NCBI RefSeq assembly: GCF_000969885.1
Contig: NZ_CP009501.1
Location: 2,494,908 to 2,558,907, forward strand
DNA from: Methanosarcina thermophila TM-1
GTDB taxonomy: Archaea > Halobacteriota > Methanosarcinia > Methanosarcinales > Methanosarcinaceae
Length of the DNA stretch: 64,000 nt
Direction of reading: 5' to 3'
Of the stretch, positions 1 to 64,000 are shown piece after piece. How positions within the stretch are numbered: the first letter of the stretch is position 1; every line of letters starts with the position of its first letter. A model generated the notes under the pieces. It saw nothing but the letters and a program-made list of their open reading frames with translations. It was not told the origin of the DNA and made no database searches. A program made the translations under genes and the position numbers.

Positions 1-299
1 GGCAGCTTGACGGCGGGCACATCCTCAGGGCAATGATGGGAAAAAAAGCTGAAAAAATCTCATTTCTTATGCCGCGTATCCTGTTCCTTACAGGGATTTA
101 TGTAATTTACTGGCTGAAAGAAGACGGTGTTATATGGATTTTCTGGGCTCTCCTCCTCTGGGTTTTTTCAGCAGCAGGGCATCCTTCCCCTCTGCATGAC
201 AAAGTAGAACTTGACAAAAAACGCATCCTTCTAGGGATCATTACCTTTATCCTGGGATTTCTTTGCTTTACCCTGATTCCCTTTAAACCGATTTCTTGA
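1..299 (+). CDS. C-terminal part of M50 (site-2 protease) family metallopeptidase
   Basis: The reading frame is already open at the left edge (codons from base 3) and closes at 299, so only about 98 C-terminal residues are visible. They begin with QLDGGHILRAM, which matches the conserved LDGG(H) motif near the end of the M50 membrane metalloprotease core; its Asp is the third zinc ligand. Two or three hydrophobic segments follow (around 'IWIFWALLLWVF' and 'ILLGIITFILGFLCFTLI'), as in archaeal S2P-like proteases. The HExxH half of the active site lies outside the window, so catalytic competence cannot be judged. The family cleaves membrane-embedded substrates; the target here is unknown. Confidence 0.75.
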   Translation, partial: QLDGGHILRAMMGKKAEKISFLMPRILFLTGIYVIYWLKEDGVIWIFWALLLWVFSAAGHPSPLHDKVELDKKRILLGIITFILGFLCFTLIPFKPIS

Positions 300-335
300 A
301 AGAAGACCTGAAATTTTAAAAAACGGAGGAAAAAA

Positions 336-1484
336 ATGGACATACACTTCCGGTACAACAAGAAGAATTCTTACAGCTTTGCAGTCCTTTCTCCTTTACT
401 GCCGGAAGCCGATTTTGTAGACAAGCCTGTAAACGGAATAATGATCTACAGTTTTACAACACGCCAGGCAGCAAAAGTTTTCATGGAAGTGAAAAATGCA
501 GGCACGAATTCAATTTTCATCGCAGGAGGTCCTCACCCATCAGGGGCTCCGGAAGAGACGCTTGAATATTTTGACTATGTTGTGATTGGGGAAGGAGAGG
601 AAACCCTTCCAGAACTTATAAAAGTAATCCAGGAAAGAAAAAATCCGGGAGAAGTACCTGGCATTGCGTACAGAGATAGAGAAACGGGTTCAGTTGTTAT
701 AACTCCGAAAAGAGCTTATGCAAATCTTGATTCTTACCCCTGTTTCGACCCTGCGAAACTTCTGGCTCCGATTGAAATTAGCAGGGGATGCCCCTGGGGT
801 TGCAAGTACTGCCAGACTCCCAGGCTTTTCGGAAGAGAAGTAAGGCACAGAAGCATAGATTCCATTGTAAAAAACGCAAGGCATTATAGTGACCTCCGCT
901 TTATAGCTTCCAATGCTTTTGGCTACGGAAGTGATGGGATCCATCCAAGGTTTGATAAGGTGGAGAAATTACTCTCGACACTTTATAAACTTCCTGATAA
1001 GAAAATCTTTTTCGGGACGTTCCCTTCTGAGGTGCGTCCGGAATTTGTGACTGATGAGTCGGTTGAACTTGTGAGGACGTACTGCGCAAACAATACACTT
1101 AGCCTTGGGGCTCAGTCCGGCAGTGACCGAATTCTAAAAGAGATTCGAAGAGGACATACCGTGGATGACAGCATTTCAGCAGTTGAGTGCTGCCTGGAGC
1201 ATGAAATTATCCCTGCAGTTGATTTTATCTTCGGCCTTCCCACTGAGACCGAAGAAGATCAGGAAAAAAGCCTTGACCTTGTCCGCTGGATCTGTAAGAA
1301 AGGAGGCACGGTAAGAGCCCATTACTTTACCCCTCTGCCAGGAACTCCATATGAGTCGGCTGTTCCGACAGAGGTTAGCGACCGTGTAAGGCGAGAACTC
1401 GGAAAACTTGCCCTCAGCGGCAAACTCACAGGATACTGGGAAAACCATTCAAAGCCTGAAAAAAAGGTCAAATTAAGGAGATAA
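336..1484 (+). CDS. B12-binding domain/radical SAM protein (MJ_1487-like family)
   Basis: 382 residues, with a good ribosome binding site (GGAGG, 6-7 bases before the ATG). The N-terminal half resembles a cobalamin-binding Rossmann domain ('FIAGGPHPSG', 'DYVVIGEGEETLPEL'). The radical SAM core follows, with the 4Fe-4S motif CPWGCKYC near residue 150. This order is typical of class B radical SAM enzymes, and overall resemblance is to the archaeal MJ_1487-type family, whose substrate is unknown to me. The N-terminal B12 domain lacks an obvious DxHxxG motif, so cobalamin may bind base-off without a His ligand or not at all. It lies 36 bp after the M50 gene on the same strand and may be cotranscribed with it. 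Confidence 0.8.
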   Translation: MDIHFRYNKKNSYSFAVLSPLLPEADFVDKPVNGIMIYSFTTRQAAKVFMEVKNAGTNSIFIAGGPHPSGAPEETLEYFDYVVIGEGEETLPELIKVIQERKNPGEVPGIAYRDRETGSVVITPKRAYANLDSYPCFDPAKLLAPIEISRGCPWGCKYCQTPRLFGREVRHRSIDSIVKNARHYSDLRFIASNAFGYGSDGIHPRFDKVEKLLSTLYKLPDKKIFFGTFPSEVRPEFVTDESVELVRTYCANNTLSLGAQSGSDRILKEIRRGHTVDDSISAVECCLEHEIIPAVDFIFGLPTETEEDQEKSLDLVRWICKKGGTVRAHYFTPLPGTPYESAVPTEVSDRVRRELGKLALSGKLTGYWENHSKPEKKVKLRR

Positions 1485-1808
1485 GGCTGAAAGTCAGTAT
1501 CTTGAATCAGGGCACCGTCTTTGAAACCAGACCTCATCTCTGATTCGTAAACTGCCTGTAAACGATTTGCACAAGTTATTTATTTTAGAGGTTTCTGCAT
1601 ATGTTGTCTTGCTTTTGATCTGTCAATGATCTGTCAGAATCCTAGCTATCAACTCCATTAACCTGAGTTCGGATTCAGGTTGGTATTTTTCTATTTTTTT
1701 CCAGTTTGTATTATTGTCTTAGGATATGCTTTATTTACTCCTGAATTTTTACTGAATTTATATCTCCCAAATTAATTTACTTGTCTTTCAATTTTTTGAC
1801 CTTGTATT

Positions 1809-1889
1809 TTCGATTGATCTTATGTTTTTGATCTGTTTTTTTCGATTGATCTTGTGTTTTTGATCTGTTTTTTTTCGATTGATCTTGTA
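1809..1889. repeat. T-rich tandem repeat, 32-33 bp unit, about 2.5 copies
   Basis: The motif 'cgattgatctt' recurs at about 1811, 1843 and 1876, each followed by a T-rich run with 'tgatctg'. Copies are nearly identical, which suggests recent slippage. There are no unique spacers of CRISPR type. Confidence 0.75.
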
Positions 1890-2096
1890 CTACCAGCTGT
1901 TCTTTTAGTCAAACAACATCTCGAGTTCGTTGTAATTTTTTCAGTATAATGTGCAACGTTTTGAGCTTAGGAGGCTCTCATACTGACATACTTATATAAA
2001 GGAAGATTCTTCGTTTTTTGCCAATTTGTAATACTGTAATCAATGTATTTATAATTTGTTGCTACGAATTTCTAATTAATACTTACATGTCGACAG

Positions 2097-2204
2097 TTAA
2101 TCTTGCAAAATTGAGCTCTTCTGCCTGAATCACATCTTGGAAGTGTGCGTTTTTTTCCTAGGGATACAGGAGATAATTTGTTAACTTTCAATTTTGCAAG
2201 TTAA
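2097..2204. repeat. Inverted-repeat element, about 107 bp
   Basis: The left arm (cttgcaaaattga, 2102-2114) and right arm (tcaattttgcaag, 2188-2200) are perfect 13-bp inverted repeats. They extend by TTAA on the outside with one unpaired base. The roughly 73-bp interior has no coding potential. It could be a small non-autonomous mobile element or a transcribed hairpin between the two convergent genes. Confidence 0.5.
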
Positions 2205-2496
2205 AAATATTTTTTAGGGCTGTTAAATGCCTGATAAAACTTCCGCTATTCACATTGACTATATGAGTTAACCAGATTGACTATATGGATTATTCACATT
2301 AACTTGGGTTATCCACATCAGCTGTATAGGTTGTCTATATTTCTGATGGGTGCAGAGCACACATACCAGAAAGTCTGTGAAAAATATAAAAAATAAGACG
2401 GCACAGCTTTGATGTAGCTGTTTTCCGTGGTATTAGGCAATTAATTTGAATCTTTATTCTGGGGTTTTGCAGATCAGTTACAGAGTTATTCACTGT

Positions 2497-3855
2497 TTAT
2501 TTGGGGGCTGAAGCTTTTTCCGCTCTTATAACCATTTGCAAGCCTTCTTGCATGAGTTCCTCGGCTCTTTCCTGCTTTTTTGCTTCGGCAAAGATTCGGA
2601 AAATCGGTTCCGTACCTGAGGGGCGGATAAGAACCCAGCCGTCTTCGTACCAGATTTTGACTCCATCGATAGTGTCCATCTTATATCCAAGACCAGAAGC
2701 CTCTTTCTTAACTATCTCCATCGTAGTCTGGGTATTTACAGAGGGAATTTTGGTTTTTGCATTAAAATACTGAGGCACACTTTTAGCAAGTTCGGAAAGC
2801 TTGTTTCCTTTTGCCAGAATTTCAAGGATTTTGGCACAGGTCATTGCACCGTCCCTGCAATATTGATGTTTGGGGAAAATAAGACCTCCATTGCCTTCAC
2901 CTCCGAAAACCGCGCCTACTTCCATCATTTTTCGGGCGACATTGATTGAGCCGACCGCTGTCCAGTAAAGTTCAACACTTGCTTCTTTTGCTACGTCAGC
3001 CATGCGTTGTGAAGAGCTAACAGGAGTTACTAAAGGACCTTTTTCACATTCAAGAATATATTTTGCCATCATAGCAAGCAAAACTTCCTCATTTAGAAAT
3101 TCGCCGTTCTCATCTATGAAGACTATTCTATCCGCATCCCCATCATGGGCAGCTCCTAAATCGGCTCCAGTCATCTTCACAAGCTTGGAGAGTTCAGTTA
3201 AAGCATCGGGAGTAGGTTCAGGATTTCTCCAAGGGAAAGTCCCATCGGGTTGAGCTCCAAGAGTCAGCACATTGCACCCCAGTTCCCTGAGCAGGAGAGG
3301 AAGAGTTAGCGAGCCGGCTCCGCAGCCGGTATCAATAACTACCTTTAACCTGCGGCTACGGATGGTTTCGGCATCTACCGAGTTGATAATGTTTCTGATA
3401 TAATAATCATTGGCTCCAGGATCAGTTCTGAAATTGCCAGTCTTTTCCCAGGATACAATGGAATATTTCCCTGAATAGTAAATCTTTTCAATTTCTTTTT
3501 CCCCATCCCTGGGAAATTCCGTGCCATCTCCGGCTATTAATTTAATTCCATTATATTCTCTTGGGTTGTGGGAGGCGGTAATAACAATCCCTGCATCGGC
3601 AAAGTCGCGCACATAAAGCTGAATAGAAGGAGTAGGTAATGTTCCCACATCAATTACGTTCAAACCTGTTGAAAGAGCCCCGGCAATTGCAGCGGATTTC
3701 AGCATCTGCCCCGAAATCCGGGTATCACAGCCTATAGCAACTGTGCCTTTCGATTCCATATACGTACCAAGACTTCTAGCTAAATTGACTGCCAGTTCTG
3801 GATTTATATATTCGTTGGCGATACCACGTACACCGTTAGTTCCAAATAATGCCAT
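2497..3855 (-). CDS. glmM: Phosphoglucosamine mutase (phosphohexomutase family)
   Basis: 452 residues, the usual length for archaeal GlmM/ManB-type mutases. All four family motifs are present. The phosphoserine loop is TASHNP near residue 95 (Ser is the catalytic phosphoryl carrier). The Mg-binding loop is DGDADR near residue 243, and the sugar-binding loop is GGEGNGG near residue 320. The C-terminal phosphate-binding loop is RPSGTEP. It interconverts glucosamine-6-P and glucosamine-1-P for UDP-GlcNAc synthesis; some archaeal members also act on mannose or glucose phosphates, so specificity is by resemblance. The gene is monocistronic, and its start faces the divergent larE across about 270 bp. 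Confidence 0.88.
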   Translation of the reverse strand: MALFGTNGVRGIANEYINPELAVNLARSLGTYMESKGTVAIGCDTRISGQMLKSAAIAGALSTGLNVIDVGTLPTPSIQLYVRDFADAGIVITASHNPREYNGIKLIAGDGTEFPRDGEKEIEKIYYSGKYSIVSWEKTGNFRTDPGANDYYIRNIINSVDAETIRSRRLKVVIDTGCGAGSLTLPLLLRELGCNVLTLGAQPDGTFPWRNPEPTPDALTELSKLVKMTGADLGAAHDGDADRIVFIDENGEFLNEEVLLAMMAKYILECEKGPLVTPVSSSQRMADVAKEASVELYWTAVGSINVARKMMEVGAVFGGEGNGGLIFPKHQYCRDGAMTCAKILEILAKGNKLSELAKSVPQYFNAKTKIPSVNTQTTMEIVKKEASGLGYKMDTIDGVKIWYEDGWVLIRPSGTEPIFRIFAEAKKQERAEELMQEGLQMVIRAEKASAPK

Positions 3856-4122
3856 ATAAGGTCTCCTTCCTTGTGATTTGAGTGGATTATGCCATTGAGG
3901 CAGATTTGCTTTTTATTTGAAGTTATTATGTAAACAAAGCTCAGCTTCTCATCAGAGCTCTTGCATAGAATTATTAAAACGATTTTAAAATGTGCTTTTC
4001 CTGAAAATTCTAGAACTATGAAATATTAAGTATTCAACACACTGATATTTTTCCAATCATGTAAGGTAGCTGACTATAGGCTTGGCAAATACATATATCT
4101 TATTAGCTAAAATCCGTTACTA

Positions 4123-4953
4123 ATGGTTACTGAAAAGATTGAACTGATAAAGGAGGCTATAAAAGCCAGAGGAAGTGCAGTTGTTGCATTCTCAGGGGGA
4201 GTAGATAGTACAACTCTTGCAGCCCTTGCTTTTGAAGCCCTTGGGGAAAAAGCAGTCGCTGTGACCATAGATTCCCCACTCTTTCCAAGGAGACAGCTTG
4301 AAACAGCTGTCAAGACTGCCTGTGAAATCGGAATTGAGCATAAAATTCTTACTTTCTCTCAGCTGAGCCTTCCTTATTTTTCAGCAAATACATTAAACAG
4401 GTGCTATTTCTGTAAAAAAGCCCTGCTTGAAACCCTTCTGGATTTCGCGGAAAAAGCGGGATACAACGTTGTGCTTGAAGGCACAAATTCCTCCGAACTG
4501 CAGGGAGAATACCGCCCTGGCTACAGGGCAGTACAGGAAGCGGGAGATAAGGTTTTTTCTCCTTTTATGGAATTTGATGTAACAAAAGAACAAATCAGGG
4601 AGATTGCATCAAAGCTTTCTCTTTCAGCAGCCAGCCGACCTTCTGCAGCCTGCCTTGCTACACGTTTTCCTTACGGGCAGCCGATAACTGTCGAATCACT
4701 TCAGAGAATCGAAAGAGCCGAAGATTTTCTCTATTCCCTGGGTTTTTCCCAGTTCAGGGTCAGGATGCATGAATACCTTGCCCGGATTGAGGTAATTCAG
4801 GAGGAATTTGAGGATGTTCTGCGGAAAAGAGAAAAAATTGTGCGTCGTTTAAAATCCCTGGGCTTTGACTACATTACCCTTGACCTTGAGGGTTTCCGGA
4901 GCGGAAGCATGGACGAGCCTTACATCCGGGAAAAAGAGATAATAAGGCATTGA
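4123..4953 (+). CDS. larE: LarE-type ATP-dependent sacrificial sulfur transferase
   Basis: 276 residues. The N-terminal PP-loop SGGVDS (about residues 24-29) marks an N-type ATP pyrophosphatase. The 'NRCYFCKKAL' segment and the Cys in 'PSAACLATRFPYG' (about residue 180) match LarE. In bacterial LarE the equivalent Cys donates its sulfur to pyridinium biscarboxylate while making the nickel-pincer cofactor of lactate racemase; other LarE homologues use a cluster-bound sulfur. No larB/larC/larA genes are nearby, so the natural product in this archaeon is uncertain. A TATA-like 'acatatatctta' about 30 bp upstream and no Shine-Dalgarno suggest a short or leaderless mRNA. Confidence 0.8.
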   Translation: MVTEKIELIKEAIKARGSAVVAFSGGVDSTTLAALAFEALGEKAVAVTIDSPLFPRRQLETAVKTACEIGIEHKILTFSQLSLPYFSANTLNRCYFCKKALLETLLDFAEKAGYNVVLEGTNSSELQGEYRPGYRAVQEAGDKVFSPFMEFDVTKEQIREIASKLSLSAASRPSAACLATRFPYGQPITVESLQRIERAEDFLYSLGFSQFRVRMHEYLARIEVIQEEFEDVLRKREKIVRRLKSLGFDYITLDLEGFRSGSMDEPYIREKEIIRH

Positions 4954-5064
4954 GAGTCTCATCCTGATAAGATAAAGGGATTTTGTGAGATTAATCTGGG
5001 AAAAGATAAGCAATCATGAGAAGATTAGAGAAAATCTAATTGTTAGACGTTTTATTGAAAAGAT

Positions 5065-5505
5065 ATGAAAGAAATTCTGATTAGAAAAGCTGGTAAATCA
5101 GATCTGCAAGATATTCAGAGGCTTCTCTCAACTTATTTTCTCGATATGGAGGGGCTCAAAGCTGAAGATTTCTTTGTAGCTGAAATTGATGGACAAATTA
5201 GAGGATGCGCTGCTCTTATAATGTCCGGGTCTCAAGGCAAGAGATTTCTGGAACTTCATTCCATTGCTGTCCATCCCAACTTTCGGGGAAAAGGTATCGG
5301 AACCAGGCTTGTTAAGCATCTCCTGACAACAATTGACGAACCAGCCAGTGATCTCTATGTCAGGACGACTGCGCCCCAATTTTTTGAGAAGCTTAATTTC
5401 GAGAAAATTAAAAATCCCCAAAAGTTACTGCTCTGGGAAGATTGCAAAATGTGTGAGCATTTTGAAAAATGCACGCAGTTCACAATGAAATATTCCTGCA
5501 ACTAG
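5065..5505 (+). CDS. GNAT-family N-acetyltransferase
   Basis: 146 residues. The acetyl-CoA-binding motif A is clear: 'LHSIAVHPNFRGKGIGTRL' fits the R/QxxGxG/A signature. The fold start 'ILIRKAGKSDLQDIQRLL' is typical. It resembles ArgA/YhbS-like small acetyltransferases. The C-terminus carries CKMCEHFEKC, a Cys cluster that may bind metal. The stop codon is TAG, but only about ten unrelated codons follow, so I read it as the true end. Substrate unknown. Confidence 0.75.
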   Translation: MKEILIRKAGKSDLQDIQRLLSTYFLDMEGLKAEDFFVAEIDGQIRGCAALIMSGSQGKRFLELHSIAVHPNFRGKGIGTRLVKHLLTTIDEPASDLYVRTTAPQFFEKLNFEKIKNPQKLLLWEDCKMCEHFEKCTQFTMKYSCN

Positions 5506-5635
5506 ACTTTAATCTTAAGTTTTTATTCTCCGAGTTAAGTCTAATTGGCAATCCTTAATATAAGTTTGATAACTCATGTTTTGAGAATAGAGAGAAAGCA
5601 AGTCTTACCAGAACTGGCAGGACGAAACATTATTT

Positions 5636-6196
5636 ATGCAAAAGCACATGAGGCAGCATATGCTTACCCTTGGAATAGTAAATACCTACGATAAGATTAA
5701 AATTCTCGATGCTCATTACCGTGCAATTGCAAGAGCTGCTCCGATTTGCCATGCTTTTGGATTCCACCTTGCTCTTTATGATTTTCCATTTAAAATGACT
5801 GTAGAAGAACTGGTAGCTTACGTGATGGAAAAAACCACAATAGGGGAATCGGGAAGTTATCTAAAGATCCTTTATGAAAAGAGCCACCTGTCGGTATCCG
5901 AACTTCCAAAAAAAGGTTTCCCATCTCATTTTGGAGAAGTCGTAATTACTACCTCAAAACCTAGCCCAAAAAAGCAGATTACACCCATAAAGATCGCCGA
6001 AGAAGCTTTTAGAAACCGCTCTTTTCTATTTCTTGTAGGGCTGGGGCACAAAGGGCTTCCGAAAGAGCTTTTCGAGAGAGGAAAATATCATCTTGACATT
6101 ACCGGCAAAGGTCTTTCTCTTGAGACCTGCACTGCAATTGGGGCGATTCCTGCCTATCTTTCAGGGCTCATGGCGAATCTTGAGACTAAAAAGTGA
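5636..6196 (+). CDS. DUF531 family protein (archaeal, uncharacterised)
   Basis: Up to 186 residues; it matches the archaeal DUF531 family, with an N-terminal 'LTLGIVNTYDKIKILDAHYR', a central 'HFGEVVITTSKPSP' and 'LVGLGHKGLP' near the C-terminus. The glycine-rich C-terminal part and fold pattern recall SPOUT/TrmD-like RNA methyltransferases, but no function is established as far as I know. The first ATG is at 5636. Homologues tend to begin at the third Met (5660), which has a GAGG six bases upstream, so 5660 is the likelier start. Confidence 0.75.
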   Translation: MQKHMRQHMLTLGIVNTYDKIKILDAHYRAIARAAPICHAFGFHLALYDFPFKMTVEELVAYVMEKTTIGESGSYLKILYEKSHLSVSELPKKGFPSHFGEVVITTSKPSPKKQITPIKIAEEAFRNRSFLFLVGLGHKGLPKELFERGKYHLDITGKGLSLETCTAIGAIPAYLSGLMANLETKK

Positions 6197-6283
6197 ACTT
6201 CCATCATAAGTTTTTGAAGTAAAATACAGGAGAATTACTTCAATCATTTACTTAGAATATTTGGTTTCGCTAAAAATTACGGG

Positions 6284-6360
6284 ATAATTTAAAAGAAATT
6301 CCGGACTGAATAATTTTAAAAGAAATTCCGGACTGAATAATTTTAAAAGAAATTCCGGAA
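6284..6360. repeat. Direct tandem repeat, 26-27 bp unit, three copies
   Basis: Three near-identical copies beginning at 6284, 6310 and 6337, each containing 'ttaaaagaaattccgga'. They end at the TATA-like box of the next transcription unit. No spacers separate the copies, so this is not a CRISPR array. Confidence 0.85.
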
Positions 6361-6704
6361 TGGATATATATTACGATTGACAATTAGTACTTGTTGTGGG
6401 TAAGTACAACGCTAGTCGCGCTATTATGGGGTCTTTAGCCCAGAGGAAATAGAATTTCGGCATGCTTTCAGGTTTTAATCCAGAAAAATCGAAGTCTCTG
6501 ACCTTAACGCAGGATTTTGTCTTCAGGGATTTAGAGAATGAATTTTTCTGTAATTTGTTTGAAAGACTTGGAATTCTAACCTGCACTCAACGCCCCATGT
6601 GAGAAGGCTGGGAACTTTAACCCGGATTGCAGGGCTCTCGTATCCAGAAGGACTAACTCTGACCCTTATGTAAGCGCAAGATTTGAAGAGACAGGAGGGA
6701 AATT
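6361..6704 (+). promoter_or_regulatory. Putative promoter and long 5' leader of the small gene/cysteine desulfurase unit
   Basis: A TATA-like 'gatatatatta' lies at about 6363-6373, directly after the tandem repeats. Transcription from it would start near 6390 and give a leader of about 310 nt before the ATG at 6705. The leader can fold locally, for example gtactt/aagtac at about 6388-6408. I see no convincing ORF in it. The leader's role is unknown. Confidence 0.45.
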
Positions 6705-6863
6705 ATGAGTGAATTAAAGCGCGAAAACAAGAAAAAAAACGAATATAGAAATAAGTACCAGGAAAGCAGTTATCATGCCGTGGTAAAAGGCTGTACTGAC
6801 CACCTGGACTCAGACGAATTAGACCTTTACCGCTTTATGATAGGCGGGATGCAGGGGAAATAA
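6705..6863 (+). CDS. Small hypothetical protein, 52 residues
   Basis: An ATG with a strong Shine-Dalgarno (GGAGGG, six bases upstream) opens a 52-codon frame ending in TAA. The product starts with a highly charged stretch rich in Lys, Arg, Asn and Glu (about residues 2-20). A less charged C-terminal half follows, with 'DHLDSDELDLYRFMIGGMQGK'-like composition, a single Cys, and no membrane segment. I do not recognise a family. It ends 42 bp before the cysteine desulfurase on the same strand and is probably cotranscribed with it, so a role in sulfur transfer or its control is possible but is only inference. Confidence 0.6.
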   Translation: MSELKRENKKKNEYRNKYQESSYHAVVKGCTDHLDSDELDLYRFMIGGMQGK

Positions 6864-6905
6864 CCTTGCACAACCTTTTTTTATTCTTCGTTCTTAAGAA
6901 AAAGC

Positions 6906-8087
6906 ATGTACGATGTATATGCGGTCCGTGAAGATTTCCCTGTTTTAAAAGAAGTCGTGTACCTTGACAGTACGGCAACTACTCAGACACCAGTACCTGC
7001 AGTTGAAGCCATGGTCGAGTACTTTTACAAGTATGCTGGCAACCATGGGAGGGGTGCACATCGTTTAGCTAGGGAAGCTACAAATCGTTATGAAGATGCA
7101 AGGGAAACTGTTGCGAGTTTCCTGGACGCAGAGCCTTCAAAGACCGTTTTTACGAAAAATACCACTGAAGGTATAAATCTCATTGCAAACAGCTATCCCT
7201 GGGAAGCTGGAGACCATATTATTACGACCCTGCTAGAACATCATTCAAATCTCCTTCCCTGGCTGCGCCTCCAGAAAAAAGGAGTAAAAGTTACGATTAT
7301 AAGTCCTGACAGCGAGGGAAAGATCGATATCTCTTCTATAGAGGAGGCTTTTACTGAGAAAACAAGACTGGTTGCCATAACTCAGGTTTCAAACGTCTTC
7401 GGTTCCATTCAGGATGTAAAAAATATCACAAGACTTGCCCATCGAAACGGCATAAGAACCCTGATAGACGGGGCTCAGTCCGCAGGACATATGCCAGTTA
7501 GTCTTAAAGATCTGGACTGTGATTTCTTTGCAACTGCAGGGCATAAAGGACTACTTGGACCGCAGGGCACTGGCGTACTTTATATCAAAGAACCAGACAT
7601 ACTCGATAGCGCCTCAGTGGGAGGAGGTACAGTTTCGGATATTGAAGGGTGCAATTATGTACTGGAACCTTCTCCTGCCTGTTTTGAAGCTGGCACCCCA
7701 AACATTCCAGGAGTTATAGCCTTAGGAAAAGCAGTCGAATATGTAAAAAAAATAGGAGTTTCGGAAATAGAGTCACACGAAATAAAATTGGCAACTGAAA
7801 CTGCAAAAAGACTTTCCGAACTAGAGCATGTAGAGGTTTACGGGCCTGATGATAGGGCAGGAATAGTACCTTTTAATGTAAAAGGGCTTCATGCCCATGA
7901 TGTTGCCCTGATTCTTGACCAGACCAGGAAAATCTGTGTAAGAAGCGGACATCACTGTGCAATCCCAATTGTACGCTTCCTGAAGGTGGACAGCACTGTA
8001 AGAGCTTCTTTTGCATTATATAATACAGAAGAAGAAGTGGATATACTGGTAGATGCAGTTGCCGACCTTAAGGCTCTCGTTTCTTAA
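6906..8087 (+). CDS. sufS: Cysteine desulfurase, SufS/CsdA type (class V aminotransferase)
   Basis: 393 residues. The PLP lysine lies in TAGHKGLLGPQG (about residue 215). The persulfide Cys sits in RSGHHCA near residue 356, the group II (SufS) context. 'LDSTATTQTP' and 'TTLLEHHSNLLPW' are the usual N-terminal and cofactor-binding motifs. It releases sulfur from L-cysteine as a persulfide for Fe-S clusters, thiolated tRNA or other cofactors. No sufBCD or scaffold gene is adjacent; its only companion is the small protein upstream. Many methanogens lack this enzyme, so its presence suits the larger Methanosarcina gene set. Confidence 0.88.
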   Translation: MYDVYAVREDFPVLKEVVYLDSTATTQTPVPAVEAMVEYFYKYAGNHGRGAHRLAREATNRYEDARETVASFLDAEPSKTVFTKNTTEGINLIANSYPWEAGDHIITTLLEHHSNLLPWLRLQKKGVKVTIISPDSEGKIDISSIEEAFTEKTRLVAITQVSNVFGSIQDVKNITRLAHRNGIRTLIDGAQSAGHMPVSLKDLDCDFFATAGHKGLLGPQGTGVLYIKEPDILDSASVGGGTVSDIEGCNYVLEPSPACFEAGTPNIPGVIALGKAVEYVKKIGVSEIESHEIKLATETAKRLSELEHVEVYGPDDRAGIVPFNVKGLHAHDVALILDQTRKICVRSGHHCAIPIVRFLKVDSTVRASFALYNTEEEVDILVDAVADLKALVS

Positions 8088-8332
8088 AAAACGTTTACAA
8101 TTTTCTCATTTTTCTAATAACATACTCCTTAATTTTATTATTCGGTTTTTAATTCTGTTCTCAGTAAGAAAGAATACCCTCTTATCCTTTGACTGTCTTC
8201 CTGACAGGAGACTCATATAATTCTTTTAACAAAAATCTGCACTTTTTTGCATGAAAGCTTATAATTTTCCACCAGATAGTTAAGTTAATATTCATATAAA
8301 AATAATCTAAAGACAAATGAATAATTTTTTGA

Positions 8333-8742
8333 AAGTTTTCGCTATTTGGAAGGATTCTAAGCACAGCGCAATTAGAGAGTTCTGATGGCGGAGCTGGAAT
8401 CCCGAAACATATTCCGCATGTCTACTTTCATGAAAGTATTTACGCAGTCAATGGTACTGTGCAGATTGTCCATGTCGGGGGAGAAGCTATTGATAAATCC
8501 GCAATCAATGTAATACTTTCCGGCAACTATGGGACACCAGATGAGTTTCGCAGGACTTATAGCATGTCCGACTCCCAAGTTAAAATCCTGAAACCTGATT
8601 CGATGACCCAACTGATGATCAACCTGAGTATATAAAAAATATCGACGAACTTGAAAAACTCCGGGTCAGGTTCTCAGCCTCTGGAAATGCAAACGAAAAT
8701 AGTGGAAAATTGCTATGGTTGATTATGTGGAAGTTTACATAG
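8333..8742 (+). pseudogene. Remnant of an archaeal type IV pilin-like (DUF1628-type) protein
   Basis: An open frame from 8333 to 8635 has no start codon in a sensible place. It encodes a segment with 'VNGTVQIVHVGGEAIDKS' followed by 'INVILSGN'. This is the 'thxGGdxi' pattern I associate with archaeal pilin-like surface proteins. Near 8608-8620 the coding sense moves to another frame, which continues to 8742 with 'EYIKNIDELEKLRVRFSASG', a plausible C-terminus. The N-terminal signal and hydrophobic helix are missing. Taken together this is a truncated, frameshifted gene copy. It lies about 400 bp upstream of the pilus-type ATPase gene, which supports a common origin with that locus. Confidence 0.5.
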
Positions 8743-9138
8743 AATAGTTCTTGAAGAACTCTAACTTATGAATTAGAGGTTGAGGCGGAGAGTATAAAAA
8801 AATTAAAATTCTCCTTCTATTGTTCAAAAAGATCTGAGGAATACTTTATGAAATAGTTTTCTAAATTAATTGCCCTCTTACGCATTATCATAAGCTTCTT
8901 TAATCCGAAACAAGACCTGTTTTTTGATACTTTTAGCTTTCCTTATAGAAAGAAGGTAACTGATTACCTCTCATTAATCCATCACCCCCTTCGGTAGAAT
9001 ATGTATTATGCAGGGAGCTTGATCGGATTTAACTTCAAAGCCAACTCCTTAAAATATATTTATGCAGCCATGAACAGTAGAAAGTTTTTATAAATAGTTA
9101 GTTCTATATAACTTCGTCAGAAAACAGGGGAAGAGTTT
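8743..9138 (+). promoter_or_regulatory. Upstream region of the pilus ATPase gene with putative promoter
   Basis: About 400 bp without a gene. A TATA-like 'ttttataaatag' at about 9087-9098 precedes the ATPase ATG by some 40 bp. A purine-rich GGGGAAGAG acts as ribosome binding site just before the start. Nothing else stands out. Confidence 0.45.
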
Positions 9139-10830
9139 ATGGTCGAAGTAAAACAAACGCCAGCGAAGAGTAAGTTTATTTCGAGGTTATTGGGGAAAAA
9201 AGATAATTACACCTCTATTTCAGAGGTCATAAAGAAGGTTAAAGTTTACTTTGACAAGCCACTGAGAACTCTGCCAGCTTATGATCCTAAAAAAGATGGA
9301 CCTCTTGTAGATTTTATAGTGCCTGATGGATTCAAAGAAATCGAAAGGTACTGGCTTCAGGAGCCTTACAACTTTGTATCAATTCTGGAAGATCGCAGAA
9401 CAAGGTACTATAGACTTATCGAACCTTCGCTTACAAAGTTTGAGAAAGAGCTTCTTGAACGGATTTATGAGGATTTCCAGGATATCCTGGTTCTGGGTTC
9501 TACAAATTCAATCTCCGAAAAGGATGCGTTTCTTGTGGGTAAGGCTCTCTTCCTTCTTGAAAATTACAGAGCTGAAATCTCAAACGCAGCCCTTCATAAA
9601 ATAATATATTATCTTAAAAGAAATATGCTAGGTTACGAGAAAATTGATCCGCTTCTTTATGATCCTTATATAGAAGATATCTCGTGTGATGGAGCAGATA
9701 TCCCACTTTTCATTTATCATACAAAGTATCTCAATATTGAGAGTAATATTTATTTTAAAGACGACGAGCTTGATGCCCTTGTAATTAAAATGTGCCAGTT
9801 AAATAACAAGCACGTATCTGTAAGCCAGCCAATTGTAGATGCAAGACTTCAGGAAGGATCGAGGCTTCAGGCTATTTTAGGAAGGGAAATTACTCCCAGA
9901 GGCAGTTCTTTCTCCATCCGTAAGTTCAGGAAAGACCCCATTACTCCGATAGACCTGCTTAGCTATAATACGTGTGATCTTGACATGCTAGTATACCTCT
10001 GGCTGGTCATTGAGAACGGTCACAACATTCTTTTTGCGGGAGGAACAGCATCGGGGAAAACTTCTATGCTCAATGCTACGTCTCTGTTTATGCCCTCAAC
10101 AGCCAAGATAGTCTCTATAGAAGATACGCGGGAACTCCTGCTCTATCATAATAACTGGGTTTCTGGGATTGCGAGGCAGAGTTTTGCCGGAGACTCAACG
10201 GGAGAAATTTCCATGTTTGACCTCCTGAAAGCTGCTCTCAGACAGCGTCCCGATTTCATCATTGTGGGTGAAGTGAGAGGTAGTGAGGCTCTGACTCTTT
10301 TCCAGGCAATGTCAACAGGGCATGCAACAAGTTCAACTATGCACGCAGGAGATGTACAGACTGTTATAAACAGGCTTACGCACGAACCAATAAATGTACC
10401 AAATGTAATGCTGCAGTCTCTTGATGTGCTCTGTATTCAAAAACAAGCATACATCGGAGAGAAAAGAGTTAGAAGAACCCAGAGTCTCGTGGAAATTCTT
10501 AATGTTGACCCTGAGACAGGGGATCTTGGCATAAATGAACTTTTCAACTGGGAACCTTCTAAAGATTATTTCATCAAAGTGGGAGAGTCCCACATCCTTC
10601 CGGAGATTATGTATTCTCGAGGTTGGGATACCACTCAGCTGAGAACTGAAATGGACAATCGAAGAAAAATACTGACATACATGTCTGAAAAAAACATAAG
10701 GGATTATATCCAGGTATCTATTGTAGTCCAGGCGTATCAGAGCTATCCTAAGATGGTTATGGAATGTATCGAGAACGATACCTTGCAAACTATGATAAAG
10801 GAAATGGCTGCTCAAGAGGGGGGAGCATAA
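9139..10830 (+). CDS. Type II/IV secretion system ATPase (archaeal pilus/archaellum motor type)
   Basis: 563 residues. The Walker A loop is GGTASGKTS (about residue 300). The aspartate box is near 'IVSIEDTRELLL', Walker B is 'DFIIVGEVRG', and the His box 'GHATSSTMHAGD' follows, which together define the GspE/TadA/FlaI superfamily. The N-terminal domain (residues 1-200) resembles archaeal pilus ATPases. It would hydrolyse ATP at the inner face of the membrane to drive pilin assembly. The next gene encodes the membrane platform, as expected for a two-gene core. No archaellum accessory genes (flaC-H) are nearby, so a type IV adhesion pilus or pseudopilus is likelier than an archaellum. Confidence 0.88.
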   Translation: MVEVKQTPAKSKFISRLLGKKDNYTSISEVIKKVKVYFDKPLRTLPAYDPKKDGPLVDFIVPDGFKEIERYWLQEPYNFVSILEDRRTRYYRLIEPSLTKFEKELLERIYEDFQDILVLGSTNSISEKDAFLVGKALFLLENYRAEISNAALHKIIYYLKRNMLGYEKIDPLLYDPYIEDISCDGADIPLFIYHTKYLNIESNIYFKDDELDALVIKMCQLNNKHVSVSQPIVDARLQEGSRLQAILGREITPRGSSFSIRKFRKDPITPIDLLSYNTCDLDMLVYLWLVIENGHNILFAGGTASGKTSMLNATSLFMPSTAKIVSIEDTRELLLYHNNWVSGIARQSFAGDSTGEISMFDLLKAALRQRPDFIIVGEVRGSEALTLFQAMSTGHATSSTMHAGDVQTVINRLTHEPINVPNVMLQSLDVLCIQKQAYIGEKRVRRTQSLVEILNVDPETGDLGINELFNWEPSKDYFIKVGESHILPEIMYSRGWDTTQLRTEMDNRRKILTYMSEKNIRDYIQVSIVVQAYQSYPKMVMECIENDTLQTMIKEMAAQEGGA

Positions 10831-10841
10831 TTTATACTGCT

Positions 10842-12815
10842 GTGGATAAACTTGCATACAGATACTTTGGAGGTTTCTTTTACAAAAATAGAGAAAGCTT
10901 TAAAGATTTAAAATTAAAGATACGCCAATCCCATATTTCCATGACAGTGGATCAATACCTGGCTTCTGCCTTAATGTATTCTATAATAGTAGGAACTGCT
11001 GGAGGTATTTTCGGCTTATCGATGGGACTTAAAATTTTTGGTGACCCGGTTTCCCGCCTCAGCCTTTTCATGAATTCTACAAGTGCAGGTTATGCAGAAA
11101 AATATGTTTACCCTCTTGCAATTCTAACCGCTACTGTAATGCTCATTATATGTTCTCTAATTGTCTTTTTTCTGATATACAGTTATCCTTACTTTCAGTC
11201 AAATAACCGGCGAGCCTGTATAGATAGATCCATACTCCCATCAATAATCTATATGTATGCTCTGATGAAAGGAGGCATGTCGGTTTATGATGTGTTCAGA
11301 TCCATTAGCATGTATACTCATATATTTGGTGCGAGCGCGGAAGAAATATCCTATATTGTGAGGGATATGGATTATCTTGGAAAAGATTTTATAAGCGCTC
11401 TCAATTCTGCAAAAGAACGTACCCCTTCAGACATTTTTAAGGACTTTATTGATGGACTAATCATTATTTCAAACAGCGGAACTATTAATGAGTATATAAA
11501 AAGCAAGGCTGATCAATATCAATATATGGCGGAACTGGCGAATAGGAGTCTATTGCAGAGACTTGATGTTCTTGCTGAAGTTTATGTGACTGCGCTGGTT
11601 GCAGGTCCTCTTTTTATAATGGTGACCCTTGTTGTACTGCAGTTCTTCAAACCTGCTTCAACCCAGGCTCTTTACATGCTTATCTATGTAATATTGCCTG
11701 TTGCAACCCTGCTCTATCTGGTAATTCTCGATACTGTGGGAGAACTTTCTTTCAACCCTAAGAAGGGTAAGGTCTCCAGTTTTTCAATAAACCTTGCCGA
11801 CATCCCGGAAATCGAGTCAGGACTCACCAAAGAGAAGGAAGAAGAGAGGAGTAAGAAGTACAGGATGTACAGGCAGCTTTCCATTATCAAAGACATGCTG
11901 CTAAATCCCTACAGAACTCTTCGGGACGAGCCAAGATACACGTTTTTTATTACAGTTCCGGCTGGTCTACTTTATCTCACCAATCTTCCAGAAGGTATTG
12001 CAAATCGTCTCAGTTTTAGCCCTCAGTTGAACATAAATTTTGACCATGTCAGTGAAGGTGCTATCAAGCTGGCTACCACAGTTGATGACTATATTATTAT
12101 CTTTACTATCATTCTCCTGATTCCCTTCATCATTTTTTATGAGATCAAAGCCTGGAGAATACGCCAGATAGATGAGAGGATGCCTGACTTTTTAAGAAAT
12201 CTCTCCAGCATGAACGATTCTGGAATTTTACTTGCGAATTCTTTAAAATTAATAGCAGAATCGAAAATGGGCATTTTAAGTAAAGAACTCATGAAGTTAA
12301 AGGAGGATCTATCCTGGGGTACTTCCACTTCAAGAGCTCTCATGAAGCTTGAGAACAGTATCAGAACAGCTTCTTCAAGCAGGATTATTCATATTCTGGT
12401 AAAAGCAAACGAATCTACAAGTGACCTTACAAGTGTACTCTCTATCACTGCTGCACAGGCTAAGATCGAAGAGGGGTTGAAGAAAGAGCGCTCATCACAA
12501 ATGGTGATCTACATTGTCACTATTTATATATCCTTTTTTGTCTTCCTTTTCATAGTCTATATTCTGGCTACCGACTTCTTCCCGCAAACCGCCTCGTTCA
12601 CAGCGGCTGCCCAGGCAGGGGGAACCGGAGGAATAGGAAACAGCTATTTCAATATAGATGAATATAATATGCTCATGTTCCATTCAGCCCTAGTACAGGC
12701 TGTTACTTCGGGACTTATTGCCGGAAAAATGGGACAGGGTTCTGCGTATCTGGGCTTGAAATATAGCGTCAGCATGTTGATAATTGCTTATCTGGCATTT
12801 AATTTCTTTGTTTGA
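10842..12815 (+). CDS. Type II secretion system F-type membrane platform protein, double-domain (TadC/FlaJ-like)
   Basis: About 657 residues from a GTG at 10842; the open frame reaches back to an ATG at 10764, but that start lies 67 bp inside the ATPase gene. GAGGGGGGA at 10816-10824 is the nearest ribosome binding site, somewhat far from the GTG. Two T2SSF domains are visible. Each is a cytoplasmic helical bundle followed by paired membrane segments (around 'MVTLVVLQFF', 'LYMLIYVILPVATLLYLVIL', 'IIFTIILLIPFIIFY' and 'MVIYIVTIYISFFVFLFIVYIL'). This is the FlaJ/TadC platform that docks the ATPase. A hairpin terminator follows the stop codon. Confidence 0.85.
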   Translation: MDKLAYRYFGGFFYKNRESFKDLKLKIRQSHISMTVDQYLASALMYSIIVGTAGGIFGLSMGLKIFGDPVSRLSLFMNSTSAGYAEKYVYPLAILTATVMLIICSLIVFFLIYSYPYFQSNNRRACIDRSILPSIIYMYALMKGGMSVYDVFRSISMYTHIFGASAEEISYIVRDMDYLGKDFISALNSAKERTPSDIFKDFIDGLIIISNSGTINEYIKSKADQYQYMAELANRSLLQRLDVLAEVYVTALVAGPLFIMVTLVVLQFFKPASTQALYMLIYVILPVATLLYLVILDTVGELSFNPKKGKVSSFSINLADIPEIESGLTKEKEEERSKKYRMYRQLSIIKDMLLNPYRTLRDEPRYTFFITVPAGLLYLTNLPEGIANRLSFSPQLNINFDHVSEGAIKLATTVDDYIIIFTIILLIPFIIFYEIKAWRIRQIDERMPDFLRNLSSMNDSGILLANSLKLIAESKMGILSKELMKLKEDLSWGTSTSRALMKLENSIRTASSSRIIHILVKANESTSDLTSVLSITAAQAKIEEGLKKERSSQMVIYIVTIYISFFVFLFIVYILATDFFPQTASFTAAAQAGGTGGIGNSYFNIDEYNMLMFHSALVQAVTSGLIAGKMGQGSAYLGLKYSVSMLIIAYLAFNFFV

Positions 12816-12831
12816 GCTTGTTTAGAGTGAG

Positions 12832-12876
12832 GGGCTTTATTAGGAAAGCCCTGGTCTCACTTTTTTATCTGCCGGA
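12832..12876 (+). terminator. Hairpin terminator after the pilus-type operon
   Basis: Seven-base stem gggcttt (12832-12838) / aaagccc (12845-12851) with a six-base loop. It is followed by a T-rich run ending 'cacttttttatct', 17 bp after the stop codon. Confidence 0.6.
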
Positions 12877-12954
12877 GCAAATGGTTTTTCAAAATCATCT
12901 GCGTAGAAATAAGGCTGCATAGAAAATAAAAATCTGCGAACTGTTATAACCATA

Positions 12955-14127
12955 TTATTCCGCCGCCTTATAAGCGATTTCACCATTTACCAAAACCATG
13001 TGAGTGGTAGAAAATGTATCAAATGGGTGACCATTCATAATGACAATGTCAGCATCCTTACCTTTTTCAATACTGCCAACTCTGTCATCTATACCCAGTA
13101 TTTTTGCTGGATGTATGGTTATTGCTTTGAGAGCTTCATATTCATCCATTCCATATTTAACAGACAGCGCCGCGCAAAGAGCAAGATACTGGATTGGAAT
13201 TACAGGATGGTCTGTCATAATTGCAACCATTATGCCATTTTTTGATAATAACCCCGGATTTTTAAAACTTAAGTTTTTAAGCTCTATCTTTGTCCTTCCA
13301 GCGAGATTGGGTCCAACTATACATGGATACTTTTCTTTTTTAAGTTCATCAAGCATCAAATATCCATCAGTTACATGTTCTAATATAAGTTTCAGGTTGA
13401 ACTCTTTGGCGATTCTAATTGCGGTATAAATATCATCAGCCCTGTGTGCATGAGCTTTTAATGGGATTTCATCTCTCAGGACTGGAATCAGGCTTTCATA
13501 CTTTATATTATATTCAGGTCCTTCTTCATTTTTTTCAGTAGATCTCTCTTTTTTAGACATGTATTCAGCTGTCTTAAAAAGGATATCTCTTAACATAGCT
13601 GCTGTAGCCATCCGAGTTACTGGGGTCTTGTTTTTTTCTTTATAATTTCTTTTTGGATTTTCTCCAAAAGCGATTTTCATTGCAACAGGTGCTTTAATTA
13701 TCATATTGTCTATTCTTGTGCCATAGGTTTTTATTGCAGCAAACTGCCCACCAATAACATTGGCACTTCCCGGACCTGTTGCTGTTGCAGTTATTCCGGA
13801 GCTTAACGCTTCACTGAAACAAATATCGAGAGGATTTATTCCATCAATTGCTCTGAGATGTGGTGTCACAGGATCAGTATTTTCGTTACCGTCTGCTCCT
13901 TCAAAACCCATAGAATCTTCAAAAATTCCTACATGTGAGTGAGCATCTATAAATCCAGGGAAAACAAGTTTACCGGCTACATAAATTATCTCGTCTGCTT
14001 CTACATCTTTTTCATTTATTGTGCCTATTTCTGCTATTTTACCATCCTGTATCAGTATGTCTGCATTTTCTAATATCCCAGCTTCTGACATTGTATAGAT
14101 TTTTGCGTTTTTAATTATTTTTTTCAT
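12955..14127 (-). CDS. Amidohydrolase (imidazolonepropionase-like, metal-dependent hydrolase)
   Basis: 390 residues. 'GKLVFPGFIDAHSHVG' carries the HxH metal motif of the amidohydrolase superfamily. Further metal or active-site candidates are 'KAHAHRADD', 'LEHVTDG' and 'IMTDHPV'. The C-terminal 'GSIEKGKDADIVIMNGHPFD' is the usual beta-sandwich closing segment. Homologues of this layout hydrolyse cyclic amides or act as dipeptidases; the substrate here cannot be inferred. The gene stands alone. Its AT-rich wobble positions and Clostridia-like style suggest acquisition from Firmicutes, but I have not measured this. Confidence 0.78.
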   Translation of the reverse strand: MKKIIKNAKIYTMSEAGILENADILIQDGKIAEIGTINEKDVEADEIIYVAGKLVFPGFIDAHSHVGIFEDSMGFEGADGNENTDPVTPHLRAIDGINPLDICFSEALSSGITATATGPGSANVIGGQFAAIKTYGTRIDNMIIKAPVAMKIAFGENPKRNYKEKNKTPVTRMATAAMLRDILFKTAEYMSKKERSTEKNEEGPEYNIKYESLIPVLRDEIPLKAHAHRADDIYTAIRIAKEFNLKLILEHVTDGYLMLDELKKEKYPCIVGPNLAGRTKIELKNLSFKNPGLLSKNGIMVAIMTDHPVIPIQYLALCAALSVKYGMDEYEALKAITIHPAKILGIDDRVGSIEKGKDADIVIMNGHPFDTFSTTHMVLVNGEIAYKAAE

Positions 14128-14295
14128 AAATATTCCCCTCCCATGATTATAGAATTTATATTAGCTCGATTAAATAAATTAATACAATTTTCTAGTAAAA
14201 TATAAAATTAAATCTTCTTTCAGCAGTAAAGAAAAAAATAAGTTTTAAGAAAGCTCAATGCAAATTTCTAATATTTCCAACGCATTAATATAATT

Positions 14296-15600
14296 ATGAG
14301 ATTTTCACAGCTGACTGCTGCGATCTTCGTCCTGACCCTGGTACTCATTGCAGCCGGGTGTGCGGACTCAGAAGAAACTCCTCTTGAAGCAGTTTCGGAG
14401 CAAGCACATCCCTCTACAGTAACTGCTCAAAATACTGTCACTGTATCAGGCCAGAACCTTACCGTACATTTCCTGGATGTTAGTCAGGGTGATTCAATCC
14501 TCCTGGAGTTTGGTGGAAAATCCATGCTAGTCGACTCAGGAGAAAGGGACCAGGGAAAAGTTGTCACAGCTTACTTGCAGAACCAGGGAATTTCCACACT
14601 GAACTACGTAGTTGCAACCCATCCGCATTCAGATCATATTGGCGGCATGGAGGATATTCTTAACAATTTCCAGGTAGAATATTTTATTGACTGCGGATAT
14701 CCCCATACCTCAAAAACCTATGAGAATATGCTGATCACTATTGATAAGAAGAATATTCCTTTTGAGGTAGTTCAGGCTGGTCATAAAATTGACTTTGACC
14801 CTGCCGTTGATATAGAAGTGTTAAATCCTGCAAGCGCTTACTCCGATGAGCTGAATGAAAACTCAGTGGTTCTCAAAGTGACGTATGGCGAAACCTCGTT
14901 TTTGCTCATGGGAGATGCAGGTCTGGAATCAGAAGAAAATATAATGGAGGCTGGTTATGATGTAGATTCTGATATCCTCAAGGTCGGACATCATGCAAGC
15001 AGATCAGGCAGCGGAAAAACCTTTATTTCAGCTGTAAGTCCTGAAGTAAGTATAATCGAAGTTGGAGCAGGAAATGACTATGGGCATCCTCATGCCGAGG
15101 TTCTTGACAGGCTGCAGAAGGTCTCAACAGTATATAGAACAGATCTGGACGGCACAATAGTAATTACAACCGATGGATCAACTTATACTGTAACAACTGA
15201 AAAAATCAGGAATACCTCCAGCAGAAATGAAGCTTACGCTTCTACAGATTCAACAGCAGAGGTACAATCCGGAGAATATGTGGATTCAAGCTCTACTGAA
15301 TCAACTGTGTATGTGAGCGGCCTGAATCTTCAGGACGAATGGGTTCAGATATCAAACACAGGGGTTTCTCCCGTTTCTCTGAACGGCTGGAAGATTGAAG
15401 ACGAAGGCAGTAAACATACCTATACGTTTCAGTCTTACACCCTGAATGCAGGAACAACAGTAACTGTGTTTACCGGAAAGGGTACGAACTCAGCTACTGA
15501 GCTTTACTGGCAGTTAGACAACCCTGTATGGAATAACGATGGTGACACAGCATATCTCTACGATGATAGTGGAAAACTTGTTTCAAAACAGGAGAGCTGA
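14296..15600 (+). CDS. Secreted ComEC/Rec2-like metallo-beta-lactamase-fold lipoprotein with lamin-tail domain
   Basis: 434 residues. The N-terminus is a lipoprotein signal: a hydrophobic run, then AAGC near residue 22. The metallo-beta-lactamase domain (about 50-300) begins 'LTVHFLDVSQGDSILLEFG' and has the HxHxDH metal motif in 'THPHSDHIGGM', 'LLMGDAG', and 'LKVGHHASRSG'; this is the ComEC C-terminal-domain subtype. Residues about 340-430 ('DEWVQISNTGVSPVSLNGWKI') form a lamin-tail (LTD) beta-sandwich, a common add-on of extracellular nucleases. I infer a membrane-anchored external phosphodiesterase or nuclease. The DUF3006 gene starts 2 bp after its stop. Confidence 0.85.
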   Translation: MRFSQLTAAIFVLTLVLIAAGCADSEETPLEAVSEQAHPSTVTAQNTVTVSGQNLTVHFLDVSQGDSILLEFGGKSMLVDSGERDQGKVVTAYLQNQGISTLNYVVATHPHSDHIGGMEDILNNFQVEYFIDCGYPHTSKTYENMLITIDKKNIPFEVVQAGHKIDFDPAVDIEVLNPASAYSDELNENSVVLKVTYGETSFLLMGDAGLESEENIMEAGYDVDSDILKVGHHASRSGSGKTFISAVSPEVSIIEVGAGNDYGHPHAEVLDRLQKVSTVYRTDLDGTIVITTDGSTYTVTTEKIRNTSSRNEAYASTDSTAEVQSGEYVDSSSTESTVYVSGLNLQDEWVQISNTGVSPVSLNGWKIEDEGSKHTYTFQSYTLNAGTTVTVFTGKGTNSATELYWQLDNPVWNNDGDTAYLYDDSGKLVSKQES

Positions 15601-15602
15601 AG

Positions 15603-15851
15603 ATGGAGAACTTCAGAGAGAATTTCAAAGTTACCCTTGACCGCATAGAAGAAGGCAATGCAGTGCTGCTTGTAAGGGATGACGAGTCAGTAAAAATTAA
15701 TATACCTCTTTTTTTGCTGCCTGCTGAAAGTAAAGAAGGTGATATTCTGGATATTACCATCACAAGAGATGTGCAGGAAACAGAGGATGCTAAGGAAAGA
15801 GTATCAGGTTTGCTTGAAAAGCTTAAGAATAAGAATCAAGGAACTAAATAA
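15603..15851 (+). CDS. DUF3006 domain protein
   Basis: 82 residues. 'VTLDRIEEGNAVLLVRDDE' and 'LPAESKEGDILDITI' match DUF3006, a small beta-rich domain often encoded next to ComEC-like metallohydrolases. It begins two bases after the hydrolase stop codon, with GGAGAGC overlapping that stop region as ribosome binding site, so the two are translated from one mRNA. The tail is lysine-rich and helical. Function is unknown; association with the hydrolase is inferred from the conserved pairing. Confidence 0.8.
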   Translation: MENFRENFKVTLDRIEEGNAVLLVRDDESVKINIPLFLLPAESKEGDILDITITRDVQETEDAKERVSGLLEKLKNKNQGTK

Positions 15852-15942
15852 AACGGTTTATTAGATTTGTTTCTCTGATAATAGCTTTGGTTATAGTAGT
15901 TGAATTGAGACTTTAAAGTATCTATTCCAGTCTACATATAAA

Positions 15943-15974
15943 TTCGAGATAAGACTAAATTCGAGATAAGACTC
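15943..15974. repeat. Two-copy 16-bp tandem repeat
   Basis: 'aattcgagataagact' occurs twice in direct succession, just beyond the 3' end of the minus-strand acetyltransferase gene. Confidence 0.7.
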
Positions 15975-15987
15975 GCAAAAACAATGA

Positions 15988-16572
15988 TTACAATTTCTTA
16001 TCTTCATCAGTAATCTCACGAATAACCCTGCAAGGATTCCCGACAGCGACAACCCCTGACGGAATATCTTTTGTCACAACACTTCCAGCGCCGATAACAG
16101 CGTTATCTCCGATAGATACGCCGGGCAGTACAACAACATTGCCGCCTATCCATACGTTGCTGCCGACTTTAATCGGATAAGCATACTCCAGCCCTGCATT
16201 ACGGCGCTCTGCGTCAAGCGGGTGTCCAGCTGTATAGAAACCGCAGTTTGGACCGATCATTACATTATCCCCAAAAATAACCTTTGCTGTGTCAAGAATT
16301 ATACAGTTGTGATTTACATAGAAATTGCTGCCTATTTCGATGTTGTAACCATAGTCGCACATAAATGGCGGCTCAATAAAAAAGGGACCTCCTATTTTGC
16401 CAAAAAGTTTCTTGATTAAAGCGGTTTTTTCCTCAATTTTTGCTGGATGGAGCTGATTATATTCGTAGCAGATTGCTTTACAATAAGCCCGTTCCTCGAT
16501 CAGTTCTTTATCATACATTGCATTATATAATAATCCCCGAGCTGCTTTCTCTTTTTCAGTCATTTCAGCCAT
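15988..16572 (-). CDS. Maltose/galactoside O-acetyltransferase-like (left-handed beta helix)
   Basis: 194 residues. The N-terminal maltose acetyltransferase region ('MTEKEKAARGLLYNAMYDKEL') is followed by hexapeptide repeats forming a left-handed beta helix ('IGPNCGFYTAGHP', 'VGSNVWIGGNVVVLPGV', 'IGDNAVIGAGSVVTKDIPSG'). His in 'YTAGHPLD' is the expected catalytic base. It transfers acetyl from acetyl-CoA to a sugar hydroxyl. It stands alone, with no sugar operon around it. This gene type is far commoner in bacteria, so lateral transfer is likely; the acceptor sugar is unknown. Confidence 0.85.
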   Translation of the reverse strand: MAEMTEKEKAARGLLYNAMYDKELIEERAYCKAICYEYNQLHPAKIEEKTALIKKLFGKIGGPFFIEPPFMCDYGYNIEIGSNFYVNHNCIILDTAKVIFGDNVMIGPNCGFYTAGHPLDAERRNAGLEYAYPIKVGSNVWIGGNVVVLPGVSIGDNAVIGAGSVVTKDIPSGVVAVGNPCRVIREITDEDKKL

Positions 16573-17496
16573 TATTATTTCCCTCCTTAGTAAAATGGTA
16601 ATTCTGTTTATTTAATTGCTTTTGAGAAAGTGCTTGGTTAATTGCTCTTGAAGAAGTGTTTAATTGTGAACTTAAAATCACACAATTCAAAGAAAAATCT
16701 GACCTTAAAATAAGAATTAAAATATAGGAAAAGAAGGTTAAGCTGAAGATCAGAAATAGTGATTTGAAATCGATGAGCTGCAATTCAATCTCCAGTATAA
16801 CCTCAAGGTCATACCTTTTTACCTGGAATCATTGTTTACATTATTTTTCCAAAGATCATTGAGGATATTTTTATTAGCACGTAAGCTATTGGCAAAGATG
16901 CTAGAAACAAGTACAGAAAAAATCCAAGTGAGCGAAGACATTTCATTATACGAACTTCAATGCTGTTCCCCCCGCGAATTACAGCACCATCATAACCTAT
17001 TGCGTTGTCAAACCGCCTGAAATATGGATCATTCTGTTTCATGTATTTACCCCACTGTTTTTCTCCCCACTGTAAAGTTCTCTTTAATTTACTTTAATAG
17101 TAAATACAGATACTTCCTATAAATAGTTATCTTATTGAACTAATGTTAGTTCAATAGTGTTTCAGAGATATTGATAATACTAAATTAGTCAAATGGGTAC
17201 AAAAAGCAGGCAAAATAGATGATACTGTCTCATTTACGTATTGTTTTTGGTCTTCGCCACAACATCTATTGAGGAACTTTTCCAAAAATTATTCTTAAAG
17301 TTTTAATCAATAACTTTAATTAGTAGCTTCTTTATTTTCAGCCTTTAGAGAGGCTATTCCTTCAGGATAAGAGATAAGGCATGCTTAAAGTTTCACAACC
17401 AGAATCTAAATCCGACCTTGAAGTAAGACTTGAAGCACTAGAAAAAAAGCTTTATACACACTTAAAATCAGAAAATAAAAATAATAAAAATCAGAG
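16573..17496. other. 900-bp gene-poor region upstream of the acetyltransferase
   Basis: It holds one possible small membrane-protein gene on the minus strand (16836-17042, listed separately). The remainder is AT-rich, without a recognisable gene. A short plus-strand frame from 17381 runs into the antisense strand of the tRNA and is not convincing. It may be decayed sequence next to a tRNA, a common insertion site, but no attachment-site duplication or integrase is visible. Confidence 0.4.
16836..17042 (-). CDS. Possible small membrane protein, 68 residues
   Basis: The frame encodes a polar N-terminal 35 residues and a hydrophobic C-terminal stretch ('GFFLYLFLASLPIAYVLIKI') able to span the membrane once. 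There is no strong Shine-Dalgarno; a G-rich AGTGGGG lies about 8 bases upstream. No family is recognised. The amino-acid composition is protein-like, but the coding case is modest. Confidence 0.35.
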   Translation of the reverse strand: MKQNDPYFRRFDNAIGYDGAVIRGGNSIEVRIMKCLRSLGFFLYLFLASLPIAYVLIKISSMIFGKIM

Positions 17497-17570
17497 TGGG
17501 CCCGCTGAGATTCGAACTCAGGACCTCCGCCGTGTGAAGGCGACGTCATAACCATCTAGACCACGAGCCC
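17497..17570 (-). tRNA. tRNA-Val (CAC anticodon)
   Basis: On the minus strand the acceptor GGGCTCG pairs with CGGGCCC (one G-U). The anticodon arm CGCC-TTCACAC-GGCG gives anticodon CAC, and the T arm has the canonical GTTCGAATC. CCA is not encoded. No intron is visible. Confidence 0.95.
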
Positions 17571-17895
17571 ATGAATTGAAATTGAAAATTAAAAGGGCTA
17601 AGCAACCATAAAATAGAACTTCCTATGTATAAGCTTATCGCTTGTTAATGATGCTCAGGGCTGCCTCCATGCGGTATGAAAGATTTTTTATATTTTACTC
17701 GATCTGATTCGGTTTTTATCCACGTTTTATCCACTGCCCAGCTTTTTTTTCACGCCGGCTGAACCAGCATTAATAATCTGAGATTCTATCTGTTTTGCCG
17801 GAGAATTTTTTCTCAGTGTCAATAAAGTAAATAAGTAATAAATGTTAATAAATGTTAATAAATCTAAAGACACTAATCTCAGTAAAGGGTTATAA

Positions 17896-18660
17896 ATGAT
17901 AGAAATCCTCAAAATTCTCTTCAGCATGCCTTTTTTGCTGTATTCATGTTATTCCGATCTTGAATCCCGCATGGTTTCAAATAAGGTCTGGAAATACATG
18001 CTTACAGCAGGCTCGATATTTATATTCTATGAGCTTTTTACCGTGGGGATTTCATATCTTATACAGCTTGTTTTTTCAGGAGTCATTGTTTTTACTGTCG
18101 TTTATATTCTTTTCCAGTTCGGGGCTTTCGGAGGCGGGGACGCGAAGGGGTTGATAGTGCTTTCAATCCTTTTTCCGACCTACCCGGTTTTTAAGATCTC
18201 AGGAGAAATATATCCCCTGCTCGGGCTTCCGCCTGTGGGGCTTTTTACTTTTACGGTGCTCGGGAATGCTCTCCTGCTGACAACAGCTGTCCCGCTAGGA
18301 ATGTTCTGCTACAATCTCCTTCATTTCTCGCCCGAAATGGTCAAAAAACCGCTTTATATGTTCATAGGCTACAGGACTGAGATCTCTTCCCTGAAAAATA
18401 AGAAGCACCTTGGCCTGCTTGAAAAATTTGAGCTTAACGAAACCGGAAGTCTCAAAAGAGGGTTCGCCCGCACAGGACTTAATTTCGATGCAGACCAGAA
18501 ACCTGAACTCGAAGAATATCTGAAAAAAGGGTTGATCGGGAAAGATGTCTGGGTTACTCCAGGTCTGCCGTTCATGCTTTCAATTACAGCGGGCTTTATA
18601 GCCGCAGTTATTTTTGGAGATTTGATCTTTTATACGGTTATACACCTTATAACAGGTTAA
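17896..18660 (+). CDS. Prepilin/prearchaellin peptidase (A24 aspartic protease family)
   Basis: 254 residues with about six hydrophobic segments. The two catalytic aspartates are visible: 'CYSDLESRMVSN' near residue 21 and the GxGD-type 'FGGGDAKG' near residue 82. It would cleave the signal peptides of type IV pilin-like precursors at the cytoplasmic face of the membrane. A hydrophilic insertion (about residues 160-220) lies between the last membrane segments. Homologues of the pilus ATPase and platform lie 5-8 kb upstream, so they may serve one system although they are not one operon. Confidence 0.85.
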   Translation: MIEILKILFSMPFLLYSCYSDLESRMVSNKVWKYMLTAGSIFIFYELFTVGISYLIQLVFSGVIVFTVVYILFQFGAFGGGDAKGLIVLSILFPTYPVFKISGEIYPLLGLPPVGLFTFTVLGNALLLTTAVPLGMFCYNLLHFSPEMVKKPLYMFIGYRTEISSLKNKKHLGLLEKFELNETGSLKRGFARTGLNFDADQKPELEEYLKKGLIGKDVWVTPGLPFMLSITAGFIAAVIFGDLIFYTVIHLITG

Positions 18661-18736
18661 CAGAGCAATTATTGTTTTCACTCGATTTAGCCTGCTGCTA
18701 GCCAGATTCATTTTAAGAGAATCTCTTTTTAGAAAC

Positions 18737-19324
18737 TTACCTCTTCTGTACAACAAGCAGTCCGTAAAGCATTGTCTCAGGGACAGGCGGATTTTCAGGC
18801 GTGCCTCTTGCAATCCTTTCTTCAGGATAGCCCAGGTTTTCGCAGGTATAGAGTTCGGCTTCAATGCCCAACTCCTTCAGGACTTCCGCGACCTCAAGCG
18901 AGCCGAAATTCTCATCCGGCAGAAGAAATATATTTCTTCCATTCTTCAATTCCCGGATTAGTTCGGCTTTTGCAGGCTCGGGGTCTCTGCCATGGGCTGT
19001 AATTGCACAGAGATTTGTCAGGTTCACCCTGGTACGCGCACAGGCTACCTGCATTGAAGAAATTCCCGGAATCACCTTATCCTTCTCCCCTGCGAATTTT
19101 CCAAGCCCTGAAAACATTGGATCGCCTGTGGACAACACAACTGCATCTGCTGGCAGGAGATGAAGCGATTTGTAGTCCTTAATCGGTTTTGCTTCACAGT
19201 TAATGTATTTCTCAGCAATTTCAAGGGCTCTTTTTGAGCCATAAACCACAGAGGCTTTCCTTATGGCTTCTATTCCTTCTTCCGTGAGCATCCCCGGTCC
19301 AACTCCGACTCCTACCACAATCAT
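18737..19324 (-). CDS. cbiE: Cobalt-precorrin-7 (C5)-methyltransferase CbiE
   Basis: 195 residues. The tetrapyrrole methylase start 'IVVGVGVGPGMLT' and the SAM-binding 'STGDPMFSGLG' and 'VIPGISSMQ' motifs are present; length fits CbiE without a fused CbiT. It methylates C5 in the anaerobic cobamide pathway. It follows cbiD by 70 bp on the same strand. The cofactor is needed by the methylamine corrinoid proteins encoded at 29-32 kb. Confidence 0.88.
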   Translation of the reverse strand: MIVVGVGVGPGMLTEEGIEAIRKASVVYGSKRALEIAEKYINCEAKPIKDYKSLHLLPADAVVLSTGDPMFSGLGKFAGEKDKVIPGISSMQVACARTRVNLTNLCAITAHGRDPEPAKAELIRELKNGRNIFLLPDENFGSLEVAEVLKELGIEAELYTCENLGYPEERIARGTPENPPVPETMLYGLLVVQKR

Positions 19325-19394
19325 TATTTTTCCCCTTTACCTGTCTATTTTAAGCTTTTCCATTCTTTCGTTTTAATTTTTCAGTAATTCCTGC

Positions 19395-20414
19395 TTAACT
19401 TTCTCTTTTGCTGTCCATGAGGACCGAGCCATCCCTGTCAATTACCACGATTCTTGCACCCTTCCCTTTTTCTATAGCCATCTCGAAGGCTTCTTTCAGG
19501 CGTGGGTGTTCAGGCTCTTTCTCAAGCATCTCGACAACAGTTGCATATCCGCTGCCTTCAAGCATATCAGGGTTTCCCCATTTAAGGGCAAGACCGGGAA
19601 GTCCACAAATAATTACATCGCCAGAGGCATATTCAAGCCCTTCCGAAATCCTGCTTCCGACCATAACAACGGTGTAATCAGGGAAAAGCATATGGGAATA
19701 GCGCATTCCTACCCTGCCTGTGGTCAGGACAACTTTATCTGTACAGCGAATAAGGTCTCCTTTCATCTCTCCAAGATGGTCATTCCAGGGCTCAACAAAA
19801 CCTGTGCTCCCAAGTATGGAGATTCCGCCTTCCACACCTATCCTGCTGTTCAGGGTTTCCTTTCCGATCTTTTCCCCATCCGGAATTGAGATTATAACCT
19901 CGGCTCCTTTCAAACCCAGCTCATCTACGGCTTCCTTCACTGCTGCCTTTATCTGTTCCATTGGCTTCGGGTTAATAGCTGGCTGACCTTTTGGAACCTG
20001 GAGCCCGTCCCTTCTAACAATTCCTATGCCTTTTCCTCCGAGAATGCGGATTCCTTCGGATTCCCTGGCTTCGCCCACAAATTCAAGTCCCCGGGTAATG
20101 TCTGACTCATGATCGTTCTGAATCTTTTTTACAACTGCACGCCCCTGTGAGGCTTCGCTGACCTCAAGCTTAGCTCTCAGTCCAATAGGGGTGGGGACGG
20201 ACACGCTGTCAACTGTTTTCCTGAGAGAAAGAACAGCGGCTTTTGCAGCAGCACTTGCTGTGGTTCCTGTAGTGTATCCTCTTTTGAGAACAGATCCATC
20301 ACTTAGAACCACAACCATCCCGGATGCTACTTTTTTTTCAAGTTCTTCCCTGGGAATGCCGGCGCGGAGAATCCATTCCTCAGGAATCTTGAAATTGTTA
20401 ACAGGATCTATCAT
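19395..20414 (-). CDS. cbiD: Cobalt-precorrin-5B (C1)-methyltransferase CbiD
   Basis: 339 residues. '[17 protein letters not shown]' is the CbiD N-terminal signature, and 'GITRGLE'-like, '[10 protein letters not shown]' and '[10 protein letters not shown]' motifs support it. It transfers a methyl group to C1 during anaerobic corrin synthesis. It is the first gene of a cbiD-cbiE unit. The leader contains a large inverted-repeat element (20635-20765). Confidence 0.9.
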
Positions 20415-20544
20415 GGAAGAATACTCGGAGGTTTTTTATTATAAATGTATTGACGTGAAAATCAGAAATGATATCAACTAATTTCCGGGAGAAGCCTTGC
20501 CGTACTTCAAAAGGAAGATCACTGAGTCTCGTCAGAAGCTAAAC

Positions 20545-20616
20545 CCTGAACCAATTAAAAGCTAAAGAATCATAGAAAAAACCTGAACCAATTAAAACTA
20601 ATGAATCATAGAAAAA
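20545..20616. repeat. Two-copy 37-bp tandem repeat
   Basis: The unit beginning 'cctgaaccaattaaaa' and ending 'gaatcatagaaaaaa' occurs twice, with few differences, upstream of cbiD. Confidence 0.75.
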
Positions 20617-20634
20617 AGTGTATAGAAAAGAGGT

Positions 20635-20765
20635 GGCATCATTCCAGGATCGGGGGATTTGTTTTTCGGAAATGGGGTTTTATCCTGGATTCTGGAACGA
20701 TTGGGGGCGTTCCTTTCGGGATTTTTGGGGTTGGTGTGTGAAAAATAGCCTTGTGGAATGATGCC
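20635..20765 (-). ncRNA. 131-bp inverted-repeat element, possible structured leader RNA of cbiD
   Basis: Twelve-base perfect inverted repeats (ggcatcattcca at 20635-20646 and its complement at 20754-20765) close the element. A second inverted pair (ccaggat 20645-20651 / atcctgg 20682-20688) lies inside, and the rest is strikingly G-rich on the plus strand (C-rich on the minus). On the minus strand a TATA-like 'tttatataac' near 20818-20827 could start a transcript running through it into cbiD. It might equally be a small mobile element. Confidence 0.4.
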
Positions 20766-20990
20766 TATTCGGATGCCAGAACTTACCTGACACCAAGTAC
20801 TAAATCATAAGTTATGTTATATAAATTTTAGGGAACCCAGAACATTTTTTTATATAAGAGTACATCAGCTGATTATTGAGATTACACTTATATGTTATTA
20901 TATACTTGTGTAGATCAGGTTTATGATTATGTTTCTAACTCGACGGAGCAGATATCTCTTTAGAATCCAGTTACCTTACTTAAAGTAATT

Positions 20991-22928
20991 TTACTGGATT
21001 CTTGCAAACATGCGGTCCAGTTCTTCTTTCGTAAATGTGATCACAGTTGGCCTGCCGTGTGGGCAAGAGTAGGGGTTTTCAGCCTTTTTAAGCTGCTCTA
21101 TGAGTTCCTCCATCTGCCCTGGGCTGCAGGCTGCTCCCGCTTTGATTGCAGCCCTGCATGCAAGGGTTTTGCAGACTCTTTCCGAAATTCCTGTATCCTT
21201 TTTAACTCTCCCTGAGGCTAGAAGATCAGAGATTACATCATGAATAATTTCCGAACCTTCGAGCCGTCCGAAAACCTCAGGCACGAAGGTAATCACATAT
21301 GTATTATCTCCAAACTCTGAAATCCCGAAACCGTAGTCTTCAAGATAGGGAATATATTCTTCCATAAGCACTTTTTCTTTAGGGGTAAGATCTATTGTTA
21401 CAGGTGTGATTAGCTCCTGCACCCTGGATTTTTTCATTCTTAGGATCTGCTCGTAAAGAATTCGTTCATGAGCAGCATGCTGATCAATAAGCACCAGGTC
21501 TTCCCCTTTTTCGGCAAGAATATACAGCCTAGAGAATTGCCCAATAACCCGCAAGTCTTCAAGAGAACCCTTATTTGTTTCCGGTTCTTTCCTGTTTTCA
21601 GGATTTCTATCGTCCGGAATTCCCTGTATTCCATCCTTAGAGGTAAAGTTCAGCAACCGTTCAGATTTTTTCAATTTCCTTTCAGTATCTTTTACTGGAT
21701 AGGAGTATCTTTCAGCTTTTTCTCTCAGAGCTCCGCCGCTTTCAGGAAAGTTGGAGATCTCATGAGTACACTTTGTCTTTCCGGTCGCGCTTTTTCCAAA
21801 AATTTCCGCAGCTTCTGAGACCTGCAATCTATCCGAAGATTCTGAAATTTCGAAGGTTTTTTGAACCCGATCTTTTCTTTTCCTGATCTCGGGTACAAGA
21901 TTACTTTCAGAAAGCACCTTCTCAATTGCAAGTGTGATCGCATCTCCAATCTCTTTTTCCCGGCTGAAGCGCACTTCGGCTTTACGGGGATGAACATTCA
22001 CATCCACTTCCCTGGGATCAATAACAAGCGAAAGCACTGCCACCGGATAGCGTTCTTTTGGAATTCTGGTGTAATATCCTTCACGGACAGCTTTATTGAT
22101 AGCTCTTGAGATCACCGGACGGGTATTTACGAAAAAGAAAAGCTGGTCACTATCTCTTCGCGTGATTTCGGGTTTTGAGATATATCCCCTGATCTCAAAG
22201 TCTTCTGTCCTGTACTCCAGGGGAAGCATTGAACGCGCTGTATCTGGTCCAAGCAGGTTTACAATACTTTTAAAAGGGTCGCTTGAACCCGCATTTCTTA
22301 TGACTGGTTTTCCATCGCTCAGCAGGGTGAAAGAAATCTCCGGGTTTGCCAGGGCAAGACGCATGACCGTATCGGTAATATGGGCAAGCTCAGTACGGTC
22401 GCTTTTGAGATATTTCTGCCTTGCAGGTGTATTGTAAAACAGATCTTTTACATGTACGGATGTACCCGGAGCCGTGCCCGCATCCGAGGTTTCCAGTACT
22501 TTTCCCCCATGGATCACTATCTTTGTGCCTGTAATTTCTTCCTGCTGCCGGGTAAGAATTTCTACTTTTGCAACGGCTGTAATAGACGAAAGCGCTTCTC
22601 CCCTGAAACCCATTGTGGAAATAGTATCAAGGTCTTCGATAAACATGATCTTGCTCGTTGCATGTTTTTTATATGAGAGCAGGGCATCTTCCCGGCTCAT
22701 CCCGCAGCCGTTGTCTCTGACAAGGATCGAACGTTTTCCACCTTTTTCAATTTCGATGCGGATTTCCGTAGCTCCAGCATCGATTGAATTGTCTATTAAT
22801 TCCTTTACTACTGATGCAGGACGCTCTATTACTTCTCCTGCTGCAATTTTATTTATAGTATCTTTATCAAGGATTCGGATTCTATTTCCCTGAACTTTTT
22901 CCTTCCCTTCAGGATATTCTTTCTTCAT
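20991..22928 (-). CDS. mutL: DNA mismatch repair protein MutL
   Basis: 645 residues. The N-terminal GHKL ATPase has 'EVIERPASVVKELIDNSIDAG', 'DNGCGM' and 'TMGFRGEALSSI'. The C-terminal domain carries the endonuclease motif 'DQHAAHERILYE' together with 'ACRAAIKAG' and 'CPHGRP', so this is a nicking-competent MutL, unlike E. coli MutL. A charged linker of about 120 residues separates the domains. It lies 99 bp after mutS on the same strand, forming a mutS-mutL unit. Both are of bacterial type and found in few archaea, so ancient lateral transfer is likely. Confidence 0.95.
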   Translation of the reverse strand: MKKEYPEGKEKVQGNRIRILDKDTINKIAAGEVIERPASVVKELIDNSIDAGATEIRIEIEKGGKRSILVRDNGCGMSREDALLSYKKHATSKIMFIEDLDTISTMGFRGEALSSITAVAKVEILTRQQEEITGTKIVIHGGKVLETSDAGTAPGTSVHVKDLFYNTPARQKYLKSDRTELAHITDTVMRLALANPEISFTLLSDGKPVIRNAGSSDPFKSIVNLLGPDTARSMLPLEYRTEDFEIRGYISKPEITRRDSDQLFFFVNTRPVISRAINKAVREGYYTRIPKERYPVAVLSLVIDPREVDVNVHPRKAEVRFSREKEIGDAITLAIEKVLSESNLVPEIRKRKDRVQKTFEISESSDRLQVSEAAEIFGKSATGKTKCTHEISNFPESGGALREKAERYSYPVKDTERKLKKSERLLNFTSKDGIQGIPDDRNPENRKEPETNKGSLEDLRVIGQFSRLYILAEKGEDLVLIDQHAAHERILYEQILRMKKSRVQELITPVTIDLTPKEKVLMEEYIPYLEDYGFGISEFGDNTYVITFVPEVFGRLEGSEIIHDVISDLLASGRVKKDTGISERVCKTLACRAAIKAGAACSPGQMEELIEQLKKAENPYSCPHGRPTVITFTKEELDRMFARIQ

Positions 22929-23027
22929 TGCTTTACTCCGTCCAAATTAGAAAGGTTTTATCGTGTATCCTTTAATCGACCCTTCAATAAGCAGCTTTTC
23001 AGTTCATTGGGTTTACTCAGAGTTTTT

Positions 23028-25730
23028 TCAATTGAGTAATTTTTTCAGCTCATAAAGCTTATTCAGAGCCTCTATTGGTGTTATTTCTTCCACATTCAAC
23101 TTTTTTAGAGCAGCTTCTACGGGGCTGGGTCTGTTTGCTTCTAATTGATTTCCACTGCTGCTTCCGGGATCAAAAAGCAACATCTGGGTATAACGTGCGG
23201 ATGATCTGCTTTTTCTCTTTTTCCCATTCTCGCCATCTTCGGCTTCTTCAAGCACGTTTTCTCTTTCGAGTTCCTTAAGAATCTCATTTGCTCTTTCGAT
23301 CACCTTTTCCGGGACGCCAGCAAGCCTTGCAACATGGATTCCGTAACTCTTATCTGTTGCACCTGGCACGATCTTTCGCAGGAAGACAAGTTCGTGACCC
23401 TCTTCTTTTACTGCAATATGGTAGTTTTTTACCCTTTTTAATTTCTTTTCGAGCGATGTAAGCTGGTGGTAATGGGTTGCGAACAGTGCCCTCATTCCAA
23501 CTTTTCCTCTGTTATGCAGGAATTCCACAACGGCTTTTGCGATGCTGTATCCGTCATAGGTACTTGTTCCCCTGCCGATCTCATCAAGCAGCACAAGACT
23601 TCTTGGGCTTGCATTATTCAGAATATTTGCAAGCTCTACCATTTCTACCATAAACGTGCTCTGCCCACTTGCAAGGTCATCAAAAGCCCCTATTCTTGTA
23701 AAGACCTGGTCAATAATCCCTATTGAGGCATAGGATGCAGGGACAAAGGAACCTGCCTGAGCCATAATAGCGATAAGCGCAGTCTGTCGCATGTAAGTGG
23801 ATTTACCTGCCATGTTCGGGCCTGTTATCAGCAAAAACTGGTTTTCCTTACAATCCATTTCGGTGTCGTTAGGCACAAAGCCGCTAGACACCGTTTTCTC
23901 AACTACTGGATGCCTTCCGTCCCGTATAAGGATTCTGCAATCGTCAGTAAGCTGGGGTCTTACATAATTGTTATTTTCTGCAGTTTCAGCGAAAGCCGCA
24001 AGGACATCAAGCAAACCTGTTCTCTCGGCAACCTCCTGAAGTTCTCTTGAATGGGCTGACAGCATATGCACGATTTCGGTAAAGATTTCATATTCGAGAG
24101 CTATAGCTTTTTCATTGGCAGTCAGGATAAGGCTCTCTTTCTCCTTGAGTTCTGGGGTAAAAAAACGCTCGGCATTTGCCATGGTCTGCTTTCTGATATA
24201 GTCTTCAGGCACCTGGCTGCTATTGGCATTTGTTACCTCTATGTAATATCCGAAAACCTTATTGTACCCCACTTTAAGGGATTTTATCCCGCTTCGTTCC
24301 CTTTCTTTCTGCTGGAAATTTGCAATCCACTGCTTGCTGCTGCTAGCGATATCCCGCAGCTCATCAAGTTCTGCACTGTACCCCGGCTTTATCATACCTC
24401 CTTCACGGACCGAGACAGGCGGGTCGTCAACAATTGCTCGATCTATTGTTTCAGTCAGGTCTTCAAGTTCAGAAAATGATGCAAGTCCGACTGCAATCTC
24501 CTTTAAAAGATCAGACTTGGCTGTCTCCATGAGGGAATCGCGGATAAGAGGCAGGACATCAAGTGATTTCTTCAGGGATATAAGATCCCTTGCGTTTGAG
24601 TTCCCGTACACTATCCTGCCTACGAGACGTTCTATATCCCTTACCTCGGAAAGCCAGCTCCGCAGGTCGTAGCGAAGCAGAGGATTTTCTACCAGTTCTT
24701 CCACAGCATCGAGGCGAAGGTTGATCTTCTCTACGGAAAGCAGAGGCTTCAAAAGCCACTTTTTCAGAGTACGGCTTCCCATTGGCGTTTTTGTGCAGTC
24801 CAGAATGCGATAAAGAGAATTTGCGTCCCCCTCATCCCGCACGTTTTTTACAATCTCAAGATTCCGCAGGGTTACGGAATCAAGAATCATGAATTCGGAG
24901 TTTGAGTAGGTTCTCAATGTATTGATATGTGAAAGCTCCCTCATTTGCGTTGTCTGGGCATATTCAAGAGCAGCCCAGGCTGAATAAATTGCAAAATCCA
25001 GTTTCTCACAGCCCATGCCTTCAAGGGTTGCAACTTTGAAATGTGCTTTCAGTCGCTCTGCGGCTTCCTCGATTTCTGAAACTTGAGGAGCAAATTCTTG
25101 CACAATAGTCTGAGCTTTCAGTCGGTCTGTAAGGTCGGAATTTCCATAAAGGGACGGAGGGAGGATGCATTCGGAAGGCCGCATGCGGGCAAGCTCGCTT
25201 AGAAGCTTTTCAAAGTTTTCCGAGTCCTGAAACTGCGTTGTAAGGAATTCTCCTGTCGAAATGTCCAGAAAGGAGACCCCAAGTTCTATTTCTTTTTTCG
25301 CATTCCTGCTGGACTTTCCGATTTCCCGCCCTGCAACTGCCATCAGGTAATTGTTAGAGGCATCCGAAAACATGGAAGAATCAATTGCCGTGCCGGGTGT
25401 GACCACCCTGACAACTCCCCGCTTTACAACTCCCTTTGCCTGCTTCGGATCTTCAAGCTGTTCGCAAATTGCCACTTTGTACCCTTTATTTATGAGCCTC
25501 GGCAGATAGGTGTCAATTGAATGGTAGGGTATTCCTGCAAGTGGCATTCTCTTTCCAGACCTGTCTTTCCCCCGGGCTGTAAGAGTGATTTCAAGTTCTT
25601 TTGCAATAATTTTAGCATCTTCTCCGAATGATTCGTAAAAGTCCCCCATACGGAAGAAGATCAGGGTGTCAGGATATGCTTTCTTGGCTTCATAATACTG
25701 ACGCATTGCAGGGGTCAACGTTTCTTTCAT
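23028..25730 (-). CDS. mutS: DNA mismatch repair protein MutS
   Basis: 900 residues, full length. The mismatch-binding Phe-x-Glu motif sits in 'MGDFYESFG' near residue 30. Walker A is GPNMAGKST (about residue 640). Walker B 'LVLLDEIGRGTSTYDG' and the 'THYHQLT' motif follow. It recognises mispairs and recruits MutL. The start Met has no strong ribosome binding site. First gene of the mutS-mutL unit. Confidence 0.96.
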   Translation of the reverse strand: MKETLTPAMRQYYEAKKAYPDTLIFFRMGDFYESFGEDAKIIAKELEITLTARGKDRSGKRMPLAGIPYHSIDTYLPRLINKGYKVAICEQLEDPKQAKGVVKRGVVRVVTPGTAIDSSMFSDASNNYLMAVAGREIGKSSRNAKKEIELGVSFLDISTGEFLTTQFQDSENFEKLLSELARMRPSECILPPSLYGNSDLTDRLKAQTIVQEFAPQVSEIEEAAERLKAHFKVATLEGMGCEKLDFAIYSAWAALEYAQTTQMRELSHINTLRTYSNSEFMILDSVTLRNLEIVKNVRDEGDANSLYRILDCTKTPMGSRTLKKWLLKPLLSVEKINLRLDAVEELVENPLLRYDLRSWLSEVRDIERLVGRIVYGNSNARDLISLKKSLDVLPLIRDSLMETAKSDLLKEIAVGLASFSELEDLTETIDRAIVDDPPVSVREGGMIKPGYSAELDELRDIASSSKQWIANFQQKERERSGIKSLKVGYNKVFGYYIEVTNANSSQVPEDYIRKQTMANAERFFTPELKEKESLILTANEKAIALEYEIFTEIVHMLSAHSRELQEVAERTGLLDVLAAFAETAENNNYVRPQLTDDCRILIRDGRHPVVEKTVSSGFVPNDTEMDCKENQFLLITGPNMAGKSTYMRQTALIAIMAQAGSFVPASYASIGIIDQVFTRIGAFDDLASGQSTFMVEMVELANILNNASPRSLVLLDEIGRGTSTYDGYSIAKAVVEFLHNRGKVGMRALFATHYHQLTSLEKKLKRVKNYHIAVKEEGHELVFLRKIVPGATDKSYGIHVARLAGVPEKVIERANEILKELERENVLEEAEDGENGKKRKSRSSARYTQMLLFDPGSSSGNQLEANRPSPVEAALKKLNVEEITPIEALNKLYELKKLLN

Positions 25731-25961
25731 TTTTTACTCACTGTAAGCCTTGAATGTTTCTGCATAAAGTTGTGAATTTTACAAAAAGTTCCGGGTATTT
25801 CAGGACTCCCTGAATACAACCTTATCCTATCAGGGTTTCCTGAAAAATAGCTAGTACTCTCTGGTGCTGGATAGTCAGATGCTATATTTTTTATTAAAAT
25901 CATCCTTCTTATATATATTTAACAATTCGGTGTTGCAAGCCGTCTCGAAGGAGGATTTGCT

Positions 25962-26156
25962 CTGGAAAGGGAAAAACTCATTGAAGTTTGCCCTGTATGC
26001 GGAAACGCAGATTTATACTATGAAGTTGGCGGGTATGCTGGTACAGTTTACCATTGCAAGGAGTGCGGGTATATAGGAGCTTTCGTTATTGAGGCTAATG
26101 AAGAGATGATCGAAAAAATTCGGGAGAAGTATAAGCGTGAAAGATTAATGAAATGA
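25962..26156 (+). CDS. Small zinc-ribbon protein with apparent CTG start, 64 residues
   Basis: An open frame encodes two CxxC knuckles ('CPVCGN' and 'CKECGY', about 18 residues apart), a classic zinc ribbon. A charged helical tail follows ('EEMIEKIREKYKRERL'). No ATG, GTG or TTG lies in frame between the upstream stop and the first Cys. A consensus GGAGG at 25950-25954 is spaced seven bases before CTG at 25962, so I place the start there. An adjacent TTG is out of frame. Functional class is unknown; zinc ribbons of this size often bind nucleic acid or act as protein adaptors. Confidence 0.6.
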   Translation: MEREKLIEVCPVCGNADLYYEVGGYAGTVYHCKECGYIGAFVIEANEEMIEKIREKYKRERLMK

Positions 26157-26164
26157 GCAAAGAT

Positions 26165-26295
26165 AAACAAGACTAATAATATTTATTGATATATAAATCA
26201 TATTAATATATAAAAACACTGATAAATAATATTGATATATAAAATATTGGCATGTAAATAATACTGATATTGATAAATAATATTTTACATACTTG
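26165..26295. repeat. Degenerate AT-only repeats
   Basis: Imperfect copies of a motif like 'gataaataatattgatatata' recur four or five times. This is low-complexity sequence between the zinc-ribbon gene and tRNA-Pro, with no gene visible. Confidence 0.5.
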
Positions 26296-26390
26296 GAAAA
26301 ATTTAACAGTGAGCTAAAAAGCCAATAATGTCGAGAATAATATGGGACAATGAGTAGAGATGTGTCAAAAATAAGACCTAATAAAAATTT

Positions 26391-26468
26391 TGGTGGGGCC
26401 GCTGAGATTTGGACTCAGGTCGCAAGACCCCCAGTCTTGCAGGATGGACCAGGCTACCCTACGGCCCC
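26391..26468 (-). tRNA. tRNA-Pro (GGG anticodon), CCA encoded
   Basis: On the minus strand the acceptor GGGGCCG pairs fully with CGGCCCC, followed by A and an encoded CCA. The anticodon arm CAAGA-CTGGGGG-TCTTG gives anticodon GGG. The T arm is CTGAG-TCCAAAT-CTCAG. The second loop base, U55 (pseudouridine) in nearly all elongator tRNAs, is C here. Otherwise the cloverleaf is intact. Confidence 0.9.
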
Positions 26469-26659
26469 GCAGAGCAGGTTATACTTCTCAATGGCAAATC
26501 TCTTTCTTTGTTTGCCATCGTCAACTATTGTAATCAAATATGTAGTATAAATGAGTATCGGTAGAAGAAAGTCAAGATATTCTCTTTAACCTTTCTTCGC
26601 TTATAATTCGGAATTTACAGATATCACTATCTCTGGCTTTTCTAACATTACCTGCGCTG

Positions 26660-27244
26660 TCAAGGTTTTTGAAAATCAGCTTCGGAAGGCTTGCTCAGTA
26701 TACTTTTTGCCCGCAGGACTCTCTGGATAATGGTAATGTGGGAAAATACGGCTATCAAAACTAGAGCCCAGCCAAGAAAACCTGAAAGCCCTCCCAAAGC
26801 CAGGATAATCATCCTTTCCGTGCGTTCGGCAATACCGACAGACAGTTTCCGGCAACCTGCGGATTCTGCGCGGGCACGGGTATAGCTTACCAGGAAGGAG
26901 CCAATCAGGGCATAGCCTGCCCATAGCCAGACCTCTATTTGCAGAATTGGGGGGAGAACAAGCCTGCCGTTAACCGCACCTGCGATTATCCCCAGGAACA
27001 CTATGCCATCAGAGTAACGGTCGCAAACCGAATCAAGTACGCCCCCAAAAGGTGTGATCCGATCTTTTGCCCTTGCAACTCCCCCGTCAAGAACATCAAA
27101 GATCCCGCTGAAAAGGATCAGAAGCCCTCCCGCAAAAGGTTTTCCCAGTGTGAATGCTGCTCCTGCAGCCAAGCTAACGGCAAAACCCAGTAAAGTAAGG
27201 GTATTTGGAGACAAGGGAATCAGGCAGGCAAGGGGTATTATCAA
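26660..27244 (-). CDS. CDP-alcohol phosphatidyltransferase (archaetidylinositol-phosphate-synthase-like)
   Basis: At least 194 residues. The catalytic motif D-G-x2-A-R-x8-G-x3-D-x3-D is complete in 'LDGGVARAKDRITPFGGVLDSVCDRYSD'-type order (about residues 51-80; key residues Asp-Gly, Ala-Arg, Gly, Asp, Asp). Several hydrophobic segments follow. It joins an alcohol phosphate head group to CDP-archaeol in the membrane; inositol phosphate is the likeliest acceptor by resemblance. The start is TTG at 27244. The frame reads eleven more family-like codons upstream but meets a stop without a start codon, and the TATA box at 27276-27284 puts transcription start only about 10 bases before this TTG. 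Confidence 0.78.
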   Translation of the reverse strand: MIIPLACLIPLSPNTLTLLGFAVSLAAGAAFTLGKPFAGGLLILFSGIFDVLDGGVARAKDRITPFGGVLDSVCDRYSDGIVFLGIIAGAVNGRLVLPPILQIEVWLWAGYALIGSFLVSYTRARAESAGCRKLSVGIAERTERMIILALGGLSGFLGWALVLIAVFSHITIIQRVLRAKSILSKPSEADFQKP

Positions 27245-27275
27245 TTTTCTTGCGCTGTTCTTGAGTTCGTCAAAG

Positions 27276-27284
27276 ATTTATATC
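27276..27284 (-). promoter_or_regulatory. TATA box of the CDP-alcohol phosphatidyltransferase gene
   Basis: 'gatataaat' on the minus strand lies about 32 bases upstream of the TTG start, suggesting a near-leaderless transcript. Confidence 0.45.
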
Positions 27285-27297
27285 CCATCCTTTTGCC

Positions 27298-27343
27298 AAC
27301 TACATATATAGCTACTTATAAACTACATATATAGCTACTTATA
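27298..27343. repeat. Two-copy 22-23 bp direct repeat
   Basis: 'aactacatatatagctactt' occurs twice in tandem directly upstream of the phosphatidyltransferase TATA box. Confidence 0.8.
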
Positions 27344-27711
27344 ATGATGATATCGTTGAACATTAGCTTATCTTTTGGAAAAATCTGCCAAGTTATTTTA
27401 ATTTTCCTTCTGAAGATTTCTCACAGTCTTAGAGACAATTTTCTGCACAGAACACATATTGGACAGTGAAAAAATCCCATTCAGACCGAGAATTTTAGTA
27501 ATTACCCTATATTACCCTACATGTTTCTGGTAGTTTCCCGACGATTTCTTATTAGAAAGAACCTTTAAGATTTCATGTTAGAAGGAATGCTTAGTGATAT
27601 TCTATCAAAAAGGTAGTTTCAATGACCGTATTTGTTTCAATGACTGTATTTAAAAGGGACCTGTTAAGATAGAATAAACTTCACTAGCTTAAAATGATAC
27701 GGAGTTGAAAA

Positions 27712-28860
27712 ATGGAAATAGTAGAAAAGCACAGATCAAATTGTACGGAATGCGGACAATGCCTTGAAGTCTGTCCTCGCTACAATGATCTCTGCTTGAT
27801 TGGCCGGCTTTACAGTTACCTTGAGGGGAAAGCAGAGATTGATTCCAAGTTCCTGTTGCGTTGCCTGACCTGTGGGCTCTGTGTGGATGCCTGCCCCGAG
27901 AATCTGGGAATTAAAATGCTTATTTCTCCTGCCAGACAGAAATGGGTTAATGAAAACGGGCTTACCGATAGGCAGACAATGGTAGATCCCGAGTCTAAAA
28001 ACAACCTTTTCAGGAAAATTGCCGAGCTTGATGAAACCCATATATATAAGAAAAGCCCGGGATCGGTAGTGTATTTTCCCGGTTGTGCAGGAACATATAT
28101 CAACAAAATCATGGCGCAGTCTACTGTTGCCCTGCTGGAGAAAGCAGCAGTCGATTATACTGTTCTTAGCGGGGTTGAGTACTGTTGCGGAGCCGTGTCC
28201 GCAGGTGCAGGCGATCCCGGACCTATGCGCAGAAATGGACAGCTCAATATTGAAGAAATTAGAAGAAGAGGAGCGAAAATTCTTATTACTGCCTGTCCGG
28301 GCTGCTTCAAAGCGTTTAAAGATATCTATCCGAGAATGTTTGAGAATCTTGATTTTCAGGTGCTGCATGTTTCCCAGTACCTTGAGCTTCTGGTAAGGGA
28401 AGGAAAACTTATTCCTGAGACTGTTCTCAAGCATAGAGTCTTTTATCACGATCCCTGCCATCTGACCAGGGCAATGGGCGTAAATCAGGAAGCGAGAGAT
28501 GTGCTTAAGAGTATACAGGGTACTGAACTTGCCAACGAAACCACAGAAAATTCAGCCTGTTGCGGTTTCGGAGGTGGGGTAAGGGTTAATTACCCATCCG
28601 AGTCGCTAGATATAGCTTCCGATCGCTACAGGGCTGCTGAAAAATTGGGCTGCGATGTAATTATCACAAACTGTGGAGGCTGCATGCAGAATCTTATTGA
28701 AGCCGGGAAGGGTGAAATAATAAAAGTTTTCGACCTTGCAGAATATCTTTCCCTCGCCTGTGGAATAAAAATCGAGAGAGACGATACAAGAATGCTTGAA
28801 CTCGTCAACAAAGCTTACAGGCTCTGCGTCTCAGGGTACGGAAAATCTGATGATTGCTGA
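27712..28860 (+). CDS. HdrD/GlpC-like iron-sulfur protein with two CCG domains
   Basis: 382 residues. The N-terminus has two 4Fe-4S ferredoxin motifs (CTECGQCLEVCP near residue 16 and CLTCGLCVDACP near 52). Two cysteine-rich CCG domains follow ('GCAGTY', 'YCCGA', 'CPGC'; then 'DPCHLTRAMG', 'ACCGFGGG', 'NCGGC'), the layout of HdrD and other heterodisulfide-reductase-like subunits. The CCG motifs bind the non-cubane 4Fe-4S clusters that reduce disulfides in HdrB/HdrD. No hdrE or electron-transfer partner is adjacent. It precedes the methylamine operon by 740 bp on the same strand but has its own ribosome binding site. Its disulfide or quinone-like partner is unknown. Confidence 0.8.
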   Translation: MEIVEKHRSNCTECGQCLEVCPRYNDLCLIGRLYSYLEGKAEIDSKFLLRCLTCGLCVDACPENLGIKMLISPARQKWVNENGLTDRQTMVDPESKNNLFRKIAELDETHIYKKSPGSVVYFPGCAGTYINKIMAQSTVALLEKAAVDYTVLSGVEYCCGAVSAGAGDPGPMRRNGQLNIEEIRRRGAKILITACPGCFKAFKDIYPRMFENLDFQVLHVSQYLELLVREGKLIPETVLKHRVFYHDPCHLTRAMGVNQEARDVLKSIQGTELANETTENSACCGFGGGVRVNYPSESLDIASDRYRAAEKLGCDVIITNCGGCMQNLIEAGKGEIIKVFDLAEYLSLACGIKIERDDTRMLELVNKAYRLCVSGYGKSDDC

Positions 28861-29597
28861 GAAATATGTATATATATTTTTTCATTTTTAGGAGATTTCA
28901 ATTAAGTAGCATAAAATAATTGAATAAATTAAATATGTCCCTCTTAAAAAAATAAACTTTGAAATTCTTCTAGAATATATAAATAACGATAAAATCAAAT
29001 TAGAATTAAAACTAGCAGCTATCGCCTTGTTTATTCTTCAAAATGTTTAGGAATTAACAGGATGTCAGTTATTTATTCACAATAATTCTTGATTTATTGT
29101 ATTTACTTCTTATAAAGTTCATATTTTTGGATTTACTTGAGGAAGTTTATAAAAGTCCGTTTTGATTATCTATTATTTATATTTTTTGATAATTTTATTT
29201 TGATTTCTTCCTCAATATACTTATAAAATGGGTAATACCAAAAAATATATATACAACCCCTAGTTTTGGTTTAGTTTTTTTAAAAAAATATATATAGAAG
29301 AAAAGTTACCTGTTTATTGAGACATCTAAAAGATGATAATCAGACGGGACTGATGAGGCATAAAAACACTACATTGTTAAAATGCTCATTAATCTCTGTC
29401 AGCATAATCATGAGTTTCTCATGATTTTGTCTCGCTTATGGTATCATGGTTTCCCACCCATGATACTCATGAGCTTCTTCCTGTACATTTCATGGTTTCA
29501 TCCTGTGGCATGAGTCCACTACTTAAATATCACATATAATCATGATATTCAGGAAGAAGTGTCTTTAAACTTTAAAAACTAAAACGGAGGATGCAGT
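28861..29597 (+). promoter_or_regulatory. Promoter and long hairpin-rich leader of the methylamine operon
   Basis: 737 bp without a gene. TATA-like runs occur at about 29243-29254 ('aaatatatatac') and 29285-29296. Either would give a leader of about 280-330 nt. The leader contains perfect hairpins aatcatgag/ctcatgatt (29406-29426) and gtatcatgg/ccatgatac (29441-29466), the palindrome ctcatgag (29466-29473) and more CATGA motifs. The Shine-Dalgarno GGAGG is at 29586-29590. Long leaders are known for Methanosarcina methyltransferase operons; the role of these hairpins is not known to me. Confidence 0.6.
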
Positions 29598-30239
29598 ATT
29601 AGCAAAGAAGAATTGCTTCAGGAACTTGCAGACGCTATAATCTCCTGTAAGAAAGATACAGTACTCGCTGCTGTTGAAAAAGCTAAAGGAGAACTGGAGC
29701 CTTCCGAAATAATTGAAAAAGGGCTCGCTGCAGGTATGAATGAAGTAGGTATCCTTTTTGAGAGAGGAAAACTTTTCCTTCCACACGTAATGATGGCTGC
29801 CGATGCAATGACTGCAGGAGTTGAAGTTCTTAAGGATCTTATGCCTGAAGGGACTTCCGGCTCAAAGCTCGGTGTTATTGTGAACGGTACCGTAGAAGGT
29901 GACGTTCATGATATTGGAAAATCAATCGTGTCCACAATGCTCCAGTCTGCTGGTTTTGAGGTGCATGATATCGGACGTGACGTTCCAATCAGGAATTTTA
30001 TTGAGAAGGCAAAGGAAGTCAATGCTGATATGATTGGACTCTCAGCCCTTATGACCACAACCCTCCAGGGACAGAAGGACGTAATCGAGCTTCTCAAGGA
30101 AGAAGGGCTCAGGGACAAAATAAAAGTCATGGTCGGTGGTGCACCTGCAACCCAGGCATGGGCGGACAAGATTGGTGCAGACTGCTATGCTGAAAACGCA
30201 AGTGAGGCTGTCGCAAAGGCAAAAGAGCTGCTGGCTTAA
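29598..30239 (+). CDS. mtbC: Dimethylamine corrinoid protein MtbC (apparent ATT start)
   Basis: 213 residues if initiated at ATT 29598. The N-terminal methyltransferase-associated helical domain is followed by a B12-binding domain with the base-off signature DxHxxG ('GDVHDIGKS'), then 'SALMTTT' and 'VGGAPATQ'. It accepts the methyl group from dimethylamine methyltransferase MtbB and passes it to the coenzyme M methylase MtbA (not in this window). The family N-terminus reads M-SKEELLQEL; here the codon before SKEELLQEL is ATT, seven bases after GGAGG. The nearest standard in-frame start, TTG at 29613, would lose five conserved residues and is too far from the ribosome binding site. First gene of the operon. 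Confidence 0.9.
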   Translation: MSKEELLQELADAIISCKKDTVLAAVEKAKGELEPSEIIEKGLAAGMNEVGILFERGKLFLPHVMMAADAMTAGVEVLKDLMPEGTSGSKLGVIVNGTVEGDVHDIGKSIVSTMLQSAGFEVHDIGRDVPIRNFIEKAKEVNADMIGLSALMTTTLQGQKDVIELLKEEGLRDKIKVMVGGAPATQAWADKIGADCYAENASEAVAKAKELLA

Positions 30240-30264
30240 ATTATTCTTATTTGGAGGCTAAAAA

Positions 30265-31752
30265 ATGGCAAAAACTAATGCAGTTGCAGGATTTAATGCA
30301 CTTAATGGCGTAGAATTAAACCTTTTTACTAATGAAGAACTCAAAGCAATACACTATGCTACCATGGAAGTTCTGATGAACCCCGGTGTTCAGGTTTCTG
30401 ATCCCGAAGCAAGGCAGATCTTCAAAGAAAATGGCTGCGAAGTCGACGAGGAAACCAAAGTTGTAAAAATCCCTGAATATATTGTAAGAAAAGCTCTTCA
30501 GCTTGCGCCTTCCAGATTTGTCCTCTGGGGTCGCGATAAAAAATACAATACTGTACAGGAATGCGGCGGTAAAGTGCACTGGACCTGCTTTGGTACAGGA
30601 GTAAAGATGTGCAAATACCAGGACGGCAAGTATGTAACAGTTGACTCCGTTGAGCAGGACATTGCAGACATCGCAAAACTCTGTGACTGGGCTGAAAATA
30701 TTGACTACTTCTCACTGCCAGTTTCTGCAAGGGACGTTGCAGGTCAGGGTGCACAGGATGTCCACGAGACTTTCACACCGATTGTAAACACATCTAAACA
30801 CTATCATCACATAGACCCAGTCGGCGAAAACGTCGAATATTACTGGGACATCGTAAAAGCATACTATGGCGGCGACGAAGAAGAAGCAAGGAAAAAACCA
30901 ATTTTCTCAATGCTGCTCTGTCCAACAAGCCCGCTCGAGCTCAGTGTAAATGCCTGTCAGGTCATAATTAAGGGCGCTCGCCTCGGAATCCCAGTTAATG
31001 TCCTGAGTATGGCAATGTCAGGGGGGTCGTCTCCTGTTTATCTTGCAGGCACGCTTGTAACCCATAATGCCGAAGTGCTCTCAGGAATTGTGCTTGCCCA
31101 GTTGACTGCTCCTGGAAGCAAAGTATGGTATGGAAGTTCCACAACGACATTTGACCTGAAAAAAGGAACTGCTCCTGTCGGATCTCCTGAACTCGGCTTG
31201 ATAAGCGCCGCAGTCGCAAAACTTGCCCAGTTCTATGGCCTACCATCCTTTGTGGCAGGTTCCTAGTCTGATGCGAAGATCCCGGACAGCCAGGCAGGAC
31301 ATGAAAAAACTATTACCACCTTACTTCCAGCCCTTGCAGGAGCAAACACTATCTACGGAGCTGGAATGCTCGAACTCGGAATGACATTCTCAATGGAGCA
31401 GCTGGTAATTGACAATGATATTATTAGTATGGTCAAGAAGGCTATGGAAGGGATCCCTGTCTCAGAGGAAACCCTGTCAGTGGAATCAATCCAGAAAGTA
31501 GGCATCGGAAACAATTTCCTTGCCCTCAAACAGACCAGACAGCTTATAGACTATCCTTCCAGCCCAATGCTCATCGATAGGCGTATGTACGGAGACTGGG
31601 CAGCATCTGGTTCAAAAGATCTTGCAGCAGTCGCACATGAAAAGGTCGTGGACGTTCTTAAGAACCACCAGGTAAAACCAATTGATGCAGACATCCTCAA
31701 AGATATGCAGGCTGTTGTGGACAGGGCTGATAAAGCCTTCAGAGGCATGTAA
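30265..31752 (+). CDS. mttB: Trimethylamine methyltransferase MttB, pyrrolysine protein
   Basis: 495 residues including pyrrolysine. The frame runs through TAG at 31264-31266, exactly codon 334, the known pyrrolysine position of MttB. It continues with intact family sequence ('[15 protein letters not shown]') to TAA at 31750. Without readthrough the product would lose its last third. Pyrrolysine is thought to bind and orient the methylamine in the TIM-barrel active site for methyl transfer to Co(I) of MttC. A GGAGG lies nine bases before the ATG. No pyl genes are in the window. Confidence 0.96.
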
Positions 31753-31775
31753 AAACAGGAGCAGGAGATCTAAAA

Positions 31776-32429
31776 ATGGCAAGCAAAGAAGAGATTTTAG
31801 CAAAAGCAAAAGAAGCGATTACTGAGTTCGATGAGGAAATGGCGGCTGAAGTCGCAGAAGAAGCCCTTGCTGCAGGGATTGATCCTGTAGAACTTATTGA
31901 AGAAGGATATACTGCAGGCATGCAGGAAGTAGGAGAGAAGTTTGAACAGGGATCTCTTTTCCTGCCTCATGTGATTGCAGCCGCAGAGGCTATGAAAGCA
32001 GGAATAGATGTCATTACACCGGAAATGGAGAAGCGTAAATCCGAGACAAAGAACCTCGGAACTGTTGTTATAGGAACCATAGAAGGTGACATTCACTCCA
32101 TTGGAAAGGACATCGTAGCCTCCATGCTCAACATCGCAGGTTTCAAAGTTGTGGATCTTGGAAGGGATGTTCCTATTAAAACCTTCGTCGAAAAAGCAAA
32201 GGAACTCAAACCCCAGGTTGTCGCATCCTCCGCTCTTATGACAACCACAATGGTCAACCAGATTCAGATTGAAGAACAGCTGAAGGAAGCAGGCATCCGC
32301 GATCAGGTTAAAACCATGGTCGGAGGCGCTCCTGTAACCCAGGACTGGGCAGACAAGATCGGCGCAGACATCTATGGTGAGAGCGCTAACGATGCAGTCG
32401 CTAAGGTAAAAGCAGCCCTGAAAAGCTGA
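31776..32429 (+). CDS. mttC: Trimethylamine corrinoid protein MttC
   Basis: 217 residues, a paralogue of MtbC in the same operon. It has the same two domains, with the corrinoid His in 'GDIHSIGKD', 'SSALMTTT' and 'VGGAPVTQ'. It takes the methyl group from MttB. Preceded by GGAG six bases upstream of ATG, 23 bp after mttB. Both paralogues keep every corrinoid-binding residue. Confidence 0.95.
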   Translation: MASKEEILAKAKEAITEFDEEMAAEVAEEALAAGIDPVELIEEGYTAGMQEVGEKFEQGSLFLPHVIAAAEAMKAGIDVITPEMEKRKSETKNLGTVVIGTIEGDIHSIGKDIVASMLNIAGFKVVDLGRDVPIKTFVEKAKELKPQVVASSALMTTTMVNQIQIEEQLKEAGIRDQVKTMVGGAPVTQDWADKIGADIYGESANDAVAKVKAALKS

Positions 32430-32454
32430 GAAACAGCCCTGGTAAACGGTTTAA

Positions 32455-32652
32455 ACTGTAGAAAATGTGATCTTCGGAACACATTTTCTGCCACAGTTTA
32501 TTGTGCAGTTTTTGCGGATTCTTGATGTTGATATAAGCAAGAAATATCTTGCAGACATTCGCAGGCTGCACCTTCTGGCTGTGGAATTGGGACTGGGAGA
32601 TCCCCCATCCCTGAGGGAGTTCCACAGCATTCTGAAAAATGGAGGGACTTTT
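32455..32652 (+). promoter_or_regulatory. Structured mttC-mttP intercistronic leader
   Basis: About 220 bp separate mttC and the likely mttP start. The segment has two strong hairpins. The first is agaaaatgtg/cacattttct (about 32459-32487). The second has the outer stem ctgtggaa (32579-32586) / ttccacag (32620-32627), with GGGA/TCCC pairing inside. The second ends 13 bases before the mttP Shine-Dalgarno. The frame of mttP is open across it, but the good GTG start is after it. It could tune mttP expression or be an mRNA processing site. Confidence 0.45.
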
Positions 32653-33699
32653 GTGGATTTAAAAACTTTAAAAAAACAGGAAAATAAAAGAAAAATCAGT
32701 AAAGGGTATATGTGGGCCCTTTTTTGTGCTGTTTTCTGGGGTCTCTGGTATCTGCCAGGAACTGTTGTCTGGGTACTCAACCCGTTCGATGAGATGTATG
32801 CCGCCATTGCCAAAGCAAGTGGAGACGGCATGTCCCTTGTTGTTACTGCTGTTCTGATCACTGCCTTCAATGCACTCACTGTTATGCTTGCGCTTATGGT
32901 CTGGAATGGAGTGCTTGGAAAGTACGGGGAACTGGGCAGGACTCTTAGGGAATTCCACCCCTGCTCCAAATGGTTCTTCCTTGCCTCGATCTTCGGTGGC
33001 CCGATAGCAATTCTCGGTTCTTTTATTGCTATGGGCTTTATAGGAGGAGCATTTGCAGCCGTTGCTGGCCTTCTTTATCCTGTTATAGGTTCGATTCTTG
33101 CCTATTACTGGTACGGAGAAAAAATCTCAAAGAGAGCAATAATCGGCATTGGAATCATTGTCCTTGGAGGTATTTCTATTTACGGCGGTGGAGTTCTGAC
33201 AGAACTTTCTTCAGGTAACATCCCCTGGATAGGATATCTCGGAGGTTTGATGGCTGCTGCCGGCTGGGGCATTGAAGGTGCAATTGCAGGTAAAGGACTT
33301 GACATCGCAGAGCCGGATGCTGGGCTCACCCTTCGTTTCCTTGGAGAAAACATAATCTGGTGGGTTATTATCGTGCCGATTCTGGCAATCCTTGGCTTCC
33401 CGATGTACTCATTTGCATTCCAGGTTTTCGAGCCTTTAACTCTGCTGGTCCTAGTCTTCGCAGGTATCACATTTGGTTTCTGTTATGTTACCTGGTACAA
33501 GTCTTTCCCGCTTATAGGAGTTGGAAGAGGTCAGGGCATTGGAAACCTGTACGGGTTCTGCGCTGTTATATTCATATTCCTCTTCTTCGGAGACATGCCA
33601 GAGTGGACTATTATTTTAGGCGGTTTGCTCTGTATCATAGGGAGTTTCATCATGTTTACTGAAGATACAAGTGCACTTGAAACCCTGAGAGGTGAGTGA
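32653..33699 (+). CDS. mttP: MttP, putative methylamine permease
   Basis: 348 residues from GTG 32653, which sits seven bases after GGAGG (32641-32645). The frame extends upstream to 32467, but that part is structured leader. About ten membrane segments in two similar halves resemble drug/metabolite (EamA-like) transporters. 'GFIGGAFAAVAGLLYPVIGSILAYYWYGEKIS' is the typical half-repeat ending (about residues 125-155). Its place in the methylamine operon is the basis for calling it a trimethylamine/dimethylamine permease; transport has not been shown as far as I know. Confidence 0.85.
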   Translation: MDLKTLKKQENKRKISKGYMWALFCAVFWGLWYLPGTVVWVLNPFDEMYAAIAKASGDGMSLVVTAVLITAFNALTVMLALMVWNGVLGKYGELGRTLREFHPCSKWFFLASIFGGPIAILGSFIAMGFIGGAFAAVAGLLYPVIGSILAYYWYGEKISKRAIIGIGIIVLGGISIYGGGVLTELSSGNIPWIGYLGGLMAAAGWGIEGAIAGKGLDIAEPDAGLTLRFLGENIIWWVIIVPILAILGFPMYSFAFQVFEPLTLLVLVFAGITFGFCYVTWYKSFPLIGVGRGQGIGNLYGFCAVIFIFLFFGDMPEWTIILGGLLCIIGSFIMFTEDTSALETLRGE

Positions 33700-33996
33700 A
33701 TGAGCCAAAGACGTCCTATTAAGTTCAGGATCCTAGAACTTTTCCTTGATGGGAAAGAGCACTGGAATTACGAGATTGTTTCGAAGATCCAGGAAGAATA
33801 TGACATGAAGAGCGACTATGGCAGGGACAGCATCAACTTCGATATTATCGAACTGGCATCCGGAGGGATGTTGAAAGACCTGGAGCAGAAAGTTGACGAG
33901 AGCGGAATCTACAAAAAAGGTTTCCTTCTGCACAGGTACAGGATAACTGACTTCGGAATAACCAGGGCATCCGATGCCTGCCTTAGAGGCTTATAA
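33700..33996 (+). CDS. Small winged-helix-like protein in the methylamine operon
   Basis: 98 residues; its ATG directly abuts the mttP stop codon, so translation is coupled. 'RPIKFRILELFLDGKEHWNYEIVSKIQEEYDM' at the N-terminus and 'HRYRITDFGITRASD' at the C-terminus look like a winged helix: a helix-turn-helix followed by a 'YRITDFG' wing strand. It could be an operon-specific regulator or a transporter accessory protein. I know of no characterised homologue. Confidence 0.7.
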   Translation: MSQRRPIKFRILELFLDGKEHWNYEIVSKIQEEYDMKSDYGRDSINFDIIELASGGMLKDLEQKVDESGIYKKGFLLHRYRITDFGITRASDACLRGL

Positions 33997-34013
33997 TCTC
34001 AAGGAGGGAAAAC

Positions 34014-34163
34014 ATGACACAAACAGCAGTGGCTCTGGAGGCTTACAACAATTACTGGGCGAATTCCTTCATACCGGCAGCCGATATCATGTGGATAGTT
34101 TTTATCCTGATTCTGGCAATAGTAGCCCTCTGGCAAGCCAGAACCTTTGTATCCAAATTCTGA
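34014..34163 (+). CDS. Small single-pass membrane protein in the methylamine operon, 49 residues
   Basis: AAGGAGGG lies six bases before ATG at 34014. The frame encodes a short polar N-terminus ('ALEAYNNYWANSF') and one membrane helix ('IMWIVFILILAIVALW'), then a basic end. Its position between mttP and mtbB suggests a small subunit of the MttP permease. It is short and has no paralogue in the window. The strong ribosome binding site makes a real gene likely. Confidence 0.75.
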   Translation: MTQTAVALEAYNNYWANSFIPAADIMWIVFILILAIVALWQARTFVSKF

Positions 34164-34218
34164 ACCCCAAAATACAGCTTATTAAATTGTATTTAAGATA
34201 AATGAAAAGGTGAGAAAA

Positions 34219-35622
34219 ATGGCAACCGAATATTCTTTGCGTATGGGAGACGGGAAGAGAATCTTCCTTACAAAAGATAAGATCATGGAGGAGATTGAGG
34301 CAGGTACTGGAAATGCTGCCGACCTTGGTGAAATCCCTGCTCTGAATGCCAATGAAATCGACAAGCTTGCTGAAATCCTCATGATGCCCGGCAAGGCTGT
34401 GAGTGTGGAACAGGGCATGGAAGTTCCTGTAACGCACGATATAGGTACTATAAGGCTCGACGGTGACCAGGGCAATAGTGGCGTTGGAATTCCTTCAAGC
34501 CGTCTTGTTGGGTGCATGATGCACGAGAGGGCTTTTGGTGCCGACACAATGGAACTGGGACACATTGACTACAGTTTCAAGCCTGTAAAACCTGTTGTTT
34601 CAAACGAGTGCCAGGCAATGGAAGTCTGCCAGCAGAACATGATTATTCCGCTGCTTTACGGTGCAATGCCCAATATGGGACTCTATTATACCCCGGATGG
34701 TCCTTTCGAGAACCCTGGTGACCTTATGAAAGCTTTCAAGATTCAGGAAGCCTGGGAATCAATGGAACACGCTGCAGAACACCTGACAAGGGACACGGTC
34801 TGGGTTATGCAGAAACTCTTTGCCTCAGGAGCCGATGGGGTCAATTTCGACACAACAGGTGCAGCAGGAGACGCTGACGTGTACGGTACCCTCCATGCGG
34901 TCGAAGCCCTTAGAAAAGAGTTCCCTGATATGTACATTGAAGTAGGAATGGCAGGGGAAATGGTGCTTGGCATGCACGGAAACCTTCAGTACGATGGGGT
35001 GACCCTTGCAGGTCTGTGGCCTCATCAGCAGGCTCCTCTTGTTGCAAAAGCCGGAGCAAACGTTTTCGGTCCTGTCTGCAATACAAATACCAGCAAAACC
35101 TCAGCCTGGAACCTTGCCCGTGCAGTTACCTTCATGAAGGCAGCTGTGGAAGCTTCTCCAATTCCCTGCCACGTTGATATGGGCATGGGAGTCGGCGGAA
35201 TCCCCATGCTTGAGACTCCTCCGATTGATGCAGTTACGAAAGCAAGCAAGGCAATGGTCGAAATTGCAGGCGTCGACGGCATATAGATCGGGGTCGGCGA
35301 CCCTCTGGGTATGCCGATCTCCCACATAATGGCTTCTGGTATGACAGGAATTAGAGCTGCAGGCGACCTTGTTGCAAGGATGCAGTTCTCAAAGAACATG
35401 CGCATAGCCGAGGCAAAAGAGTACGTGGCAAAGAAACTCGGGGTCGATGTCATGGACCTTGTAGACGAGCATATCATGCGCGAGCTGCGTGAAGAACTCG
35501 ATATCGGTGTAATCACCTCAGTCCCTGGAGCCGCAAAAGGCATTGCTGCGAAAATGAATATCGAAAAGCTGCTCGATATAAAGATAAATTCCTGCGACGT
35601 CTTTAGAAAACAGATAGCCTGA
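34219..35622 (+). CDS. mtbB: Dimethylamine methyltransferase MtbB, pyrrolysine protein
   Basis: 467 residues including pyrrolysine from ATG 34219. TAG at 35284-35286 is codon 356, the known pyrrolysine site. Family sequence continues after it ('[18 protein letters not shown]') to TGA at 35620. The product demethylates dimethylamine to monomethylamine, methylating MtbC. An alternative start nine bases upstream (34210) is less likely because the 34219 start gives the known length and codon number. Last gene of the operon. Confidence 0.96.
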
Positions 35623-36275
35623 GGAAAGAGTTCAGGCAGCAAATTAAATGTTCCTCCACAGCAGGGGTAAAAAGACCTAAAAGAACAAACACACGCCACT
35701 AAAAAGAGCTATAAAAAACCAGCGAATCCCGAGGCAGGTTTGAGAAGTTTATCCTTGAAAAAAAACGGCAATTATCTCCCCTGCTGTTGTTCTATTTTTT
35801 AATTATTTCTTATGCACTTTTTAATTATTTCTTTATAGCTAGCAGAATTCGACTCTGTTCTATTTTGTACTCATATCTCAGTCATTTCCTGTACCACTTT
35901 TATAAAAAATAAATAAGACTTATTCTTTTATGATAATGAGTGTATTTTATAATGGACGATTTTATATATTTTATATACGGATTATAATGCGAAAAATAAA
36001 GCTATAATTATGAAAATTAAACGTAAAAAATTTTTATATAAAATTAAAAATAATAAGGATTTGGGGGCGGATTTGGGGGCGAATCACTTCTAATTGAAAT
36101 AAATTTTGTTTAATCTATGTTTATATTCAGGAAGTTTGTCAATGTATTATATCCGGTAAATAAGGCTAAATAAACATAACGGACGGAAGATTCTAAAAAT
36201 ACCATGAGAGTGGGAAGAAAATGAAAAAATTAAAATACTGTAACACAAAACAAAAAATATACAGAGGTATTTCAT
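35623..36275. other. Intergenic region after the methylamine operon
   Basis: 653 bp, mostly AT-rich, with no gene seen. Just after mtbB there is a weak gaggaa/ttcctc inverted pair. Around 36058-36080 'atttgggggcg' occurs twice. TATA-like runs near 35962 and 36040 may belong to the lipoprotein gene downstream. Nothing else is supported. Confidence 0.5.
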
Positions 36276-36896
36276 ATGAAGAGAACACTATTCACAATAT
36301 TAATAGTTAGTTTATTAGCAATTAGTGTTGTTGGCTGTACATCTACGGAGAACGCGACATCGGTACCTGCTAATGAAGCAGCATCCCCTGCAAATTCTGT
36401 ACCCTCTCCCGCAGATGAAAATACTACCGGCACGAATATTATCACTATGGAAGAAGCAAAGGAAATAGCTCTTACTCATGCCGGACTTACAGAAGCTGAT
36501 GTTACTTTTATTAAAACAGAGCTTGGCATTGACGATGGTAGACAGGAGTATGAAATCGAGTTTTATAGCGGTAATAGGGAGTATGATTATGAAATTGATG
36601 CGTCTACCGGAAAAATTTTAAGTTATGACTCTGATGTGGAAAACTATTCAATATCAGGAAATAGGCAATTAAGCCAGAATAACACGTATATTGGTGAAGA
36701 AAAAGCCAGATCCATTGCACTTGCAAGGGTTCCAGGAGCAACGGAATCCAATATTCGGCTTCATCTGGATACAGAAGATGGAGTAGCTGTATATGAAGGA
36801 TCTATTGTTTATAACAATGTGGAGTATGAATTTGAAATCAATGCATCTACTGGAGAAATTGTAAAATGGAGCTCTGAATCTGTTTTTGACGACTGA
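36276..36896 (+). CDS. Lipoprotein with two PepSY-type domains
   Basis: 206 residues. The N-terminal lipoprotein signal is a hydrophobic run ending SVVGC, so Cys is the anchor. A Ser/Pro/Ala-rich linker follows, then two PepSY-like repeats: 'MEEAKEIALTHAGLTEADV... YEIDASTGKI' and 'EEKARSIALARVPGATESN... FEINASTGEI'. PepSY domains are extracytoplasmic and often inhibit or sense peptidases. The gene stands alone with a GAGG ribosome binding site and a hairpin terminator 45 bp downstream. The partner is unknown. Confidence 0.85.
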   Translation: MKRTLFTILIVSLLAISVVGCTSTENATSVPANEAASPANSVPSPADENTTGTNIITMEEAKEIALTHAGLTEADVTFIKTELGIDDGRQEYEIEFYSGNREYDYEIDASTGKILSYDSDVENYSISGNRQLSQNNTYIGEEKARSIALARVPGATESNIRLHLDTEDGVAVYEGSIVYNNVEYEFEINASTGEIVKWSSESVFDD

Positions 36897-36941
36897 TCCT
36901 TGCAGCATATTAATAATTTAATCGCTAATAGGCTCCTACAA

Positions 36942-36970
36942 CTGCCTGCTTTGCAGGCAGCCTTTTATTC
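36942..36970 (+). terminator. Hairpin terminator of the PepSY lipoprotein gene
   Basis: Perfect eight-base stem ctgcctgc/gcaggcag with a three-base loop, followed by 'ccttttattcc'. Confidence 0.75.
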
Positions 36971-37539
36971 CTTGATATTTAACTAGTCATATACTGAATG
37001 AATTTTTCTTCAACATTTTTGAGCAGTACCGTATTTTTTCCTGGATTTCATAGCTGTTAACCTGTGCCTTAACATTTTTCTCGGAATAGCTTACATTTAT
37101 ATTGTTTTCATCTAGCTTGTTCTATCAATTTTAATCCTTCTTCCCATATCCTACCCATTTCGAAATATTTATATATTTTTACGTGCTCTTATATGTTGGT
37201 AAATCAAGTTTGCTTGATTTGTTTTGTATAGTGCCATATTAAATCTCCGTAAATCTGCAGACTCCGGGATAATTTGCCTTTGAACCTCCATTAATTTTCC
37301 TTCTTTTTTATTTTTTATCTGGCTTTTCTTTACTGCTATTTCGTTTTTGCCAAACATACAAAGTAAGAGTAAACTTCGCTTCCCTGCCTCCGAGCCCAAG
37401 GTTTATTAATTGATATGATAATTATGAAGTGAATTCAAGCTTCTAATCAAAACTTTGCTGAAAAGGTTTGCGTATGCCGCTGCACTGGTTTATCACTAAC
37501 CATTGCGCCATTTGACCACGCCGTCAAGCCGTTTTCGAT
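36971..37539. other. 570-bp region upstream of the lysS hairpin cluster
   Basis: AT-rich, with frequent stops. A 40-codon minus-strand frame from an ATG at about 37291 (within the larger frame 37169-37399) has a weak AAGGA upstream, but I do not accept it as a gene. No tRNA or other RNA is recognised. Confidence 0.4.
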
Positions 37540-37614
37540 AAAACCTTTTCTCAAAAGGTTTTTGATCAAACTTTTTTCTAAAAAGTTTGTGATCAAGTTT
37601 TTTTAAAAAAACTT
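37540..37614. repeat. Three consecutive perfect hairpins upstream of lysS
   Basis: aaaacctttt/aaaaggtttt (37540-37562), aaacttttt/aaaaagttt (37568-37588) and aagttttttt/aaaaaaactt (37595-37614) follow one another with short spacers containing 'gatcaa'. They end 24 bases before the LysRS ATG. The block from about 37440 looks like a repetitive intergenic element, and the same kind of hairpin could act as a terminator for incoming transcription. Confidence 0.75.
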
Positions 37615-37638
37615 GCGTTTGTAATTTTGGTGAGAAAC

Positions 37639-39252
37639 ATGGCTGATACAATTCACTGGGCAGACGTTATAGCCGAAGACGTATTAAAAAAGGGTGACAA
37701 ACACCTTGTTGCTACAGGCATCACTCCATCAGGGCACATTCACATAGGCAACATGAGAGAAGTCGTGACTGCCGATGCAGTTTATAGATCGCTTGTTGAT
37801 AAAGGTGCAGATGCTAATTTCATTTATATTGCAGATAATTACGATCCCCTGCGCAAAGTTTATCCGTTCCTCCCCGAGAGTTATGCTGAATACGTGGGAA
37901 AACCAATATCTGAAATTCCCTGCCCCTGCGGGAACTGTGCAAATTATGCCGAGCATTTTTTGAAACCTTTCCTGGAAGCCCTCAGGCGCCTGGGAATCAA
38001 TCCGCAGGTTTACAGGGCAGATGAAATGTACAGGGCGGGCAAATACACCGAAGCAATAAAAACTTCCCTGGTTAAAAGGGATGCTATTGCAAAAATCCTT
38101 GAGGAGGTCTCAGGGAAGACCGTAGCACCGGATTGGAATCCTTTCAACCCAAGATGCAACCAGTGTGGAAGGATTACAACAACAAAGGTTACGGATTTTG
38201 ACCTTGAGGCTGAAACCGTGGATTATGTCTGTGCATGTGGGCATTCAGGTACTGTGCCAATGGCAGGAGGAGGAAAACTCACCTGGCGCGTAGACTGGCC
38301 TGCTCGCTGGGCGGTTTTAGGGGTAACAGTCGAACCTTTTGGGAAAGATCACGCTTCAAAGGGTGGTTCTTACGATACTGGAAAGAGGATAGTAAAAGAG
38401 ATTTTCGGGCACGAACCTCCTTATCCTATTGTCTATGAGTGGATAATGCTTGGAAAGCAGGGGGCAATGTCCTCTTCTACTGGAGTTGTCGTCTCGATTT
38501 CGGATATGCTTGAAGTTGTGCCTCCTGAGGTTCTTCGCTATTTGATTATACGCACAAAACCTGAGAAACACATCCAGTTCGATCCTGGACAACCGCTCCT
38601 AACCCTTGTTGACGAATACGAAAGGCTCAGAGCACAGTTCAGGGAAAATAATCCTTCGCTTGGGGCTTTTCAAAGTCGAGTTTATGAGCTTTCCAGGGCA
38701 ACAGGCATCTGCCAGTCTGAAATTCCTTTCAAGCAGATGGTGACAATCTATCAGGTAGCAAGAGGGGACTTTGATCAGATATTGAAAATTGTAAAACGTT
38801 CAGGCTTTTCAATTGAAGATAAAGAGTGTATAAAGGAACTTACAAAAAATGTATCTAAATGGCTTAAGCTCTATGCTCCACCTTTTGCCAAGTTTAATGT
38901 GAAAGAAAAGGTGCCTGTGCAGGCTGCAACCCTATCCGAACTCCAGAAAGCTTTCCTTTCAGCCTTTGCAGATCTTATAGAAACCAGAGGGGAAATTAGC
39001 GGTGAAGAATATCATATGCTGATCTATTCCGCAAAAGATGAGGGTTCAGAACTGAACAGGCTGATTGCAGAAAAGTTAAATAATCCTGCCCCGCAGGTGG
39101 ACCCCAGGGAGCTTTTCAAAGCAATTTATATCTCAATACTTGGGCAAAACTCAGGTCCAAAAGCCGGGTGGTTCCTGTCTTCCTTTGAGAAGGAATTCCT
39201 GGTAGAGAGATTCAAAGAAGCCTCAACCTACAGCCCTGAAAAACAGGAATAA
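37639..39252 (+). CDS. lysS: Class I lysyl-tRNA synthetase
   Basis: 537 residues from ATG 37639, preceded by GGTGAG; an in-frame TTG 12 bases earlier is less likely. The class I signatures are present: HIGN (HIGH box) near residue 36 in 'PSGHIHIGN', and 'GAMSSSTG' (KMSKS equivalent) near residue 277. Zinc ligands are seen in '[12 protein letters not shown]' and 'CNQCGRITT ... CACGHSG'. It charges tRNA-Lys; archaeal LysRS is class I, unlike the class II enzyme of most bacteria. In M. barkeri the class I and II enzymes together have been reported to charge tRNA-Pyl with lysine in vitro. Confidence 0.95.
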
Positions 39253-39254
39253 AT

Positions 39255-39935
39255 ATGCATAAATCGGATGCTTACAGCCTCTCAAGTTCTCAGGTAGCAC
39301 CTGCAAAAAATCACTTTTTTGCCTGGGACAGGGAATATGCCCACCTGAAATGGGGCGGGCCTGCACCTGTCCGGAATATACAGGCTTATCTTCTGCCCGG
39401 GTATAGGGTGCTTGATGCCGGATCAGGAGGTGGCAGATACCTTGGTGAACTTGCAAGGCATTACGACGCAATTGGAATTGATATTTCTTTAACTGCACTT
39501 AAAGCTTCCAGAGCTCAGCTTGCAAGGAGCGGCAGGTTTGCAGAACATCTCGGGGCAGATGTGTCAAAACTTCCTCTCAAAGCCCACGCTTTTGACGGGA
39601 TTCTCTGTTATGGAGTGCTCCAGCATCTTTTCAAACAAGAAAGAGAATCTGCAGTCAGGGAGTTTCATTACATACTCAGGAAAGGTGGGTTTGTTTTTTT
39701 TGAAGCCTTCGGCTGTGAGGATATGCGCTGCGGGGGGGAACCTTCAAACCCTTATGAGGAAAGGACTTTTTCCCGACAAAGCGGTATAATTTATCATTAT
39801 TTTACCAAAGAGGAAGTAAGGGCACTTTTCGGGAGATTTGAAGTCATCGAGCTGGAGGAGATAACAAAAGAAAAAACATTCAGAGGAGAAACTTATAGAA
39901 GGCATCTGGTGAGAGGAATCTTTCGGAAGCCCTGA
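39255..39935 (+). CDS. Class I SAM-dependent methyltransferase
   Basis: 226 residues. Motif I 'VLDAGSGGGRYLGEL' (about residue 51) and 'AIGIDIS' are the SAM-binding signatures. 'LPLKAHAFDGILCYGVLQHL' is the motif IV region, and 'LRKGGFVFFEAFGC' follows. It begins two bases after lysS, so the two are cotranscribed. The substrate is unknown; a role in tRNA or synthetase biology is only suggested by position. Confidence 0.82.
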   Translation: MHKSDAYSLSSSQVAPAKNHFFAWDREYAHLKWGGPAPVRNIQAYLLPGYRVLDAGSGGGRYLGELARHYDAIGIDISLTALKASRAQLARSGRFAEHLGADVSKLPLKAHAFDGILCYGVLQHLFKQERESAVREFHYILRKGGFVFFEAFGCEDMRCGGEPSNPYEERTFSRQSGIIYHYFTKEEVRALFGRFEVIELEEITKEKTFRGETYRRHLVRGIFRKP

Positions 39936-40051
39936 GATTATTTCATACAGGAAATCCTGAGTTTTTCCTTTCCTGAAGCTTTCAAGAATTTCTCTAGATT
40001 TGTATCCCCCAATAGCTTTCAGTCACCTCTGCTATTTTTGCCGTTTACCTG

Positions 40052-40309
40052 TCATATGAAAGCTATTCCCAAATAGTTTAACACAATTATGGCAAGCGCT
40101 CCGAAAATGCCACCTATTGCACAGATAATAACTTCCACCAAAGTAATTGTAATGTTAAGTCCAAGTAAAACTTTTGCTGCGAGCAGGACTAAGACCCCGA
40201 GTACTGCATTTATTGCAAGGCTAGTTGCGGTCTTCAGGACTTTATACAGGAGAAAGGCCACTACAATTGCCAGAGCCAGTACTAAAATTTCTATAACTTC
40301 AACCACCAT
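40052..40309 (-). CDS. BofA-family-like small membrane protein
   Basis: 85 residues. 'INAVLGVLVLLAAKVLLGLNITIT' and the surrounding pair of hydrophobic segments resemble the BofA/SigmaK-processing inhibitor family. In Bacillus BofA controls an intramembrane protease; archaeal homologues exist but their role is unknown. Monocistronic. Confidence 0.75.
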   Translation of the reverse strand: MVVEVIEILVLALAIVVAFLLYKVLKTATSLAINAVLGVLVLLAAKVLLGLNITITLVEVIICAIGGIFGALAIIVLNYLGIAFI

Positions 40310-40464
40310 AAGTCATAGATAGGGTCTCAACTTATTTATAATTATCATTGAGTGTTATAATTCCTTATAATACCTGTGCAGAGAGTAAAAGCTCACATTT
40401 CAGGTTTAAGCAGCATATTTAATGGTTTTTCGTTTAGAACAGAGGTTAATATAGATTTTTCTCC

Positions 40465-40923
40465 TCAGAAATTCTTTATAAATTCAGTAATAAGATTTTT
40501 GAGTGAGATTTTATCTGAATAAGCCCTTGCCTCAAGCAAAGGATCTGGATTTCCGAGCACCATTGCCGAAACTGCTGCGTCCGGATTATAGAGACAGAGC
40601 ACAGGAATTTTACGGACAAGCGCCCTGCAGATTTCGTAACCCACCCCGGTAGAAGGTACAGTAACCTCTGCAATCAGAGCATCACTTCTTGCAAGCAAAT
40701 CCATATCTCTGGCATAAATCTCTTCTTCTGTCATCCTCATCTCCACTTTTTCCAGCTCAGGGTCGGCAACGTGCCAGGTGAGCACTTCAGCCCCTGCTTC
40801 CTCAAGGGTATCAAATATAAACCTGTATGTCTCAAGCAGCTGCCTTCCTCCGCGGATAGAGCCAGAAAGAAAAATTTTCGGGCTTTGTTTTTCGGAAATT
40901 ATTATCTTATCCAGATCTTCCAT
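40465..40923 (-). CDS. Nucleoside 2-deoxyribosyltransferase-like protein
   Basis: 152 residues from an ATG at 40923, preceded by GGTGA; the frame is open further upstream but overlaps the U32 gene. '[21 protein letters not shown]', '[27 protein letters not shown]' and 'VLCLYNP' match the nucleoside deoxyribosyltransferase/DNPH1 superfamily; the Glu in '[13 protein letters not shown]' is the expected nucleophile region. It could hydrolyse 5'-monophosphate deoxynucleosides. It starts 43 bp after the U32 gene and is probably cotranscribed. Confidence 0.75.
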
Positions 40924-40966
40924 GTTCTTTTCACCTTTTAACTCGTTTTTCCGGCAATTCCAGCTT

Positions 40967-43507
40967 TTACTGCACACCTCTAAAATAGTGTCCTGTAGTA
41001 AAGCCCTGTCCAAGCTTTTCGCAGTTTTCCTTTCCATGCTTCCCGGTATCAATATATGCATCAATTTCATTTCTGTAAGCGCGAGTTACTCTTCTTATTT
41101 CGTCAGGATTCTCCATTCCCAGAGTTTCGATCCTGAGACTTGAAACTCTGCTTTCAAGGATTTCAGGAATATATTCGAGCATGCAGAGTGATCTTGAGTT
41201 AAGGAGGTGCATTCTGCATTCATAGTCCATAAGCAGAGGAAACTCGTAATTTTTCTCGTCTATTAGTGCAAATTTTCCCGACCTGCATGGAGCACTGCAC
41301 AAACCTTTGTCGCCCCCTAGAAGCCCGCCTGTAAGGCAGTGCTCCGATTCCATGAGTTCAAGACGGCCGTGAACAATACACTCTGCAGGTCCATAAGAAA
41401 CAACATTTTTTAACTCTTCAAGGGTGAGTTCGGGTGAAATTACAGCCATTTTGGCTCCTTCCTGCAGTATAAGGGCAAGAGTGTGACTGTTAAAGATATT
41501 AAGTGGACTATCTGCAATAAAAGGGATTTTTTCAGCTTTTGCAAGGTTCAGAGTGCCAAGATTTGAAACAACAACTCCATCAGCCCCCAGTTCTCTTACG
41601 CGGGAGAGGGTTCTTTCGACAGATCTCATTTCGGAGTCTTTCACAATTTTTGGGGTAATGAGATAAATTTTCTTGCCTGCATTTTGCGCCTCTGAAACCG
41701 CATTTTCAAAAACAGCGTCAAGTTCCTGTGCAGAGCTTTCTTCTCTCCCTGCAGTTTCTGGCTTTCTGAAGAGCCCTTCTCCGAAATATACCTGATCAGC
41801 TCCCCCCGCAAGCGCCGCTTTAAGTCCTTCAAAGGAATATACGGAAACCGAGAGCATAGGAAGCGTTGGAGTATTTTCTTTCACAGGTTTTCCCGTATCC
41901 AGGTCTGCTTTTTCCTCAGATTCAAAGAATTGCAGAGTATCGATAGGTTTTCGTTTCCATCTGGAGATCCGCAGGTTTTCAAGTTGCTCTATTGCCTTTG
42001 TCCTCAGTTCGTTTAACTGCCCGATTGGAATAAAAACGTCCCCTTCCACAGAGACATGAAGTTCAGAAACCTCAAAAGGCGTGTTTCCGAGTTTTGAGAG
42101 CTGCTTTTCTATCCGATCCTTTGAAGTAGGCTGCTTTTCAGCCTTCTCAACCATATACTCAGATTCAATTGTTACTGTGTTTGAATCTCTGTCTTTTACC
42201 TCAAATCTCACAGGCTTTCCAGGTGCAATGTCAGCCTTGATGAATACAGGGATTTTAGGTCTAAGGTTCCCGGATTCACTTTCTTTTTTGAGGGAGTCCA
42301 TAAGCTTTTTTTCATGTGTCCTGTATACTGTGCTTCCTGCCGGAACCCTTGAATCGAAGGGAATCTCTACTATATCTCCAGTTCCTGCACTGTATACCAG
42401 GTTCTTTCCAGAGTACATCGAAAATATGATTTTTCCTTTATCTTCGGGCTTTGTTTCAGCGTTTTCAACCATTATTCCGTCTCCCAGACGAAGAGGCCGC
42501 GAGAGTTTTACACGAATACGGTTTGTACGCCTGTTATATCCTGTAACCGTACCTGCAGGAACTCCACGGTTGTGCGGATTTTCCCGGCTCATGAGCTCCC
42601 AGCGTGGACTTTCAAAAAAGTAACCTTGAGTAAAACCTCTGTTAAAAAGCTGGGTGAGTGTTTCCTGTTCTTCTTCGGAAACAAAATACTTTGCAGGATT
42701 TTCAATGTACCTGTCAATCAGGCGGCGGTAAATCCTGACAACGCCTGCTACATATTCCGGTCTTTTCATGCGCCCTTCAATTTTGAAGGACTCGATCCCG
42801 GCTTCTATAAGGGCTCCCAGGCCTGAGGTCGTGTTAAGGTCTTTCGGGCTCAGGAGATAGCTGCCTGTTGTTTTGATCGGTTTTCCTTCACAGTAAAGCC
42901 TGTACTTTTTGCGGCAGGGTTGGGCACAGAATCCTCGATTTCCGCTCCTTCCCCCAATAAGGCTGCTAAGAAGACACTGGCCGGAATAGGAAATGCAGAG
43001 AGCTCCATGTATGAAAACTTCAATTTCAGCCCCGGTTTTCTCTTTTATCCGTTTTATCTCTTCAAGTGAAGACTCTCGTGAGAGTACAGTCCTTTCTATA
43101 CCCAGTTTTTTCACAAACTCGATCCCTTCGCTGTTGTGAAGGGTCATTTGTGTGCTCGCATGCAGCGGAAGGTCAGGGAGATATTTTCTTGCAAGTGAGA
43201 TTAGTCCGAGATCCTGGACTATGACCGCGTCTGTTCCTATTTCTCTCAAGTAAGAAAGCAGTTTAAGGGCATCTTCCACCTCTCCTTCCTTAAGCAGCGT
43301 GTTTACGGTTACGTAGACTTTCACGCCTCTGAGATGAGCATAGTCAATAGCCTCTTCAAGTTCTTTCTCTGAGAAATTCGAGGCATACCCCCGGGCACTG
43401 AAAGCCCTGGCTCCAATGTACACAGCATCCGCCCCGTTTTCTACGGCTGCAACAAAAGCTTCCATGCCACCTGCCGGGGCAAGCAGTTCCGGTTTTTTAG
43501 GCTTCAT
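40967..43507 (-). CDS. U32 family peptidase/RlhA-like protein, tandem domain
   Basis: 846 residues. The N-terminal U32 domain (about 1-300) starts '[20 protein letters not shown]'. It contains the PROSITE U32 pattern in '[19 protein letters not shown]' and the Cys-rich '[11 protein letters not shown]', which bind an Fe-S cluster in studied RNA-modifying members. A DUF3656-like beta region lies in the middle. The C-terminal part is a second, degenerate U32 domain ('[16 protein letters not shown]' and '[10 protein letters not shown]'). The family includes collagenase-like peptidases and RNA or prephenate hydroxylases, so function is open. Minus strand, ahead of the deoxyribosyltransferase-like gene. 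Confidence 0.85.
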
Positions 43508-43936
43508 CAGATGGGATTACAGAGCCTGCCCTTAATTAAGCTTTGGCATTCCTTTCCGGGAAACCTGGAACTGAATTATAAGAAAAAACTACGGCATTCG
43601 AAAGACGGCGCAAAAAATCTTGCACTTATGACAAAAACAGTTATCGAAGGAAAAACAAAAAATGAACCGGCTAATCCGATCCGTTTTCCTACAGACTTCA
43701 AAAACTATTTGAAAAATCAAAAGCTATTTGAAAAATATTATAAAATCCGTTTTATTGACAAACAATTACAGATTACCTGGTGTAATAGACAGGCATTATT
43801 AATTAAATTAGCAGAGCTTTTTACTCGCTCTGCTATAAGTATTAAATTGCAACCAGGGTTGTAGCGTAGCCAAAATAACAAAGAAGCTATGGATTAAACA
43901 TTATCGGACAAAGTCCAGTGAGCATTTCTTTCGAGT
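43508..43936. other. Intergenic region with a hairpin, no gene
   Basis: 429 bp. A hairpin agcagagc/gctctgct (43810-43834) could terminate the minus-strand gene that ends at 43937. Two imperfect copies of 'ctatttgaaaaat' lie near 43705-43735. The open plus-strand frame through here has no family resemblance and a skewed composition. Confidence 0.5.
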
Positions 43937-44338
43937 TTATGCCTTTGGTCCTATTATCCAGCTCACTATTCTTCCAGTTTTCTCGTCCTTTGTGGCTTCG
44001 CAGAGCATCTTCCCATCGGGCACGTGGCATTCACAGGAGTAACCTAGCTGGTTTGTTCTCCCCATGTACCTGAAGTGTATCTTGCAATAACCTTCCGCAC
44101 ATTCTAGTCCGTACTTTACCCATCCCTCAATATCTGCTCCACCTTCACAGCTTCCTTCACATGCAACAAGCTCAAAGCTTTTCTCCTCATAAGATCCGAT
44201 TCTAGCAGGAGCCCGCTGACCTTTCTTGAACATCCCTTTCTCAATTTTCTGCGCCTGCAGCACAAGGTCCTCGCCAGTGTTGTTAAGTACCTTAATCTGC
44301 ACACCTTCAAGAGGTTCCATGGTATCGGCTTCTGACAT
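43937..44338 (-). CDS. Hypothetical beta-rich, cysteine-containing protein (aegerolysin-like pattern, weak)
   Basis: 133 residues from ATG 44338, seven bases after GGGGGA; a longer frame to 44380 is less likely. It has six Cys ('VACEGSCEGG', 'LECAEGYCKIHF', 'YSCECHVP', plus 'MLCEA'). Alternating hydrophobic strands ('VQIKVLNNTGEDLVLQAQ', 'GADIEGWVKYG') suggest a beta-sandwich. The 'NNTGxxL ... EGWVxY' spacing recalls aegerolysin-type proteins, but I cannot confirm this. No signal peptide is seen. It stands alone. Confidence 0.6.
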   Translation of the reverse strand: MSEADTMEPLEGVQIKVLNNTGEDLVLQAQKIEKGMFKKGQRAPARIGSYEEKSFELVACEGSCEGGADIEGWVKYGLECAEGYCKIHFRYMGRTNQLGYSCECHVPDGKMLCEATKDEKTGRIVSWIIGPKA

Positions 44339-44545
44339 TTGTATTCCCCCGATAAATGAGAATCCAGATAAGAATTCCATATAAGATATTGACTTTAATA
44401 AATAAAAAAGTATCTCAAAATATATGAAAGTAAATATGTAAAAAATCTCACAGATGATGATTCCACAGATGATGATTCCCGCATGGTATAAGTTCCAAAA
44501 AAGAAGCCTGGTATTCAGATTTCTCGAATAAAATATTTACCGCTT

Positions 44546-44833
44546 TCAATCCGTACAAATGCAAGGTTTCTGTTTGCAGGTAGGGCATATACCAGGGTAC
44601 TTTTTAAGGAAAGCTTCTTCGAGGTCCACGCCGTAGAGATTGGCAAGCGCTCCTATCCAGGCGAAGCAGTCTGCAAGTTCTTCCTCTATTTTTTCTGGCT
44701 CTTCTCTGCGGATGGCTTCGGCAAGTTCTCCAACTTCCTCAACAAGCCAGAGCATTGTAGCCTTACCTCCCCTTCTCCTGTCGTTATGTGCATAGAGCTC
44801 GTACATTATTTTCTGGAATTCTGAGATTTCCAT
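44546..44833 (-). CDS. MazG-like nucleotide pyrophosphohydrolase
   Basis: 95 residues. The metal-binding EExxE...ExxD helices are seen in 'WLVEEVGELAEAIR' and 'EEELADCFAWIGAL', the MazG signature. The C-terminus adds 'CPTCKQKPCIC', a likely metal site not found in all members. It hydrolyses NTPs to NMP plus pyrophosphate; the target nucleotide is unknown. Position 100 bp before hisF suggests a loose association with histidine synthesis, where HisE has the same fold, but this gene is not HisE. Confidence 0.85.
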   Translation of the reverse strand: MEISEFQKIMYELYAHNDRRRGGKATMLWLVEEVGELAEAIRREEPEKIEEELADCFAWIGALANLYGVDLEEAFLKKYPGICPTCKQKPCICTD

Positions 44834-44932
44834 TGTTCTTCCCTATTCCCTTATTTTATTCCGGAAAAATTTTAGCCGCCCCGATTTTAGCTGCCTGCCT
44901 TATTTTTTGCCTTTACAACCTTGCCCTGAATT

Positions 44933-45754
44933 TTAAAGTCTGACAAGGATTCCCCGTTCCTTAAGATATTCTTTAACTTCCCTAATTGAGTATTCCCTGA
45001 AGTGGAAAATGCTTGCTGCAAGGGCGGCATCGGCTTTTCCGATTGAGAATCCCTCATAGATGTGCTGAGGGTTTCCGACTCCTCCTGAAGCTATAATAGG
45101 GATATCCAGCTCTTCTGAGAGTTTTCTTGTAATTGGCAGGTCATAACCGGCACATGTTCCGTCCCTGTCCATACTTGTAAGCAAGATTTCCCCTGAACCC
45201 AGTTCTTCTGCCTTTCTTGCCCACTCCACGGCATCGATTCCTGTAGCTTCCCTGCCTCCGTAGATTACTACTTCATACCAGGCAGGGGTTCCGTCCTCAA
45301 GTTCCAGGATAGTTTTATCCGGATTATTTTCTACATCGAGATTTCTCCTGCAATCAATCGCAGTAACAATGCACTGGGCTCCAAATATATCCGAAGCCTC
45401 TTTGATGAAATCAGGATTTTTGACCGCAGCGGTGTTAATTGATACTTTATCTGCTCCAGCTCTGAGAATTTGACGAATTGCGTCTATGGAGTTTATTCCC
45501 CCTCCAATTGTAAGAGGAATAAAAACTTCATCTGCAGTTCTTTCAATCACATCGATCATGGTTTCTCTGCCGTGAGCAGAAGCTGTAATATCCAGAAAAA
45601 CAAGTTCATCTGCGCCCTCTTCATTGTAGCGCTTGGCGAGTTCTACAGGGTCTCCTGCTTCTTTCAGATTTACGAATTCAATGCCCTTAACAACGCAGCC
45701 GCCTGCTCTGTCAAGAGTCACATCAAGGCATGGTATTATTCTTTTGGTGAGCAT
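44933..45754 (-). CDS. hisF: Imidazole glycerol phosphate synthase cyclase subunit HisF
   Basis: 273 residues, a TIM barrel. The catalytic acid is in '[11 protein letters not shown]' (about Asp 11) and the second in 'IVTAIDCRR' (about Asp 131). Phosphate loops 'IGGGINS' and '[11 protein letters not shown]' are intact. It makes imidazole glycerol phosphate and AICAR from PRFAR with ammonia from HisH. hisH and other his genes are not in the window. Confidence 0.95.
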
Positions 45755-45983
45755 CTATGGTATAATAAATTTAACTGTTATTAAAAGCTTGTTAAAATTA
45801 AGCTTAAGAGCCGCAGATAGTATTCTCTAAAAGGCATTTAGATCATTATATATATTGTAAAAAGGAACATCCTGCAGGTTACTAACAACGAAAATAGCTT
45901 CTCAAAAATCGAGAACATAAAAACCAGGTTGAGGTAAACTTAAGTTCTCAGGCTCAAAAAGAACTCTGAGCACCTCAATCAAC

Positions 45984-46454
45984 CTAACCGAAAATGTTTA
46001 TCACGCGGGCGCCTTCAAACCTTGACATCTCGAATTCGGAGCCCTCAAGAACCTTTTTCCTAACCCATATCGGTGCCCCAACACGCAGAGCAAGGGCAAT
46101 ACAATCGCTTGGTCTAGCGTCAAATTGCATAACATTATTATCCTTCTTTAGTAAGAGTCGGGCGTAATAGATTTTATCTATCTTTTCATCAATCAATACA
46201 CCCTCGATTTTTACTTCAAGCCGCTCGAAAATGTTAATCATAAGGTCATGCGCCATAGGTCTGGGCAAAGAAATATTTTTAATCACATTTCCGATTGAAA
46301 GAGCCTCTAGATGCCCTATATATATAGGGAGCATTTTCCCCTGTGCACCTTCAAGAAGCACCACAGGAGTAGGGTCCGTAAAAATGTCGACTATATAGAC
46401 ATCCTTGACTCTAATTTCCTCAAAGTCCTCATAGATGTCAATGCCCATGCTCAT
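45984..46454 (-). CDS. Bifunctional nuclease family (DUF151) protein
   Basis: 156 residues. The family core is clear: 'PVVLLEGAQGKMLPIYIGHLEALSIG', then 'ARPSDCIALALRVGAPIWV'. The domain occurs in bacteria, archaea and plants and has been linked to nuclease activity, but its role in archaea is unclear. Single gene; 93 bp separate its start (46454) from the end of the adjacent pcm gene. Confidence 0.85.
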   Translation of the reverse strand: MSMGIDIYEDFEEIRVKDVYIVDIFTDPTPVVLLEGAQGKMLPIYIGHLEALSIGNVIKNISLPRPMAHDLMINIFERLEVKIEGVLIDEKIDKIYYARLLLKKDNNVMQFDARPSDCIALALRVGAPIWVRKKVLEGSEFEMSRFEGARVINIFG

Positions 46455-46550
46455 TAGATGATTTTACACTTATTAATACCTTATTTAATTTTTAAAGTTT
46501 ATTAAAAGGATGCTTGAACTTTGATTTGGCTTTTTTCCTTACCAGAACCT

Positions 46551-47232
<682 letters not shown>

Positions 47233-47258
<26 letters not shown>

Positions 47259-47868
47259 GCTGACCCGAACCTTCCCCTATCTTTCTCGCAAAAATTCTTT
47301 TTACATATTTTGCAAGCACAACATCGCCTTTCCTTGATCGGAAGCCCCCATCCCTTATTTTAATCTTCGTTATGAGAAGGCGTTTATTTCCCGCTTTTTC
47401 TTCGGCTCCTACTACAAATTCATAATCTCCAGGCACACGTTTTTCAATTACTTCGGTTATTCCAGTCCCTGATTGAGCAGAAAACTTTACAGTTACCTCA
47501 TCAATGGCTCTGCCCCAGATTGTTTCAGTATCTTCTGCTCTGGCAAGCTGTACCCGCTTTCCTCCTGCATCAAGGGCGGTAATCAGGATAGGTACTACCA
47601 CCCCTGTCTCTTCGTCATCCACAACCAGCTCGTCGCCTACCTGAAGAATCGTCTCGGAATCCAGTTCAGTTTTATAAGTGTTTGAGACATCCATCTTGCT
47701 AACTACCACTTTCAGAGTAACGGATTTAGGGGTTTTGATTTCAGCTACATGCACATGCCCGCACTCCAGACAGCGGACAAGCGGACTCGGTCCCTCTTTA
47801 AGAACCTCGTGCCTCACCTCTTCTTCAGGAGAACATGAGGGGCACTCAACTTCAATTTCTTTTGTCAT
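47233..47868 (-). CDS. HVO_0476-family zinc-finger protein
   Basis: 211 residues. The N-terminus has two CxxC pairs ('[11 protein letters not shown]' and '[10 protein letters not shown]'), a zinc ribbon. A beta-rich body follows ('[22 protein letters not shown]') that fits an archaeal family with an N-terminal zinc finger. The C-terminal '[25 protein letters not shown]' is basic and may touch RNA. Its 3' end overlaps the start of pcm, so translation is coupled. Function unknown. Confidence 0.8.
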
Positions 47869-48038
47869 AGTATAATCAATAGATGGATTCAGGATACTAA
47901 ATACTTAACTTCTCCGGTGATGTTTTTATTGAAGAGGCATGAGATAGAACGATGCTATCAAAAGTTTTATTATAACAGAATGCATAGTCTATCATCTCAT
48001 TATTGAGATGCATCTCAAAATTAAGACGGGTGGCTACA

Positions 48039-48716
48039 GTGCCTGACATTGAACACCTGAAAAGACTTGCACTTATAGGAGCAGTAAACAAAACTATCAA
48101 GGTCTCATCGAGCGAGTTTCAAAAACATACCGGGGCAAGCTCCAAAACCGTAGCAAGAAAGCTAAAGCAGCTGGAAGAAGAAGGGCTGATAGAAAGGAAG
48201 ATAGTCCCAGGTGGCCAGTTGATAAAAATGACAGAAAAAGGGATTGAAATTCTTAAGAGCGAGTACATCCAGTACAGCAAGATCTTTTCACCGGAACCAG
48301 AGATTCTGGAGCTGGAAGGAAAGGTACTCAAAGGTCTGGGTGAGGGCCAGTATTATGTAAATATACCCGGATACAAAAAGCAGTTTGAAGAAAAATTGCA
48401 TTTTTCACCTTTTCCCGGGACTCTAAATGTACAACTTACTGAAAATAGTTCAATTCTTCAGAATATTCTGTATGAAATGCCAGCTATCCAGGTAGAAGGC
48501 TTCAGTGACGGAGAACGCACCTTCGGAGGCGGGAAGTGTTATCCGGTCGTTGTTGGAGGTATCGAGGCTGCTGTAATCGCTCCTGAGAGAACACATTACC
48601 CATCGGATTTGATCGAGATTATTGCGCCTGTTAAGCTGAGGGATGCCCTGGAACTGAATGACGGAGACAGAGTTGTAATACAGGTAAAAAGACAGGGAAC
48701 GGAGAGCCAAAAATGA
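48039..48716 (+). CDS. ribK: CTP-dependent riboflavin kinase with N-terminal HTH domain
   Basis: About 225 residues from GTG 48039, with GGTGG six bases upstream; the frame extends to 48003. The N-terminal winged helix (about 1-80, 'TGASSKTVARKLKQLEEEGLIERK') precedes the archaeal RibK kinase domain ('GEGQYYVNIPGYKKQFEEKL', 'PFPGTLNV', 'GGGKCYPV'). It phosphorylates riboflavin to FMN using CTP. The HTH may make it autoregulatory. Its stop overlaps the ribB start (ATGA), so the two riboflavin genes are coupled. Confidence 0.88.
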   Translation: MPDIEHLKRLALIGAVNKTIKVSSSEFQKHTGASSKTVARKLKQLEEEGLIERKIVPGGQLIKMTEKGIEILKSEYIQYSKIFSPEPEILELEGKVLKGLGEGQYYVNIPGYKKQFEEKLHFSPFPGTLNVQLTENSSILQNILYEMPAIQVEGFSDGERTFGGGKCYPVVVGGIEAAVIAPERTHYPSDLIEIIAPVKLRDALELNDGDRVVIQVKRQGTESQK

Positions 48717-49453
48717 GCGGAGATACAGTTTACAGTTGTCTTACGTATAGAAATGAGAACATCAACAGGGCGCTGAAAGCTCTGAGAGCAGGAAAAATGA
48801 TCCAGATTTACGATTCGGATTCAAGGGAGGGGGAAACAGACCTTGTAATTCCTGCAAAAGCGGTCACTTTTAAGGATGTAAAAAGGATGCGAAAAGACGC
48901 AGGCGGTCTCATCTGTGTGGCAATTGACCCTGTAGCTTCAAAACAGCTCAAGCTGCCTTTTATGGCTGAACTCATCCGGGAAGCAAGTAAAACAAGTGAC
49001 GTGCTTGGGGAAATCGTGGAAAAAGAAGGCGACCTTAAATATGATTCTCATTCTTCCTTTTCCCTCTGGGTGAATCACAGGAATACCAGAACCGGCATCC
49101 CTGACAATGAAAGAGCCCTGACAATCCGGAAAATCGGAGAAATTACAGAAAGAAAGCTGTCTGGAGATCCAGTCCATTTTGGAGAGGAATTCAGAACACC
49201 TGGACACGTTGCGCTACTCAGGGCTGCAGAAGGACTTCTGGATGAACGAAAAGGACAGACCGAACTCTCAGTTGCACTTGCCCGTATGGCAGGAATTACC
49301 CCTGCAATGGTAGTCTGTGAGATGCTTGACGATTATAGCGGAGAGGCACTCTCCAAAGAAGACTCGAAAGAATACGGTAAAGAACACGGACTTGTGTTTC
49401 TAGAAGGGCAGGAAATAGTGGAAGCTTATATGACGTGGACAGGTTCGGAATAA
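48713..49453 (+). CDS. ribB: 3,4-dihydroxy-2-butanone 4-phosphate synthase RibB
   Basis: 246 residues. 'YDSDSREGETDLVIPA' holds the acidic metal/substrate loop, and 'FRTPGHVALLRA' and 'GQTELSVALARMAG' are the usual C-terminal motifs. It converts ribulose 5-phosphate to the four-carbon unit of riboflavin. Start overlaps ribK by four bases. Confidence 0.93.
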   Translation: MSGDTVYSCLTYRNENINRALKALRAGKMIQIYDSDSREGETDLVIPAKAVTFKDVKRMRKDAGGLICVAIDPVASKQLKLPFMAELIREASKTSDVLGEIVEKEGDLKYDSHSSFSLWVNHRNTRTGIPDNERALTIRKIGEITERKLSGDPVHFGEEFRTPGHVALLRAAEGLLDERKGQTELSVALARMAGITPAMVVCEMLDDYSGEALSKEDSKEYGKEHGLVFLEGQEIVEAYMTWTGSE

Positions 49454-49650
49454 AAAATCTCTTTTCTTCCGCTTTTTTATTTTTGCTCCTTTTTCCTGTT
49501 TTTTTATTTATTTTTAAACCGCAGAATTTTATATAGAGATAAACAAGTATATCATTGATAGCTTCTTGACAGTTCTCAACGGTGCTGATTTTTCATTTGT
49601 GCGCCGCCCATTTTCGGTTTTCTATTGTTCGATGTAAGGGAGTCAGGAAT

Positions 49651-50547
49651 ATGTTACAAAAGTTTAAGAAAGTACAGCGAGTTCTTATCTATGTACTAAT
49701 TCTGAACCTTACAGTTGCGTTTGCCAAAATTATTTATGGAAATCTGACCGGCACCTTAAGCATGGTTGCAGATGGCTACCACTCCCTTTTTGATGGAGTT
49801 TCCAATATTATAGGACTGGCAGGAAGTTTCATCGGAGCCCGCCCTCCTGATGAGGGGCATCCCTACGGGCACAGGAAATATGAGACTGTAGCTTCTATTT
49901 TCATCGCTTTACTACTGATCTTCGTAGGCATTGAGATTTTCAGGGACGCTCTAAACCGTTTCCTAATCCAGAGTAACCCACAGGTCACAGCTATAAGCTT
50001 TCTTGTGATCCTCGGAACAATGGGTATTAATTATCTGGTAACACGATATGAGCATAAACAGGGTGAGTTGCTCAGAAGCCAGGTACTTATAGCTGACTCA
50101 ATGCACACAAAAAGTGATATTTATGTTTCCCTGTCGGTTTTAGTAAGCCTTGCTGCTATAAAACTCGGTTTTCCTTTAATGGATCCCTTAACTGCTGTAG
50201 TAATAGCTTTTCTGATCTTCAGGGCTGGATACAGGATTATTAAGGAGGGCTCTATGGCTCTTATGGATATGTCCAGAATTGAAGAAAAAGAAATTTGTGA
50301 CCTTGTTTTGAGCATTGAAGGGGTAAAGGGCTGCCATAAGATCCGAACTCGCGGGAGTATGGGGGATATCAGGGTCGATATGCATCTGCTTGTACAGCCG
50401 GATCTGAAGCTTGAGGATGCACATCTTATCGCTCACAGGGTCAGTAAAAAGCTGAAGGGAGAATACAAAGATGTTTCTGATGTCGTCGTGCATCTCGAAC
50501 CATTCATTGGGCAACCCCAAGAATCAAATACCAAAAAAACAAGTTAA
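49651..50547 (+). CDS. Cation diffusion facilitator (CDF) family transporter
   Basis: 298 residues from ATG 49651, with GGGAG nine bases upstream; the open frame to 49582 is not needed. Six membrane segments are visible. The metal site motifs '[15 protein letters not shown]' (HxxxD) and '[13 protein letters not shown]' lie in segments 2 and 5, and a cytoplasmic tail with '[13 protein letters not shown]' follows. It exports divalent metal, likely Zn, Mn or Fe, by proton antiport. Five bases before aroC. Confidence 0.88.
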
Positions 50548-50552
50548 GATGC

Positions 50553-51650
50553 ATGGCTGGAAACGTTTTCGGGCAGATGTTTCGGATTGCAACCTGGGGT
50601 GAATCCCACGGCAGGGCTGTAGGTGTTGTAGTAGACGGATTGCCTGCAGGGCTTCCTTTCTCCGAAGCTGACATACAGAAAGAACTGGACAGGAGACGCC
50701 CTGGGCAAAGTGAGGTTTCCACTCCCCGTCATGAGGCTGACAGGGTAGAGATCCTCTCTGGAATCTTTGAAGGAATGAGCACAGGCACTCCTGTTTCCAT
50801 GCTTGTCTGGAACTCGGATGTCAGATCTTCGGCTTACGATGCAATTAAAGATACTCCCAGACCTGGACACGCCGATTTTACCTATATGGCCCGCTACGGA
50901 ATGAGAGATCACCGTGGAGGGGGCAGGTCTTCAGCCCGGGAAACAATAGGCAGGGTCGCCGGCGGAGCACTTGCAAAACTCCTGCTTTCCAGATTTGGAA
51001 TCCAAATTGTCGGGCACGTGCTTGAACTCGGAACAATTCGGGCAAACCCTCTTCCCTTTGAAGAGATCCTGAAAAACGTAGAAAAGACTCCTGTGCGCTG
51101 TGCCGATCTTGAAGCTGCAGGAAAAATGCTTGAGAAAGTTACGGCAATTCGACAGGAAGGAGATAGCATTGGAGGCATTGTCGAACTTATTATAAAAGGC
51201 GTGCCTGCCGGTCTCGGAGAGCCTGTTTTCGACCGGCTGGATGCTGACCTTGCAAAAGCCCTTATGAGTATTCCTGCCGTCAAAGGCTTTGAAATTGGAG
51301 CCGGATTTGAGGCTGCCCGCCTGCTTGGGAGTCAAATGAATGATCCTTTCAGGGTGGTGGGAGGAAAAGTAACTTCTCCGAGCAATAACGCCGGCGGAAT
51401 CCTCGGAGGAATATCAACAGGTCTGGATATTGTATGCAGGGCAGCCGTAAAACCAACCCCATCAATAGGAAAACTTCAGCAAACCATTGACCTAAAAACC
51501 CTTGAAAATACGGAAATCACAATCAAAGGTCGGCATGATCCCACAATTCTCCCTCGCATAGTACCGGTTGCGGAAGCTATGGCTGCCCTTGTGCTTGCTG
51601 ATCATATGTTAAGGAGCGGCTTTATTAATCCAAGAACTTTGCTGGAATAA
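50553..51650 (+). CDS. aroC: Chorismate synthase AroC
   Basis: 365 residues. '[22 protein letters not shown]' (FMN/EPSP site with the catalytic His), '[21 protein letters not shown]' and '[14 protein letters not shown]' are the three family signatures. It makes chorismate from EPSP using reduced FMN, supplied in part by the RibK/RibB route encoded just upstream. Probably cotranscribed with the CDF gene. Confidence 0.95.
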
Positions 51651-51926
51651 GAAGGATAAGGTTCAACAAAATATAAATCGGGCAGTCACTGCAGACTCAA
51701 TAAAACAACATAGATAACAAAAAATGAAAAAAATTAATATTTGTCTGTCATATTGTTGACATAGTTTTGTGAGCTATTATCTCTCGCTAAATGGGTTTTT
51801 GATTTTTTCTAATAGCGCCCGGTACATGTTTTTTAAATGAAAGTATAATTGAGCACGGAAAGGCAAGAATATATACTATAAAGACAACGAAATTTTTTAT
51901 ATTTCCAAGTAGGAGAAAGTTTTGGG

Positions 51927-54900
51927 ATGAGAGAAAGCCTGAGAAAATCTGGCATCGATATAATTGGAGATGTGCCCTGGGGAACGCACTTCTGCCAGTT
52001 CTACCAGACAAAAGAAGATTTGATGGACATACTGGTTCCTTACTTCAAAGCAGGGTTGGAAAGTAATGAGCTTTGTGTGTGGATAACATCAGATCCTATG
52101 GAAGTAGAAGAGGCAAAGGAAGCCATGAGAAAGGCTGTTCCTAATATCGATGTCTATCTGGAGAAAGGGCAAATGGAAATTATCCCTTACACTCAGGGGT
52201 ACATAAATGGAGGGGTTTTCGATCCGGATAGCGTGATGAATAGCTGGGTTGAAAAAATCGATCAGGCTATGGCAAGCGGCTATGACGGATTAAGGGCTTC
52301 AGGGGATAATCGTTGGCTGGAAGAAGAAGGCTGGGATGATTTTGTTAAATATGAGGAAAAAGTGGATGCTTTTGTTGACAAACACCGCGTGATAGCCTTA
52401 TGCCCATATTATCTCGATATGTGCAGCTCAGCCGAGATTATTGATGTAGTTTCCAACCATCAATTTGCTTTGATCAAAAGGAAAGGAAAATGGAAGCAGA
52501 TAGAAAATACTGGAAGGAAGAGAGCAGAAAAAGAAGCTATTCAGGCTGCAAAAAGCTGGAAATCTACTTTTGATACTGTGCCAGACCTTATAGCCATAAT
52601 AGATAATGAGTGCCGGATTGTTCGTGCAAACAGAGCCATGGCAGCAAGGCTGGGAGTGACACCGGAGGAGTGTGTAGGGTTAACCTGCCATTGTATTATC
52701 CGTGGAACAGACCATCACTCGTCTTTTTGCCCGCATCGGCAGTTGCTTAAAGACGGGGCTGAACATGCCACAGAGGTTTGCGAGGATTGCCTTGGCGGGT
52801 ATTTCGCGGTAAGTATAACGCCGCTGCATGATTCAGAAGGAAAACTTATTGGAAGTGTTTATGTCGCCCGTGATATCAACGAACTCAAACAAAGAGAGCA
52901 CCGGATATGCAGATACAACAGTATTCTTGAAGGAATCAACTGGATTTTCAGCAATGTAATGCAGGCAAAATCAGAAGAAGAACTGGGAAACGCATGCCTA
53001 TCTGTAGCCCTGAAAATCACCGGCAGCCAGTTTGGGTTCATAAATAAGATGGGTGACGACGGGCTGCTGCACGATATTGCAAAAAGCGAGCTTGGGTGGG
53101 AACAGTGCTTTATGTATGATAAAACAGGGCATGGTCCCCCAAGAGATTATGTTGTTCGTGGTCTGTATAATAGTGTGATTAAGAGCGGGAAAAGCTTCTT
53201 TACCAACGATCCACCGTCACACCCCGACAGCATGGGTCTTCCGAATGGACATCCGCCTATCACATCGTTTCTTGGCGTGCCTCTTATCCAGAACGGGAAA
53301 ATGATTGGCTTGATTGCAGTCGCAAATCGCGAAGGAGGCTACAGCCGCGAGCAACAGGAAGATCTTGAAGCTATAGCGCCAGCAGTTACACAGGCTCTCC
53401 AGAGGAAAAAGGAAGAACTGGAACGTGAACAGGCTGAGAGAGCGCTGCTGGAAAGCGATGAACGGTTTCGCTCAGTTCTTGAGAACTCGCTTGATTCAGC
53501 GTACCGCGTAAACCTTCAGAACAGACGCTTCGATTATATAAGCCCGGTGATAGAGCGGATTACAGGCTTCTCTGTTAAGGATATAAATACGATAAGTAGC
53601 AAGGGTTTTCTTGACCGCATCCATCCTGATGACCGCCCACAGGTAATTGAGGAAACTACTCGGTCACTGGAGGAAGGTTTTGGAGCACATGAATATCGCT
53701 TTAAATGCAAGGATGGAAAATATCGCTGGTTAGCTGATCACTTCTCGATTATTAAAGATAAAACAGGCATGGCATGCTTCAGAGCAGGGATCATCCGCGA
53801 CATTACCGAGCGCAAAAAGGCAGAAGAAGCTCTCAGGTTATCAAATATTTACAACCGCAGCCTTATTGAAGCCAGTCTGGATCCTCTGGTAACTATTGGG
53901 CATGATGGTAAGATTACAGATGTGAATGCTGCTACAGAGCAGGTTACCGGATACTCCAGAGATGAGTTAATCGGGACTGATTTTTCCGATTACTTTACCG
54001 AGCCTGAGAAAGCCAGAAAAGGGTATCAACAGGTCTTCACATGTGGTGAAGTTCGGGATTACGCTCTTGAAATTCAGCATAAAAACGGACATGTAACACC
54101 GGTACTATATAACGCTTCAATTTACAAAGACGAGAACGGTAAAGTCATTGGGGTATTTGCTACAGCGCGTGACATCACCGAGCGCAAAAAATCGGAAGAA
54201 GCCCTGAAAAAAGCATATGATAATCTGGAATACCTGGTTAAGAAACGAACACAAGAGCTTGAGAAGGCTTATGAGTCATTGAAAGAAAGCGAAACCGGAC
54301 TTGCTGAAGCTCAGAAAATGGCTCATATTGGAAATTGGGATTGGAATCTTGCAACCAATGAAGCACACTGGTCTGAAGAGCTATACCGTATTTTTGGGCT
54401 CAGTCCTCAGAAACCAACCCCATCTTATAATGAGTTTTTAAATTACGTACATCCCGACGATCGGGACTATGTAGATAGAAACTTTAAGAAAGGGTTAAAC
54501 GAAGGATCTAGAACTGGCATTGATTATCGTATTATTTTAGCTAATGGAGAAGAACGTACAGTTCGTTCAAAAACTGAAGTTATCTTTGATATGCGTAATC
54601 GCCCTGTTCGGATGAGGGGAACAATTCAGGATATTACTGAGCAGAAAAAAGCCGAAGAAGCCATGGCTAAAATTGATAAAATCCGGATAAAAGAAATCCA
54701 TCACAGAATAAAGAATAACTTGCAGGTAATTTCTTCCCTGCTGGACCTCCAGGCTGAAAGATTCCAGGATGAGAAGGTACTGGAGTCTTTCAGAGAAAGT
54801 CAGAACCGTGTCATTTCAATGGCACTCATCCACGAAGAGCTCTACAAAGGAAAAGGGACAGATACTCTGAATTTTTCAGCCTATCTTCAAAAGTTAGCTG

Positions 54901-55302
54901 AAAATCTTTTCCAGACTTACAGCCTCAGGAGTAAGGGCATTCTTTGATATGGATTTGGAGGAAAATGCATTCTTTGATATGGATGTCGCTGTCCCGTTAG
55001 GAATAATTGTTAATGAACTTGTTTCCAATTCCCTCAAACATGCTTTTACTAAGGAAGAAGGGGAAATTCGAATCAAGCTTTGCAGGGAAGAAAAGGATGA
55101 TGAGACACAGGAGTCACTCTTCAGCCTGACAATTTCAGACAATGGAAAAGGAATTCCCGAAAACATAAAGCTGGAAAATTTTGAATCTCTGGGGCTGAAG
55201 TTAGTAAATATTCTTGTTGACCAGCTCGATGGAAAAATCGAGCTTGAAAGAGCAAATGGAACGGAATTCAGAATCATTTTCAATGTAACGGAAAGGGAAT
55301 AA
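51927..55302 (+). pseudogene. Frameshifted multi-sensor histidine kinase (MEDS-PAS-GAF-PAS-PAS-PAS-HisKA_2/HATPase)
   Basis: The first frame (51927-54947, 1006 codons) has a MEDS domain (about 12-185), a Cys-rich PAS (205-320), GAF (335-500), three more PAS domains, and the HisKA_2 phosphoacceptor 'EIHHRIKNNLQVISSL' (about 930). It stops at TGA in the sequence GGC ATT CTT TGA. The HATPase end (54949-55302, with 'NELVSNSLKHAF' and 'DNGKGIPENI') continues in the next frame, so one base has been gained or two lost near 54937-54945. Without the catalytic domain the kinase would be inactive, unless the frameshift is recoded or is a sequencing error. MEDS kinases in Methanosarcina tend to respond to methylotrophic or redox signals. 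Confidence 0.85.
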
Positions 55303-55675
55303 GCTCGGATAGAATTGATAGAGAGCCAACACCCGGATATCTTTATTTACTTTCCATTCATGTTTATTATTTCAACTTTGAAAGGCTTGATTCGGGAATT
55401 AATCATCATAACCCTGAAAATATAGGAACATATAATATCTTCTTCTTTTATTTTATTATAGTTTTCTTTATCTGAAATGGCAGAATATTAATATTACTTT
55501 ATTAATATGACCTCTCAGGTTTCAAATCTAGATCTTTTAAATCTCAATGGATTGAATTCCGGTGAAACTAATCTGGCGGTTATCAGGTTCTGAAGTTATG
55601 ATCTCAACTCCCTGATAATTGTTAATTTGTAAATCTCATTAAACTTTGACTGCCATAAATAAAAACAGCTAATTT
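55303..55675 (+). promoter_or_regulatory. Intergenic region with the probable promoter of the haem cluster
   Basis: 373 bp. A TATA-like 'cataaataaaaa' ends about 20 bases before the first ATG of ahbD, implying a short leader. No hairpin terminator stands out after the kinase. Confidence 0.4.
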
Positions 55676-56725
55676 ATGATTGCCATGACAAATCCACCGC
55701 GGCTTATTGCATGGGAACTAACTGCGGGATGCAACCTGAACTGCGTGCACTGCAGGGGAGCTTCCACCTCCTCGGTTCCCGAAGGCGAACTCACAACAGA
55801 AGAAGCGAAACACTTCATTGACGAAGTTGCAGAGCTTGGAAAACCCATCCTTATCCTTAGCGGAGGCGAGCCTCTAACCAGATCTGACGTTTTTGAAATC
55901 GCACGTTACGGCACGGATGCCGGGCTTCGAGTCGTGCTTGCAACAAACGGCACACTTCTTACGCCTGAGATTGTGGAGAAATTAAAAGAGGCAGGCGTCC
56001 AGCGGCTAAGTATCAGTATTGACGGAGCGACTGCAGAGACGCATGACAATTTCAGGGGCATGCCCAGTGCTTTTGAAAGAACGCTTGCAGGCATTGAAGT
56101 CCTTAAGAAGGCAGATTTCCCCTTCCAGATCAACGCCACGGTCTCAAAACGCAACCTTGAAGAAATTCCAAAGACCTTTGAGCTTGCAAAAGAGCTAGGA
56201 GCAGTTGCATATCATGTCTTTTTCCTTGTACCCACAGGCAGGGGGGAAGAATCCGATGAGGTTTCTCCTGCAGACTACGAGCGCATTCTGCACTGGTTCT
56301 ATGATATGCAGAAAGAATCGGAAATCCAGCTAAAAGCGACCTGCGCCCCCCACTATTTCAGGATAATGCGCCAGCGGGCGAAAAAAGAAGGCATTGAAAT
56401 CTCGGTTAAAACCCACGGCTACGAGGCAATGACAAAAGGCTGTCTCGGAGGCACCGGTTTCTGTTTTGTGTCGAGCGTGGGTGAGGTTTACCCTTGCGGC
56501 TACCTGCCTGTGCTTGCCGGGAATATAAGGGAACAGCCTTTCAAAGATATCTGGGAGAACTCCGAAGTCTTCAGGAAATTGAGGAATCCCGAAGAACTTA
56601 AAGGAAAGTGTGGGATATGCGAATATAAAAACGTCTGTGCAGGCTGCAGAGCAAGAGCCTATGCTGCAACAGGCGACTACCTCGAAGAAGAACCTTACTG
56701 CATATACAGGCCCGGAAAGAAGTGA
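55676..56725 (+). CDS. ahbD: Haem b synthase AhbD (radical SAM)
   Basis: 349 residues (a second Met nine bases on may be the start). The radical SAM motif CNLNCVHC lies near residue 18. The C-terminal SPASM/twitch-like cysteines are in '[11 protein letters not shown]', 'YPCGY' and '[19 protein letters not shown]'. AhbD removes two propionates from Fe-coproporphyrin III to make haem in the siroheme-dependent route; AhbC is a close relative, but synteny with ahbA/ahbB favours AhbD, as in M. barkeri. The next gene begins within its stop codon. Confidence 0.85.
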
Positions 56726-57285
56726 TCGTGATCAAGATGATTGATATTGAAAATTATAAAAATAGGCTTAAGAAAGAGGCTGCCGATTTCTCCTGTGACA
56801 TGGATCCTTATGAAGAGGAAGTTCCGGTAATAGAACTTGATGAGACCGACAAAAGGATCCTCAACTTTATCCAGCAGGAAGTTCCCCTCGATGTCGAGCC
56901 TTTTGCAAGGTTAGGCGAGATCTTCGGGCTTCCGGAAACTGAGGTAATTAATAGGCTGCGTGAACTCAACAGGAAAGGGGCAGTAAGAAGGATAGGTCCC
57001 GTACTCAGCATGAGAAATATGGGAGGTGTAAGTACTCTTGTAGCTCTGAAAGTGCCCGAGTCCCGCGTAGAGGAAGTTGCTATTTTTATTAACAAGTATC
57101 CCGAAGTTTCCCATAATTATCTCAGAAGTGCTGCACAATATAATCTCTGGTTTACACTTTCGGCTCCAAATAAAAACAGGCTTGAGGAGATTCTCAACGA
57201 AATTCGGGAGAAAACAGGCTGTCCTCTTCTTGATCTTCCTACAAAGCATCTGTTTAAGATTCAGGTAAGATTTGATATCAGGTGA
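56722..57285 (+). CDS. ahbA: Siroheme decarboxylase subunit AhbA
   Basis: 187 residues from GTG overlapping the ahbD stop; a downstream GTG or ATG is also possible. An Lrp/AsnC-like winged helix ('[19 protein letters not shown]' ... '[18 protein letters not shown]') is followed by an RAM-like domain with '[16 protein letters not shown]' and '[12 protein letters not shown]'. These match AhbA. With AhbB it decarboxylates siroheme to 12,18-didecarboxysiroheme. Acts in the cytoplasm. Confidence 0.86.
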
Positions 57286-57289
57286 AATT

Positions 57290-57748
57290 ATGGATAAAAC
57301 GGATGTAAAATTGCTAAAATTGATGCAGGATGGAATTCCGATCACTCACTCTCCTTTCAAAGGGTTTGCTTCTGAGCTTGGGATCAGTGAACAGGAGGTT
57401 GTTGAGAGGCTTAAAAACCTCCAGAAAGCTGGGAAGATCCGCCGCTTTGCGGCTTCAATCGGGCACAGGGCTATAGGCATAAAAGCAAATGCAATGTGCG
57501 TCTGGAATGTTCCTGACGAGAAGATAGAAGCGGTAGGGAATATCATGGCAGAATTCCCTGAAGTGACTCACTGCTATGAGCGCCCGCGCTATCCTGACTG
57601 GCCATATAATCTGTTCACTATGATCCATTCCTATACGCCTGAGAAATGTGAAGAGATAGCTGTTAGAATCTCAGAAGCTACTGGAATTAAGGATTATACC
57701 CTCTTTTTCAGTGAGCGGGAGTTCAAAAAAACCGGAGTCAGGCTTTAA
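57290..57748 (+). CDS. ahbB: Siroheme decarboxylase subunit AhbB
   Basis: 152 residues from ATG 57290, with GGTGA six bases upstream, inside the ahbA stop region. It has the same Lrp-like fold. 'YERPRYPDWPYNLFTMIHSY' and 'EREFKKTGVRL' are typical of AhbB rather than AhbA. The AhbA-AhbB pair is kept side by side, as in sulfate reducers and Methanosarcina. Confidence 0.86.
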   Translation: MDKTDVKLLKLMQDGIPITHSPFKGFASELGISEQEVVERLKNLQKAGKIRRFAASIGHRAIGIKANAMCVWNVPDEKIEAVGNIMAEFPEVTHCYERPRYPDWPYNLFTMIHSYTPEKCEEIAVRISEATGIKDYTLFFSEREFKKTGVRL

Positions 57749-57783
57749 GGGTCAATCTTAAGGTCTTCTGCGAGGTTCCTGCT

Positions 57784-58458
57784 ATGGCTGAAACAAATAA
57801 TTTTCTCCCGCTTATGCTTGACCTGTCTGGCAGAAAAATCGTTATATTTGGAGGCGGTTCGGTTGGAGAACGCAAAGCCGAATTATTCTCAGGCTGCGCA
57901 GATACCCTTGTTGTCAGCCTCGAGTTCTCCAAACGGCTGTACGAGCTTGAAGCTTCAGGCAAGGTGCGGCTTATTCGGCTTGACCTGTTAACGGCATCGG
58001 ATTCTGAACTCAGGGAACTTATCTCAGGAGCCTTTATTGTCACACCCGCAACAAGCAATTCCGAACTAAATAGAAAGATTACAGCCATTGCACGAGAAAA
58101 CGATATTTTGATTAATCAGGTAGACGCTTTAGGTAGTGTCGTAATCCCATCAGTAATAAAGAGAGGAGACCTTACAATCGGGATTTCCACTCTGGGACAT
58201 AGCCCCGCAGTCTCAAAATATACCCGCAGGCAGATTGAAGGCGTAATTACCCCTGAATATTCTGACATGATCCGACTTCAGGATGAGCTAAGGAACTATC
58301 TGAAGAAGCATGTGGGAGATCAGAGAGAGAGACAGAAGATTCTCTGGATAATTCTTGAGAACGAAGCCATCTGGAATGATCTTTCCGAATCATATGAAAA
58401 AGCGGCTGAAAGGGCATATGCGATAGTCTCAGATTACCTGGAAAATTCCAGTAGATGA
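57784..58458 (+). CDS. Precorrin-2 dehydrogenase (SirC/Met8-type, CysG N-terminal-like)
   Basis: 224 residues. The Rossmann start 'LDLSGRKIVIFGGGSVGERKAELF' and 'NQVDALGSVVIPSVIKRGDLTIGISTLGHSP' are the Met8/CysG-N signatures. It oxidises precorrin-2 to sirohydrochlorin with NAD+; some members also insert iron. This is the branch point for cobamide (cbi genes), F430 and haem. The gene sits between ahbB and hemA, with no uroporphyrinogen-III methyltransferase nearby. Confidence 0.85.
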   Translation: MAETNNFLPLMLDLSGRKIVIFGGGSVGERKAELFSGCADTLVVSLEFSKRLYELEASGKVRLIRLDLLTASDSELRELISGAFIVTPATSNSELNRKITAIARENDILINQVDALGSVVIPSVIKRGDLTIGISTLGHSPAVSKYTRRQIEGVITPEYSDMIRLQDELRNYLKKHVGDQRERQKILWIILENEAIWNDLSESYEKAAERAYAIVSDYLENSSR

Positions 58459-58691
58459 AGACTAAGGGAACAAAGGAGCCTCTTATAAAGTTAAAAGCAT
58501 AAGTGGTTTCAAAGAAGCTTGATAAGTCAAACATTCTCGAATCAAAATATTCTCTGAATGGAAACTTTAAATCAAAATATTCCGTAAATAAAAATCGTTT
58601 ACTGAAAAAAGGTAAGTATGGACAAAGATTAATTTACAACTCCTTATATTATTATTCTATTTCCTTTATTCATTCTATCCGGAGGCTCTCT

Positions 58692-60020
58692 GTGACAGAA
58701 ATTTCAAGTATGGTTATATCCCATAAAAAAGCAAAAATTGAGGAAATGGAGTCCGCCTGGCACGGAGATCTGGACGGTCTGCTCCACAGTCTGTACAATC
58801 ACGAGTATGTTCATGAATGCGTTGTCTTAAAAACCTGCAACCGTGTTGAAATTTACGTTGTTTCCCCCAAGAGCAGCAGTGTACTATTCTCTTTTGCAAA
58901 AGAAATGGGAGCTTCCACCCATATTATCGACTTTTATGGACATGATGAGTCCCTTGAACACCTGCTAAGGCTTGCTGGCGGTCTTGAATCCATGATTGTA
59001 GGTGAAGACCAGATCCTTGGACAGATAAAAGAACTCTATGCTCATTCCAAGAAAGCAGGAACGACCGGAAAAATCCTTGACACTGCTTTTGAGAAAGCTA
59101 TTCAGGTAGGAAAACGTATTCGTAATGAGACCAAAATTAATAAGGGCTCAGTTTCTATAGGTTCTGCGGCTGTAGATCTTGCAGAGGAAATTCTGAAAGG
59201 GCTTACAGGAAAATCTGTGCTCGTAATCGGAGCTGGCGAAATCGGAGTCCTTGTTGCGAAGGCTCTGGCTGAAAAAGATATTGAAGCAATATACATTGCT
59301 AACCGCACATTCAAGAAAGCTGAAGAACTTGCTTACGAACTGGGAGGGCACGCAGTAAGGTTCGATGATATACAGGGTTACCTTAAAGATGCTGATGTTG
59401 TAATCAGTGGCACAAGCGCTCCTCATTACGTTTTAACTAGGGAAATGGTTGAAAATGCTATCTGTGATCGGGATAAAGCCCGCAAACTTCTCTTGATCGA
59501 TATCGCAAATCCCAGGGATATAGAGGAGTCGGTTTCTGAACTGGAAAATGTGGAACTGTGCAATATTGACAATCTCAGGGTAATCAGCGAAAGAACGCTT
59601 AAAATGAGAAAAGAGGAAGCTAAAAAAGCCGAAGCTATAATTCAGGAAGAGATCAGGCTTTTAAATCTTCAGTATAAGCGCCAAAAAGCTGACAGAATTA
59701 TTTCCGAGCTTTACAAACAGATGTACGATGTAAGAATAAGGGAAAGGGAAAAAGCTGTCAACAGGCTCGGTGCCTACCATACCATAGGAAAAATCGAGAC
59801 TGAAGTGCTTGATGACCTTACTCGTTCCATTGTAAATAAAATTCTTGCCGAGCCTACCAAAGTTCTCCGCCAGGCTGCAGAGCTTGGAAATGAGGAGTTC
59901 CTTGATGTGGCTTCAAGGATCTTTTGCCTCGACAAAGAAAGAGCAAAAGTAGAAAAAATAAAGCCAGGCTGCGGAAGCCAGTTAAATCAGGTTTCTGAAG
60001 AAGCAACTCATAAAGAATAA
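58692..60020 (+). CDS. hemA: Glutamyl-tRNA reductase HemA
   Basis: 442 residues from GTG 58692, six bases after GGAGG; the longer frame from 58503 has no ribosome binding site and adds 63 non-family residues. 'VVLKTCNRVEIY' holds the catalytic Cys near residue 49. 'VGEDQILGQIKELY' and 'KGSVSIGSAAVDLA' follow, then the NADPH Rossmann motif 'VLVIGAGEIG'. It reduces glutamyl-tRNA-Glu to glutamate semialdehyde, the first committed step. Confidence 0.93.
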   Translation: MTEISSMVISHKKAKIEEMESAWHGDLDGLLHSLYNHEYVHECVVLKTCNRVEIYVVSPKSSSVLFSFAKEMGASTHIIDFYGHDESLEHLLRLAGGLESMIVGEDQILGQIKELYAHSKKAGTTGKILDTAFEKAIQVGKRIRNETKINKGSVSIGSAAVDLAEEILKGLTGKSVLVIGAGEIGVLVAKALAEKDIEAIYIANRTFKKAEELAYELGGHAVRFDDIQGYLKDADVVISGTSAPHYVLTREMVENAICDRDKARKLLLIDIANPRDIEESVSELENVELCNIDNLRVISERTLKMRKEEAKKAEAIIQEEIRLLNLQYKRQKADRIISELYKQMYDVRIREREKAVNRLGAYHTIGKIETEVLDDLTRSIVNKILAEPTKVLRQAAELGNEEFLDVASRIFCLDKERAKVEKIKPGCGSQLNQVSEEATHKE

Positions 60021-60059
60021 TTAGAAACTACATGAATTCGCAGTTACAGAAGTGATTAA

Positions 60060-61034
60060 ATGTTTCCAGATGTCAGGTTAAGACGATTGAGAAGAGGAAA
60101 AATCAGGAACCTTGTGCGTGAAACTACGTTATCCTTAGATGACCTGGTTCAGCCTATCTTTGTGAATGAGACTATCGAGTCCCCTATTGAGATTTCTTCC
60201 ATGCCCGGAGTATATAGTTTTCCGCTTTCGGAAGTTGTATATGAGGCGAAAGAGATCGCAGAACTAGGAATTCTTGCAGTAATTCTTTTCGGAGTGCCTG
60301 CTTTCAAGGACGCGGAAGGCAGTTCCTCCTATGGGGAAACTGACGTCATCCAGGAGGCTGTCCGGAGAATCAAAGCCGAACTCGGGGATGAACTTGTAGT
60401 GATCACAGATATCTGCATGTGTGAATACACAAGCCATGGGCACTGTGGGATTGTTGATTTCGAAACAAAAGAAATTCTTAATGACCCTACCCTTGAGGTT
60501 CTCGGAAAAATCGCGGTCAGCCACGCAAAAGCAGGCGCAGATATGGTAGCTCCTTCAGGAATGATGGATGGAATGGTAGCAGCTATCAGGCAGGCGCTTG
60601 ACATGGAAGGTTTTGAGAATATTCCGATTATGTCCTATGCTGCAAAATTCCACTCGGCTTTTTACGGGCCCTTCAGGGAAGCCGCCGAATCGGGCTATTC
60701 TTTTGGAGACCGTTCAACATATCAGATGGATCCCGCAAACAGCGATGAAGCTCTCAGGGAAGTAACCCTCGATGTGGCAGAAGGTGCCGATATAATAATG
60801 GTAAAGCCTGCCCTTTCTTATCTTGATATTATCTACAGGGTAAAGACAGAATACGCAATGCCGACAGCCGCATATAATGTAAGCGGGGAGTATGCAATGA
60901 TCAAAGCCGCCGCAGCTAACGGCTGGCTTGATGAAAAGAAAGCCATATACGAATCTCTTATCTCCATCAAAAGGGCAGGAGCTGACATCATCATTACCTA
61001 CTTTGCAAAGGATGCTGCCCGCATGTTGAAGTAA
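60060..61034 (+). CDS. hemB: Porphobilinogen synthase HemB
   Basis: 324 residues. The active-site lysines fall in '[16 protein letters not shown]' and '[14 protein letters not shown]'. A metal-binding Cys cluster is present: '[14 protein letters not shown]'. It condenses two aminolevulinate molecules. 39 bp after hemA. Confidence 0.95.
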
Positions 61035-61395
61035 GCGCCTATTTTCCAGGCGTTCCTTCTTTTAGGAAGTTTATTTCGTTTTCTTCAATCCCCTCTCCCT
61101 TTCTTTTAAACCTATTGTTCGCTTCATGAACTTGCCCCATAATTTCATCAATAACTGCTTAATAGGGGAAGACTCTGTTATAAGATAAAAGGAACATAGC
61201 AAGGTACAAAATGCCTTTACTTCAAAATGCAGTTTAATATAAAATTAATTTAATATAAAAAACGGTTTAATTAGAAGATTCAATTATAACACATAATTAA
61301 ATTGGATCCAGTATACAATTTAAACTCAGCGCAGAAATACACTTAAATTTATGAATAATTGTTAAAATTTTTCAGTTCGATCCGGTGAGATTTCC
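61035..61395 (+). promoter_or_regulatory. hemB-hemL intergenic region
   Basis: 361 bp. A small hairpin cgcct/aggcg (61037-61053) just after hemB, followed by 'ttccttctttt', may be a terminator. AT-rich runs near 61235-61265 ('tttaatataaaa') provide TATA-like sequence for hemL. No gene is seen. Confidence 0.4.
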
Positions 61396-62670
61396 ATGGT
61401 ATCTGAGGCAACACTTGAGAAGTCCAGACAGATGTATGAGAAAGCAAAGACCCTTATTCCGGGTGGGGTAAGCAGCCCCGTACGTGCAATCAAGCCCTAT
61501 CCTTTCTATACAGTATCAGCTGACGGCTCAAAAATAAGGGACCTTGATGGGAACGAATACATCGATTACTGCATGGCTTATGGTCCTGTAATTCTTGGGC
61601 ATAACCATCCCGTGATAAAAGAGGCTATTAAAGCACAGCTTGATAAAGGCTGGCTCTACGGAACCCCTACTGAACTTGAGGTAAACCTTGCAGAGAAGAT
61701 TGCAGGCTATTATCCAAGTATCGATATGCTCCGTTTCGTATCAACAGGTACTGAAGCCACAATGAGTGCCCTCCGTCTTGCCCGAGGTTTTACAGGCAGG
61801 AACAAATTCATCAAAATTGAAGGCGGGTTCCACGGTGCACATGATGCAGTGCTGGTAAAAGCAGGATCAGGAGCTACAACTCTTGGAGAACCTGATTCCC
61901 TGGGCATTCCAGCGGATTTCACGAAGTACACTCTTCAGGTTCCATACAATGATATTGAAGCAATGACCGAGCTTGTAGAGAAGAATAGAGATGAACTCGC
62001 TGCAGTGATAATAGAGCCCGTACTCGGAAATATAGGTCCCATAACTCCCCTTCCCGGCTACCTGGAGGAACTCAGGAAGCTCACTCAGGAAAATGATGTG
62101 CTTCTTATATTCGATGAGGTTATCACCGGATTCAGGCTTGCAATGGGAGGAGCACAGGAATATTTCGGAGTAGTGCCTGATATGACTACCCTCGGAAAGA
62201 TTGTGGGAGGTGGGCTGCCTATAGGGGTTTTTGGCGGCAGGCGAGAAATTATGGAAATGATCTCCCCATCCGGGCCTGTCTACCAGGCAGGAACTTTCAG
62301 CGGAAGTCCCTGTTCCATGGCTGCGGGAATTGCAGTGCTTGACTATCTGGAAAAGGAGAAGATTCATGAGAAGCTCAATTCGAAAGGCGAGTATATGAGG
62401 GCTGTGCTCACTGAAATCGTTGAGGATGAAGGGCTTGATTACAGCGTATGCGGGATTGCTTCAATGTTCAAGGTCTTCTTCGGGGCTGAACCGCATAACT
62501 ACCAGGAAGCTCTGAAGTGCGATAAGGAGGGTTACCTTGCCTTCTTCCACAGAATGCTCGCAAGTGGAATTTTCCTTCCTCCCTCACAGTTTGAGACCAA
62601 TTTCATATCTGCAGCCCACAGCGAAGAGGATATAGAAAAAACCCTTAAAGCATATACCGAAAATCTCTGA
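61396..62670 (+). CDS. hemL: Glutamate-1-semialdehyde 2,1-aminomutase HemL
   Basis: 424 residues. '[11 protein letters not shown]' is the N-terminal signature. '[11 protein letters not shown]' binds PLP, and the PLP lysine lies in '[14 protein letters not shown]' near residue 265. It converts glutamate semialdehyde to 5-aminolevulinate. It has its own upstream spacer, but hemC follows after 32 bp, so hemL-hemC are one unit. Confidence 0.95.
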
Positions 62671-62702
62671 ATTGACTTGCAGCTTTAAAACGAGGATTCC
62701 AT

Positions 62703-63653
62703 ATGATAATAGGTACGCGGGGCAGCCAGCTTGCGCTTGCCCAGGCCAAGAGTGTTGCACGCCTTTTGGAAGCACAGGGCGTTGAAACCAGTTTGAAAAT
62801 TATAAAAACTAGCGGAGACAGGTTTACGGACCGACCTCTGCATGCGGTATCAAGCGGAGTAGGGGCTTTCGTCAGAGAGCTGGACGATGTTATGCTTGCA
62901 GGAGAAATAGATATTGCTGTCCATTCCATGAAGGATATGCCAACTGTCCGCCCTGCAACCCTTTCAACCGCTGCCGTATTGAAGCGGGATACTCCATTCG
63001 ATATTCTGCTCACTTATGACGGGACACCTCTGGATGAACTTCCCGAACAGTCCATTATAGGGACAAGTTCCCTGAGAAGGGCTGCCCAGATCAAGCGTTA
63101 CAGACCTGACCTTATTACACAGGATTTAAGAGGTAATATCGATACAAGGCTCAGAAAACTCAAAGAGGGAAAATACGACGGTATCCTTCTTGCGAAAGCA
63201 GGACTTGAACGCATGGGCTGGGAGCTTGAAGGAGAGATCCTCTCTCCTGATTTCTTCTGCCCCTCCCCGAACCAGGGTACGATTGCAGTTGTCACAAGGG
63301 CAGGCACTGAAGCTGAAGCTGTGGTCTCCAGGCTTGACCATGCTGATAGCCGGATTGCCACAGAAATCGAGCGCATCCTGATTTCCGAACTCGGAGGAGG
63401 CTGCACCACTCCGGTAGGGTCATACGCCAAAATTACGCCTGACAGAAAAGAAATCCATGTTCGAGCTGAAGTCCTTTCCCTTGATGGGGACGAATCTGTA
63501 AGAATAGACGAATTTATCCCCATGCTGGGGGGTCTTGAAGAAGCCACGGAACTGGGACACAGGCTTGCAGAGATGGGCGGCAGGAAACTGGCTGAAGATG
63601 CACTACTGCAGCTTTCCGGAAGCTCATGTGACCCGTACAATCTATACGACTGA
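62703..63653 (+). CDS. hemC: Hydroxymethylbilane synthase (porphobilinogen deaminase) HemC
   Basis: 316 residues. 'IIGTRGSQLALAQAKSV' starts the family. 'DIAVHSMKDMPT' holds the catalytic Asp region. The dipyrromethane-binding Cys is in 'LGGGCTTPVGSYA' near residue 242. It polymerises four porphobilinogens. Bacterial and archaeal clusters often place hemD next, but here pyrD follows. Confidence 0.95.
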   Translation: MIIGTRGSQLALAQAKSVARLLEAQGVETSLKIIKTSGDRFTDRPLHAVSSGVGAFVRELDDVMLAGEIDIAVHSMKDMPTVRPATLSTAAVLKRDTPFDILLTYDGTPLDELPEQSIIGTSSLRRAAQIKRYRPDLITQDLRGNIDTRLRKLKEGKYDGILLAKAGLERMGWELEGEILSPDFFCPSPNQGTIAVVTRAGTEAEAVVSRLDHADSRIATEIERILISELGGGCTTPVGSYAKITPDRKEIHVRAEVLSLDGDESVRIDEFIPMLGGLEEATELGHRLAEMGGRKLAEDALLQLSGSSCDPYNLYD

Positions 63654-63680
63654 TGATTACTGCCCAGAAAGGAACCAGCT

Positions 63681-64000
63681 ATGTATACGCTTACCGGACT
63701 TAAATTGAAAAATCCTACCATTCTTGCAGCTGGAGTGCTTGGTACAACCGGAGCATCGCTGTGCAGGGTTGCACGTGAAGGAGGAGCAGGAGCGGTTGTA
63801 ACCAAATCCATAGGTCCTGCACCTAAAGCCGGGCATCCCAACCCCAGCATGTTCGAGCTTGAATGCGGATTTCTAAATGCTATGGGGCTTCCGAACCCTT
63901 CCTATCTCGGATTTCTCCAGGAACTCGAAACTGCAAAAAAGGGCTCCGACGTTCCGGTAATTGCAAGTATCTTCGGTGGGAGCCCTGATGAGTTTAAAGA
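63681..64000 (+). CDS. pyrD: Dihydroorotate dehydrogenase (catalytic subunit), N-terminal part
   Basis: Begins at ATG 63681 and runs off the right edge (about 106 residues). 'LTGLKLKNPTILAAGVLG' and 'GAGAVVTKSIGPAPKAGHPNP' are the FMN/substrate start of class 1B-type PyrD, and 'FLNAMGLPNPSYLGFL' follows. It oxidises dihydroorotate to orotate. Its partner pyrK, if present, lies outside the window. Confidence 0.9.
   Translation, partial: MYTLTGLKLKNPTILAAGVLGTTGASLCRVAREGGAGAVVTKSIGPAPKAGHPNPSMFELECGFLNAMGLPNPSYLGFLQELETAKKGSDVPVIASIFGGSPDEFK

Follow-up and report, generated by a model that had tools for sequence, protein, structure and literature searches.

The mttP locus and its two small genes

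The window, by which we mean the whole stretch of 64,000 nucleotides from Methanosarcina thermophila TM-1 that was analysed, contains a methylamine operon with the gene order mtbC, mttB, mttC, mttP, wH98, tm49 and mtbB. The names of the operon genes, mtbB included, are those of the first-pass annotation. The labels wH98 and tm49 denote the two small genes between mttP and mtbB. The features of the locus are as follows.

32653..33699, + strand: mttP, putative trimethylamine transporter of 348 aa, EamA/DMT superfamily (Pfam EamA, E 3.6e-16)
33658..33696, + strand: codons of the MttP tail, residues 336-348 (...EDTSALETLRGE), of low model confidence; proposed docking peptide
33687..33695, + strand: ribosome binding site of wH98, GAGAGGTGA, inside the 3' end of mttP; relatives are arranged alike
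33700..33996, + strand: wH98, 98 codons, ATG at 33700, stop at 33994-33996; winged-helix protein that may partner MttP in the cytoplasm
34002..34008, + strand: ribosome binding site of tm49, AGGAGGG, read from the sequence
34014..34163, + strand: tm49, 49 codons, ATG at 34014; membrane protein with one helix, putative small subunit of MttP
34219..35622, + strand: mtbB, dimethylamine methyltransferase (TAG in frame at 35284-35286), located downstream and outside the cassette

The mttP stop codon (TGA, 33697-33699) is followed at the very next base by the ATG of wH98, and 17 bp separate the end of wH98 from the start of tm49. The first-pass annotation had described a 98-residue ORF abutting the mttP stop and a 49-residue one-helix membrane protein with a perfect ribosome site, both translationally well equipped. 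We find the first at 33700-33996, hydropathy and the AGGAGGG at 34002-34008 confirm the second, and good ribosome sites precede both. When the genes are compared with eight other Methanosarcina loci, the substitutions at codon positions 1, 2 and 3 number 95, 83 and 290 in wH98 and 47, 25 and 154 in tm49. Because the differences concentrate at the third position, both genes encode constrained proteins, and this bias together with their deep conservation rules out chance ORFs. Neither protein matched a curated Pfam family in a search with the window proteins, nor an NCBIfam family, tm49 giving none at E values up to 1. The genome of the window (G000, 3,127,379 bases) has one wH98, one tm49 and one mttP.

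A gene for a 382-aa iron-sulfur protein resembling those of the LdhH/GlpC/TfrB type lies at 27712-28860 of the window, upstream of mtbC, and keeps this place in several Methanosarcina operons.

MttP scores 60.1 bits against EamA (PF00892), for which the curated cut-off is 28.2, and so belongs to that family. Trimethylamine (TMA) presumably enters methylotrophic methanogenesis through this protein; according to PMC11708041, the function of MttP awaits validation and TMA transport is unproven.

wH98 has a winged-helix fold

The model of wH98 (mean pLDDT 92.4) consists of a winged helix and a C-terminal helix, with helices at residues 7-15, 23-33, 39-54 and 84-97 and strands at 58-65 and 76-82, and the earlier description of the protein as winged-helix-like thereby holds. 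A winged helix with a C-terminal helix is also a trait of PadR (PF03551). The closest solved fold is that of RosR from H. salinarum, which superposes on 81 residues with an rmsd of 2.1 Å (Z 11.0), and PadR-family structures score Z 9.5-11, indicating a PadR/MarR-like fold; structure matches include Z 11.0 to 6ez1 and 10.3 to 3hhh. PF03551 matched neither the wH98 of the window (E up to 1) nor any of 31 relatives (E up to 0.1), which rules out wH98 as a PadR protein by sequence. Profile-profile comparison with Methanosarcina PadR loci gave a probability of 12%, a weak value, as wrong-strand frames had mistakenly entered the alignment. A sequence search of solved structures reached a best E of 0.35, with only unrelated molecules matched, and one scan of viral contigs found no wH98 relatives.

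The segment corresponding to the recognition helix is net negative in 92 of 109 wH98 proteins and positive in two. Glu51 is invariant (109/109), and position 46, which aligns to the Tyr of PadR's recognition helix, is Asn, Arg or Lys in every one of the 109. These statistics leave out seven hits outside 88-115 aa (two each in L119, L120 and L200, one in L188); both hits in L237 were trimmed to fit them, the fusion described below being read from a nearby internal start. Tyr occupies the helix position in all eight readable PadR loci (15 tried), a partly circular control to which we give little weight because the search pattern itself demanded Tyr. The contrast in charge is modest, since the PadR recognition helices from loci of the Methanosarcina order span -2 to +2 with a median of 0 (n=8 of 15 tried). 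In the divergent clade the recognition helix of wH98 is tryptophan-rich (YWKWMARFWMTEL).

Judged from the model, DNA binding by wH98 would be structurally conceivable, and the protein could be an operon-specific PadR/MarR-like transcription factor for the methylamine genes, leaving only tm49 as a transporter subunit. The confident fold, the DNA-binding regulators (RosR, PadR) among its best solved matches and the location in a strongly regulated operon fit this explanation, but the missing Pfam PadR match, the mostly negative recognition helix and the absence of PadR's Tyr do not, and a different regulator, MM2441 of the ArsR family, has been implicated in the M. mazei methylamine operons (PMC3510493). 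Nor does it account for the distribution described in the following sections, in which wH98 tracks mttP even where no methyltransferase gene is nearby, a divergent wH98 accompanies each divergent MttP, and one wH98 is fused to MttP. We consider a transcription factor of this kind unlikely.

Co-occurrence of mttP, wH98 and tm49

Searches of 149 relatives found wH98 in 70 genomes, tm49 in 71 and mttP in 71, and all three genes occur together in the same 70. The extra mttP genome (G080) holds a contig-end fragment. The extra tm49, in G102 (L105), is a weak and isolated match that overlaps other ORFs; no other window gene was found nearby, and it was judged to be chance. All 100 wH98 places listed for the 149 relatives lie within 1.5 kb of mttP. 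Conversely, 101 of 107 mttP places are near wH98, the other six being G034:C2, both pieces of a broken G047 copy, the G080 fragment and two tiny fragments in G020; tm49 is near both genes at 90 of its 92 places, the exceptions being G102 and a fragment in G076. The sole intact mttP without partners is that of G034:C2 (L096, 7722-8807), an isolated gene with no window methyltransferase gene found nearby, which retains the tail ETLR. By eye, recombinase-like and transposase-like ORFs surround it.

Scanning named genomes with the wH98 alignment gave at least 59 loci, a lower bound because the scan relied on one peptide pattern. By their titles nearly all belong to Methanosarcinaceae or its genera; among the rest, one is labelled an ANME-2 cluster archaeon and one a Methanomassiliicoccaceae archaeon, and three contigs are labelled Euryarchaeota archaeon. 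mttP lies immediately upstream of wH98 on the same strand at all 59 loci. tm49 was detected by tblastn at 55; of the remaining four, L177 carries at the place of tm49 a one-helix ORF of 45 aa that the tm49 profile matches, and L187-L189 are divergent loci.

In a phylum-wide search 58 of 392 genomes matched wH98 at E up to 0.01, and all of these are of one family except G166 (E 3e-22) and the chance-level G172, whose weak match (L201) has no supporting gene and was judged spurious. The G166 locus (L200) keeps the order mttP, wH98, tm49. Within its positions 5602-7074, wH98 contains a TAG in frame, which perhaps encodes pyrrolysine, and mttP contains a TGA in frame at a codon that is Trp in relatives (VPK-TGA-TVIL versus VPxWTIL); decay of the copy, a sequencing error or recoding may account for these stops. 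In the class that bears the Methanomassiliicoccales, that of G484 (the genome of L177), 16 of 200 genomes carry wH98 at E <1e-15, a count that leaves out three further hits at E 0.01 or worse, and the same 16 carry mttP. wH98 directly follows mttP in all 22 regions read in this class; the tm49 profile matches in 15 of these regions, and the other seven have a one-helix ORF 2-5 bp after wH98.

Co-occurrence with mttP across methylotrophic archaea, raised as a question by the first-pass annotation, is therefore strong for both genes, and no intact operon was found to lack either of them when we looked for otherwise identical operons without one.

tm49 and its one-helix relatives

tm49 is 73-96% identical to its relatives in genomes of the same genus. 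One column near the C-terminus of the aligned small proteins holds a basic residue (Arg in 81 and Lys in two of 84 rows), and the remaining row, L174, is a wrong-frame ORF; the alignment leaves out L166, L181, L256, L120, L119, L129 and L238. An ORF with one transmembrane helix lies within 450 bp of wH98 for 117 of 118 hits, compared with 451 of 2000 random anchors, where the halves of broken genes in L119, L120 and L200 are counted as separate hits. The automatic choice of this ORF is wrong or doubtful at L166, L181, L256 and the broken L120; in the first three of these the true tm49 is known by homology, and the small gene of L238, which the automatic choice missed, was caught by the profile.

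Paralogues, a fusion and changing neighbours

Divergent MttP paralogues that are 31-41% identical to that of the window each have their own wH98 (26-37% identical), and the one-helix protein encoded at their loci is a distinct one, typified by MFHIEGVWAFAGADYVYL...ALYIGRTFTKKI. At L237 (G570, 4916-6472) mttP and wH98 form one open frame, within which EamA is detected; the fused product ends ...SLRAENEPADENGHAANTVEPMDDHGKIIRKAPIKFRLMQILENGG..., and tm49 overlaps its last codons. This fusion is a single case. About 0.5 kb past it, at 7010-7400, the 3' part of wH98 recurs together with tm49, identical by eye. Three other long wH98 frames were set aside as fusions: for L239 and L240, frame arithmetic on the coordinates shows that wH98 and mttP do not share a frame, and that of L238 was judged to be chance, as a separate mttP stop is present.

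The genes beside the cassette vary. It adjoins mtmB at L108, an amino-acid-type permease at L180 (Methanimicrococcus) and the choline TMA-lyase CutC at L155 of Methanococcoides vulcani (1673 bits, cut-off 1050; CutD of the same locus, 506 bits, cut-off 360), and at L254 it occurs without any methyltransferase match. The transporter is the constant element among these changing neighbours. mttP, wH98 and tm49 form one cassette of fixed order, which is kept with every MttP paralogue examined except broken or isolated copies, is independent of methyltransferase genes, and is far more general than the methylamine operon.

At L155 (917-9006) the cassette directly precedes CutC and the activase CutD, with an MttB-like gene upstream that is 31% identical to the MttB of the window, and the same cluster is found at L130 (Methanococcoides vulcani SLH 33). 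This is possibly a methanogen's choline-to-TMA cluster. At L130 a tm49-like gene fragment lies past CutD (11481-11561), which would fit insertion of the choline-lyase genes within or next to a cassette that had been duplicated. At L091, L095 and L203 a single wH98 and a single small membrane gene sit between two divergent mttP genes (mttP-wH98-tm-mttP), an arrangement that suggests either a heterodimer or a pair of carriers with shared partners.

The C-terminal tail of MttP

The AlphaFold2 model of MttP (pLDDT 86.8) is all-helical, and its final helix stops at residue 335. The last block of the model has a mean pLDDT of 45, and the final 13 residues are of low confidence. Arg346 (codon 33688-33690) is identical in all 33 aligned MttP proteins. 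The conservation of the tail in Methanosarcinaceae is partly a matter of nucleotides, because the tail codons overlap the ribosome site of wH98. S/T-x-R-like tails are also found in divergent MttP paralogues whose wH98 ribosome site sits elsewhere, and the MttP-wH98 fusion carries SLR at the tail position, where a ribosome site is unneeded. We infer that the disordered tail may be a docking peptide.

A proposed three-component transporter

We propose that wH98 and tm49 are dedicated partners of MttP and that the methylamine transporter of these archaea has three components, a reading to which we give about two chances in three. wH98 points to the transporter because it follows mttP and not the methyltransferases, has a paralogue for each divergent MttP, and is in one case fused to it. 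The first-pass annotation had suggested a transporter subunit and a dedicated regulator; the former is well supported for the 49-residue protein, and for the 98-residue protein the evidence favours the transporter over regulation of transcription. wH98 would act in the cytoplasm as a subunit or regulator and perhaps dock on the disordered tail of MttP. It would sit on the cytoplasmic face, probably at the acidic tail with the invariant Arg, its winged helix serving protein-protein contact rather than DNA, and from there might gate, stabilise or regulate transport. tm49 would be a one-helix subunit in the membrane, oriented so that the short N-terminus is outside and the basic motif close to the C-terminal end, [AGS]R-x-aromatic, is inside; it is predicted to pack against MttP and complete the complex.

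Several observations count against this proposal: the intact L096 mttP has no partners, two mttP genes go with one wH98 at L091, L095 and L203, the fusion is single and comes from a genome with a nearby 3' copy of wH98-tm49, and the nearest folds to wH98 bind DNA.

A variant in which the three proteins form a sensing transporter, its winged helix held at the tail or fused and released to or withheld from DNA by methylamine flux, is a long shot; if true, it would constitute an archaeal transporter-tethered transcription switch that travels with each transporter paralogue. wH98 might also be an assembly or stability factor for the membrane insertion of MttP that stays outside the working transporter, with tm49 in the assembled complex. 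The adjacency of the genes (median mttP-wH98 gap 4 bp, 108 loci) suggests co-translational coupling, and the co-occurrence and the fusion fit such a factor equally well, but once fused it would remain on the transporter permanently, and it has no positive distinguishing mark; we regard it as very unlikely. Although vertical descent and transfer of whole operons can by themselves yield co-occurrence, inertia of an operon of functionally unrelated neighbours is barely credible given a cassette kept across distant lineages and paralogues as neighbours change and given the MttP-wH98 fusion.

If MttP needs both small partners, then MttP expressed alone may not work, and the unit to test is the whole cassette of three genes. 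The proposal would give a role to two protein families that have no curated Pfam or NCBIfam match, and would add a winged-helix subunit to the ways in which small proteins partner transporters.

Comparison with known systems

wH98 shares its fold with the PadR and RosR regulators (Z 9.5-11) but differs from PadR in having no Pfam match, no helix Tyr, an acidic recognition helix and a tie to a transporter. In systems of the MetP-MetS type a secondary transporter is encoded alongside a short single-helix protein; the mttP cassette belongs to another transporter superfamily, its tm49 has no NCBIfam match, and MetP-MetS is not known to have a winged-helix third gene. YbdD of E. coli is a small protein. 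CstA-YbdD likewise pairs a membrane carrier with a small conserved protein, although the carrier is a different one and the abstract reports no one-helix subunit (PMC5847655). In the same genus, the small protein sP36 of M. mazei acts on the membrane transporter AmtB1; it differs in its length of 61 aa, in moving between cytoplasm and membrane, in working through GlnK1 and in the transporter concerned (PMC10714827).

The nearest precedent is from M. mazei, where mttB1C1 is MM1688-90 and mtbC1B1 is MM1687 and MM1693-94 (PMC3510493), so that the gene order fits that of the window. sORF_05 (MM_RS18880) is in an operon with the TMA permease MM_1691 and MM_1692, which the available text calls just "hypothetical"; it is translated, is found mainly in the membrane fraction, slows growth when overexpressed and was suggested by the authors to be a permease subunit, with homologues reported in that text only within Methanosarcinaceae (PMC11456600). 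By position, wH98 is the equivalent of MM_1692 and tm49 that of sORF_05, and tm49 is like the latter in lying beside a TMA permease and a hypothetical gene and in having a hydrophobic membrane helix, the identity being positional. Our search of mostly open-access literature found, beyond the papers cited here, no published role for MM_1692 or MA0531 and no EamA-winged-helix system. The earlier remark that neither small gene has a known role accordingly stands for wH98 in the literature searched and falls for tm49, whose positional M. mazei counterpart is partly characterised (PMC11456600). The idea of tm49 as a permease subunit is already in print (PMC11456600); unlike that report, we extend the pair to other lineages and to paralogous transporters, and what is new here is the breadth of the cassette, the paralogue-specific pairs and the fusion.
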